Of a DNA stretch of 34,418 bases, positions 1-34,418 are shown in pieces. The DNA is from a virus: IMG/VR virus record IMGVR_UViG_3300030508_000050, positions 1-34,418 of that record; one strand, 5' to 3'. Under the pieces are notes generated by a model. The model was not told the DNA's origin, searched no databases, and saw only the letters and a list, made by a program, of their open reading frames with translations. How positions within the stretch are numbered: position 1 is the first letter of the stretch; each line of letters starts with the position of its first letter. The translations under genes were made by a program, and so were the position numbers.

Positions 1-133
1 GATAACCAGCGAATACACCAGCACTGTAAGTACGAACAATGCAGTATTTCAAACCGTCAGTGTTCACAGCTGTTTGGCCTTTAATTGTTCCTTCTGGGAC
101 GTAGGTTACTCCGTCGATAATGATTGAGTTCAT
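1..133 (-). CDS. DUF6948-type phage protein, N-terminal part (runs off left edge)
   Basis: This partial reading frame begins at ATG 133-131, which is preceded by T like nearly all starts here, and leaves the window after 44 codons. Residues around 34-44 read VRTYSAGVFAGY, a motif I recognise from a widespread small phage protein family of unknown function (DUF6948). That family is usually about 110-120 residues, so roughly 45 central residues and the C-terminus are missing here. The matching C-terminal piece appears to lie at 34323-34418 on the same strand, which would make the two ends one gene on a circular map. It sits in the leftward early operon, 45 bases downstream of the 84-residue membrane protein gene. 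The function of the family is unknown to me. The family call is from memory of its motifs. Confidence 0.75.
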   Translation of the reverse strand, partial: MNSIIIDGVTYVPEGTIKGQTAVNTDGLKYCIVRTYSAGVFAGY

Positions 134-178
134 ATGTTTATTGATATTTTATTAGATTAGTAGGTGAGACAGAGCATA

Positions 179-433
179 TTAGTCTGTATGGAAGGAATGG
201 TCTTTCCAAAACGATTTTAACGGTTTCCAAAATTTGATAAGCATTTGAACTTGAGATACTTTGTTAAATTCTTTATAACGCCATCGCCAGTCTTTATTAC
301 TGTTAATGTCTTTATTGGCGTAGTAGCTTATTTCATCCAACAAATTGCCTAGATATAACCAGATCACATAAGAACGACGGGCAGCAAGTAAAAACAATAT
401 CCAAGTAATGAGTGAGATAATGATTGATTTCAT
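179..433 (-). CDS. Small membrane-anchored early protein, 84 aa
   Basis: The 84-residue product has a hydrophobic stretch at about residues 4-26 (isoleucine, leucine and tryptophan rich) followed by two arginines. This looks like an N-terminal membrane anchor or uncleaved signal. The remainder is polar and rich in Lys, Trp and Tyr, probably cytoplasmic. The start ATG 433-431 overlaps the stop of the tiny upstream frame (ATGA), so translation is probably coupled. I do not recognise a family. As an early-operon membrane protein it could act in superinfection exclusion or host membrane takeover, but that is only context. Confidence 0.6.
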   Translation of the reverse strand: MKSIIISLITWILFLLAARRSYVIWLYLGNLLDEISYYANKDINSNKDWRWRYKEFNKVSQVQMLIKFWKPLKSFWKDHSFHTD

Positions 434-489
434 AGAGGTCTAAGTTTCAATGCTCGATCACGTTCAGCTTCATCATGGTTGCAAGGCAT
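430..489 (-). CDS. Possible tiny ORF, 19 aa
   Basis: A 19-codon frame (MPCNHDEAERDRALKLRPL) fits exactly between its neighbours. Its ATG (489-487) follows the stop of the 115-residue gene by a single T, giving TGATATG, and its TGA overlaps the ATG of the 84-residue gene as ATGA. These are the two junction types used throughout the phage, which is the main reason to believe it is translated. It could instead serve only to couple translation across the gap. No function can be suggested. Confidence 0.4.
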   Translation of the reverse strand: MPCNHDEAERDRALKLRPL

Positions 490-490
490 A

Positions 491-838
491 TCATCCAATC
501 GTATGTGGACATCTTAGAGCTTCGGCTTGCTTTAGTTGGGTTTGCATTTCGCCAAGAACAACCGCCTGTTTGAAACACATCGCCTGCAACCGTTCAATCT
601 CACTTACTAGCTGGTGAAAGGCGTTGCGGAGGGCCATCACGAACTCAAGGATGTCTCCAAATCCATTCCACGGCCCTTTCGTAGCCCTCGTTTCCAATCC
701 CTTCAACTTCTCGATCAATTCGTTAATAGGTGGCATATCAGGTATTTCATGTTTACAAACTGGACACCCATGCTCAACAGCACACAAACAGGTGAGATAG
801 ATTTTCTGTTTAGCGTGCTTTTGGCAGTAGGTGTTCAT
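491..838 (-). CDS. Cys-pair early protein, 115 aa
   Basis: The N-terminal third carries a putative zinc site: Cys5, His8, Cys17, Cys19, His23, Cys25, Cys28 and His30. A segment reading ATKGPW follows, resembling the AT-x-GPW signature common in Ead/Ea22-like phage early proteins. The C-terminal half (about residues 60-105) is a predicted amphipathic helix or coiled coil. The start ATG 838-836 has T at -1 and no Shine-Dalgarno. The gene stop abuts the next start with one base. The role is unknown. The Ead/Ea22 resemblance is a short motif only and may be coincidental. Confidence 0.6.
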   Translation of the reverse strand: MNTYCQKHAKQKIYLTCLCAVEHGCPVCKHEIPDMPPINELIEKLKGLETRATKGPWNGFGDILEFVMALRNAFHQLVSEIERLQAMCFKQAVVLGEMQTQLKQAEALRCPHTIG

Positions 839-849
839 ACCAGGGATGG

Positions 850-990
850 TTAGCGACCTTGTACGGTCGGGCTGGCGGATTTGGTAGGTCGAGCTGGCGG
901 CGTTTGTTCAGCACCCTGCAAGGTGAAGCGGCATTCGTCCATGCACTCTTGGCAGTAGCAGTAATACGTTACGGTTTTTGGTTTGTGCAT
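850..990 (-). CDS. Small Cys-rich ORF, 46 aa
   Basis: This short frame starts at ATG 990-988 in the phage's usual TATG context and ends at TAA 852-850. The N-terminal half contains Cys11, Cys13, Cys16 and Cys20, a compact cluster that could bind one zinc ion. The C-terminal half is Pro, Ala and Ser rich and probably disordered. Its first 22 bases overlap the end of the upstream 59-residue frame. I recognise no family. Support comes from the start context, the tight packing and the Cys cluster, not from homology. Confidence 0.45.
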   Translation of the reverse strand: MHKPKTVTYYCYCQECMDECRFTLQGAEQTPPARPTKSASPTVQGR

Positions 991-1148
991 ACCATTTCGT
1001 CTTTAGGACTAAGAGCGAGGGGAGATTTCTTTGTCACTCCATGAATCCAAACCATGTGGTTTTCAATCTTCGTCCGTAGTAACATTTTCTCAATCACCTC
1101 AATATCAGCATCGGATACGTCAGCAAGCTCGTCAATGAATTTGAGCAT
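969..1148 (-). CDS. Small early ORF, 59 aa
   Basis: The frame starts at ATG 1148-1146 (T at -1) just after the TAG of the upstream gene and runs to TAA 971-969. The N-terminal half is acidic and looks helical. Near the C-terminus it reads LALSPKDEM, which echoes the LLLAPKDE end of the upstream gene. At DNA level the two ends share a near-identical stretch of about 27 bases (see findings). In this copy the stop codon position has become ATG, so the frame reads through by eight more residues. The function is unknown. Confidence 0.45.
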   Translation of the reverse strand: MLKFIDELADVSDADIEVIEKMLLRTKIENHMVWIHGVTKKSPLALSPKDEMVCTNQKP

Positions 1149-1150
1149 AC

Positions 1151-1360
1151 CTATTCGTCTTTAGGGGCTAAGAGCAGGGCGGCGTCGCGACGCTTCTTGA
1201 AGTCTTCAAACGATTCGTTGCCTTCCTTCTGATTCATAAAACCTTTCTCCACCGCCTCTTTGAAGGCACGATATTGGGAGAGGAGGGCGTTGAGCCTATC
1301 AATCTCATCACAGAGAGTTGGAATAAAGTCCAAGCAATCTCCATGAATGATTTGGCTCAT
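1151..1360 (-). CDS. Small early protein, 69 aa
   Basis: I place the start at ATG 1360-1358 (MSQIIHG), which has the TATG context and lies two bases after the stop of the 31-residue frame. An upstream in-frame start would overlap that gene heavily. The product is mostly helical and charged (about residues 15-60) with no membrane segment, and ends ALLLAPKDE. No domain is recognised. It belongs to the run of small leftward early genes between the promoter cluster and the window edge. Confidence 0.5.
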   Translation of the reverse strand: MSQIIHGDCLDFIPTLCDEIDRLNALLSQYRAFKEAVEKGFMNQKEGNESFEDFKKRRDAALLLAPKDE

Positions 1361-1362
1361 AT

Positions 1363-1458
1363 TTATTTCGTTCCCAGTAAAAGGCCAAGCACGAACCCCA
1401 CATAGAACGGCCACCATCGCCAGTCGCTAATGTATTTGGAGCATTGTGGGCAGTTCAT
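1363..1458 (-). CDS. Mini zinc-knuckle membrane protein, 31 aa
   Basis: The 31-residue frame begins MNCPQC, a CxxC pair, and continues into a Trp-rich segment and a hydrophobic stretch of about 14 residues (FYVGFVLGLLLG) that could span or dip into the membrane. Its ATG overlaps the TGA of the upstream 83-residue gene as ATGA, and its TAA lies two bases before the next ATG. That exact fit into a gap argues for a real gene. A CxxC knuckle next to a short hydrophobic helix is a common layout for tiny phage proteins of unknown role. Confidence 0.5.
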   Translation of the reverse strand: MNCPQCSKYISDWRWWPFYVGFVLGLLLGTK

Positions 1459-1706
1459 AAGCCAAGTATCTTACGTGCCGCCTCCAAGGTTTGCTCACGA
1501 CAAGCGTTCCACTGAATCTTCGGACACTTCACGTCCTTGCAAAACTGTGGGTCTTGATGCGTACATTTCTGCTTCACACCGACACTCGCCTCCACGAACT
1601 CCAGGGCGAAGCGTTGGAGGATGGATTGGAACAAATCAAAGTTTGCTTGAGGCTCATCTTGCTTCATTCCTATTGCTATTTCGTTCCAAGCGGTCTCGAT
1701 AGTCAT
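1455..1706 (-). CDS. Cys-containing early protein, 83 aa
   Basis: An 83-residue protein starting at ATG 1706-1704 (T at -1). The central and C-terminal part has Cys48, Cys56, Cys60 and Cys69 with His50, which could form a zinc site. The N-terminal half is probably helical. The stop overlaps the start of the next gene by the ATGA arrangement. I do not recognise the family. It sits in the leftward early operon with other Cys-pair proteins. Confidence 0.5.
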   Translation of the reverse strand: MTIETAWNEIAIGMKQDEPQANFDLFQSILQRFALEFVEASVGVKQKCTHQDPQFCKDVKCPKIQWNACREQTLEAARKILGL

Positions 1707-1739
1707 ATTCAGGATTCGTTAGGATGGCGGCCAAAGGGG

Positions 1740-1964
1740 TTAGAAATTGAAACCACTATAATCCCATTCTTTTAGAACTTTTTTAAGAGTTTCAAAACGA
1801 TTCGTATCCAAGTAAAAGAAATCGGTTCCGTCTTTAATATCTGGAGTAACCTTTAAAGAATCGGTTACGGTAAAGATTTCCACTTTCATTGTATGTCCTG
1901 GACAGCCAGACTGTTTACAATCATCAGAACATCTGTATCCAATTTCTCTTTCCCAGTGTCCCAT
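1740..1964 (-). CDS. Small early protein with Cys/His cluster, 74 aa
   Basis: Residues 12-24 contain Cys12, Cys16, Cys21 and His24, a likely small zinc-binding site. The remaining 50 residues alternate beta-like and acidic segments. The start ATG 1964-1962 has T at -1 and follows the upstream stop closely in a TAATAATATG stretch. No known family is recognised, and no function can be inferred beyond membership of the early operon. Confidence 0.5.
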   Translation of the reverse strand: MGHWEREIGYRCSDDCKQSGCPGHTMKVEIFTVTDSLKVTPDIKDGTDFFYLDTNRFETLKKVLKEWDYSGFNF

Positions 1965-1968
1965 ATTA

Positions 1969-2727
1969 TTATTCTCCTTGTATTTTCATTAGCAGCTCCT
2001 TGATAGCTTGCGCGGCAGCCTCTGCTTTCTCACGGGACGGGAAGCAATTGCCAAAAGCCCAACGCGCGTTTTCATATTCCAAATCTTCCCATGCGCCGTC
2101 TTTCACAATTTCGCCATCCCAATCTATGGAATAACTTGTTTCTCCAAGGCTCGGTCTCCAGCGTGGTTTTGGTTGAGGGGGATGGTCGGGACAAGGAAGT
2201 GATTTTCCACAAGTCATAGTTGAAGAATTAGACACCAAATCTCTATATTTTGCCTCACACTTTCGGGCAAAGAGTTTTTCAACAAGGCTGGCTTTTTCAT
2301 TGACTTCTGACGGTGCCGCTACTCTACTTGGGCGACAGGGCTTTGCTTCTTCCGTCATCTTTTCAATCTCTTTAGCAAGACCGACAAGTTGGGGATGGTC
2401 AGTCCCCCAGTGTGATTGGTTGAACAGACCAGGACATTGGTGATACCACGGTGGATTTCCCATCATGCCGCACAAATTACATTTGGTTTCAGGCAGGCAA
2501 ATATTCTTGTTACCTTCGTCCTTAGATGGCGTAACAGGGGTTGCTTTATTTGAGTTGTAGAACTTGTGCATCTTAGCCAGTTCAATGTTGTATTTCATCG
2601 TAGCATCTTCGACACGCTTCTCTTCAGTTTCGCGTTCGTCGAGGTAGGCGAGGATGGCTTCTTGAGTCGTGCAACCTTTTTCCATTGTTATTTCTTTCAC
2701 GCGGTTGGAAGGAAGTTGTTTGGGCAT
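1969..2727 (-). CDS. Early protein with common phage C-terminal domain, 252 aa
   Basis: The N-terminal third is helical and charged. The middle contains two CxxC-type pairs (around residues 83-86 and 98, plus Cys131 and Cys157) that may bind zinc. The last 60 residues, with the pattern Trp, Ser-Ile-Asp-Trp, Arg, GNCF and then Glu-Ala-Glu, resemble a short C-terminal domain I have seen on many unrelated phage early proteins, often ending GN-x-F-x-T-x-EEAE. Its role is unknown. The gene begins one base after the exonuclease stop (TGATATG), so it is translationally linked to the recombination genes. Confidence 0.55.
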   Translation of the reverse strand: MPKQLPSNRVKEITMEKGCTTQEAILAYLDERETEEKRVEDATMKYNIELAKMHKFYNSNKATPVTPSKDEGNKNICLPETKCNLCGMMGNPPWYHQCPGLFNQSHWGTDHPQLVGLAKEIEKMTEEAKPCRPSRVAAPSEVNEKASLVEKLFARKCEAKYRDLVSNSSTMTCGKSLPCPDHPPQPKPRWRPSLGETSYSIDWDGEIVKDGAWEDLEYENARWAFGNCFPSREKAEAAAQAIKELLMKIQGE

Positions 2728-2728
2728 A

Positions 2729-3487
2729 TCATTTAACCAATTTTACGGCATCATCCAAATCACGCGAGAACCTCAGCGCGCGGTCGAACGCTTGTTCGAG
2801 CGGCGTAATGTTTTCGATGATCTTTTCTTCGAACGTGCCGTCCTCTTTATTGAACTTCGCGACGATGATGCCGTCGATTTGGTTCCCTGTTTCCATTCGA
2901 AAAGCTGAACTGTACCCAGCCACTTGAAGCAAATGGTCGGCGTAGAAGTTTTTGCCCGTTTTCCAATCCGCGACGTAGAACTTGTCTTTGATTTTGACAT
3001 AGGCATCCATCGTTCCGATGTAGTGCTTTTCTGGTTGGTACACGAACCGCTCGCTTTCGATGATCTCCGCACCCGTCTTGTTCCACCAGTTGAGAAAACC
3101 CGTGACGCCGTTCAATTCCTTTTCGTCGTCAGGCAGCGGGATGGGTTTGCCTTTTCCGAGGCAGAATCGTTCCACCCAAGCGTGGACGGCCTTGCCAATG
3201 CCACCCGCTTCCTCTTTAGTGACTCGGTGAGCGTTCCTGGCGTCCTCCAGCATGGTTTGTGTCAACTCCTGTCCCAAATGCGGCGTAAGCGAAGCCACGG
3301 CCTGATCTGCGGCCCACTGAACAAGGTTCTTGGGGATGACTTTGTTCAGAATGGTCGTGACGCCTGAAATGCTTTCCCACTTCTCGTCGCCCGTCTTGCG
3401 AACCCAATAGCGGTGCGCGCCTGGAGAAAATCGTATTTCGTAGGCTCCGTGATATGCCTGACTGATGATGTCTGTTTCTTTTGGCAT
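2729..3487 (-). CDS. PD-(D/E)XK exonuclease, phage recombination
   Basis: This 253-residue protein has the RecB/YqaJ-type PD-(D/E)XK nuclease layout. It carries GKAVHAWVE with His102 near residue 100, the motif I Asp161 in GTMDAYV, Asp174 and Lys176 in ADWKTGK as the (D/E)XK pair, and Gln188 with Tyr192 in QVAGY. It should resect double-stranded DNA ends to give single strands for the annealing protein encoded just upstream. I chose ATG 3487-3485 because it follows the bet stop by one base (TAGTATG). A start ten codons upstream would overlap bet. Exonuclease plus Bet is the classical two-component phage recombination system. Confidence 0.85.
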   Translation of the reverse strand: MPKETDIISQAYHGAYEIRFSPGAHRYWVRKTGDEKWESISGVTTILNKVIPKNLVQWAADQAVASLTPHLGQELTQTMLEDARNAHRVTKEEAGGIGKAVHAWVERFCLGKGKPIPLPDDEKELNGVTGFLNWWNKTGAEIIESERFVYQPEKHYIGTMDAYVKIKDKFYVADWKTGKNFYADHLLQVAGYSSAFRMETGNQIDGIIVAKFNKEDGTFEEKIIENITPLEQAFDRALRFSRDLDDAVKLVK

Positions 3488-3488
3488 A

Positions 3489-4208
3489 CTAGGATTGTTG
3501 GGCTGCTTCAGCATCAAGCTCGGCCACCTCTTCGGCGGTGATCGGTGTCTCCTCCGTCATGCTTTCGGTCACGGGTTGACGTTCCATCAGCTTTTCTGCC
3601 TTGACTTTCTTCGCGGCAACGGTCGGCGGTGTAGCGTCCACGATCGGTTCCTGTGCCTGATCCATTTCTTCTTGGGTGTACAAGCCTGAAAGGTCGTTGG
3701 GGAACGCCTTGCGAAGAGCCAGAGCCTCGGCGCACTTGCCGAGCATGAGATACGGCATCTTTTTCCATTGGCCCATGACTTCTTTTGATTTTGGATGAAT
3801 GGCGGCGTATTCCGTCCAGCGCGCAGAGGCGGTGAACGCAACGCGAGTGCCACCAATCAACCGATACACGGTCACGCTGGCCTTGTTCGGGTGTTCATCG
3901 GTTTCCGTGTCGTACAAAACGTCATCAATGCCTGCGAGCGTCCCAGAGCGTTCAGCGATGGAACGGTAGCCGTCAATGCCCGTTTGAATCGTTCCGACTT
4001 CTTCACTCTGCTGTGTGTCCTTGTTCCAAACCTTGCGTTTCACGAAATGAATTTGTTTGGTGAAGACGTCCAGTCCTGAACGCTTAGCGATGTTGAAGAA
4101 CAAGCCAAGTTCATCCTGCGTTGCACCTTTGGCGACCGTGCGTGTGATAAGAGCCATTTGTTCTTTCGTCCATGGTTGCTTCACTGCGATAGCTTTTGTA
4201 TTTTCCAT
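3489..4208 (-). CDS. bet: Bet/RecT-family single-strand annealing protein
   Basis: The 239-residue product matches the phage recombination protein Bet family. Recognisable segments include LFFNIAKRSGLDVF, KQIHFVKRK, the IDGYRSIAERSG core, ARWTEYA, and MLGKCAEALALRKAFP. These proteins bind single-stranded DNA and pair complementary strands during recombination and phage replication. The Glu- and Ala-rich tail after about residue 185 is variable in the family. The nuclease gene follows at one base distance, so the two are co-translated. The start has the TATG context with no Shine-Dalgarno. Confidence 0.9.
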   Translation of the reverse strand: MENTKAIAVKQPWTKEQMALITRTVAKGATQDELGLFFNIAKRSGLDVFTKQIHFVKRKVWNKDTQQSEEVGTIQTGIDGYRSIAERSGTLAGIDDVLYDTETDEHPNKASVTVYRLIGGTRVAFTASARWTEYAAIHPKSKEVMGQWKKMPYLMLGKCAEALALRKAFPNDLSGLYTQEEMDQAQEPIVDATPPTVAAKKVKAEKLMERQPVTESMTEETPITAEEVAELDAEAAQQS

Positions 4209-4229
4209 AGGATCTGTTAATGAATAAAA

Positions 4230-4331
4230 TCACTTATCGTCGTAAAGGTCTCGGTCCGGCTCGTCTTCCGGCAATTCACAGGTGCAATAATCAAGCGGTT
4301 CATCACAGAACTCACAAATAATAGGTTTCAT
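4230..4331 (-). CDS. Mini zinc-binding protein, 33 aa
   Basis: The 33-residue frame has two Cys pairs, ICEFC and YCTC (Cys6, Cys9, Cys16, Cys18), and a very acidic C-terminus (DEPDRDLYDDK). Four Cys in this spacing could hold one zinc ion. Its ATG overlaps the TGA of the upstream 50-residue gene (ATGA). It ends 22 bases before the bet start. The coupling, the TATG context and the Cys pattern support it. The family and function are unknown. Confidence 0.55.
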   Translation of the reverse strand: MKPIICEFCDEPLDYCTCELPEDEPDRDLYDDK

Positions 4332-4480
4332 ATTGGTGAACACTTTTTACACACTTCGCGCCAGGTAGTTACCATCTCATGTTCAAACAGACTATTGGTG
4401 ATCATCTTTATACTCACTGGCTTACAGTACCGTTTCCCTCCACACAGAGGACATGGCTTGGCGGTGTGTTTCTTTTTCAC
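4328..4480 (-). CDS. Small zinc-ribbon-like protein, 50 aa
   Basis: Residues 10-19 hold CPLC and a third Cys, and residues 44-47 hold CKKC, a pattern typical of a zinc ribbon or Com-like zinc finger. The gene starts with GTG inside the sequence ATGTGA, overlapping the stop of the upstream 40-residue membrane protein, and its own TGA overlaps the next ATG. It could be a small nucleic-acid or protein binding adaptor. Nothing more specific can be read from the sequence. Confidence 0.6.
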   Translation of the reverse strand: MKKKHTAKPCPLCGGKRYCKPVSIKMITNSLFEHEMVTTWREVCKKCSPI

Positions 4481-4599
4481 ATGCCTAGATAATGAGCGAG
4501 CATGACGTAACCAATGATTCCTACGACGACACAGAGCAGATGAAACGTGATCTTTTTTCCTTCTTCACGGGCTTTCCAGTCAGAGTATCGGTAGATCAT
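4477..4599 (-). CDS. Small membrane protein, 40 aa
   Basis: A 40-residue frame with a polar, charged N-terminus and one hydrophobic helix at about residues 18-38 (FHLLCVVVGIIGYVMLAHYL). It starts at ATG 4599-4597 with T at -1, about 100 bases downstream of the leftward promoter at 4706-4734. The leader between them holds a 9-bp inverted repeat. It is the first gene of the transcript from that promoter. Tiny early membrane proteins in phages often modify host membrane processes, but no family is recognised. Confidence 0.55.
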   Translation of the reverse strand: MIYRYSDWKAREEGKKITFHLLCVVVGIIGYVMLAHYLGM

Positions 4600-4624
4600 A
4601 ATGTGGGTTATTAGTGGTTCTTCA

Positions 4625-4670
4625 CCCTCGTACGCAAGAGCCAGTTATTACCGGGTCGTAGGTACGAGGG
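4625..4670 (-). promoter_or_regulatory. Inverted repeat in leftward leader
   Basis: Arms CCCTCGTAC (4625-4633) and GTACGAGGG (4662-4670) are perfect 9-bp complements enclosing 28 bases, with a smaller partial inner pairing. The element lies in the untranslated leader between the promoter at 4706-4734 and the first gene at 4599. It may be an RNA hairpin controlling elongation or an operator for a repressor. The sequence alone does not decide between these. Confidence 0.5.
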
Positions 4671-4705
4671 GTTGTCCGTCAGTGAGCTGTTAGGCTCATG
4701 GATAT

Positions 4706-4734
4706 ACTTTAGCACCCCCCTGCTATTAAGTCAA
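4706..4734 (-). promoter_or_regulatory. Leftward sigma70-like promoter (inner)
   Basis: Read on the minus strand this is TTGACT, a 17-base spacer ending TGC, then TAAAGT. The TGC just before the -10 makes it an extended -10 promoter. The -35 box lies within the last codons of the 55-residue gene. Predicted transcription starts near 4699 and would read the small Cys-pair genes, bet and the exonuclease. Confidence 0.6.
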
Positions 4735-4893
4735 GGCATCTTTATCCACAACCTGTTTCTTACCCCATCGCTTCTCTGCTCCTGCTTTTCCAATCTTTGA
4801 ATAGCCACCATTTTTCATTGATTGCTTGCGTTGCATGCCTCCAATACGACCCCATTCGCGGGCTTGAGCTTTAGCAATTTCAATATGATTCAT
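4726..4893 (-). CDS. Small basic Gly-rich protein, 55 aa
   Basis: A 55-residue, strongly basic frame with segments GRIGGMQRKQ and SKIGKAGAEKRWGKK, reminiscent of short GG-K-x-RW proteins found in bacteria and phages. The basic charge suggests nucleic-acid binding. It starts at ATG 4893-4891 with T at -1, 25 bases downstream of the -10 of the outer leftward promoter, so it is the first leftward gene. Its 3' end contains the -35 box of the inner promoter. It could be an early regulator or DNA-binding protein, but this is inference from charge and position. Confidence 0.55.
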   Translation of the reverse strand: MNHIEIAKAQAREWGRIGGMQRKQSMKNGGYSKIGKAGAEKRWGKKQVVDKDALT

Positions 4894-4917
4894 AGGTTGA
4901 CATTTTAAGCCAAGGCC

Positions 4918-4946
4918 ATGCTACCACCTGTTAAATAGTATGTCAA
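4918..4946 (-). promoter_or_regulatory. Leftward sigma70-like promoter (outer)
   Basis: On the minus strand: perfect -35 TTGACA, a 17-base spacer ending TGG, and -10 TAGCAT (extended -10). It faces away from the rightward promoter at 4956-4984, with only nine bases between the -35 boxes, so this is a divergent control region. It should drive the 55-residue basic gene and the leftward operon. Confidence 0.65.
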
Positions 4947-4955
4947 ACCATCCCC

Positions 4956-4984
4956 TTGCAAATGGATGAAATACGTGCTATTGT
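4956..4984 (+). promoter_or_regulatory. Rightward sigma70-like promoter (early)
   Basis: TTGCAA, a 17-base spacer ending GTGC, then TATTGT: an extended -10 promoter. The GTGCTA at the -10 is shared with the promoters at 4706-4734 and 6480-6508. The predicted start is near 4991, and the transcript would carry the small inverted repeat at 4995-5012 and the hairpin leader at 5016-5085 before the first rightward gene. Confidence 0.6.
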
Positions 4985-4994
4985 GTTTTTGCTT

Positions 4995-5012
4995 GTCATG
5001 TAAGCCCATGAC
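4995..5012. repeat. Short perfect inverted repeat (possible operator)
   Basis: GTCATG (4995-5000) and CATGAC (5007-5012) are perfect 6-bp arms around six bases. The position directly at or after the predicted start of the rightward promoter fits an operator or a 5' RNA hairpin. No repressor gene is recognised in the window, so its partner is unknown. Confidence 0.4.
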
Positions 5013-5015
5013 TTT

Positions 5016-5085
5016 AAAAAACCGTTAGCGTTCGGGCCGCGCCACCTAGTGTGGGGCTTCACGGCTGGAACATTACCGGTTTTTT
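5016..5085 (+). promoter_or_regulatory. Hairpin leader ending in T-run at the ATG
   Basis: The arms AAAAAACCG (5016-5024) and CGGTTTTTT (5077-5085) are perfect complements. Nested inside are GTTC/GAAC (5030-5033 with 5068-5071), GCCG/CGGC (5036-5039 with 5062-5065) and CCAC/GTGG (5042-5045 with 5051-5054). The final six T residues touch the ATG at 5086. This looks like an attenuator, or a folded leader controlling the first rightward gene. The similar arrangement before the portal gene strengthens that reading. Confidence 0.55.
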
Positions 5086-5340
5086 ATGTCTAAAAACATG
5101 AAGTTTGTTTGGCAGGATTTAGGTAAGCAGTTGGACTTTCTACCAATGGATTCACGGCGAGCTTTTTTCATCCGCTTGCTCTTGGTCGGGGAGAAAGTGA
5201 ACTTAACAGACGCACCCCACATACCTGGTAGGCATGATTCCACGAGCCAAGTAGGTAAGAAACTAAAAAAGAATCTTTTACAGCATGGAGGAGTGATGAT
5301 TAAGGGAGATATCGCCTGGATTCCAGAGGCCAAAAAATAA
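5086..5340 (+). CDS. Small basic protein, first rightward gene, 84 aa
   Basis: An 84-residue basic protein with Lys-rich ends. The central part (about residues 20-60) may form a small helical fold, and the C-terminus reads as a short beta segment. I do not recognise a family. It is the first gene behind the rightward early promoter. Its ATG directly follows the six-T run of a folded leader, and the replication initiator gene starts one base after its stop (TAATATG). Position and charge would suit a DNA-binding regulator or replication accessory protein, but nothing in the sequence proves it. Confidence 0.55.
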   Translation: MSKNMKFVWQDLGKQLDFLPMDSRRAFFIRLLLVGEKVNLTDAPHIPGRHDSTSQVGKKLKKNLLQHGGVMIKGDIAWIPEAKK

Positions 5341-5341
5341 T

Positions 5342-6094
5342 ATGCGCGAACTTGCTGGCGCGTCTATATGGTCTAGGAAGACTCTCGAGAGTGACGTGTT
5401 CTTTTGGAAGCCTGATAAGTGGTTCAAGATTTGGTTCTGTCTCGTCCAGTTAGCTAACTACAAAGATGAAAAGCAGTTCAAACGTGGGGAAGTCCTGCTG
5501 ACCTACAACGAAATTCAGCTATATACCAAGGCTTCTAAGCATCAAATCGAGAGTTTCATAAAATGGGCAAAGGAGCAGGGTATGTTGGGGACACGGAAAA
5601 CCACACGCGGAATGTTCATTTCTTTGCTTAACTACGATAAATATCAAACACTAGAAAATTACAAAAGCCACACGGAAACCTACACAGAGGGGAAACGGAG
5701 GGGAAACGAAAGCCACACTATAAATAAGAATGTAAAGAATGATAAGAATGTAAAGAATACTGAACTGCCAGCTCTCGCTGGCGGCGATGAAGTCAATCAA
5801 GTCTTTAAGAGATTTTACGATACCCTCAACCCCCAAATACAATTCGGAAACCTAACCCAACGCAAGGCCGCAGAATCGCTTATAAAGCGTTACGGCATCC
5901 AAAAGGTCATAGCAGCCATAGACTATGCCGTAAGCGTGTCTGGAGACGTTTACGCGCCAACCATAACCACTCCAGTACAGCTACGTGACAAGCTCGCAGC
6001 CTTAATAGCTCATCAAAGCAAAACAAAAACCGATCCGCACAAACAAACAATTGAATCCATGACGGTACGAGCTAAAAAACCTCAAACAAACTAA
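5342..6094 (+). CDS. Phage replication initiator-like winged-helix protein, 250 aa
   Basis: The N-terminal half (about residues 15-105) fits the helix-turn-helix/winged-helix replication proteins of phages. It has FFWKPDKWFKIWF, FKRGEVLLTYNEIQ, SKHQIESFIKWAKEQG, MLGTRKTTRGMFISLLNYDKY. A low-complexity linker at about 105-142 follows, and the C-terminal part (about 150-220) is a helical domain that may load the host helicase. The linker DNA contains two perfect 17-bp direct repeats, as in the origin inside lambda gene O. I infer an O-like initiator that binds repeats in its own gene. No helicase or polymerase is encoded here, so replication probably relies on the host. Confidence 0.75.
   Translation: MRELAGASIWSRKTLESDVFFWKPDKWFKIWFCLVQLANYKDEKQFKRGEVLLTYNEIQLYTKASKHQIESFIKWAKEQGMLGTRKTTRGMFISLLNYDKYQTLENYKSHTETYTEGKRRGNESHTINKNVKNDKNVKNTELPALAGGDEVNQVFKRFYDTLNPQIQFGNLTQRKAAESLIKRYGIQKVIAAIDYAVSVSGDVYAPTITTPVQLRDKLAALIAHQSKTKTDPHKQTIESMTVRAKKPQTN
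5724..5758 (+). repeat. Two perfect 17-bp iteron-like direct repeats (putative origin)
   Basis: ATAAGAATGTAAAGAAT occurs at 5724-5740 and again at 5742-5758, with one base between, an 18-bp period close to two helical turns. The repeats are AT-rich and lie in the linker-coding part of the initiator gene. This matches the layout of the lambda origin, where O-protein iterons sit inside gene O. It is a candidate replication origin. Confidence 0.5.
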
Positions 6095-6098
6095 TTGT

Positions 6099-6479
6099 AT
6101 GAAAACCAATGCTATTATCACGTTTACAGGATCACATCTTTTAATAGGTTCCGAAGAAAACGAGGCACTAAAAATAATCCATGCCGATCAATGGTTTGAA
6201 ACATTCGATGGCCAGAAAATAAAAGGTTCAGCCATTGCTGAGATTTTAACCATCCAGCAGTATTACGAACGCTACCCCGACAAGCGGCCTGTAGAAACAG
6301 CTAAAGAATTTACTGGGATTACTGGAGAAACAATTAACAGTACGATTTACAAAAGCGATGCGGCTCGCAAAGGAATTATGAAAGGTTTGCAGGATTACTG
6401 CGACGAAAACCCCGAAGCGAAAAATGCGAAGTTTATGCTAGAGTCAATTAAGCTCAATAAGAAAATACAATTTGTATAA
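6099..6479 (+). CDS. Unknown protein, 126 aa
   Basis: A soluble-looking 126-residue protein. The N-terminal 40 residues look beta-rich, followed by helices from about residue 50. No catalytic motif, Cys cluster or membrane segment is seen. It follows the initiator gene by four bases and precedes the promoter at 6480, so it is the last gene of the early rightward unit. The segment around residues 60-90 (KEFTGITGETINSTIYKS) could be a helix-turn-helix-like stretch, which would fit a regulator, but I would not rely on it. Confidence 0.55.
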   Translation: MKTNAIITFTGSHLLIGSEENEALKIIHADQWFETFDGQKIKGSAIAEILTIQQYYERYPDKRPVETAKEFTGITGETINSTIYKSDAARKGIMKGLQDYCDENPEAKNAKFMLESIKLNKKIQFV

Positions 6480-6508
6480 TTGACAATTCAACTTTTTTGT
6501 GCTAACCT
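6480..6508 (+). promoter_or_regulatory. Rightward sigma70-like promoter upstream of structured region
   Basis: A perfect TTGACA (6480-6485), 17-base spacer ending TGTGC, and TAACCT (6503-6508), with TGC giving an extended -10. It begins right after the stop codon at 6477-6479. Predicted transcription starts near 6515, exactly where a 6-bp hairpin begins, and would run through the non-coding region into the terminase small subunit and chaperonin genes. Confidence 0.65.
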
Positions 6509-6509
6509 A

Positions 6510-6767
6510 ACCACATACCATCACTGGTATCGTCCAGCTACTCACGATAGAGAGCGTACAGGCAACACGCGGGCAAGCAATCACATTGTCACATGGATAA
6601 TGTCCTCGAACTGACTTGCCCCTCCTAGCCTGATTCGTCTTTAGAGACACTGTGTGAATGGTTATTTGTACTTTCTAATCTAGGAATCTACTTGACCTTC
6701 ACACGGTATCTGTACAGGAGAAATTAAACCACCGAAACGTAGTGGATACGGAGCTTGAATCTATTAT
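6510..6767 (+). ncRNA. Structured non-coding region, candidate phage RNA or long leader
   Basis: There is no convincing reading frame here. Several stems can be seen: ATACCA/TGGTAT (6515-6520 with 6525-6530), GGGCAAG/CTTGCCC (6571-6577 with 6615-6621) enclosing ACATT/AATGT (6583-6587 with 6599-6603), a ten-pair stem 6649-6658 with 6698-6707 (one G-U pair), CCAC/GTGG (6729-6732 with 6742-6745), and a long-range GTACAG/CTGTAC (6556-6561 with 6710-6715). It starts at the predicted transcription start of the 6480 promoter. It could be a regulatory leader, a stable RNA, or, because it precedes terminase, a packaging-related RNA or site. Only the pairing and position are seen. Confidence 0.5.
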
Positions 6768-6833
6768 ATGAAAGTCTTCGTTTTAAGTAGCCTATGCGCG
6801 TCCGCTGTCACAAGGATCATTTATAAAAAATGA
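6768..6833 (+). CDS. Possible tiny ORF, 21 aa
   Basis: A 21-codon frame (MKVFVLSSLCASAVTRIIYK...) starts at ATG 6768 in a TATG context and ends nine bases before the terminase small subunit ATG. The upstream box GAATCTATTATATGAAAG is nearly repeated before the scaffold gene at 14474, which suggests a shared initiation signal. The peptide is mildly hydrophobic. It may be a leader peptide rather than a functional protein. Confidence 0.3.
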   Translation: MKVFVLSSLCASAVTRIIYKK

Positions 6834-6842
6834 ATAAATATT

Positions 6843-7271
6843 ATGCCAGCAGGAAGGCCAACACTGTTTAATAAAGAAACTTGCCGTATGGCGCGGGAGT
6901 ATATTGTTAATTGTAAAGACAAGTTAGGCGGACCGGTTCCAATAGTAAACTTACCAAAGGCTCCTGGCATGGCAAATTGGCTGGGAGTGAACATAGACAC
7001 GCTCTACGAATGGGCAAAGGTTCACCCTGAATTTTCCGACGTATTAGATGAATTAAACCAAAAACAGCAGGAAAAGTTGATAGATCATGGACTCGCCGGC
7101 AACTACAACGCCAACATCGCCAAGCTCGTTTTGGGCAAGCATGGCTACCACGATAAATCAGAAACAGAACACTCGGGACAAATCAAAACTAGCAACGTGG
7201 AACAGACACCGGAAGTCTTAGCGGCTCTTGCAAAACTTGAAGATGTGTTAAAGAAAACCATGATCAAGTGA
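6843..7271 (+). CDS. terS: Terminase small subunit
   Basis: This 142-residue protein resembles phage terminase small subunits. It starts MPAGRPTLF, has a helix-turn-helix-like region MANWLGVNIDTLYEWAK followed by HPEFSDVL at about residues 45-72, and then ANIAKLVLGKHGYHDKSE, a stretch typical of the family. The protein recognises the packaging site on phage DNA and feeds it to the large subunit. The large subunit gene is not adjacent here. GroES, GroEL and three other genes lie between, which is uncommon. The start has T at -1 and no Shine-Dalgarno. Confidence 0.8.
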   Translation: MPAGRPTLFNKETCRMAREYIVNCKDKLGGPVPIVNLPKAPGMANWLGVNIDTLYEWAKVHPEFSDVLDELNQKQQEKLIDHGLAGNYNANIAKLVLGKHGYHDKSETEHSGQIKTSNVEQTPEVLAALAKLEDVLKKTMIK

Positions 7272-7304
7272 TCGTGGATTACTAATTATTTTCATAGCGG
7301 GACT

Positions 7305-9192
<1,888 letters not shown>

Positions 9193-9198
9193 AATAAT

Positions 9199-9687
9199 AT
9201 GAAAACAATCTCATTGACCGCCAATTCATTAAGTGTTCTAGGACAAGCTGTAAAATCATTTGATACGCGCAAAGTAGCCGTCTTAGGGGGAGATGCTGTG
9301 CGTTCTATCAATCGTTTAGACAAGATTGGTGATGAGTTGATGTTTGCTGCTCAAACCAAGAGTAAAGACCTTGTGGAATCAATGTACGAATTCAAAACGA
9401 AATGGGACGCGGACCATGTCTTAGCCGACGGTGAGAAATACACCACTGAACAGCTTGAACAGTTTCAATCAGAGATCAACGCTGAATTCACAGAAGAGAA
9501 GGCCAAAGCTTCCGTCGAGTTAGCTGATGATAAATATGATCTTGTTAAGAGCTTCGTTGAAAAGCTAGGAGCAGAAGTATTCAACGACTTCACCCAAGAG
9601 ACTGTTGTCGATGGTGTTAAGTCACGTACTCCTGTTAATCCACGTCCGTTCATCGCAGAGATGAGCAAAGCGTTTGGAATTGAATAA
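9199..9687 (+). CDS. Unknown protein downstream of GroEL, 162 aa
   Basis: A 162-residue soluble, acidic protein with mostly helical character, especially residues 60-125 (KKAKASVELADDKYDLVK-like region). The C-terminus reads TPVNPRPFIAEMSKAFGIE. No motif is recognised. It follows groEL by six bases and precedes the small membrane protein by one base, so it belongs to the same transcript. A chaperonin substrate, adaptor or minor head protein would be possible from context, without direct evidence. Confidence 0.6.
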   Translation: MKTISLTANSLSVLGQAVKSFDTRKVAVLGGDAVRSINRLDKIGDELMFAAQTKSKDLVESMYEFKTKWDADHVLADGEKYTTEQLEQFQSEINAEFTEEKAKASVELADDKYDLVKSFVEKLGAEVFNDFTQETVVDGVKSRTPVNPRPFIAEMSKAFGIE

Positions 9688-9688
9688 T

Positions 9689-10009
9689 ATGGATTGGCTC
9701 ACCCCCGCCGCAACCGCAATCTTAGGATTCATTACGGGTATTCTTGTTGGTGAGACGTGGCACAGAAATACTGAGACAACGGTTGGTAAAGTAGCCAGTA
9801 AAGCTGTCGAACACGCGATTGCTCATTTAACGGATCGTACTTTGAGTTCCGATAAGTTTACGATTGTAGAACCACCACCGGAAGAAACGATTGGTGAGCA
9901 CATTTTTAACTCAACACCTGTTGATCCTAATTATGTTAGTCCCACAGGAAGCGCGTTGCCGGTCGGCGAAGTTACACATGTTTCGAGTTCGCCACAGCAA
10001 CCAACGTGA
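9689..10009 (+). CDS. N-terminally membrane-anchored protein, 106 aa
   Basis: I place the start at ATG 9689, one base after the previous stop (TAATATG). A start 15 bases earlier would overlap the upstream gene. The product begins MDWLTPAATAILGF and has one hydrophobic segment (about residues 6-22), then a polar region that becomes Pro- and Ser-rich, probably disordered, ending SSSPQQPT. No family is recognised. Its position between groEL and the large terminase says little about its role. Confidence 0.55.
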   Translation: MDWLTPAATAILGFITGILVGETWHRNTETTVGKVASKAVEHAIAHLTDRTLSSDKFTIVEPPPEETIGEHIFNSTPVDPNYVSPTGSALPVGEVTHVSSSPQQPT

Positions 10010-10343
10010 GCAACTTGAGGTATGTATTTATTGTGGTCACAAGGATAGTTTCTTGCTCGACGACATTAACAAGGCACGAGGTTGGAAGTCTCGCTACTGG
10101 CGTTCACATTTGAGGAGCTTCTGTCAGCCACAAGGTCTAACAGAACCAATCTATCGAATGATTTACGGCTATGGTGTGAAGACTAAGGCAGAACAAGAGC
10201 ATGAGCGCAGGATTGAGAAGGAAACACGACATGCTGATTGGGAGATTGGTACGCATGAGAAGTTTCAGCATGCAATAAACAATCCGAATTTCGATCCTAA
10301 ACGCTCAACTATTAAGAGACGTAATGAGATGATGAGCCAATGA
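9978..10343 (+). CDS. Basic protein with CxxC, possible terminase accessory, 121 aa
   Basis: The frame overlaps the end of the upstream gene. ATG 9978 is my choice, but it has C at -1, unlike almost all other starts, so the true start is uncertain. The core begins VCIYCGHKD (one CxxC), followed by WKSRYWRSHLRSFC and a basic, helical C-terminus rich in Arg, His and Glu. It ends in ATGA overlapping the terminase start, so the two are coupled. A small zinc-binding DNA protein is likely. A role in packaging is inferred from the overlap only. Confidence 0.5.
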   Translation: MFRVRHSNQREQLEVCIYCGHKDSFLLDDINKARGWKSRYWRSHLRSFCQPQGLTEPIYRMIYGYGVKTKAEQEHERRIEKETRHADWEIGTHEKFQHAINNPNFDPKRSTIKRRNEMMSQ

Positions 10344-11959
10344 ATCTCAAAGATGCTGAAAATCAAAGTATTATCGCCTGGATAAACTCAAACCAAATCA
10401 AGACAGAGAATGGTAAGCCTTTTGATCTAAATGAACACCCTTATCTTTGGGACATCCTGAAAGACTGGTCACCCTTCCAAGTTGTTCTAGCAGCTGCCCA
10501 GTGTGGTAAGACGACAACGTTTCTTCTCAAGATGTTGTGGGCAGTAAAGAACTTTGGAATCAACGCAGTATATACAATGCCTACAGTTACTGATGCGCAT
10601 GATCTGGTGAGCGGTAAACTCGATCCTATTGTCAATGAAAATCCTGTTTTACAGAGTTGGATAAGCGGAGATAAGGACAGTGTTGAACAGAAGCGTATAG
10701 GACAAAATACAGTCTACTTGCGTGGTACCTGGACTGAACGCGCAGCCCTATCATTCTCAAGCGATCTAAACATTCACGATGAAGAAGATCGGTCTAATCA
10801 ACCCGTAATTGACCAATATGTCTCGCGCCTCCAACACTCGAAAAAGAAGTGGCAATGGCGATTTAGTAACCCTTCTTTTGAAGGAAACGGAGTTCATAGA
10901 TTCTGGCAGGAAAGCGATCAAAAGCATTGGTTTGTTACTTGTGGATTTTGCAAAAAGCAACAGTTTCTTCAATGGCCAAATAACGTGGATCAACAACAGA
11001 AAAGATTTATATGTGCAGCTTGTGGGCAAGAAATATCAGATAACGATAGACGTCACGGAGAGTGGCATGCCAGAAAATTTGAAGTAAAGCCAAAATATAG
11101 TGGTTACTGGATCAGCCAGCTCATGGTTCCTTCGGTAAGTGCGGCAGAGATCATTGAAGCCCACAGGACGATGACAGCCGAGAATTTTAGCAACTTCGTC
11201 TTAGGCCAACCGTTCGTTGGAAGCGGCAGCAAGATGACTGAGGATAAGCTTTTCCAAAACCTTAAGGATTATGAGCAACACACCGAAGAAGATCCCGTTG
11301 TTATTGGTGTTGATACCGGACTCCCAATTTGGTACGTCTGTGGAAATAAAGACGGAGTGTTCCATTGGGGATCTTGCGAGTCTTATGATGAGCTTGAACG
11401 GCTCCTCAAACGCTGGCCTAAATCTATCCTGGTTAGCGATCAGGGAGGCGACCTTATCGGCATTAGAGAGTTGCAAGAGCGATATAATGGCCGCGTGTTT
11501 CTCACTTACTACAGGCGAGACAGAAAAACCCAACAGCTCATTCAATGGGGAGAAGGAAGCGAGTACGGCAAAGTAGTTGTAGACCGCAACAGGACGATTC
11601 AGATGTTGATTGATGAGTTTAGTGCCAAGCGCATTCCGATCTACGGCACACGAGAGGACTGGCAACAAGTTTGGCTGCACTTTGCTAACATTTACCGAAC
11701 AGAAGAAGAGGATAAGTTAGGTGTAAAGCAATATGTATGGCAACGAAACGGGCCAGATCACCTCGTCCACGCACTCGTCTATTTTCGCGTGGGAATGGAC
11801 AAGTTTGGATTCAAAGACGGCGGAAACTTTGTTGATCCTAATGCGTTTGATTGGAATTCAATCCCTCAAGCGCCAATAACATCTTATGATGGAAAAACCT
11901 CTTGGGTTGGGATCAATAACCGTCGTCCTGAACGGGACAGGGATTGGCGTGACATCTAG
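10340..11959 (+). CDS. terL: Terminase large subunit, GpA-like
   Basis: The 539-residue protein is the packaging motor. An ATPase Walker A-like AAAQCGKTT lies at residues 51-59 and a Walker B LNIHDEED at 143-150. A zinc-finger insert has Cys201, Cys204, Cys225 and Cys228. The nuclease domain shows Asp325 in IGVDTG, Asp367 in LVSDQGG and Asp473 in GPDHLVHAL. The zinc insert and motif spacing are like the lambda GpA family. The start overlaps the upstream stop as ATGA. Packaging strategy (cos or headful) cannot be read from the gene itself. Confidence 0.88.
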   Translation: MNLKDAENQSIIAWINSNQIKTENGKPFDLNEHPYLWDILKDWSPFQVVLAAAQCGKTTTFLLKMLWAVKNFGINAVYTMPTVTDAHDLVSGKLDPIVNENPVLQSWISGDKDSVEQKRIGQNTVYLRGTWTERAALSFSSDLNIHDEEDRSNQPVIDQYVSRLQHSKKKWQWRFSNPSFEGNGVHRFWQESDQKHWFVTCGFCKKQQFLQWPNNVDQQQKRFICAACGQEISDNDRRHGEWHARKFEVKPKYSGYWISQLMVPSVSAAEIIEAHRTMTAENFSNFVLGQPFVGSGSKMTEDKLFQNLKDYEQHTEEDPVVIGVDTGLPIWYVCGNKDGVFHWGSCESYDELERLLKRWPKSILVSDQGGDLIGIRELQERYNGRVFLTYYRRDRKTQQLIQWGEGSEYGKVVVDRNRTIQMLIDEFSAKRIPIYGTREDWQQVWLHFANIYRTEEEDKLGVKQYVWQRNGPDHLVHALVYFRVGMDKFGFKDGGNFVDPNAFDWNSIPQAPITSYDGKTSWVGINNRRPERDRDWRDI

Positions 11960-11987
11960 TTCAGAAGCATTTCACGCTTATTGTGAT

Positions 11988-12128
11988 ATGCATTTTGATA
12001 AGATCATTGCTTTCGCGCAGGACGGATTATTTGATATGACACAGGGAAGTTTTGTCGCTCACTTTGATGATTTGGGTAACTATTCTAAATGCGAGAAACA
12101 TTTATATTTGACACATCCAAAAGTTTAG
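11988..12128 (+). CDS. Small ORF after terminase, 46 aa
   Basis: I take ATG 11988 (TATG context) as the start, because a longer frame would run inside the terminase gene. The 46-residue product is acidic and aromatic and ends KHLYLTHPKV, with a single Cys. The -35 box of the structural-gene promoter lies inside its last codons. No family is recognised. It is supported only by start context and lack of overlap. Confidence 0.4.
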   Translation: MHFDKIIAFAQDGLFDMTQGSFVAHFDDLGNYSKCEKHLYLTHPKV

Positions 12129-12136
12129 TGTTTAAT
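12108..12136 (+). promoter_or_regulatory. Strong sigma70-like promoter for structural genes
   Basis: TTGACA (12108-12113), an exact 17-base spacer and TTTAAT (12131-12136). Transcription should begin near 12143, at a small hairpin (12140-12157), and meets an intrinsic terminator about 30 bases later, just before the portal gene. This makes it a candidate regulated late promoter. Confidence 0.65.
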
Positions 12137-12139
12137 TCT

Positions 12140-12157
12140 AGCTAGAAAGCCCTAGCT
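12140..12157 (+). promoter_or_regulatory. 5' hairpin of structural transcript
   Basis: AGCTAG (12140-12145) and CTAGCT (12152-12157) pair perfectly around six bases. It overlaps the predicted transcription start, so it is either an operator or the first RNA hairpin. In some lambdoid phages promoter-proximal RNA hairpins modify RNA polymerase to ignore terminators. That comparison is a hypothesis here. Confidence 0.35.
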
Positions 12158-12169
12158 TGTAACGAGAGG

Positions 12170-12201
12170 GGCGACAAGATTCATTCTTTGTCGCCTTTTT
12201 T
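12170..12201 (+). terminator. Intrinsic terminator just upstream of portal start
   Basis: GGCGACAA (12170-12177) and TTGTCGCC (12188-12195) form a perfect 8-bp GC-rich stem, extended by G-U pairs, followed by six T residues (12196-12201). It is a textbook intrinsic terminator, yet only two bases separate it from the portal ATG. It could end the terminase transcript, and it also lies downstream of the promoter at 12108, so it would act as an attenuator for the structural genes. Confidence 0.8.
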
Positions 12202-12203
12202 GT

Positions 12204-14093
12204 ATGGCTTCAGGCATCGGTCGCAAACGATCAGAGACAGGTGGAATCAACCCTGCACTTAAGGGCATTATTGACCAAGTGGGTGGTCTTTTCGCACCTT
12301 TCAACAAAACAAAGAAAGCTATTGATAACCAAACAGAAGGGCGCATCACCTCACCCGAGGATGTTCTTAGTTTGGAGATGACTGACGAGGAGTTATCAAC
12401 ACTCACTTCTACATGGACTTCTGAGTTTGCTGGTTACTACGCGGAAGTAAAGATGCGTTCTTCAAGGAACTTCAAATACTACAAAGGTGAACATTACGGA
12501 ATGAGCAATGGTCACACAGGCAATGGTGATGGGTATGGAATTGTAGATAACGCAATCTTCCAAGCCGTTGAAACGTTGTTACCGATGGTAGCCCGTGAAG
12601 ACCCTGAACCAAACGTAGAGACTGATGATACAGATACAGGTATTGCTTTAGCCGACGCTGTAGGTCGTAGTCTTGAAGACGTATCAGACAAAGTACATTT
12701 ACGCGTTAAAGTCCGGTCCGCGGTGCGAGACTGGTTGATTGACTTACTCGGAGTGCTAAAAGTTACGTGGAATCAAAAGACTTTATCAATCAACGTTGAA
12801 AAGGTTGATCCAAAGAAACTTATTATTGATCCTAAAGGAACGTTTGATGGTGGCAAGTTTACAGGTCGTTACATCGGTCAATACGTGTTTGATTCAGGTG
12901 AAAACCTGATCGTGCGTTTCCCAGAGCAGAAGGAATGGCTCACACGTGCATGCGGTGGAAAATTAGGTACCGTACTAGGCTTTCGTGAGTGGTGGACTTC
13001 TGAATATGTCTTTTGGGAGATGCGCGGGCATATCTTGGATAAGAATAAGAATCCTCACTGGAATTATGGTTACGATGAACCAATTAAAGGTGATGATGGA
13101 GAGGAGACTGGCGAGACACAACAAGTTCTTGGAGCTAACCATTTCATTCATCCTGAAATGCCATTTAGCTTCATGTGGTTCTTCAATGATGGTGAGCGAC
13201 CGTTTGACTTCACTTCGTTCATTGAACAATCAATCTCGATGCAAGACTTGTTAAACAAGCGCACCAAACAGATCGACAAGAATGCCGACGATTCAAATAA
13301 CGGTTGGGTATTCTCTAACAAGATGGATCAGGATCAAGCTACACAAGCCGTAGCTGCGTTAAAACGTGGTGGAGCTATCAGGGCACCAGGTGACGACATT
13401 ACAAAGGTTGTGCAGCGATTTCAAGCTCCTGCGTTACCAGCGTATATCGTCGAGGATATTCAAGATAAACGTTTAGAGATTCAGAACATCTTCGGGATTC
13501 GTGGTGTTACGCCTTCCGGTACTGCTTCCGAAGAATCAGTGCGTGGTCAGATCATTAAAAACCAAGACGACACATCGCGCTCGGCTCCTGTCGTTGAACA
13601 GATCGAGCAAATGGTCGATTTCGTTTTCAACTACATGGCACAGATGATGTACGTCTATCAAGATGAGCCAAATGAAGAGGGTGTTGCAAAGACTGATTTG
13701 ACTAAGATTTTGAACATCACTGTTGAAGAGGGCTCAATGCTCCCACGCAATCCTTTGATGCGACGCAACGAAGCAGTTGATCTATTTGGCTCTGGGTCTA
13801 TAGACATTGTTACGGAACTTGAACGCCTTGAATATCCCGATCCAAAAGCAACCGCAGGGGCAGCCATGTTGCTCAAGATAAACCCCATGGCCTATATGCA
13901 AGCGTATACGACGCTTTCACCAGAAGCCATGCAAGCGTTACAGCAAGCCATGGCTCCTCAACAGGCTCCTGCGCCCGCAGCACCACAACAGCCAGCAGCT
14001 CCACCTCCACCTGCTGCACCGCCTGGTCCACCCCCAGCGCCACCTGGCCCTCCAGGACCTGCCGCACCAGTCCCAATGCCGCCTATTCAATAA
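12204..14093 (+). CDS. Portal protein, 629 aa
   Basis: Size, position after terminase and before scaffold and capsid, and the internal pattern identify a podovirus-like portal. It has an early charged helix and tyrosine-rich segment (FKYYKGEHYG), a long alpha-beta core, and a helical stretch IFGIRGVTPSGTASEE then QIEQMVDFVFNYMAQMM. The portal forms the dodecameric ring through which DNA is packaged and ejected. The last 47 residues are almost only Pro, Ala, Gly and Gln, an unusual disordered tail. The ATG follows a terminator T-run by two bases with no ribosome-binding site, so translation initiation here needs explaining. Confidence 0.8.
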   Translation: MASGIGRKRSETGGINPALKGIIDQVGGLFAPFNKTKKAIDNQTEGRITSPEDVLSLEMTDEELSTLTSTWTSEFAGYYAEVKMRSSRNFKYYKGEHYGMSNGHTGNGDGYGIVDNAIFQAVETLLPMVAREDPEPNVETDDTDTGIALADAVGRSLEDVSDKVHLRVKVRSAVRDWLIDLLGVLKVTWNQKTLSINVEKVDPKKLIIDPKGTFDGGKFTGRYIGQYVFDSGENLIVRFPEQKEWLTRACGGKLGTVLGFREWWTSEYVFWEMRGHILDKNKNPHWNYGYDEPIKGDDGEETGETQQVLGANHFIHPEMPFSFMWFFNDGERPFDFTSFIEQSISMQDLLNKRTKQIDKNADDSNNGWVFSNKMDQDQATQAVAALKRGGAIRAPGDDITKVVQRFQAPALPAYIVEDIQDKRLEIQNIFGIRGVTPSGTASEESVRGQIIKNQDDTSRSAPVVEQIEQMVDFVFNYMAQMMYVYQDEPNEEGVAKTDLTKILNITVEEGSMLPRNPLMRRNEAVDLFGSGSIDIVTELERLEYPDPKATAGAAMLLKINPMAYMQAYTTLSPEAMQALQQAMAPQQAPAPAAPQQPAAPPPPAAPPGPPPAPPGPPGPAAPVPMPPIQ

Positions 14094-14101
14094 CCTAAAA
14101 T

Positions 14102-14386
14102 ATGACACCTTATTTCGCAGATAGCGAAGAACGGAAAGACTATTTAGAAGCTCTTAAGGGCGTTGAGAAAAAGACTGGTTCAAAGATCGTCAAAGAGATG
14201 CTGTCTAGTGAACAGCGGGAAAAAGGCCTGAAGCTCGTCAAATCAATCATTGAAGAACATTTGGAAGAATACGCAGAGGGCGAGATGGATTGGGAAGAAT
14301 GCCTTGATGGAATGATGGAAGACCTCAAAGTTTGTGATCCTGATGAATATTCAGAAGGAGACGAAGAAGAGGAGCCAGCAGAGTAA
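14102..14386 (+). CDS. Acidic helical protein, 94 aa
   Basis: A very acidic, helical 94-residue protein with an almost uninterrupted Glu/Asp C-terminus (GDEEEEPAE). It sits between portal and scaffold in the structural cluster. Small acidic proteins here may be head assembly factors or internal DNA mimics, but I recognise no family. The start has T at -1 and lies eight bases after the portal stop. Confidence 0.5.
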   Translation: MTPYFADSEERKDYLEALKGVEKKTGSKIVKEMLSSEQREKGLKLVKSIIEEHLEEYAEGEMDWEECLDGMMEDLKVCDPDEYSEGDEEEEPAE

Positions 14387-14473
14387 CAAATCATGTCTTT
14401 TCCTCGAGTTGTAGACATTAAAGAACAGCACTGCGTAAGTCATTAAATGAGGCCGAAAGGCTGAATCCATTAT

Positions 14474-15277
14474 ATGAAAGATTCGATTGCAGCGCATTTA
14501 ATAAATAACAACATGTTAAGTGATGGTTTTGAAAGCTTGAAGCCATCAAAAGAAGAACCACAACCAGAGCCTGAAAAGACCGAGGAAGTGGTTTCAGAAC
14601 CTGTTGTTGAATCAGAAGTCGCGGACAACGTACAAACTAAAGAAGAAGTGGAACCAAAAGAGAAGATTCCTTACCATCAACGCCCTCGCTTCAAAGCTCT
14701 TGAAAGTAAGATCGCCGACTTAGAGGCTAAACTGGCAGAAAGTGCTAAGGCAGCACAGCCGACTGCCGTAGACCCCGATGCCGAGTATCTCGTTGGCAAA
14801 GATCCAAAAGCTGTTGATTCACTCAACAAGCTGATCACATCAAAAGCTAAAGAAATTAGGGAAGCTGAACATCAGCAAGAGATTCAAGAAAAGACCAATG
14901 AACAAAAATCATTGTCTCAATTCCGAGAATTACAAGCTGAAAAAACTAAGGAATGGGAAGAAAAAACAGGTATCAAATTCACTGATGGTGACAAGAATGC
15001 TGATTTTAAGCAGATCAAAAAGATCATTGAAACAGCAAATCTACTCACGGAATCACCTAACGAATTTGGTCATCGTATTCCCGATTTAGATAAGGCTTTC
15101 GCTATCTACATGGCAACGCGTCAGGAAGCGACTGTACCTAAAGTAAATCCTTCCCGCGAAGTGGCAAAAAAGATGGCTGGTTCGGGTGTCGTTTCACGAT
15201 CCCCAAAACCAAATCTCCTGTCACGAGATCAAGTACGAAATATGTCTCTCACTCAATTTCTTAAATCACAGAGATAG
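14474..15277 (+). CDS. Scaffold-like capsid assembly protein, 267 aa
   Basis: Located directly before the major capsid gene, this 267-residue protein is acidic and Pro/Glu rich at residues 20-65, has a coiled-coil-like helix at about 75-95 and 115-175, and ends in a basic segment (RDQVRNMSLTQFLKSQR). This charge layout and position fit a scaffold, which shapes the procapsid and binds capsid protein with its basic C-terminal helix. Sequence similarity to a known scaffold is not evident, so the call rests on context. The upstream box GAATCCATTATATGAAAG nearly repeats the one before 6768. Confidence 0.65.
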   Translation: MKDSIAAHLINNNMLSDGFESLKPSKEEPQPEPEKTEEVVSEPVVESEVADNVQTKEEVEPKEKIPYHQRPRFKALESKIADLEAKLAESAKAAQPTAVDPDAEYLVGKDPKAVDSLNKLITSKAKEIREAEHQQEIQEKTNEQKSLSQFRELQAEKTKEWEEKTGIKFTDGDKNADFKQIKKIIETANLLTESPNEFGHRIPDLDKAFAIYMATRQEATVPKVNPSREVAKKMAGSGVVSRSPKPNLLSRDQVRNMSLTQFLKSQR

Positions 15278-15291
15278 TTAATTAAAACTTT

Positions 15292-16329
15292 ATGGCTTTG
15301 ACAAACAAAGTCTCAGATTCGACACTCGAGTTCCTTTATCAACGCTTGATTGAAGGTGCCCTTGTCGGAAACATTGCCGCCGGTCACTTTATTTCTAAAG
15401 GTGCAGCCTCGACCTGGAAAGGTTCGCAAGCCGCCTATGCTTTCAAGTGGACTGAAAATACCAACCAAGGTTCGTTCGTTGGCGCCCAGCTTTTGAGCAA
15501 CTCGCAAGTTGATAACACGATCAAACTTATCTATCAATGTGCGTTCTTATATCAAGCAACCACGCTCAACTACACAGATGTAGCCCTGAACCAAACAGAA
15601 GGTGAAGTGGCTAACCTGATTGAGCGCCAGATCGGTTCCGATACACGCGACTTGACGCAGCTTGTTGGTACGCAATTCTATGCCGCAGGTTCTAACGGTC
15701 AAGATTTGCTTGGTCTTGCTGCTGGTGTTGATAACGGTAACACGGTTGCAACAATCGGTGGACAATCCCGCGCTACATATCCAGCATTGGATGCGACGGT
15801 AAACGCTGCGACTCTCAACAAATTGACGCTTGCCCAGATGTATTCGACCTACGACAGCACCTGGCAGGGTGTCGAAATGGTAAATCATATCTTTACCACG
15901 ACAGCCGTGCGCACGGATTATCAACAGTTGCTTGATCCTATCATGCGTTTTGAAGTCCCAACGAACGCCGCGGGACGCAGCTATAACTTGGGCCTTGGTG
16001 GTACCAAAGCGTTGCAATTCAACAATGCGTCAGTATGGGCTGATATGATCGCTCCTGCGAACGTCATGTGGTTTATCAACGACATGTCGATGGAGTTTCA
16101 ATATCTCCCAGAATGGCCAGAAGGTAAGCCAGTGAAGTTTGCCGAAGCCGATATCATGGATGGTGAACCAGACCCAGAATTGGCTCGTGAATACGGTTTC
16201 CACTGGACTGAATTTGTACGCCCTGTAAACCAGATGATTATGTCCGGTTTCACAGTGCTTGCGGGTAACATGATCTACAAAAACCCACGTTATAACGCCC
16301 AGCTCAACGCGATCTCGGCAGGTATCTAA
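15292..16329 (+). CDS. Major capsid protein, 345 aa
   Basis: A 345-residue protein following the scaffold gene, with size and composition typical of major capsid proteins (uncharged-rich, many Ala, Asn, Thr, and a late LPEWPEGKPVKFAEAD-type segment). It should form the icosahedral shell through an HK97-like fold, although that fold cannot be proven from motifs. The ATG lies 14 bases after the scaffold stop, in an AT-rich stretch with no Shine-Dalgarno. This gene and the next two show somewhat higher GC and codon bias, as expected for highly expressed virion genes. Confidence 0.75.
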   Translation: MALTNKVSDSTLEFLYQRLIEGALVGNIAAGHFISKGAASTWKGSQAAYAFKWTENTNQGSFVGAQLLSNSQVDNTIKLIYQCAFLYQATTLNYTDVALNQTEGEVANLIERQIGSDTRDLTQLVGTQFYAAGSNGQDLLGLAAGVDNGNTVATIGGQSRATYPALDATVNAATLNKLTLAQMYSTYDSTWQGVEMVNHIFTTTAVRTDYQQLLDPIMRFEVPTNAAGRSYNLGLGGTKALQFNNASVWADMIAPANVMWFINDMSMEFQYLPEWPEGKPVKFAEADIMDGEPDPELAREYGFHWTEFVRPVNQMIMSGFTVLAGNMIYKNPRYNAQLNAISAGI

Positions 16330-16360
16330 TTCATAGCGCAAGGCGCATAACAACTTCGCT

Positions 16361-16948
16361 ATGTCTCTATTAACAGAAAACGTCTTACCTCCTGGAATGT
16401 GGGACGGTTGGAACACGGCCAAGAATGCTACAACGACCGGTACTATTACGAGCACTGGTTCGTTAGTAGATTTCTCAACTGTTACAAGCGTAAAACTTCC
16501 TGCTGGCACAACTATCAATGGTACCACTCAGGGCACATACGCCGTTAATGGTTCAGCCGCCGGCTTGGCTCTCACGGCTGCTCAAAGCGGTCAAATCTTC
16601 CTGTTTGATACTGCTGCTGGAAAGGCATACGTCCTGCCGACAGCAGCGAAAGGTCTCGAGTTTACTTTCCTGGTTACCACCTCGGTCACATCGGTTGGTG
16701 ATTCCGTCGCAACTTTCGCGACCGGTTCCCAATTCATTTTGGGTGCCGTTGAGGTGCTTAGCATCGCCACAGCATCTCCGGCTGGTTTCGCGGCCAACGG
16801 TACATCAAACTCGACAATTACCATGAGCGGTACAACCACTGGTGGTTTGATCGGTACGATCTTAACCTATATCGGCCTCTCTACGACCCAGTGGTTTGTA
16901 ACGGGAACGATCTACGGTTCAGGAACGCTCGCTACTCCAATTTCCTAA
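16361..16948 (+). CDS. Head decoration or fibre-type protein, 195 aa
   Basis: A Thr-, Gly- and Ala-rich 195-residue protein without charged patches, probably beta structure, as in capsid decoration or head-fibre proteins. It directly follows the capsid gene. Repeated short TG-T motifs and a hydrophobic end (ILTYIGLSTTQWFVTGTIYG) resemble beta-sandwich trimers. No specific family is recognised, so the call is by composition and position. Confidence 0.5.
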   Translation: MSLLTENVLPPGMWDGWNTAKNATTTGTITSTGSLVDFSTVTSVKLPAGTTINGTTQGTYAVNGSAAGLALTAAQSGQIFLFDTAAGKAYVLPTAAKGLEFTFLVTTSVTSVGDSVATFATGSQFILGAVEVLSIATASPAGFAANGTSNSTITMSGTTTGGLIGTILTYIGLSTTQWFVTGTIYGSGTLATPIS

Positions 16949-16968
16949 TTCACACAAAAGTTTATTTT

Positions 16969-17724
16969 ATGGCTATTGCTCCAGCTACAGCTTTCACAGG
17001 TCCCGCGTTGACCGCGCCATCTAACGGCCCATTCAACCAAGACCTTACAGAACTTGTTGCCCTTGGCACCAAGATGTATTCAAACAACGGTTCGGAATTT
17101 CGTTATTGCCAAAATGGCACCGTAGCGAGTATTCCAGGCAAACTTCAACAAGGCCCTGTTCAGGTAACGACCGAACAAGGTTTGACACCAGTCGCGGCCG
17201 CAATCGGCGCTACACAGGTGAGCGTTGCTCTTGGTGGTACGAACGCGATTACTGCCAACCAATATTCGGAAGGTTTCTTGTCCGTCATCTCGGCACCAGG
17301 TCAAGGTTACTCCTACAAGATCGCTTCTCATCCAGCGGCTGCTCTCTCAACCACTGTTGTCTTGACGCTGGCTGATCCTTTGCAAGTTGCGATTACAGCT
17401 AGTTCGGTTGTCGATATGATCTTGAACCCATTCTCGGGCACGATTGTTTCCCCAACGACCGCTACTGGCATTCCAGCAGGTGTGTGTATTTATCCTCTCT
17501 CGGCTTCTGTAGTTGGCACTCAACTTTACTACGGTTGGTTGCAGGTTAAAGGACCATGCAACGTGTTGAACGATTCCAGCACAGCCGTTGGTCTTGCTCT
17601 TGCTCCTTCCGGTGCGACTGCAGGTGCGCTGAAGACATGGGCTTCCACGCTCGTAAACGTCGGCTACGCCATGCAGACGCTTACCTCGACAGATTATCAA
17701 ATGGCTTTCCTCAACTTGAGCTAG
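16969..17724 (+). CDS. Virion protein after capsid, 251 aa
   Basis: I place the start at ATG 16969 (MAIAPATAFT), with T at -1. An upstream GTG would overlap the preceding gene. The 251-residue product is Ala-, Thr- and Ser-rich and beta-like, with few charges, and resembles a second decoration or head-surface protein. It shares overall style with the preceding gene without obvious sequence repeats. The capsid-adjacent position suggests a structural role. An exact function is not seen. Confidence 0.5.
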   Translation: MAIAPATAFTGPALTAPSNGPFNQDLTELVALGTKMYSNNGSEFRYCQNGTVASIPGKLQQGPVQVTTEQGLTPVAAAIGATQVSVALGGTNAITANQYSEGFLSVISAPGQGYSYKIASHPAAALSTTVVLTLADPLQVAITASSVVDMILNPFSGTIVSPTTATGIPAGVCIYPLSASVVGTQLYYGWLQVKGPCNVLNDSSTAVGLALAPSGATAGALKTWASTLVNVGYAMQTLTSTDYQMAFLNLS

Positions 17725-17741
17725 TTCTCAAGAAGGAAATA

Positions 17742-17794
17742 CAAGGTGGCTAGACTGATCCTCGAAAAGGATGTCCCGCATCCCTGCCACCTTG
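17742..17794 (+). promoter_or_regulatory. Intergenic nested stem-loop
   Basis: CAAGGTGGC (17742-17750) and GCCACCTTG (17786-17794) are perfect 9-bp arms. Inside is ATCCT/AGGAT (17758-17762 with 17768-17772). There is no T-run after it, so it is unlikely to terminate by itself. It may be an mRNA stability or processing element that separates abundant capsid mRNA from downstream genes. Confidence 0.5.
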
Positions 17795-17824
17795 CTAACA
17801 TCGGGAGATTATTCAGGGAATAAT

Positions 17825-18391
17825 ATGACACCTCAAGAAATGAATGCCGAGATTCAAAAGCAAGTTGCCGAAGCCATGAATAAAATGAGCGGTCAATCAC
17901 CGACCGTTGCAACAACCATGGTAAATGGAAAGAAACAAGCTCGTCCTGTCTATCCTAAAAATCAAGTGGTCTATAACTACATGGATCACGATTTCACCGG
18001 TAAATGGGACAGTCGTAACTACACGTTTAAGGCAGGTTGCGTCTATCGCGTTTCAATCGATTCCGATGATGATGACGAGATGGGCCGTTTGCTCTTGAAC
18101 GAAAGTATTCCACGACACTTTGCTCGTGATATCGCTATTCATTATATTGGTCTGAAAAGCAATCCACGCTTGGCTCGAAAAGGTAAAACGCAAATTTGGG
18201 ACACACGCCACCCCAATTTGGTTGAACAGTACACAATGAAAGCTCTGACGATTCCTTCATCGTTAGCTGGTGTGGCTCTGCCGGCTCCAGTTGTAGATGA
18301 GGTTTCGGTCCCAAAGAAACGTATGGGACGTCCACCTAAAGCAGTTGTAGGGGTGAAGCAGTCAGAAGAGTTTGAAGGCGTAACAACTTAA
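17825..18391 (+). CDS. Unknown structural-region protein, 188 aa
   Basis: The start is ATG 17825 (TAATATG context; an upstream frame extension would overlap the stem-loop). The protein begins with a Gln/Glu/Met-rich helix (MTPQEMNAEIQKQVAEAMNKM), contains a compact core around residues 50-120 (YNYMDHDFTGKWDSRNYTF), and ends with an AT-hook-like basic motif KKRMGRPPKAV near residue 170. The GRPPK motif may bind DNA, for example packaged DNA near the portal vertex. The position among structural genes and the composition do not fix its role. Confidence 0.5.
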   Translation: MTPQEMNAEIQKQVAEAMNKMSGQSPTVATTMVNGKKQARPVYPKNQVVYNYMDHDFTGKWDSRNYTFKAGCVYRVSIDSDDDDEMGRLLLNESIPRHFARDIAIHYIGLKSNPRLARKGKTQIWDTRHPNLVEQYTMKALTIPSSLAGVALPAPVVDEVSVPKKRMGRPPKAVVGVKQSEEFEGVTT

Positions 18392-18401
18392 TAGAAGTCT
18401 T

Positions 18402-19124
18402 ATGCAACTTTTCAGCAAGAAAGAAGTTCAAAAAGATTACGACGAGCAAAAGGCCGCTGTAATTTTGGAGACGGTAAAAATTACCAAGGCTCTTGCTGAA
18501 AAGACGAACGATCTGAACCGCCTCAATGATGAATTGAAACTAAAGAAACTCACGAATGAACGTGATTATAAAGCCTTCATAGAACCTCTAACTATAAGCA
18601 AGAATGCCCTCGAAACGACTGTTTGGGAGCTTGAGAAACGTAAATCTAAAGCCCTTGAGCCTCTACAAGAGTTTGAGACAAGTCTAAAGGCGAAAGCCGA
18701 GTGGTTGGAGGTTAGGATGCAAGAGATCGCATCTAAGGAGTTTCAAACAAGCCAACTTCACGAACAAGTAGAACAAACCTTACGTGAGGCCAAAACATCA
18801 TTGGCGGTTGCCTCGAAAGAAAAAGCCAATGCTATTTCTCTCAAGACAAGCGCAGAGCAAAAAGTAAAGCTTGCTCAAGCGGAAGCTAAAAAGTTAAGAG
18901 AAGAAACACAAGTACGATGTGATGCAGTAGCCCATGAGGAGGAGAAGTTAGAACGTAAATATCAAGCCTTAGATCACGATCGAGATGATTTGAATGCTCA
19001 AGAACTTCTGGTGGATGAGAAACGAAAGGAATTGAAAGTCCTTGAAAGTAAGATCGCTGATGATCGTCAGAAGTTAAAATCGGCCCTCGATCTAATGAAA
19101 ACCAAATATGCCACAAATAGATAA
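18402..19124 (+). CDS. Coiled-coil protein, 240 aa
   Basis: Nearly the whole 240-residue sequence is a charged coiled coil (continuous Lys, Glu, Gln, Ala and Leu heptads). It lacks Pro after the start and has no membrane segment. Such rods occur in tail shafts, fibres or internal scaffolds. It overlaps the start of the next gene by 17 bases, so it is probably co-translated with the small fibre-module protein. The function is inferred only as a rod-like virion or assembly protein. Confidence 0.5.
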   Translation: MQLFSKKEVQKDYDEQKAAVILETVKITKALAEKTNDLNRLNDELKLKKLTNERDYKAFIEPLTISKNALETTVWELEKRKSKALEPLQEFETSLKAKAEWLEVRMQEIASKEFQTSQLHEQVEQTLREAKTSLAVASKEKANAISLKTSAEQKVKLAQAEAKKLREETQVRCDAVAHEEEKLERKYQALDHDRDDLNAQELLVDEKRKELKVLESKIADDRQKLKSALDLMKTKYATNR

Positions 19125-19386
19125 TTTCGCTCCCGATGCGAACAGCGTACCACCAGCTAAAGGAGTGAATCCCAGCGGTACAGTTGTTCCACTTCAAATC
19201 GACCATGCAACGGGCTATCTATTGGCGAGCATTGTAGCGGCTTCTGGGTCTATCACGGTAACTCAAACGAATGCAGCCAGCGATGCAAATGATGTTAGAT
19301 CAATGCTTGGTCAAAATCCTTCCGGTACTACGCAAGCATGTTTGATTGAAAATTCGACTGGAAATCTTTTAGGAACATTTAGCTAA
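19108..19386 (+). CDS. Short fibre-module protein, 92 aa
   Basis: The 92 residues contain a module that also begins the proteins at 19392 and 21544: Asp-x-Ala-Pro, then Asp-Ala-Asn-Ser, a Pro segment, P-L-Q-I-D, and T-G-Y-L-L-A-S. Here the module appears twice in degenerate form (the second around SDANDVRSMLGQNPSG and STGNLLG). I interpret it as a virion-attachment or oligomerisation module. The protein may be a short adaptor or a fibre lacking its distal part. ATG 19108 lies within the end of the coiled-coil gene. Confidence 0.5.
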   Translation: MPQIDNFAPDANSVPPAKGVNPSGTVVPLQIDHATGYLLASIVAASGSITVTQTNAASDANDVRSMLGQNPSGTTQACLIENSTGNLLGTFS

Positions 19387-19391
19387 ACTAT

Positions 19392-21293
19392 ATGGCAGCA
19401 CCCGATGGAAACGCGCCAAGAGATGCAAACTCACGTCCAACCCTTTTAGCGGTTGATGCAACGACTGGTTTGGTGTGTCCAGTTCAAGTTGATTCAAGCG
19501 GTCGGCTCCTTTTATCCGTGACTGGTTCTTTAACACTAGCCATTGGTGACACGATTACTAGTGCGACACAGGGTTCTGTTTTATTTGTTGGTCCAGCCGG
19601 TGTCCTTGCCCAAGACAATGCCAAGTTCTTTTGGGACGATACGAACTTTCGTTTAGGGATTGGCACAGCTTCGCCAACGGCTACTCTTTCCGTAGCGCAA
19701 ACAGCATCTTCATCAGGCGTGCCCATCACAGCCTTGTTTACGCCAGCATCCAATACAGCAATCACGCTCTCGACAAACGCGCCGCAATTTATACTTGCAA
19801 CCTCAACGCAAACCTACGCGACAGGTGCATTGGCTGAATACGATTACGCTCAATTCAATGCGCCCACTTTGGCGTTCGCGGGAGCTTCGACAATTACTTC
19901 TGCGGCTACGTTTACTATTTCAGGTGCTCCAATTGCTGGTACGAATGCTACAATTACGAATGGGTATTGTTTATGGTCTAAAGGCGGTGTAACTCGTTTA
20001 GATGGTCAGCTTCAAGTAAACGCCTCCGTGTCAACAGGCTACCTTAGTATGGGTTTATGTACGGCTTTTTTTCATCGAGCTAATGGTTCGGGTGAAGCAA
20101 TCATCACTAATGATGTAACGCAAGTCTTACAAATAAGTACGTCGAGTTCAGGTACATCCAATGAATCCTATTTTGCAGTTAATAGTGGTGTTGCAGGTAG
20201 TTATGGTTTAATTGTTGGTTTTACTGAAAATAATGGCACCTTCGGTCGTGCAGGGGTCTTTCGAGTTGTACCGAATAATGCGACACTTCAGTTTATTGTG
20301 AACAACACTACAATTGCTTTAGCGGTTGCAGCCACTGGCTCACAAGTATGGAACGGGTCTGCAGCTTCATCTGGGGCAGTTGCTTTTTCTTCATGGACGC
20401 CGCCAAATAATACGGGTATAACGACCACAGTGAACGCTCCAGAATTCTTGTTCGTTACGTCTACTCAAACGTGGGCGACAGGTACGGTTGCAGAGGCTGA
20501 TTACATGCAAATTAATGCCCCTACTTTTGCTGCTGCTGCTGCTTCTACCTTTACTGTGGCTTCGACCGTAACTATTTCTGGTGCTCCGATCGCGGGAACG
20601 AATGCGACCATCACACAGGGTTATGCTCTAAACATCGCTGGTGGTGCTGTTGGATTCACAGGCGGTGCTTCGACGGCTACGACGAACAATGCTCAAATTT
20701 GGAGCAATTCTGGTCAGCTCAACTTATGGGCCAAGAATAGCGGTGGAATGATTTTGAGTGCGGGTGGTGGGCTAACTCACCTTGCTCTTACACCCACAGG
20801 ATCAGTCACCATCACGCCTACCAATACAAGTTCGGCCCCAGCTTCGCTTTCCATCACTCCACCGAATTTCTCGTCGATCACAGCCACAAACAACGCTCCA
20901 CAGCTGAACATGGTCACGTCTACGATGACATGGGCCACAGGTACCGTTGCAGAAGCAGATTACGTTTTATTTAATGCCCCGACGTTTGCCGCCGCCGCCG
21001 CTTCAACTTTTACCGTTGCATCAACGGTAACTATCAGTGGCGCACCCATCGCAGGCACGAACGCGACGCTCACCAACGCCTACGCCATCAACGTGAAGGC
21101 TGGCTTGTCTCGCTTCACGGGAGGTATTGATCTTTCGGGCATTGGAAGTACGACAGCCAATATCACCTACACCGCGACCACCTCGACCCCAGCGACGACC
21201 TGGACGTCTGGAGCAACGACCTCTAACCCACAAGGATTTATCAAGGTGATCACGGGTGGAGCGACCGTCGGATATATCCCTGTTTACTCCTAA
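19392..21293 (+). CDS. Tail fibre-like protein with three repeated domains, 633 aa
   Basis: The first 42 residues form the module shared with the proteins at 19108 and 21544. Three copies of an 85-90 residue unit follow at about residues 113-198, 331-418 and 482-572. Each ends in TISGAPIAGTNAT followed by a short beta segment. The Thr/Ala/Gly composition and lack of charges fit a trimeric beta-helical fibre. I expect a receptor-binding or fibre shaft protein, anchored by its N-terminal module. DNA identity between copies 2 and 3 is high, so the region can recombine. Host receptor and enzyme activity are not evident. Confidence 0.65.
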   Translation: MAAPDGNAPRDANSRPTLLAVDATTGLVCPVQVDSSGRLLLSVTGSLTLAIGDTITSATQGSVLFVGPAGVLAQDNAKFFWDDTNFRLGIGTASPTATLSVAQTASSSGVPITALFTPASNTAITLSTNAPQFILATSTQTYATGALAEYDYAQFNAPTLAFAGASTITSAATFTISGAPIAGTNATITNGYCLWSKGGVTRLDGQLQVNASVSTGYLSMGLCTAFFHRANGSGEAIITNDVTQVLQISTSSSGTSNESYFAVNSGVAGSYGLIVGFTENNGTFGRAGVFRVVPNNATLQFIVNNTTIALAVAATGSQVWNGSAASSGAVAFSSWTPPNNTGITTTVNAPEFLFVTSTQTWATGTVAEADYMQINAPTFAAAAASTFTVASTVTISGAPIAGTNATITQGYALNIAGGAVGFTGGASTATTNNAQIWSNSGQLNLWAKNSGGMILSAGGGLTHLALTPTGSVTITPTNTSSAPASLSITPPNFSSITATNNAPQLNMVTSTMTWATGTVAEADYVLFNAPTFAAAAASTFTVASTVTISGAPIAGTNATLTNAYAINVKAGLSRFTGGIDLSGIGSTTANITYTATTSTPATTWTSGATTSNPQGFIKVITGGATVGYIPVYS

Positions 21294-21302
21294 AATCCTT
21301 CT

Positions 21303-21542
21303 ATGACCCTCGCACTCGTTCAGGATGCCGACGGAAACAACGCGCTTCAGGTCACTGCCGACAACGGTTCGGTACAAGTGTTCTCTAAAGAACAAGTTGA
21401 TGCCATCCAAGCAAATACACAGGCACAAACACCTATCGTAACCGCCGCCGTTGCGCTCAACACACAAGCTCTCGCTGATTGTGAAACGATGGAAGCGTTT
21501 TGTGATGCGAATACAATTATTGTTCCATTAACCACACCTTAA
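21303..21542 (+). CDS. Small protein between fibre genes, 79 aa
   Basis: A 79-residue protein with no membrane segment. It starts with a short beta-like stretch (MTLALVQDADGNNALQV) and has a helical middle. It lies nine bases after the triple-repeat fibre gene and one base before the next fibre-module gene (TAATATG). A fibre assembly chaperone or small virion protein fits the position, but no family is recognised. Confidence 0.45.
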   Translation: MTLALVQDADGNNALQVTADNGSVQVFSKEQVDAIQANTQAQTPIVTAAVALNTQALADCETMEAFCDANTIIVPLTTP

Positions 21543-21543
21543 T

Positions 21544-23106
21544 ATGGCCTCTCCCGACGGCAACGCGCCACGCGATCAAAATTCAAGACCGACTTTGCTT
21601 GGCGTCGATGACGTTACGGGTTTGGTCGCACCAATTCAGGTTGATGCTAACGGTCGAATTCTGTTATCAGCTACAGGTTTATCTGGGATCACACTACAGA
21701 CAAACAGTGTTTCTAATAGCAGCCAAACAGTTCTAAACTTAACTGCCGGAACAAACATTACCCTCACTGCTGGGGCTAGTGGTTTGGTAACCATTGCCGC
21801 TTCTGGTAGTTCTGGTTCTGTTACAAGTGTATCGGTCGTTTCAACGAACGGATTTGCAGGAACAGTAGCCACTGCGACTACGACACCAGCCATCACTATT
21901 TCTACTTCCATTACTGGAATCTTGCAGGGTAATGGTACGGCCATTTCTGCTGCCTCGACTAATGGCACGGGAAATGTGGTGTTGACTAGCTCTCCAGCTT
22001 TAATCACGCCAGCTCTAGGTGCTGCAACTGCAACTTCGTTAAATGGATTAACAATCACAACCACCACAGGTACATTAACAGTAACCAACTTAAAGACGTT
22101 GACTGTTTCAGATTCCACAACCTTAGGAACGAACGCCATCACGTTCGCGGGGGGTGAGGTAGTGACTTTCTCTGCAACCAATGCTTTGACGTTTACGACG
22201 ACAGGCTCAACATCAATCACGCTTCCCACTTCTGGCACGCTGGTTAATTCAGCCGTAGCGACTCTCTCCTCTCTTACTTCCATTGGAACGATTGGAACAG
22301 GTGTATGGCAAGGTACGCCTGTTACCGTTCAATATGGTGGCACTGGATTGGCCACTACAACGGCCTATAGCGTGATTTGTGCTGGCACTACAGCTACGGG
22401 TATCTTTCAATCATTAGCTGCTCTTGGGGCCACTGGTACGGTTCTAACCTCGAATGGTGCGGGTGCATTACCGTCATTCCAAGCTGCTGCTGGTAGTTCT
22501 CAGTCAACATTGATTATTTCCACGGATTTTTCAGTTGCGGCACGGTTTGCTCCGACCGGTTCTGGTACGATTACCTATGGCTCTGGGGGATTGTCGCTTG
22601 ATACGACTGCAACGACGACTAGAAGTGCTTCTGTGACATGGGCTTTTAGTGGACAAGCCAGCGAAGAAATAGGCAATCCTACTTTCTCTTGTTCCGTTAA
22701 CAATCAAGGGTTAGGGACGGATATGCAAGCATTCTTTGGTTTGGGATCACCAACGGTTGCTGGAACAGGTATTACTTATACGGTTGCTCATATAGGCTTC
22801 AAGATCACTCGTTCAGCTAGTGGTACATGTAGTGTTTTCGCTACGCAGGCTGATGGAACCACTGAAAACGCTTCGGCCGCTTTAGTTACTATGGCTGCTT
22901 TCGATTCATTTGATTTTATTGTTCACGTAATTAGTGGAACGTCAGTGAACTATTATTGGAGGCAAAATGGCGGTGCATTATCTGCTGCCACTAATTTGAC
23001 CTCGAATATGCCAACTGGTTTAAGTGGTTCAACTTTTGGAGTGTCAAACGTATCACATGCTTCTGATAGTGCTTTTACCGTTTTCGGAGCCACCTATACA
23101 CGTTAA
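21544..23106 (+). CDS. Second tail fibre-like protein, 520 aa
   Basis: Residues 1-42 are closely similar to the N-terminus of the 633-residue fibre (MASPDGNAPRDQNSRPTLL against MAAPDGNAPRDANSRPTLL), whereas the remaining sequence differs. The shaft is Thr-, Ser- and Gly-rich with NTLTVTN-type beta repeats, and the C-terminal 190 residues form a compact domain (from about residue 330, after an Ala/Gly/Ser linker) with features of a lectin-like or carbohydrate-binding beta sandwich. I interpret it as an alternative receptor-binding protein that plugs onto the same virion site as the first. No catalytic motif is visible. Confidence 0.6.
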   Translation: MASPDGNAPRDQNSRPTLLGVDDVTGLVAPIQVDANGRILLSATGLSGITLQTNSVSNSSQTVLNLTAGTNITLTAGASGLVTIAASGSSGSVTSVSVVSTNGFAGTVATATTTPAITISTSITGILQGNGTAISAASTNGTGNVVLTSSPALITPALGAATATSLNGLTITTTTGTLTVTNLKTLTVSDSTTLGTNAITFAGGEVVTFSATNALTFTTTGSTSITLPTSGTLVNSAVATLSSLTSIGTIGTGVWQGTPVTVQYGGTGLATTTAYSVICAGTTATGIFQSLAALGATGTVLTSNGAGALPSFQAAAGSSQSTLIISTDFSVAARFAPTGSGTITYGSGGLSLDTTATTTRSASVTWAFSGQASEEIGNPTFSCSVNNQGLGTDMQAFFGLGSPTVAGTGITYTVAHIGFKITRSASGTCSVFATQADGTTENASAALVTMAAFDSFDFIVHVISGTSVNYYWRQNGGALSAATNLTSNMPTGLSGSTFGVSNVSHASDSAFTVFGATYTR

Positions 23107-23108
23107 AT

Positions 23109-23621
23109 ATGAATCCTACATCCGCGCCAACCCAAGCACTCCAAGGATCGCCTGGTTTGGTTCCTCAATTTGAACAAATCTTGAGGAAGGATGGATTTTA
23201 TGCAAATTTTTATATTGCTGCCGCAGCTCCTGTTCCTGCTGCTGGATGTACTGTGCCTATCTTTGTTGCTTTTTTTCCTTGCCAAGTTATCTCAGTAGCT
23301 ATTTCATGGAATCCCGCAGGGACTGGGACAGCAGCCATTCAAGTTGAACAGCTCCCCATTGGCACGGCTCCAGGTAGTGGAAACGGGATGCTTGCAGCGG
23401 GAGCCTACCCGATCAGCGGGACTGCCAACACTCCTGTTTTCTTTGGAGCTATTTCAGGAATCAATTCAGGAACTACGGTAGGTTTGAATACTGCAAACTG
23501 CACCCTGACGCGTGGACAAGCTTTAGGCATACATACGACTGGCACGCTTACATCAGTTACGAGTATTACAGTGTCTGTGTTTCTGATCCCTCTAAACAAA
23601 GGTTCGTACCAAACTACTTGA
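23109..23621 (+). CDS. Small beta-rich virion protein, 170 aa
   Basis: A 170-residue Ala-, Gly- and Thr-rich protein. It has a short polar N-terminus (PTQALQGSPGLVPQFEQILRK) and a beta-type body with few charges. It lies among the tail genes, two bases after the second fibre and one base before the 597-residue protein (TGATATG). It is probably a minor tail or fibre-tip protein. No family is recognised. Confidence 0.45.
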   Translation: MNPTSAPTQALQGSPGLVPQFEQILRKDGFYANFYIAAAAPVPAAGCTVPIFVAFFPCQVISVAISWNPAGTGTAAIQVEQLPIGTAPGSGNGMLAAGAYPISGTANTPVFFGAISGINSGTTVGLNTANCTLTRGQALGIHTTGTLTSVTSITVSVFLIPLNKGSYQTT

Positions 23622-23622
23622 T

Positions 23623-25416
23623 ATGCCACAAATTGATTATCAAAATAAGTTAATCATCTGGGATCAATCGGATGCTTTGTCTTGTCTTGATCCTCAATAT
23701 CTTTCTGCTATTGCAACAACTTCTCCATTACCACAACTCGGAGCTGGTTTGGTTTCAGCCGAATTTAACCCTTATCGTTTCGCTGGATATTTTTCACCTG
23801 ACTTTGCACCAAGTTTAATCACGACATCAGGAATTCTCACTAGTCAGCCCATAAATGCTTGTGTTGGTTTTGAATTAACAACAATAGTTTCGGGAGGGCC
23901 TACAACAGGTTTTGGCTACATGATCACTGCTACCGATGCACAGATCGCTCAGATCAGTATGGCAACAACTGCAGTCGTGACAAATTCTGGTAATTGGCCC
24001 TATTCAATTAACCCAGATTCTTCAGGTACTTTAATAAATGGTTGCGATATTGTTGCCTATTCAGCTAATGGAACTGTGAGTGGTTTGTACTCTCCCACCC
24101 CTTCTATTTTCTATTCGTATAATGTTCCAATTGGCTACACTAAAACGGTAAGCGGTACGAGCTATACTTTTTATTGGAACGTGGGTCGTTATTATCTAGA
24201 TAGTGGTACTTTTCAAGATAATTTCATGTCAGAAGTTGCCTTAAATGCAGTGGGTACTCCCCTCGGTTTCCCAAATATAGCGACAGCAAATACCAAACCA
24301 ACTCTTACAATAAATCCATTCTTCGACCACCCTTTAATAGTAGGGAACGAAACAGGCAACCGTCTCTATATTGGTGATGGAAACCAAGTCCACATGTACG
24401 ATGGAAACGTAGGAAACACAGGAACATTTTACCCAGGAGTTTTCGTTTTACCAGTCGGTTGGCGTATTACTTGCTTTGCACGTTTTCAAACGTTCTTATG
24501 TATCTTTTGTTTCTATTATCCAACGGTAAATGCTAGTGGTTCTCTTACGAAAGAAGTTGGAGAGGCGCGTTGCTACATGTGGGACTATTCGAGCAATGCC
24601 GCCACGTATCTTTATGAATTGTTTGATAACTACGTCTCCGAAGCCGTGGAATGGAACGGCACAGTGGCTTGTTTTACTTCAGCTCGCCCAACATTTGGTG
24701 ACGGTCAATTTTCAACTCGCACGGCTCGACTGCAAGTCTTTGACGGTACTAAGTTTTCTTCGGTGATGGACTTTATCGGTTCTCCTCCTATCCATGGTGG
24801 TGCCGAAGCATCAGGACTTTGCATTCGTTGGTCTAGCACAGTTAATGGAGGGCCCAATGGCGTCGTGTATCAATACGGGGCTCCAATGCACCTGCCAGGC
24901 GGTTATATGGGCGCTGGTCTCCCTTCCGGTTTGAACGTTATCAACTTCATCACCTCACAGACTTCCGGTGGGATGTTGCGCACACTTAATAACCTGCAAG
25001 GCCCACTAATCAGTGGTTCTGCTTTGAATCAATTCAATGCAGGTTACGACACAAAAGCTTATGTTCAACTCCCAATGGCTTCTCCTTTATTCGCTGCTGA
25101 TAAACAAGGAAAAGTAACTCGCTTGCGTGTTGAGTTTGCCAACCAACAATCAGGTTCCGTTGGATTACAAGTAAGTGTGAATCTTGCTTCAAACTTCATG
25201 TCGCCAGCTCAACCAACAGCTGTGATTACAAATCTTCAACTCATCAATGCCACTAACCAACTTTTCCATATTCAATACGATACGAGTGGGAAACCATTAC
25301 CAAACTTCATGGATTTGTCGCCGATCATTCAGTGGTCAGTTGGATCAGACACAACGAGTGCGCCTATTGTGAAACGGATAATCGCTGAATATGACGAGGT
25401 CGAAACGACGGAATAA
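23623..25416 (+). CDS. Tail hub or stabiliser-like protein, 597 aa
   Basis: A 597-residue protein with a largely beta composition, many aromatic and Asn residues, and few charged patches. It begins MPQIDYQNKLIIWDQSDAL. It precedes the adaptor and ejection-type genes, as tail stabilisation or tubular proteins do in short-tailed phages. I see no enzymatic motif. The assignment rests on size and gene order. Confidence 0.5.
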   Translation: MPQIDYQNKLIIWDQSDALSCLDPQYLSAIATTSPLPQLGAGLVSAEFNPYRFAGYFSPDFAPSLITTSGILTSQPINACVGFELTTIVSGGPTTGFGYMITATDAQIAQISMATTAVVTNSGNWPYSINPDSSGTLINGCDIVAYSANGTVSGLYSPTPSIFYSYNVPIGYTKTVSGTSYTFYWNVGRYYLDSGTFQDNFMSEVALNAVGTPLGFPNIATANTKPTLTINPFFDHPLIVGNETGNRLYIGDGNQVHMYDGNVGNTGTFYPGVFVLPVGWRITCFARFQTFLCIFCFYYPTVNASGSLTKEVGEARCYMWDYSSNAATYLYELFDNYVSEAVEWNGTVACFTSARPTFGDGQFSTRTARLQVFDGTKFSSVMDFIGSPPIHGGAEASGLCIRWSSTVNGGPNGVVYQYGAPMHLPGGYMGAGLPSGLNVINFITSQTSGGMLRTLNNLQGPLISGSALNQFNAGYDTKAYVQLPMASPLFAADKQGKVTRLRVEFANQQSGSVGLQVSVNLASNFMSPAQPTAVITNLQLINATNQLFHIQYDTSGKPLPNFMDLSPIIQWSVGSDTTSAPIVKRIIAEYDEVETTE

Positions 25417-25434
25417 CACATTAACTTTAACCAT

Positions 25435-26361
25435 GTGATTTTAACATATACGGGAGCACAGAATTTGTACGGTCTACTCACTGGTTCTCAGACAACCAAC
25501 AACCTTGCTTTAGGTGCCCAAAACATTAACGTGGGTTATAAGTTCATGTTGGGAACGACCGAGTGGCCTTTCCTTGAACGTACCGTGCAGACGACTACCA
25601 TTGCAGGACAACAATTCTACAACATTCCAAATAACGTCGATAAGTTAATCACAGCAACAATCACGGTCGGTTCAGTTACATCAGGTGGTACGATCTTCCG
25701 CACTTATCAGGCAACCTCACGCGATATTTGGGACACGATCAACACTGCCACTGGTGTTACCTCGACCGATGTTTCTTACTGTTACATCCTCAATGGACAG
25801 ATTGGTTTCTGGCCCATTCCTTCGGCTTCTTCAAACACTATTACAATTAACTACAAGATTGCGGTTCGTGATCTCGCTATTGCTGATTTAACGACGGCAA
25901 CGGTTGTGACTGCCACACAAGGTTCACCTACTTTGACCATGGCAACGACAGCCATGACAGCTGGTATGGCTGGTGCGTATATCCAAATCGCTCCATCATT
26001 CGCTGCTGGTAAAGGCGATGGTTTGTGGTATCAGATTTTATCTTTCGTGGATACGACACACCTCACACTAGTCAATAATTACGTCGGTGCATCAATCGCT
26101 ACGGGCACAGCATCATGTATCATAGGAGACGTGATGGTAACGCCGGAGAAGTATCAGATAGGCCCAGTTTGGTGGGCGGTGAGTGAATATTTTCTAAAGA
26201 ATGGAGACACAAGTAAAGCAGAAGGCTACCGAGCACAGTTTGATGAACTCACACAACAAATGCTTGATGACTGCGGAAAGAAAACGGCTAGTGTAGTACT
26301 CGATGATGGTTATGACGGTACTTGGGTAAATCCTAACTTAGCTCCGATGCAAATTCTATAA
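25435..26361 (+). CDS. Head-tail adaptor-like protein, 308 aa
   Basis: The start is GTG 25435, embedded in ATGTGA, since the ATG two bases earlier is followed at once by a stop. The 308-residue product shows a pattern seen in podovirus adaptor proteins: an N-terminal helix (NINVGYKFMLGTTEWPFLERT), a central beta domain, and a helical C-terminus (AVSEYFLKNGDTSKAEGYRA) before a short tail. It should connect portal to tail. Similarity to P22 gp4- or T7 gp11-type adaptors is structural guesswork from layout. Confidence 0.55.
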   Translation: MILTYTGAQNLYGLLTGSQTTNNLALGAQNINVGYKFMLGTTEWPFLERTVQTTTIAGQQFYNIPNNVDKLITATITVGSVTSGGTIFRTYQATSRDIWDTINTATGVTSTDVSYCYILNGQIGFWPIPSASSNTITINYKIAVRDLAIADLTTATVVTATQGSPTLTMATTAMTAGMAGAYIQIAPSFAAGKGDGLWYQILSFVDTTHLTLVNNYVGASIATGTASCIIGDVMVTPEKYQIGPVWWAVSEYFLKNGDTSKAEGYRAQFDELTQQMLDDCGKKTASVVLDDGYDGTWVNPNLAPMQIL

Positions 26362-26362
26362 T

Positions 26363-26662
26363 ATGGTTATCCAACCTCAACAACCGATGGTTCCCCCTGG
26401 TTTTCATCCACACCACACTATGCCGATTGCACAATTCCAAAAAGCAGTAACGGCCCCCGGGAACAATCCAAGCGTTCCAGGGAATGTTGGTATTCAAACA
26501 GCATCCACTCCCACGCCACCACCGGCTACGGGTGGTACTCCACCGTCGCATACCGTCCATTCCAATATGGCGTTATACTTAAATCAGTTTGGCAAGAATT
26601 CTGCACCTCCTCCACAAGCTAAACAAGGTCAACCAAGCATGAGCCAGTTCATGCAACACTAA
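26363..26662 (+). CDS. Pro/Gln-rich small protein, 99 aa
   Basis: A 99-residue low-complexity protein rich in Pro, Gln, Asn and His, without obvious globular fold. It lies one base after the adaptor stop and one base before the 548-residue protein (both TAATATG). It ends QPSMSQFMQH, and the next protein begins MAQPSTSQF, a similar short motif. It is probably an internal or assembly protein of the ejection complex. Confidence 0.45.
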   Translation: MVIQPQQPMVPPGFHPHHTMPIAQFQKAVTAPGNNPSVPGNVGIQTASTPTPPPATGGTPPSHTVHSNMALYLNQFGKNSAPPPQAKQGQPSMSQFMQH

Positions 26663-26663
26663 T

Positions 26664-28310
26664 ATGGCCCAACCATCGACGTCACAATTTTTTGGAGGCA
26701 TAGGAGCTGGGTTAGGTTCTATTGCGAAAGGAGCTGGAAACATTGGAGGGTGGTTTGGAAATCAAATTGATAAGGGTGTTGGTATATCATTAAATGGGTT
26801 AGGAGACTTTGCTACTGGTGTTGCAAAAGGAATAATGCCTAGTCCTCTTGCCACTCCGCCAGCTACGACCACTCCTGGAATGGTAGCAACAAGAACAGCC
26901 GCTACGAGCGGTTTGCCTTCTGAAAACGTAGGTAAGCCAGCTTATTCAACACCACCCATCTCACCTAAGGCGGCTGCCTCACCTATCACAACGGCATCAG
27001 TACCAACTCCAACTACTCCGTTAGCTACCCTTGCGAATGGCGCACCAAACCCTGCTTACACCGGTGGTTCTACTTCCGGTACTTCTGGTGTTGCTGTACC
27101 TACGGTTACTCCGCCAGTCACACCACCAGTTGTACCTCCTGTAACGGATACAACATCTTCTCCAACTGATCCAAATTCGTACGAAGGCATGTTGGCTAAT
27201 GCTAATAGTCTTGCCGTACCAGGAGCTGATGAAGTTTCTTTGCAACAAAAGATTGCAGCTCTTCAAGCTCAAAGCGACAATGCAGAAGCTACAGATTCAA
27301 TCGAAACGGGTGGAACGCTTGCAGGATATTTAGGTGAAGCTGGCGCACAACAACAAGTTATAAATTCAAATATTGAACAGCTTACGGGGCAATACAATGC
27401 TGCGGTAAATGCTCGTCAGAATGCCTACACTAAGGCATACAACAACGCACAGATTTACGCTCCTCAAAAGGATGCAAATGGCAACATGATTCAGCTTAAT
27501 CCTTCGACAGGAAACTTCGATACGCTTTATACAGAAACAGCTCCTGCAGCTACGACAGTTCTTCCAGGTGGTTCCTCATTGGTCACCACCTCAAATGGTC
27601 AGGTTACTTCGCAAACTGGCGGTTCAACTGCTGCTCTTGCAAACCTTGATCCTGCTACAGCAAGCATTGTCACAGGTCTTCAAAGCAATCTTGGTTTGAC
27701 TGGACAAACGGGCACGCAATTCGCAAACACAGTTGGTGGTTATCTCGCGAGTGGCGATCTTCCGAGCGCTCAATCGGCTATTGAAAGTGCTTTACCTGCT
27801 TCTACTGGCGCGCCGATTATTGGAAATCGTCAGGTCGAGACGCAACTTGGTCTTCTCAATACGGACATGGCGAAGTATTACGCTGGTACAGATTCAGTTG
27901 GTGGTGGATTAAACCACACCGGACCGGATGTGTACGCTAAAGAAACACTTGCTGGTAAATTCGGAACAACTACAAATCCTGATTTACAAGCCATGAACCG
28001 TGATATCACGAATCTGAACACACTTGTAAACAGTGCTGATTTTACATCGCGCTATAATGCAGGAGCTGTTGATTATATCGCTCCATTGGTTCCAAGCATT
28101 GGAAACGATAAGGCTTCTAACCTTTCGGCGGTTGCTAAACTTCAACAACTTCTTTCAGCCAGTGATCAAACATATCTTACGAAGGCGATTGGTCCTACTG
28201 CCTACAATGCAATTTATGGTGGGGGCTCTACAAGTCCTAATAGTTCTTCCAGTTCATCGTCATCAAATTCAGGTGATCCGGCTCTCGATATCTTAAACGG
28301 CAAATACTAA
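26664..28310 (+). CDS. Internal virion/ejection-type protein, 548 aa
   Basis: The N-terminus is Gly-rich and amphipathic (FFGGIGAGLGSIAKGAGN), suited to membrane insertion. A Thr/Pro-rich linker (about residues 60-165) and a helical Gln/Asn-rich body follow, ending in Ser runs. Size and position before a transglycosylase-bearing protein match the ejection proteins (pilot proteins) of short-tailed phages, which form a conduit through the host envelope. No known domain is identified. Confidence 0.55.
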   Translation: MAQPSTSQFFGGIGAGLGSIAKGAGNIGGWFGNQIDKGVGISLNGLGDFATGVAKGIMPSPLATPPATTTPGMVATRTAATSGLPSENVGKPAYSTPPISPKAAASPITTASVPTPTTPLATLANGAPNPAYTGGSTSGTSGVAVPTVTPPVTPPVVPPVTDTTSSPTDPNSYEGMLANANSLAVPGADEVSLQQKIAALQAQSDNAEATDSIETGGTLAGYLGEAGAQQQVINSNIEQLTGQYNAAVNARQNAYTKAYNNAQIYAPQKDANGNMIQLNPSTGNFDTLYTETAPAATTVLPGGSSLVTTSNGQVTSQTGGSTAALANLDPATASIVTGLQSNLGLTGQTGTQFANTVGGYLASGDLPSAQSAIESALPASTGAPIIGNRQVETQLGLLNTDMAKYYAGTDSVGGGLNHTGPDVYAKETLAGKFGTTTNPDLQAMNRDITNLNTLVNSADFTSRYNAGAVDYIAPLVPSIGNDKASNLSAVAKLQQLLSASDQTYLTKAIGPTAYNAIYGGGSTSPNSSSSSSSSNSGDPALDILNGKY

Positions 28311-28314
28311 CTCT

Positions 28315-30684
28315 ATGGCTAATCCCATCCAAGTAGCCGCAATGACATCGGCTATTAAAAGCCATGAAAGTGGCGGAAATTATAATGCACAAGGTTCCTT
28401 GGGTGAGGTTGGGGCTTATCAAATTTTGCCATCAAATTATTCCGGTTGGGCTGCTGCGGCTGGACAATCACCAACTGATACTTCACCGGCTGCACAGGAT
28501 GCAACGGCATCTAAACAAATTGGTTCGTACTTTGATAAATACAATAACGACCCCACTGCTGTAGCTTTGGCATGGAATGGTGGACCAGGCGCGGCAGATC
28601 AATATGCAAAAACTGGTCAGGTACCGAATATATCAGGCACTAAAACTGGCGATAACGGACAGCCTGTAAATTACAGCACTTCAAATTATGTGGATGCCGT
28701 TGTTCCACAATACAAACAGAATCTTTCACAAAGTGTCTTTAGTAACTTCGGCCAAAAGGTTGATGCGATGCGCTCACAACTCGGCATGAGCGATACAGCT
28801 ATCTTGGCAAAAGTTGCTTCTATTGATCCATCTCTTAACTCTGCCATTACCAAGGCTCAAGCATCGTATGGCCAACCTGGAAGCCCGTATCAAAATGATA
28901 GTGATTTTGTAAATGCTTTGGCTCAAGGTAAGGCTACAGTTCCAAGTGTCCCTACTTCTTCACAAGGTTCCGATAGTAATCTTGGGACCGAAGCCTTAGG
29001 TGCTATAAGCAATTTTGCCAAAGGTATTGTCATGCCTGTTGCTCGCACTGCCGAAAGTGCCTTCGCTCCTATCGAGGCTACGGCTCAACTTGCAGCAGGT
29101 AATCAAGCAGGGGCTGCCACAACGATGCAGGGCATCACTTTACCTTGGTTGGGTAGAGTAACACCTGTAGGTACCAATGACACAACTACAGGTCAATTTG
29201 CGAAGGATGTGATAGGCACTGGACTACAAGTAGGCTCACTTTTGGGAGGTGGAGAAGGAGCTGCCGCTGAAGGAGCCGAGCGCGAAGCTGTTCCGTTGCT
29301 CTCTCGCATAGCCGAAGGAGCTGGTTCTGGTGCAAAAGTTGCCGGACTTGCCGGCGCGGCACAAGGGGCAGGCGGTGCTTTGCAAGACCCAAATGCCTCT
29401 GTAGGTTCTGTTTTAGCGGGAACAGCAGAAGGTGGAGCAACTGGTTTTGTAACTGGTGGTGTACTTGGTGGTGCTTTGGGTGGTCTAGTAAAAAATGCAG
29501 GTGAAGGTGTTACCGATGCTGCCACCCAAAAGAATCTTTCAGCATTGGAAAAATTGGAATTATCCAAAGGTGGTCAAGGACTTTCAGATATCGCAGATAC
29601 GGCTACCAAACAAGGCTTCGATATTAGGGGTGATATCGCTAAATCAAATCTGTTGAGTGGCACGATTGACAAAACAGGCACGATTGATACCACGGGAGCT
29701 TCTGCCGAAATGGGAAAGGTTTTGAATGCTCCAGGTGAAAATGGAGTTCCCTCATTAGTAGAAAGAGCTTCGGCCCTTATTAAAGCCGAGGGTAACACGG
29801 TCCCAATCTCGGAAGTACAGCGAGCTATGGAAGAAAACATGCTCAATAATTCGAGCTTGAAAGGTGAAGCATTGATAAATGCCAAAGCAAAGATCGACCG
29901 AGAGATTGCCGGTCTTAGTTTATTTTCAGATCAAAATGGAGAGGTACCTGTTTCAGAACTTCAAGACGCTAAGACAAATAAATACGCAACTATTGATTAT
30001 CAGAATACTGGCAATAAATTAGCTGATAAGAATATCGCCAACACCTATAAAACACTGGTTGAAGATAATACCAATAGTGTTGATATAAAAGCTCACAATA
30101 AAGCCTTATCGCATGTTTACGCGATTAAAGATTATTTGGATGAGCTTAATGGAAGAAAGGTTGAAGGAGGAAAATTAGGGTCTTACTTTGCAAAAGGTCT
30201 AGGCTCTGTTTTAGGTATTCACTTCGGCCCACTTGGTCAGATCATCTCGAGCGAAGGAATGGGGGCCATTCAGAAAGCCGCCATGATGAATACGTTTGCT
30301 AATGGAGTTGGAGATGAGATCGCATTACATCCAGGCGCAATTTCTGCCCAAGAGTTTACAGACAAGTTGGCAGACCTAACTAAAGCTGCTCAAGACAAAG
30401 CTACTGCACAAGCCACTTCCGAAGCTGCCGCCAGGGCTGCGAGTGAACAAGCTGCCGCATTGAATGAATCGCAAGCTGCAGAACTTCGATCACGGGTCGC
30501 TGCTAATGAAGCACTTCGTCAACAACGATTAGCCGGAATTCAAGAGCGTCTTTCTAAAGCCACTACAACACAAAATAGACAAGCCGCTTTACGCTCTCGT
30601 CTATTTGGAGATCAAAGCATGGTTAGCGAAAACGATATACCTAATATCGTGAAAGAGGCAGCCAGTAAAAGAAAGAGGAGTTAA
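28315..30684 (+). CDS. Virion protein with lytic transglycosylase domain, 789 aa
   Basis: Residues 10-110 form a lysozyme-like transglycosylase domain. Glu18 in KSHESGGNYNA fits the catalytic glutamate. GAYQILPSNY and ALAWNGGPG are the other family signatures. It should cleave peptidoglycan locally during DNA entry. The rest has Gly/Ala-rich helices near 255-395, possibly membrane-inserting, and a coiled-coil C-terminus rich in Ala, Gln and Arg (about 670-770). This two-part layout is common for large ejection proteins. The last bases overlap the stop of the minus-strand membrane gene. Confidence 0.75.
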   Translation: MANPIQVAAMTSAIKSHESGGNYNAQGSLGEVGAYQILPSNYSGWAAAAGQSPTDTSPAAQDATASKQIGSYFDKYNNDPTAVALAWNGGPGAADQYAKTGQVPNISGTKTGDNGQPVNYSTSNYVDAVVPQYKQNLSQSVFSNFGQKVDAMRSQLGMSDTAILAKVASIDPSLNSAITKAQASYGQPGSPYQNDSDFVNALAQGKATVPSVPTSSQGSDSNLGTEALGAISNFAKGIVMPVARTAESAFAPIEATAQLAAGNQAGAATTMQGITLPWLGRVTPVGTNDTTTGQFAKDVIGTGLQVGSLLGGGEGAAAEGAEREAVPLLSRIAEGAGSGAKVAGLAGAAQGAGGALQDPNASVGSVLAGTAEGGATGFVTGGVLGGALGGLVKNAGEGVTDAATQKNLSALEKLELSKGGQGLSDIADTATKQGFDIRGDIAKSNLLSGTIDKTGTIDTTGASAEMGKVLNAPGENGVPSLVERASALIKAEGNTVPISEVQRAMEENMLNNSSLKGEALINAKAKIDREIAGLSLFSDQNGEVPVSELQDAKTNKYATIDYQNTGNKLADKNIANTYKTLVEDNTNSVDIKAHNKALSHVYAIKDYLDELNGRKVEGGKLGSYFAKGLGSVLGIHFGPLGQIISSEGMGAIQKAAMMNTFANGVGDEIALHPGAISAQEFTDKLADLTKAAQDKATAQATSEAAARAASEQAAALNESQAAELRSRVAANEALRQQRLAGIQERLSKATTTQNRQAALRSRLFGDQSMVSENDIPNIVKEAASKRKRS

Positions 30685-30863
30685 TGCTTAGATGCCCACG
30701 AAGCTCCGATAATGAACACTAAAATAAATATGGCAAACAGAAAGGCACCTAATAGAGCTAGCCCTTTGAAAGCAAACGAAACAGGACTTTGTTTGTCTTC
30801 ATACCTGTGTCCAATGACCCAAAGCATGCACCAGATTCCGATAATTGAAAGTAGATAAATCAT
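30681..30863 (-). CDS. Two-helix membrane protein on opposite strand, 60 aa
   Basis: A 60-residue frame on the minus strand inside the plus-strand late region. I use ATG 30863-30861 (TATG context). It has a hydrophobic helix at residues 2-18, a charged loop (HRYEDKQSPVS) and a second helix at about 33-54, with Lys-His at the end. A promoter-like sequence lies just upstream, so it may be transcribed alone. It could be a superinfection-exclusion or anti-holin-like protein next to the lysis genes. No family is recognised. Confidence 0.55.
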   Translation of the reverse strand: MIYLLSIIGIWCMLWVIGHRYEDKQSPVSFAFKGLALLGAFLFAIFILVFIIGASWASKH

Positions 30864-30871
30864 ATACGGAT

Positions 30872-30901
30872 ATCCTAACCACAATTAGTGATTTAAGTCA
30901 A
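30872..30901 (-). promoter_or_regulatory. Promoter-like sequence for the minus-strand membrane gene
   Basis: On the minus strand: TTGACT (30901-30896), an 18-base spacer, TAGGAT (30877-30872). The predicted start would be within a few bases of ATG 30863, so the mRNA would be almost leaderless. It would oppose late transcription. Confidence 0.45.
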
Positions 30902-30903
30902 GT

Positions 30904-31113
30904 ATGCAAGATCCTAAAAACATTCTAAACGGCTCAACCCTAGTTCCTTTAGGTGTTATTAGTGGTCTACTTGCGGCGGCATGGTCCTACGGAGCGATGT
31001 GGCAACAGGTACAAGGTCTACAGATAAGCATGAATCAGATCCAACGACAGGTAGCTACGATCAGTGACCAACTAGATGGATTGAACTCTAAATACTCATT
31101 AGCCAATAAATAG
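30904..31113 (+). CDS. Single-TM protein, possible lysis accessory, 69 aa
   Basis: A 69-residue protein with one hydrophobic segment (about residues 13-29: VPLGVISGLLAAAWSYG) and a Gln-rich helical C-terminus likely to form a coiled coil (MNQIQRQVATISDQLDGL). It lies one base before the papain-like protease gene (TAGTATG). One-helix proteins beside a lytic enzyme can be holins or spanin-like components. The topology and coupling support a lysis role but do not prove it. Confidence 0.5.
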   Translation: MQDPKNILNGSTLVPLGVISGLLAAAWSYGAMWQQVQGLQISMNQIQRQVATISDQLDGLNSKYSLANK

Positions 31114-31114
31114 T

Positions 31115-32122
31115 ATGCCTTCTCAACTCGGAGTTAATACAGGTTTAGCGCCATTACCATTCGACAGTCGAGATGTATTCGCTGATGAAATTGGCCTAGC
31201 TGGTTCGGCAGTTATCCCCAAATCTTTTCTTACTGAGGGTATTCCTTTTGAACCACAAGGTGATTATCCATTCTGTGTTTCCTTTGCTACTTGTAAACTT
31301 GTAAATCTAGCGATCAAAGCTGTCAACGGGCAGACTTACGACTTTTCCAAACCTTTTCAGTTCTTCCGTTCTGGTGGTAATGCCGAAGGTTCCGACTTCC
31401 GATCAAACTTGGCCACAGCTATTAGTCCCGGTTGCATTGATAATAGCCAGCTCCCAATGCCAGCCGATGTATACGGTCCCAGTCAGTTCAATGAACTGCA
31501 GCAGAAGGCCGCTACCTTGGCCTACAGTGCACCTGAATGCGTAATAGGCTACATGCGTATAAATCCAACTACGGAAGCTATTCAGCAGGCCATTATGAGC
31601 TTTGGAGGGGTATTGATAAACGTGTGTGCAGAGTCTAATTGGTTTGTCGATGGTTGTGAATTCCCTGTTGGTGGAGTCTACAATCATGGTGTGATCGCAG
31701 TAGGTTGGAGGGAAGATGGATGCCGGTGCGTACATGATAGCATAGAGGAATCTGCAGCCTTCACTGGTTATCACTACATCGCTGCTGATTACCCACTTAC
31801 GAGTATCTATGCGATTGCTCCTTTGCCGGCTAACTGGAGGGATTTACGAGATACAGTGCGTGCTGCTCCATTTGCGAACGCCTTGAGCCACTTTAGTAAA
31901 GCGCGTAATCTAGCAATAGAACAACAGACGGCCAGTGATCTATTAGCAGCGTTCACAGCCTTAAAAAATCAAAGCGTGATGGATGCAGCCGGTCGCTTTT
32001 GGACCGTCTTCATAAATTGCGTGAGCTATGGAAACTATACCGTTACGGATTGCGTAAATTACACCTACGCTTTCCGTCGTGGTGAAACAGCTCCGTTCGA
32101 TCTAAATCAACCTAAACCTTAA
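31115..32122 (+). CDS. Papain-like cysteine peptidase, 335 aa
   Basis: The protein has a C1 (papain) peptidase pattern. Gln48 and Cys54 lie six residues apart in PQGDYPFCVSFATCK, exactly the spacing of Gln19 and Cys25 in papain. His191 sits in VYNHGVIAVGW, like the catalytic His in NHAVxxVGY. The third residue, usually Asn in NSW, seems to be Asp208 in HDSIEES. The C-terminal 100 residues (after about 235) are helical and may bind a partner. No signal peptide is seen. It lies between two candidate lysis membrane proteins, so a protein-degrading endolysin-type function is plausible. Alternatives are virion maturation or host takeover. Confidence 0.7.
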   Translation: MPSQLGVNTGLAPLPFDSRDVFADEIGLAGSAVIPKSFLTEGIPFEPQGDYPFCVSFATCKLVNLAIKAVNGQTYDFSKPFQFFRSGGNAEGSDFRSNLATAISPGCIDNSQLPMPADVYGPSQFNELQQKAATLAYSAPECVIGYMRINPTTEAIQQAIMSFGGVLINVCAESNWFVDGCEFPVGGVYNHGVIAVGWREDGCRCVHDSIEESAAFTGYHYIAADYPLTSIYAIAPLPANWRDLRDTVRAAPFANALSHFSKARNLAIEQQTASDLLAAFTALKNQSVMDAAGRFWTVFINCVSYGNYTVTDCVNYTYAFRRGETAPFDLNQPKP

Positions 32123-32123
32123 T

Positions 32124-32264
32124 ATGCAATACACAGCCCATCAATTCCTTAATGTACACGGTAAGGCTCCAAAGAAAGCTCATTCAAACGCTGTAGTTGT
32201 GTCTCGTAAAGTTAAGAGTGTAGGAGGTGGTTCTAAATCTAAATTTTCAATGGCTAAGAAATAA
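32124..32264 (+). CDS. Small basic protein, 46 aa
   Basis: A 46-residue, strongly basic frame (MQYTAHQFLNVHGKAPKKAH...), Lys- and Gly-rich at the end. It lies one base after the peptidase gene and one base before the holin-like gene (TAATATG at both). Its exact fit supports expression. It could be a small nucleic-acid binding or assembly protein. No family is recognised. Confidence 0.5.
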   Translation: MQYTAHQFLNVHGKAPKKAHSNAVVVSRKVKSVGGGSKSKFSMAKK

Positions 32265-32265
32265 T

Positions 32266-32475
32266 ATGACATCCTCCATGTTCAAGTCGATTCTTAAACA
32301 CGCAGCAATCGTAGCTCTCGCTGGTATACTCACTTACGCTCTTCAAGTAGTTGGTAGTTTCGACTTAGGTGAATGGGCACCTATAGTCATCTTGATTTTG
32401 AGTACGGCTATCCATGCTTTAGACCAGTTACTCAATCCACCCGCAGCTGTAGCTCCCGCAGCTGTCACCCAATAA
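32266..32475 (+). CDS. Holin-like small membrane protein, 69 aa
   Basis: The start is ATG 32266, one base after the previous stop. The 69 residues contain two hydrophobic helices, about 9-27 (HAAIVALAGILTYALQVVG) and 34-51 (WAPIVILILSTAIHALDQ), joined by a short acidic turn, and an Ala/Pro-rich tail. Two helices, size and the place after a peptidase and before the late terminator match class II/III type phage holins, which permeabilise the host membrane to release lytic enzymes. It is the last rightward gene. Confidence 0.65.
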   Translation: MTSSMFKSILKHAAIVALAGILTYALQVVGSFDLGEWAPIVILILSTAIHALDQLLNPPAAVAPAAVTQ

Positions 32476-32511
32476 CTTTACACACAGTTTCCTATATTGT
32501 AAGTTACATGC

Positions 32512-32517
32512 TATACT
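32512..32517 (+). promoter_or_regulatory. Extended -10 element of a short transcript
   Basis: TGC followed by TATACT (32512-32517), a good extended -10 with five of six bases matching TATAAT. The -35 region is poor (TTCCTA at 32489-32494). The predicted start is A32524, which is also the A of an ATG. It lies only about 65 bases from a strong terminator hairpin. Confidence 0.45.
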
Positions 32518-32523
32518 TTCCCT

Positions 32524-32613
32524 ATGAAAATTACGTCCTTCAAGGCGGGGGTCTACAAGCAACAAGATGAGTACAAGAGGATACAGAAACAGGCTCCGTT
32601 CGGAGCCTGTTTT
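32524..32613 (+). ncRNA. Candidate short transcript between late genes and terminator
   Basis: Between the extended -10 at 32512 and the terminator at 32587 a transcript of about 90 bases is predicted. It has an ATG at its first base, opening a frame (MKITSFKAGVYKQQDEYKR) that reads into the terminator and on against the NinG gene. If transcription stops at the terminator, only a stop-less peptide frame is made, so a small RNA is the simpler reading. A remnant of a protein N-terminus is the alternative. Confidence 0.35.
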
Positions 32614-32620
32614 ATTATTT
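32587..32620 (+). terminator. Strong terminator between convergent operons
   Basis: AAACAGGCTCC (32587-32597) and GGAGCCTGTTT (32602-32612) form a perfect 11-bp stem with a GTTC loop, followed by TTTTATTATTT. It ends rightward late transcription. On the minus strand the same stem follows the NinG gene (stop at 32617-32615) and has a weaker T-run, so it probably works in both directions. Confidence 0.85.
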
Positions 32621-33022
32621 CGTCAAAGTTTTCAAAAGTGCTTTATATTTTTCTATCATGTCTTGATACCATTCAACCGTGTATTTTACTGACATTCTTG
32701 GTTTACCAAATAGGTAATCATAGCGTTCAGGAAATTTGGCTTGGAACCAGTCACCAGCTTCAATAGGATTCTTGTGCCACCAATTTATGTGGCAGTGATA
32801 ACAAAGTGTCTTGATGTTCAAAGGATCGAAACGGAATTGATTCCCAGCAGATACAGGGATGACGTGTGACCCGTGACAATCTGATCCTGTAACGTACTTG
32901 CCGCACCGCTGACAAATGTTTTTGTCCCTTATTTTCACGAATTGTTTTACTAGAATCTCAAGTTGTTTTTTCAAACGACTTATTGATGGTTTCTTTTTGG
33001 ATTTTACTTTGAAGTAGTTCAT
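32615..33022 (-). CDS. ninG: NinG-like recombination protein
   Basis: The 135-residue protein matches the phage lambda NinG family. It has a basic helical N-terminus, then Cys37/Cys40 in CQRCGK, CHGSH (Cys49, His50, His53), LCYHCHINWW (Cys74, His76, Cys77, His78), and KNPIEAGDWFQ. NinG substitutes for RecFOR-type functions and contains an HNH-like zinc region, so it acts in recombination. This fits with bet and the exonuclease in the same leftward transcript. The start overlaps the upstream stop as TAATG, one of the few starts without T at -1. Confidence 0.85.
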   Translation of the reverse strand: MNYFKVKSKKKPSISRLKKQLEILVKQFVKIRDKNICQRCGKYVTGSDCHGSHVIPVSAGNQFRFDPLNIKTLCYHCHINWWHKNPIEAGDWFQAKFPERYDYLFGKPRMSVKYTVEWYQDMIEKYKALLKTLTK

Positions 33023-33375
33023 TAGGATATTGTATCACTTTTGCTGGGGTTTATCAGCATCAAAGTCTCAATGCTTGGAAATGCCTCATGGATGCCGAGC
33101 GATGCCAGATGACGATTCACCACGTCATACACCAAATCAATTTCCTTTGTGGACAAGTCCGCCGTGTGTTCCTTTTGAACCAGTATTCTTTGAACCGTCT
33201 TCCATAGAAGAATTTTGACCGTCTCTGGCGACCATGGAATCTCCATGTCGGGGAGTGACGCCTTGATTTCTATTCCAGCGGCATTCAAAGACGTGGCAAC
33301 GAGAGTAAAGTATAAATGCAAAGCTCGATTCTGTGATAGCGTTCTCTTGTTATCTATTTTTGGTTTCTCTTCCAT
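33022..33375 (-). CDS. NinB-like phage protein, 117 aa
   Basis: The 117-residue protein contains KRTLSQNRALHLYFTLVA and later IPWSPETVKILLWK and VYDVVNRHLASLGIHEAFPS, the signature of a frequent phage family that I know as uncharacterised and that resembles NinB (which also has a LDQNRKLWA segment). I start at ATG 33375-33373, one base after the upstream stop (TGATATG), rather than at an upstream TTG. Linked translation with ninG suggests a recombination role. NinB homology is tentative. Confidence 0.65.
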   Translation of the reverse strand: MEEKPKIDNKRTLSQNRALHLYFTLVATSLNAAGIEIKASLPDMEIPWSPETVKILLWKTVQRILVQKEHTADLSTKEIDLVYDVVNRHLASLGIHEAFPSIETLMLINPSKSDTIS

Positions 33376-33376
33376 A

Positions 33377-33484
33377 TCACTCAAATGATTCGGCCCAGTG
33401 GGGCTTAGCGATTATGTCGTGAATCTTATCCTCTACGATCTTTATACTCGCAGGCTTGCGTATTACTAAGCCATATTCATTCAA
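33377..33484 (-). CDS. Possible small ORF with TTG start, 35 aa
   Basis: A 35-codon frame ending in TGA one base before the NinB-like start. It would begin with TTG 33484-33482 (MNEYGLVIRKPASIKIVEDK). The KPxSIK segment recalls KPVSIK in the 50-residue zinc protein at 4328-4480, though this is short. The exact coupling to the next gene supports it. The TTG start and lack of T at -1 argue against. Confidence 0.35.
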   Translation of the reverse strand: MNEYGLVIRKPASIKIVEDKIHDIIAKPHWAESFE

Positions 33485-33776
33485 TAGAGTTCACGGCCCG
33501 CTTTGACGGGCAGACACACTTGGTAATACAGCCTTGCGGCCTTGGTTGAGCCTCCCCAGTGTCTCATTATGCACCTTTTAGCGACTCCTCGGCCGCCTCA
33601 TGAACTCAATCAAATGAACAAGTTTTTGAGCTTTCGTTCTGTTGAGTACACAGCCGAACCCGTTGCCCACCAGGGCGGAATCGAACCATTCAACGCGTAA
33701 ACTATGTACTCGACGGAACCGACGAAGACGGAACCTCGCCAGCTCGCGCTACCATTGGCTAATCCATTATACTACT
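33485..33776. other. Non-coding, hairpin-rich stretch in the leftward operon
   Basis: I see no convincing gene in these 292 bases. They hold a GCCCG/CGGGC hairpin (33496-33500 with 33507-33511), a long stem GTTGAGTACA/TGTACTCGAC (33641-33650 with 33705-33714, one G-U pair) enclosing smaller hairpins, and a duplicated GACGGAACC (33712-33720 and 33727-33735). The interior of the long stem contains GGTTCG sequences like a tRNA T-loop, but no full tRNA can be folded. It may be a structured leader for the ninB/ninG end of the operon. Confidence 0.5.
33641..33714 (-). repeat. Cloverleaf-like inverted repeat
   Basis: On the minus strand a 10-bp outer stem encloses CGTTG/CAACG, then GAAT/ATTC with a GGTTCG loop and GCCC/GGGC with a TGGT loop. 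The arrangement resembles a branched tRNA-like RNA. The arms do not match the tRNA spacing, so it is not annotated as tRNA. Confidence 0.4.
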
Positions 33777-34013
33777 TTATTCAGGTTGTTCCAGTTTGTT
33801 TTCTCCGCCTTCAAAACCCAGAAAATGGATAGAGGCATCGTTACACCTACAGACTCCTTCCTTTTGCGTCTTCTTCAATTCATCTATCAAATCCTCTACG
33901 CACTTGTGTTGTTCAAAATAGAATTCACTTAAGTTTTCTTCATCAGGATCATTTGAATAATCCGGCGCATCTATAACCATTTGAATTCGTAGTTCAACTA
34001 ATGCCTTTTTCAT
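33777..34013 (-). CDS. Acidic early protein, 78 aa
   Basis: The start is ATG 34013-34011 (TATG context); a TTG start farther upstream is less likely. The product is acidic and helical, with DAPDYSNDPDEENLSEFYF in the middle and Cys pairs at about residues 38 and 54-56 (VCRC). No domain is known. It lies downstream of the repeat-protein gene in the leftward operon. Confidence 0.5.
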   Translation of the reverse strand: MKKALVELRIQMVIDAPDYSNDPDEENLSEFYFEQHKCVEDLIDELKKTQKEGVCRCNDASIHFLGFEGGENKLEQPE

Positions 34014-34048
34014 AGTGTTGTAGAGCCACAGGTGAGACAAAAAGACAT
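34010..34048 (-). CDS. Possible tiny ORF, 12 aa
   Basis: MSFCLTCGSTTL starts at an ATG with T at -1, contains a CxxC pair and ends in TGA overlapping the next ATG. The coupling is typical of this phage, but at 12 codons chance is likely. It may only carry ribosomes to the next start. Confidence 0.25.
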   Translation of the reverse strand: MSFCLTCGSTTL

Positions 34049-34054
34049 ACAAGC

Positions 34055-34321
34055 CTAGCCGTTGCCGTTGCCGTTGCCGTTTCCGTTTCCGTAGCCGTTG
34101 CCGTTGCCGTCGCCGTTGCCGTTTCCGTAGCCGTTGCCGTTTCCGTAGCCGTAGCCGTTGCCGTCGCCGTAGCCGTTTCCGTAGCCGTCGCCGTAGCCGT
34201 CGCCGTCGCCGTTTCCGTAGCCGTTGCCGTTTCCGTAGCCGTTGCCGTTTCCGTAGCCGTAGCCGTTGCCGTTTCCGTAGCCGTCGCCGTAGCCGTTGCC
34301 TGACGCGATTGTAGTGGTCAT
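34055..34321 (-). CDS. Gly-Asn/Tyr/Asp dipeptide-repeat protein, 88 aa
   Basis: I start at ATG 34321-34319, one base after the upstream stop (TAATATG). After MTTTIASG the protein consists of about 40 Gly-Asn, Gly-Tyr or Gly-Asp pairs to its end. The codon before each residue is GGC or GGA, and the variable residue is always AAC, TAC or GAC. It has no charged residue except Asp and no fold is expected. Such low-complexity sequences can form condensates or fibres, or be adhesive. An early-operon location makes a virion role less likely. Function unknown. Confidence 0.55.
   Translation of the reverse strand: MTTTIASGNGYGDGYGNGNGYGYGNGNGYGNGNGYGNGDGDGYGDGYGNGYGDGNGYGYGNGNGYGNGNGDGNGNGYGNGNGNGNGNG
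34058..34297. repeat. Hexanucleotide satellite, 40 units
   Basis: Forty tandem units of consensus KCCGTH (gccgtt, gccgta, gccgtc, tccgta, tccgtt) with a higher-order 18-base unit (gccgtt gccgtt tccgta) repeated several times. Units keep reading frame exactly. The array is a coding microsatellite and could vary in length between phages. Confidence 0.9.
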
Positions 34322-34322
34322 A

Positions 34323-34418
34323 TTACTCACTCCAGTTCGCCACCTTAGCGATGGACTTTTGAGCTTCTTCGGTACATGGGATTACTTCAATTACTTCTGA
34401 TAATTGCACCTCGTTAAC
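34323..34418 (-). CDS. C-terminal part of a DUF6948-type protein (runs off right edge)
   Basis: The minus strand from the right edge reads 31 codons (VNEVQLSEVIEVIPCTEEAQ and on to NWSE) to TAA 34325-34323, one base before the repeat-protein ATG. The pattern VxLxEVIEVIPCTxxAQxSI is what I expect at the C-terminus of the family seen at 1-133. I infer that it is the other end of that gene on a circular genome. The missing part would be about 45 codons. Confidence 0.6.
   Translation of the reverse strand, partial: VNEVQLSEVIEVIPCTEEAQKSIAKVANWSE

Follow-up and report, generated by a model that had tools for sequence, protein, structure and literature searches.

A folded, apparently non-coding segment behind a predicted promoter before the terminase genes of an uncultivated phage

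Known phage leader RNAs and the terminase locus

Few phage RNAs are known to control RNA polymerase or late mRNAs through nothing but their fold. The put RNAs of phage HK022 are described as promoter-proximal, cis-acting antiterminators of two stem-loops and about 70 nt that serve the early operons, and put alone lets polymerase read through terminators 10 kb or more away (PMC9378689). The segment reported here, positions 6513-6722 of a 34,418-nt stretch of phage DNA (hereafter the window), resembles put in lying close to a (predicted) promoter, in having two main stem-loops and in being followed downstream by a terminator-like hairpin, but differs from it in its length of 210 nt, in two extra small hairpins and in its position before a late operon. 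In late leaders of the lambda pR′ type, a promoter, a leader and a terminator lie ahead of the late genes and are read by Q-type antiterminator proteins. This layout is seen in the window at 12108-12203 rather than at 6480, where the leader is without a terminator and no antiterminator protein was recognised, the 126-aa neighbour having no family match. GOLLD and ROOL, in turn, are structured non-coding RNAs of phages that often lie near tRNA islands, and many GOLLD RNAs exceed 800 nt (PMC12286853). The RNA considered here is likewise structured, phage-borne and apparently non-coding; unlike GOLLD and ROOL, it is much smaller, and the window holds neither a tRNA nor an Rfam match.

We refer to the phage of the window as phage A, to a second phage (G007) as phage B, and to the relatives by L-numbers. 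The segment lies in a gap of 363 bases (6480-6842), which separates a 126-aa gene from the terminase small-subunit gene. The features around it are as follows.

6099-6479, + strand: gene ahead of the gap, 126 aa, unmatched in PHROGs and Pfam, structure model with pLDDT 52
6480-6508, + strand: predicted promoter, TTGACA (6480-6485), N17, TGC, TAACCT (6503-6508)
6843-7271, + strand: terminase small subunit (GP3_package; Pfam PF16677, E 3e-19; PHROGs terminase small subunit)
7305-9192, + strand: GroES (7305-7604) and GroEL (7606-9192), PHROGs 3188 and 5725
10340-11959, + strand: terminase large subunit (terL), PHROGs 675, E 1e-91
12108-12203, + strand: promoter-like site (12108-12136), hairpin (12169-12196) and U-tract; portal ATG at 12204

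The modelled fold of the 126-aa protein, at this pLDDT, was not used as a clue. A TTGACA promoter with an extended -10 had been claimed for the start of the gap in an earlier note on this DNA, and the claim holds: the -35 element is exact and begins on the base after the upstream stop codon, the spacer is 17 bases, and TG stands one base before the -10. The -10 itself is poor, matching TATAAT in only three of six bases, which is why the site is absent from a simple promoter scan. A weight matrix built on E. coli frequencies places it third among 68,756 positions, behind 12108 on the + strand (before the portal gene) and 4946 on the - strand (in the divergent control region), and further TG-n-TA sites built like it are found in both A and B. 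The promoter is likely to be real, and from its position transcription would start at about 6515, within a few bases of the beginning of the fold.

The fold of positions 6513-6722

The segment from 6513 to 6722 is predicted to fold into two small hairpins and two larger stem-loops, listed here together with one alternative helix.

6513-6533, + strand: hairpin at the 5′ end, where transcription is predicted to start, formed by helices 6513-6514/6532-6533 and 6515-6520/6525-6530; pair probability varies with the folded segment from 0.5 to 0.99
6537-6555, + strand: small hairpin of 3+3 pairs; pair probability 0.93-1.0
6559-6632, + strand: stem-loop I, with CAGGC/GCCTG, GGGCAAG/CTTGCCC and ACATTGTC/GATAATGT; main helices 0.97-1.0
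6634-6722, + strand: stem-loop II, with a 10-pair stem (6649-6658/6698-6707) at 0.90-1.0 and lower outer pairs at 0.4-0.9
6556-6561/6710-6715, + strand: alternative long-range helix GTACAG/CTGTAC

Comparison of the folding energy with shuffled sequence, a check that the earlier note had suggested, places the fold beyond chance (z -4.5 to -4.7): positions 6508-6767 have a minimum free energy (MFE) of -78.0 against -58.3 ± 4.3 for the shuffles (z -4.54, 0/200 as good), and 6513-6722 reach -70.9 kcal/mol (z -4.67, again 0/200). The opposite strand gives z -2.15 (4/200 shuffles as good), the reverse strand of the whole gap z -0.82 (21/100), and folding with DNA parameters z -3.08 (1/200). Because 65 of the 70 pairs in the predicted fold are Watson-Crick, this strand asymmetry is only modest evidence for RNA over DNA and is weakened as proof of an RNA. 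Inner helices mostly have pair probabilities of 0.8-1.0. Both the 10-pair stem and the 7-bp stem with an inner hairpin (6571-6577/6615-6621) of the earlier note are present, at 0.90-1.00, whereas its long-range pairing of GTACAG with CTGTAC can form but is absent from the MFE structure; forced, it is about 5.6 kcal/mol worse (-72.9 against -78.5 for 6508-6770) and competes with CAGGC/GCCTG.

How far the segment stands out depends on where a window is cut, since stem II must stay uncut. Among 3,424 windows of 210 nt on both strands, the one at 6513, which was placed by hand, is the lowest of all (z -5.32); among those from even spacing, 6501 (-4.84) and 6521 (-4.90) are second to 11741 on the + strand, inside terL (-5.07), and are followed by 4921 on the + strand (-4.33), the other non-coding leader of phage A. 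A coarser scan of 534 windows of 200 nt, with 24 shuffles each, puts a hand-placed window at 6508 third (-4.92), behind 18721 (- strand) and 12871 (+ strand), while the evenly spaced windows at 6501, in which a stem is cut, and at 6631 score -1.88 and -2.92. Three stretches within genes, 11741-11950 (+), 12871-13070 (+) and 18721-18920 (-), fold as well as the RNA region or better. We conclude that 6513-6722 is a structured segment behind the predicted promoter, and that it is real as a sequence feature.

Another promoter-like site lies within 4956-5086 (TTGCAA..TGCTATTGT), followed by a long hairpin at 5016-5085 (z -4.48 for 4985-5085) that closes with six U immediately ahead of the ATG (5086) at which the first rightward gene starts.

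Gene remnants, relatives and searches for homologues

The folded part is apparently non-coding. Codon log-odds over 6480-6720 run from -0.52 to -0.01 in the six frames, compared with +0.24 ± 0.13 (self-trained) for the true frames of long genes and -0.41 ± 0.20 for false frames. The test is weak near the gap, where the ends of both real neighbour genes score only about 0.0, so that a short coding stretch may lie in the first 130 bases or so; a 44-codon open frame with a TTG start (6480-6614) is without a PHROGs match. A hidden or decayed gene in the folded part was rejected, given no long-gene codon signal and a similarity to phage B proteins no better than chance scores, though the codon test is weak for short stretches. 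Immediately behind the fold, by contrast with it, lie two recognisable remnants of genes that phage B still carries.

6727-6771, + strand: end of a gene for a small membrane protein, comprising its last 14 codons and the stop (..DTELESII, stop), 89% identity to B over 45 nt, E 2e-9
6785-6826, + strand: start of B's next-but-one gene (MRVRC..), 96% identity over 23 nt (6785-6807)

In the former, 13 of 15 residues and the stop agree with the membrane protein of B, and the latter reads MRVRCHKDHL before a stop after 10 codons. The structure ends at 6722, and the folded block sits exactly between promoter and scar. The view of the earlier note that 6480-6767 is one structured non-coding region thus stands up to 6722, without a long-gene signal, but fails at 6727-6771, a decayed gene end; its argument that so much non-coding sequence would be expensive is weaker too, because about 120 of the 363 bases are the scar of lost genes.

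Phage B has a record of its own (35,775 b) and the late-gene order of phage A, with best-segment identities of 38% for TerL, 31% for the portal and 27-28% for the capsid protein. Its late promoter, TTGACA-N17-TAAAGT at 8901, stands almost leaderless before a 79-aa membrane protein, after which come a 97-aa gene, the 106-aa MRVRC.. gene, terS and terL. The two remnants therefore suggest that phage A had, or recombined with, a B-like operon start and lost its first genes, and since B keeps those genes behind its late promoter, the folded block would stand where the first late-operon genes were. No fold was found behind the late promoter of B (+ strand windows over 8861-9081, z 0.3 to 2.8), and a folded non-coding stretch lies farther upstream, at 8194-8437, before its first rightward gene (z -3.73, 0/200).

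Phage A is represented by six IMG/VR contigs, 100% identical over 6400-7300. Two of them (G003 and G005) join the end of the window to its start via 134 further bases, which indicates a circular or permuted genome of about 34.55 kb; both also continue into phage B, probably by assembly joins through shared stretches. Positions 19611-20608, 20913-21502, 32610-33160, 34004-34418 and 1-183 of A are 85-99% identical to B, and such stretches, despite terminases at only 38%, point to recent mosaic exchange between the two phages.

The segment is an orphan in the searches run. No known RNA family fits the region: Rfam (release 15), a search that had been proposed beforehand, gave no match in the window at gathering score, only chance matches on the other strand for 6080-6900 under permissive filters, and nothing of weight in parts of G003 and G005 and in nine relatives. 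Likewise, blastn of the region against phages and plasmids returned no homologue (best E 0.8 and 9), the best match among 50,697 phage records, where HK022 was unchecked by name, being Geobacillus phage GR1 at E 0.8. Two stem-based patterns matched 47 and 12 stretches in IMG/VR, of which only the six phage A contigs are real in each; a match in L187 was dropped as a coincidence on reading. The covariance model R1, which rests on a single sequence entered as two identical rows, was run over 41, 39 and 75 sources. It matched the window, the self-complement of the segment on the opposite strand (E 1.6e-5) and, by chance, L121 (E 0.8), with nothing in the 75 relatives (749 kb), and nhmmer over 1.65 Mb recovered only copies of phage A.

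Those relatives come from a profile of five large terminases, which gave at least 80 loci; among the loci listed, 75 are relatives other than A (43-55% identical). Genes for GroES, GroEL or both are common close to the terminase genes in this group, with matches in 25 of the 75 (e.g., L202, L215, L227, L253, L259 and L274), many loci being too short to show the genes. The GroEL of the window is less than 60% identical to each of 243 matched phage records. A scan of genome contigs with the large terminase found no prophage relatives, and one with GroEL found 10 relatives at 41-46% identity from mixed phyla. The large terminase reading frames of L172 (90-3551, 1153 codons) and L163 (3125-5590, 821 codons) were also seen; in L172 the match to the terminase is broken into three parts with gaps between them, as inteins would do.

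Other members of the group, too, have non-coding stretches that fold strongly upstream of terL. In overlapping 150-nt windows on the + strand of 23 phages (21 relatives, A and B), z of -5 or lower is reached by 18 of the 1,041 non-coding windows and by 7 of the 4,167 coding ones, with 471 mixed windows left out. The best non-coding window is at or below -5 in 8 of the 23 phages, and 13, including A with a best value of -3.6, have no non-coding window at or below -4. Of the folded stretches in the 13 relatives scanned at 210 nt, three are repeat arrays. These lie in L210 (6100-6560), L245 (6150-6500) and L221 (6130-6420), ahead of the late genes, and consist of short repeats, both direct and inverted, in non-coding sequence (CTGCCAGAT, ACGGATTGACGGAT and AGTGGCAT); they are perhaps iterons or operators. 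Leader-like stretches in L253 (2440-2530) and L259 (2550-2670) have a common closing stem (GACAGGGGAA../..TTCCCTGTC and GAAAGGGGAA../..TTCCCTTTC) with one pair that reads C-G in one phage and A-U in its counterpart. This paired difference, a single instance within short common pieces (E 0.65 and 2.3), may be a lead to an RNA family. The stretches of L253 and L259, together with L249 (2260-2370) and B (8194-8437), resemble the RNA of the window in being folded, non-coding and upstream of small genes of the groE/terminase run, but they have no detectable sequence similarity to 6513-6722, and as homologues they were rejected (R1 over 75 relatives). Judged by eye, the L249 stretch may hold an attenuator: its CGAAGGT is complementary to ACCTTCG, and the latter overlaps a terminator-like hairpin (AGACCTTCGTAAGAGGTCT) with TTTTT behind it.

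Possible late-gene control and rival explanations

The sole match of a strict terminator finder in the window is the hairpin with U-tract at 12169-12203, which abuts the portal ATG and lies 5.5 kb downstream in the gene run of the 6480 leader. Terminator-like hairpins occur in 34 of 61 terL-portal gaps of the group (e.g., L172, L210, L213, L224, L238, L241, L249 and L259); among the controls they occur in 6 of 183 gaps after mononucleotide shuffling and in 3 of 119 coding sequences. The count takes in A's own contig (L198), and L227 and L233 share one hairpin. The hairpin precedes the assigned ATG by 6-23 nt in 24 of the 34 gaps, four have no assigned start and six have it more than 100 nt away, and B, L163 and L171 have imperfect pre-portal hairpins, missed by the finder and seen by eye. 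When 30 hairpin-bearing phages were considered (27 finder matches and these three, leaving out the six distant hairpins and the duplicate), 21 had an upstream promoter-like site that outscores at least 95% of 60 stretches drawn at random from the contig concerned. From the start of the -35 to the U-tract there are 76-95 bases in 14 of these 21 and 76-105 in 18, and so the leader would be about 40-60 nt if transcription starts some 36 bases after the -35 start. Hairpin counts and promoter sites together suggest that a block of promoter, short leader and terminator often precedes the portal and the genes after it, a predicted arrangement that recurs in this phage group and of which no description was found in the literature listings that our search covered. 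In other phages, such an arrangement goes with antitermination; here the hairpin could instead protect mRNA or help translation.

We predict, at roughly even chances, that 6513-6722 is a cis-acting 5′ leader RNA of the terminase-GroES-GroEL operon. Transcription would start at the 6480 promoter, 6513-6722 would form the 5′ part of that transcript, and the leader would act in cis on it, after initiation. In the most economical version, the RNA would modify the passing polymerase in the manner of put and allow read-through of later stops such as the pre-portal terminator; a simpler alternative of the same kind is that the leader would protect the 5′ end of a long mRNA. We infer the transcription, the action in cis and the mechanism alike, beside what the DNA itself displays, namely the promoter-like sequence, the fold beyond chance, the scar and the downstream terminator-like hairpin. 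A leader is favoured because the fold starts at the predicted transcription start with that hairpin 5.5 kb downstream, because the folded block fills the space between promoter and scar, the place of the late promoter and first late genes in B, and because non-coding folds upstream of terL recur in the group. Since a terminator-like hairpin precedes the portal gene here and in many relatives, the segment is perhaps a put-like antiterminator. Of the functions that the earlier note had listed, a control leader fits best, and a packaging RNA or DNA site is without specific support, B having no comparable fold behind its late promoter. Against the leader stand the lack of a homologue and, with it, of covariation, the pre-portal terminator of B without such an RNA behind its late promoter, the weak -10, the windows inside genes that fold equally or better (11741+, 12871+, 18721-), and the 13 of 23 phages, A among them, that have no non-coding 150-nt window at z -4 or lower upstream of terL. 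Read-through from 6480 is also not obviously needed, because the structural genes are preceded by a promoter-like site of their own shortly before the terminator.

The segment might instead be a relic, DNA left over from loss or recombination beside the gene scar and folded by chance, which we hold to be rather unlikely. About 120 adjoining bases are indeed decayed gene ends, the promoter could persist after its genes were lost, coding windows reach similar z, and with no homologue and six identical copies there is no variation that would show selection; yet 6513-6722 ranks first or second among the 210-nt folds of the window, it begins at the predicted transcription start, and its similarity to B proteins does not rise above chance. 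The compact fold and the 5′ hairpin adjoining the promoter would also suit a small RNA cut from the leader and acting in trans, by regulating host or phage messages or by binding a protein, but we consider this improbable, as the + strand has no terminator-like hairpin from 6515 to 6842 and phages A and B hold no complementary (antisense) stretch longer than 12 bases.

A DNA packaging site (cos or pac) that the small subunit of the terminase would recognise agrees with the location immediately ahead of the terminase genes, with a circular or permuted genome, and with mostly Watson-Crick pairs that either strand could form. The stems, though, are long and broken by internal loops, unlike short operators, no direct or long inverted repeat of at least 14 bases occurs within 6480-6842, and B has no counterpart before its terminase genes, which makes such a site quite improbable. 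A packaging RNA like the pRNA of phi29 would likewise be a structured RNA of roughly this size adjoining packaging genes. The phi29 system is not known to have an ordinary pair of small and large terminase; phage A has one and no Rfam match, and we give this explanation hardly any weight.

Should the segment be a relic, it documents a late operon that lost its first genes and kept its promoter. If it is a cis-acting leader, it would be a new, unrelated example of control of polymerase or late mRNA by fold, in an uncultivated phage group, and together with the recurrent pre-portal terminator it would open late-gene control in the group to a simple reporter test. More broadly, though we think it unlikely, the group may control its late genes by RNA antitermination, with the structural genes behind the block of promoter, leader and terminator and with lineages carrying unrelated, fast-changing leaders (in phage A, 6513-6722) that let polymerase pass, as larger counterparts of put without sequence relation to it.

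What the first reader, a model, noticed from the sequence alone, without database searches (positions are those of the whole stretch)
31115..32122. Papain-like cysteine peptidase in the lysis region instead of a standard endolysin
Gln48/Cys54/His191 spacing matches the papain family, while no separate muramidase, amidase or endopeptidase of known endolysin type is found in the lysis area (a transglycosylase is fused to a virion protein). The gene lies between a one-helix membrane protein and a holin-like gene. The phage may lyse by degrading a protein layer, for example an S-layer or cell-wall protein, or the enzyme may mature virion proteins. The third catalytic residue appears to be Asp in place of Asn.
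Basis: partly seen in the sequence, partly recalled or inferred. Interest (0 to 1): 0.65.

Follow-up and report, generated by a model that had tools for sequence, protein, structure and literature searches.

The report
Papain-like protease in phage lysis cassette
An uncultivated phage, and at least eight otherwise unrelated ones, carries an intact papain-type protein-cutting enzyme set among small membrane-protein genes where the cell-bursting enzyme normally sits, with no standard wall-digesting lysis enzyme found, so these phages may burst their hosts with a cysteine protease.

Summary
Window 31115-32122 encodes a 335-aa protein with Gln48, Cys54, His191 and Asp208 where papain has Gln19, Cys25, His159 and Asn175. 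Alone it matches no family. With eight homologs recovered from metagenomic viral contigs (23-36% identity) the call is firm: the four catalytic positions are invariant in 9/9, the profile matches Cwp84 (7e-11) and cathepsin K (9e-10), and AlphaFold (pLDDT 85) plus Foldseek give a papain fold. Asp instead of Asn is a family trait, not decay. A ~95-aa helical C-terminal domain, better conserved than the peptidase, has no detectable relative.

Of 135 genes of >=200 aa in nine contigs, only four have small membrane-protein genes on both sides, and all four are this peptidase. It recurs in phages whose terminase, portal and capsid do not match the window's. Pfam finds no canonical endolysin in the window; relatives were checked less exhaustively.

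I read it as the cassette's lytic enzyme (about 0.6), cutting peptide bonds in the envelope. The window phage's virion transglycosylase implies a peptidoglycan-bearing host, so the 'S-layer instead' idea is untested and cannot be the whole story. Annotated actinophage C1 proteases in lysis cassettes are the nearest precedent.

The parts
31115..32122 (+). 335-aa papain-fold cysteine peptidase: catalytic Q48, C54, H191, D208 in residues ~16-235, conserved helical C-terminal domain ~236-335
   Evidence: ORF; nine-member alignment; PDB profile search; AlphaFold and Foldseek
30904..31113 (+). 69-aa protein with one N-terminal hydrophobic helix followed by a coiled-coil-like stretch; possible spanin- or XhlA-like partner
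   Evidence: hydropathy; 35% identical to the protein in the same place in L032; one base before the peptidase start codon
32124..32264 (+). 46-aa basic ORF of unknown role between peptidase and holin-like gene
   Evidence: sequence with single-base spacers on both sides
32266..32475 (+). 69-aa holin-like protein with two hydrophobic stretches
   Evidence: hydropathy; related to the protein downstream of the L036 peptidase, pairwise E 8e-9
32586..32613 (+). terminator-like hairpin after the cassette
   Evidence: 12 pairs, 6 G-C, T-containing tail; consensus match only
28315..30684 (+). 789-aa presumed virion/ejection protein with N-terminal SLT transglycosylase domain (context; indicates a peptidoglycan-bearing host)
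   Evidence: PF01464 E 5.4e-7, confirmed

Best explanation
The gene encodes an active papain-fold cysteine endopeptidase that serves as the lytic enzyme, or one of the lytic enzymes, of a late lysis cassette. Inferred sequence of events: the enzyme accumulates in the cytoplasm, the adjacent holin-like membrane protein lets it reach the envelope, its conserved C-terminal helical domain docks it, and Cys54/His191/Asp208 (with Gln48 as oxyanion hole) cuts peptide bonds of the envelope. The substrate may be peptidoglycan stem peptides or cross-bridges, or envelope proteins. The upstream helix-plus-coil protein would act as a partner (spanin- or XhlA-like). Shown here: fold, catalytic residues, family-wide conservation, gene neighbourhood, no recognised endolysin. 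Inferred: catalytic activity, export, role in lysis, substrate.
For: Q/C/H/D invariant in 9/9 divergent members; papain fold by profile and by structure. Of 135 genes of >=200 aa in nine contigs, only four have small hydrophobic-helix proteins on both sides, all four being this peptidase; 8/9 peptidases have at least one. Single-base gene spacing in the window. Shared by phages whose terminase, portal and capsid do not match the window's. No other Pfam wall enzyme in the window except virion SLT; none in G002/G007; targeted searches negative in 11 records. C1-type proteases sit inside annotated lysis cassettes of Mufasa8, ObLaDi and Lilbeanie; lysins with papain-superfamily peptidase domains are known (PMC3314691).
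Against: No activity, host or virion data. The gene also lies beside tail genes, and in L052 no small membrane-protein gene was found next to it. The actinophages with a C1 protease in the cassette also carry a normal lysin, and others carry it elsewhere. Many genes are hypothetical, so a divergent lysin could be missed; 11 weak Pfam families of G005/G012 were not displayed and the GH108 search had no positive control.
Confidence: 0.6

Rival explanations
1. A virion-associated protease on the tail or tail fibres that cuts host surface proteins during entry.
For: The gene is next to tail-fibre-like and adaptor genes in several relatives; in L052 there are no small membrane-protein neighbours.
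Against: The peptidase is conserved among phages whose fibres and tails do not match the window's, and it is tied to small membrane-protein genes in 8/9 contigs.
Confidence: 0.17
2. An accessory late protease, not the main lysin: for example release of progeny from a protein layer after lysis, superinfection exclusion or inactivation of host proteins, with an unrecognised endolysin elsewhere.
For: Gordonia phages ObLaDi and Lilbeanie have a C1 protease in addition to lysin A, holin and lysin B; many hypothetical genes remain in all genomes.
Against: No conventional lysin detected in the window or in the scans of relatives.
Confidence: 0.17
3. A protease that matures virion proteins (prohead or internal virion proteins).
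For: Late structural-region location; tailed phages do use maturation proteases (general knowledge).
Against: About 15 kb from portal, scaffold-like and capsid genes; no PHROG or Pfam match of that kind; not shared with any matching head gene.
Confidence: 0.04
4. A papain fold without catalytic activity, used as a structural or binding protein.
For: Asn175 is replaced by Asp and the NSWG motif is lost.
Against: Q, C, H and D are invariant in 9/9 divergent members; aspartate is an accepted third residue in the superfamily (PMC10318531).
Confidence: 0.02

Closest known systems
Papain family C1 (PF00112): xylellain 3ois, Cwp84 4ci7/4d59, cathepsin K
   Same: Fold, Gln-Cys-His geometry by alignment, position of the third residue.
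   Different: Asp for Asn175, no NSWG motif, extra C-terminal helical domain, single members mostly below Pfam detection (2/9).
C1-type cysteine proteases in lysis cassettes of Gordonia phages ObLaDi and Lilbeanie and Arthrobacter phage Mufasa8
   Same: Papain-type phage protease next to membrane/holin genes after the tail genes.
   Different: There a normal lysin A is present; the L006 protein used to find them (a remote C1 relative) keeps NSWG. The window protein itself has no tblastn match in them.
Mycobacteriophage lysin A N5 domains and Gordonia phage BetterKatz gp29 (predicted cysteine-protease-like endolysin)
   Same: Papain-superfamily peptidase used as a lysin component (PMC3314691; PMC4982276).
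   Different: N5 is C39-like and fused to other lysin domains; relation to this family not tested.
PeiW/PeiP pseudomurein endoisopeptidases (PMC4592898)
   Same: Phage-encoded Cys-His-Asp enzymes that lyse hosts by peptide (isopeptide) cleavage.
   Different: Transglutaminase-like enzymes of methanogen viruses with an N-terminal wall-binding domain; no sequence relation found or tested here.

Membership tests
Peptidase family C1 (papain) | Papain fold | tested here: met
   AlphaFold pLDDT 85, Foldseek prob 1.00 to xylellain, Cwp84, cathepsins
Peptidase family C1 (papain) | Gln19, Cys25, His159 | tested here: met
   Q48, C54, H191 invariant in 9/9 and aligned to the cathepsin K residues
Peptidase family C1 (papain) | Asn175 in an NSWG motif | tested here: not met
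   Asp in 9/9; tolerated in the wider superfamily (PMC10318531). Hence filed as a divergent C1-like enzyme, not as a typical C1A member
Peptidase family C1 (papain) | PF00112 match | tested here: inconclusive
   2/9 members match, best 1.9e-8; the window protein does not
Peptidase family C1 (papain) | Cysteine peptidase activity | not testable with these tools
   needs the expressed protein and Cys54Ala
Phage endolysin (functional class) | Located in a cassette with holin-like genes | tested here: met
   small membrane-protein neighbours in 8/9 contigs, on both sides in 4
Phage endolysin (functional class) | Degrades peptidoglycan and causes lysis | not testable with these tools
   no activity data
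CHAP peptidoglycan peptidase | PF05257 match | tested here: not met
   no CHAP match in any of the 11 records
Phage prohead protease | Gene near portal/capsid, known prohead-protease family | tested here: not met
   about 15 kb away from portal to capsid genes; no PHROG or Pfam match of that kind

The most novel reading that the evidence does not exclude
A mobile holin / helix-coil / papain-peptidase lysis module that replaces the peptidoglycan-specific endolysin altogether, so that these phages lyse through a dedicated protein-cutting endopeptidase carrying a new kind of envelope-docking domain.
Probability: 0.3. Interest if true: 0.65.

Novelty: new variant of a known kind. Interest (0 to 1): 0.46.

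Why it matters
Tailed phages with a wall-bearing host need a lytic enzyme, and nearly all known ones are glycosidases, amidases or peptidoglycan peptidases. A C1-type protease that is the only recognised candidate, conserved across phages sharing almost nothing else with the window phage, would add a protein-directed route to lysis and a new enzyme family missed by standard annotation. It also suggests a role for C1 proteases seen in actinophage lysis cassettes.

Tried and rejected
Single-sequence AlphaFold gave pLDDT 35, useless. Single-sequence searches of Pfam, PHROGs, NCBIfam, PDB, phage genomes and 84,980 species genomes found no relative. The species genomes again gave none with a four-sequence query, and plasmids none with another family member. 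Homologs came first from degenerate DNA patterns of the catalytic and C-terminal motifs, then from alignment-driven scans. L006 and L008 from the first pattern are other C1-type proteins without the C-terminal domain. About 20 pattern hits of the second scan were chance, in short or wrong frames. The search for a known relative of the C-terminal domain failed (PDB, phages). XhlA was suspected for the helix-plus-coil neighbours but Pfam gave no such match. Host identification was not possible. A first attempt to hand in this report was malformed and not accepted.

Full report
CHECK OF THE OBSERVATION. The ORF at 31115-32122 is real and 335 aa long. By itself it matches nothing in Pfam, PHROGs, NCBIfam, PDB sequences or 50,697 phage genomes. 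A degenerate DNA pattern for QGxYPxCVxFA in IMG/VR found one true homolog, L007. Alignment-driven and C-terminal-motif scans raised the family to nine distinct proteins: the window (and its near-identical record 3300029911_000063, L002/G001), L007, L015, L017, L031, L032, L035/L036 (same protein), L051 and L052. A last scan with a modified C-terminal pattern found no further member.

The other eight are 23-36% identical to the window protein. Gln48, Cys54, His191 and Asp208 are invariant. Sequence profiles match Cwp84 and cathepsin K at 7e-11 and 9e-10; the cathepsin alignment puts C54, H191 and D208 on the catalytic Cys, His and Asn. PF00112 is hit by two of nine members. The nine-sequence AlphaFold model has pLDDT 85 and pTM 0.84, and its top Foldseek hits are xylellain, Cwp84 and cathepsins with probability 1.00. 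Among viral models it matches phage Peptidase_C1 proteins. Distances in the active site could not be measured.

THIRD RESIDUE. The papain-like superfamily uses Asn, Gln, Asp or Glu at this place (PMC10318531).

C-TERMINAL DOMAIN. Residues ~236-335 form helices and are 26-47% identical to the window across the family, more than the protein as a whole, with invariant E269, N301, Y305, G306, Y308, D312, N315, R321 and R322. No relative was found in PDB or the phage collection. I infer a docking domain.

NEIGHBOURHOOD. In the window, four genes follow each other with single-base spacers: the 69-aa helix-plus-coil protein (30904), the peptidase, a 46-aa basic ORF (32124) and a 69-aa holin-like protein (32266); a terminator-like hairpin lies at 32586-32613. 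Similar small membrane proteins flank the gene in the relatives. The window's upstream protein is 35% identical to that of L032, and its downstream protein is related to that of L036 (pairwise E 8e-9). Over nine contigs, 135 genes of at least 200 aa were scored: four have small hydrophobic-helix proteins on both sides, and all four are this peptidase; eight of nine peptidases have at least one. This count uses a crude gene caller and hydropathy threshold, and the cassettes share ancestry, so it is indicative only.

The peptidase is the one window gene found in all the relatives at E<=1e-3. Terminase, portal, capsid and tail proteins do not match; the other matches are an SLT-region N-terminus in G005 and G012, GroES in G005 and G012, GroEL in G005, and the holin-like gene in G007. 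The cassette thus appears to move as a module.

OTHER LYSINS. Among 51 window ORFs the only Pfam wall enzyme is the SLT domain of the 789-aa protein. A scan of 66 ORFs from G002 and G007 shows none. For 62 ORFs of G005 and G012 none is among the 25 families shown, but 11 weaker ones were not displayed. Targeted searches for Amidase_2, phage lysozyme, M15_4 and CHAP were negative in all 11 records with working controls; SLT over its cut-off was found only in the window and its near-identical record. The GH108 search had no positive control. The records are IMG/VR contigs without completeness values. L002 joins the window's two ends through 134 bases, so the window is nearly a whole genome.

MECHANISM. 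The cassette position, the missing endolysin and the intact active site make a lytic endopeptidase the best reading (0.6). The virion SLT domain implies that the window phage's host has peptidoglycan (inference), so cutting an S-layer alone would not release phage; peptide bonds of peptidoglycan, or envelope proteins in addition, are more plausible. Precedents: Gordonia phages ObLaDi and Lilbeanie and Arthrobacter phage Mufasa8 carry C1-type cysteine proteases beside lysin A and membrane/holin genes, whereas Thonko, Circinus and Sycamore carry them elsewhere. Mycobacteriophage lysins use papain-superfamily peptidase domains, some without a glycosidase or amidase domain (PMC3314691). BetterKatz gp29 is a predicted cysteine-protease-like endolysin (PMC4982276). 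PeiW/PeiP lyse methanogens with a Cys-His-Asp enzyme (PMC4592898). A tail-borne protease (0.17) or an accessory late protease (0.17) remain open.

NOVELTY. A previously unannotated, divergent papain-type family with a new C-terminal domain, recurring in a mobile lysis-like cassette. It is a new variant of a known kind; the stronger claim, a protein-cutting replacement of the endolysin, is untested.

Noticed in passing
7305-7604 and 7606-9192 (+): The phage encodes its own GroES and GroEL chaperonin (PF00166, PF00118); G005 has both and G012 at least GroES, so chaperonin genes recur in peptidase-bearing phages.
   Followed up: partly
L005 8688-18191 (G001, contig 3300029911_000063): The 44-kb record carries the whole window sequence in circular order and then continues into a different head module (other terminase, portal, capsid) from the fibre gene onward: a mosaic relative or a chimeric assembly.
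   Followed up: partly
30681-30884 (-): A 67-aa ORF with two hydrophobic stretches on the opposite strand, between the SLT protein and the cassette; possibly a real membrane protein or chance.
   Followed up: no
34055-34330 (-): A 91-aa ORF made almost wholly of Gly-Tyr-Gly-Asn/Asp repeats.
   Followed up: no
19392-21293 and 21544-23106 (+): Two fibre-like proteins share near-identical N-termini (MA(A/S)PDGNAPRD(A/Q)NSRPTLL), suggesting duplication of a virion-anchoring segment.
   Followed up: no
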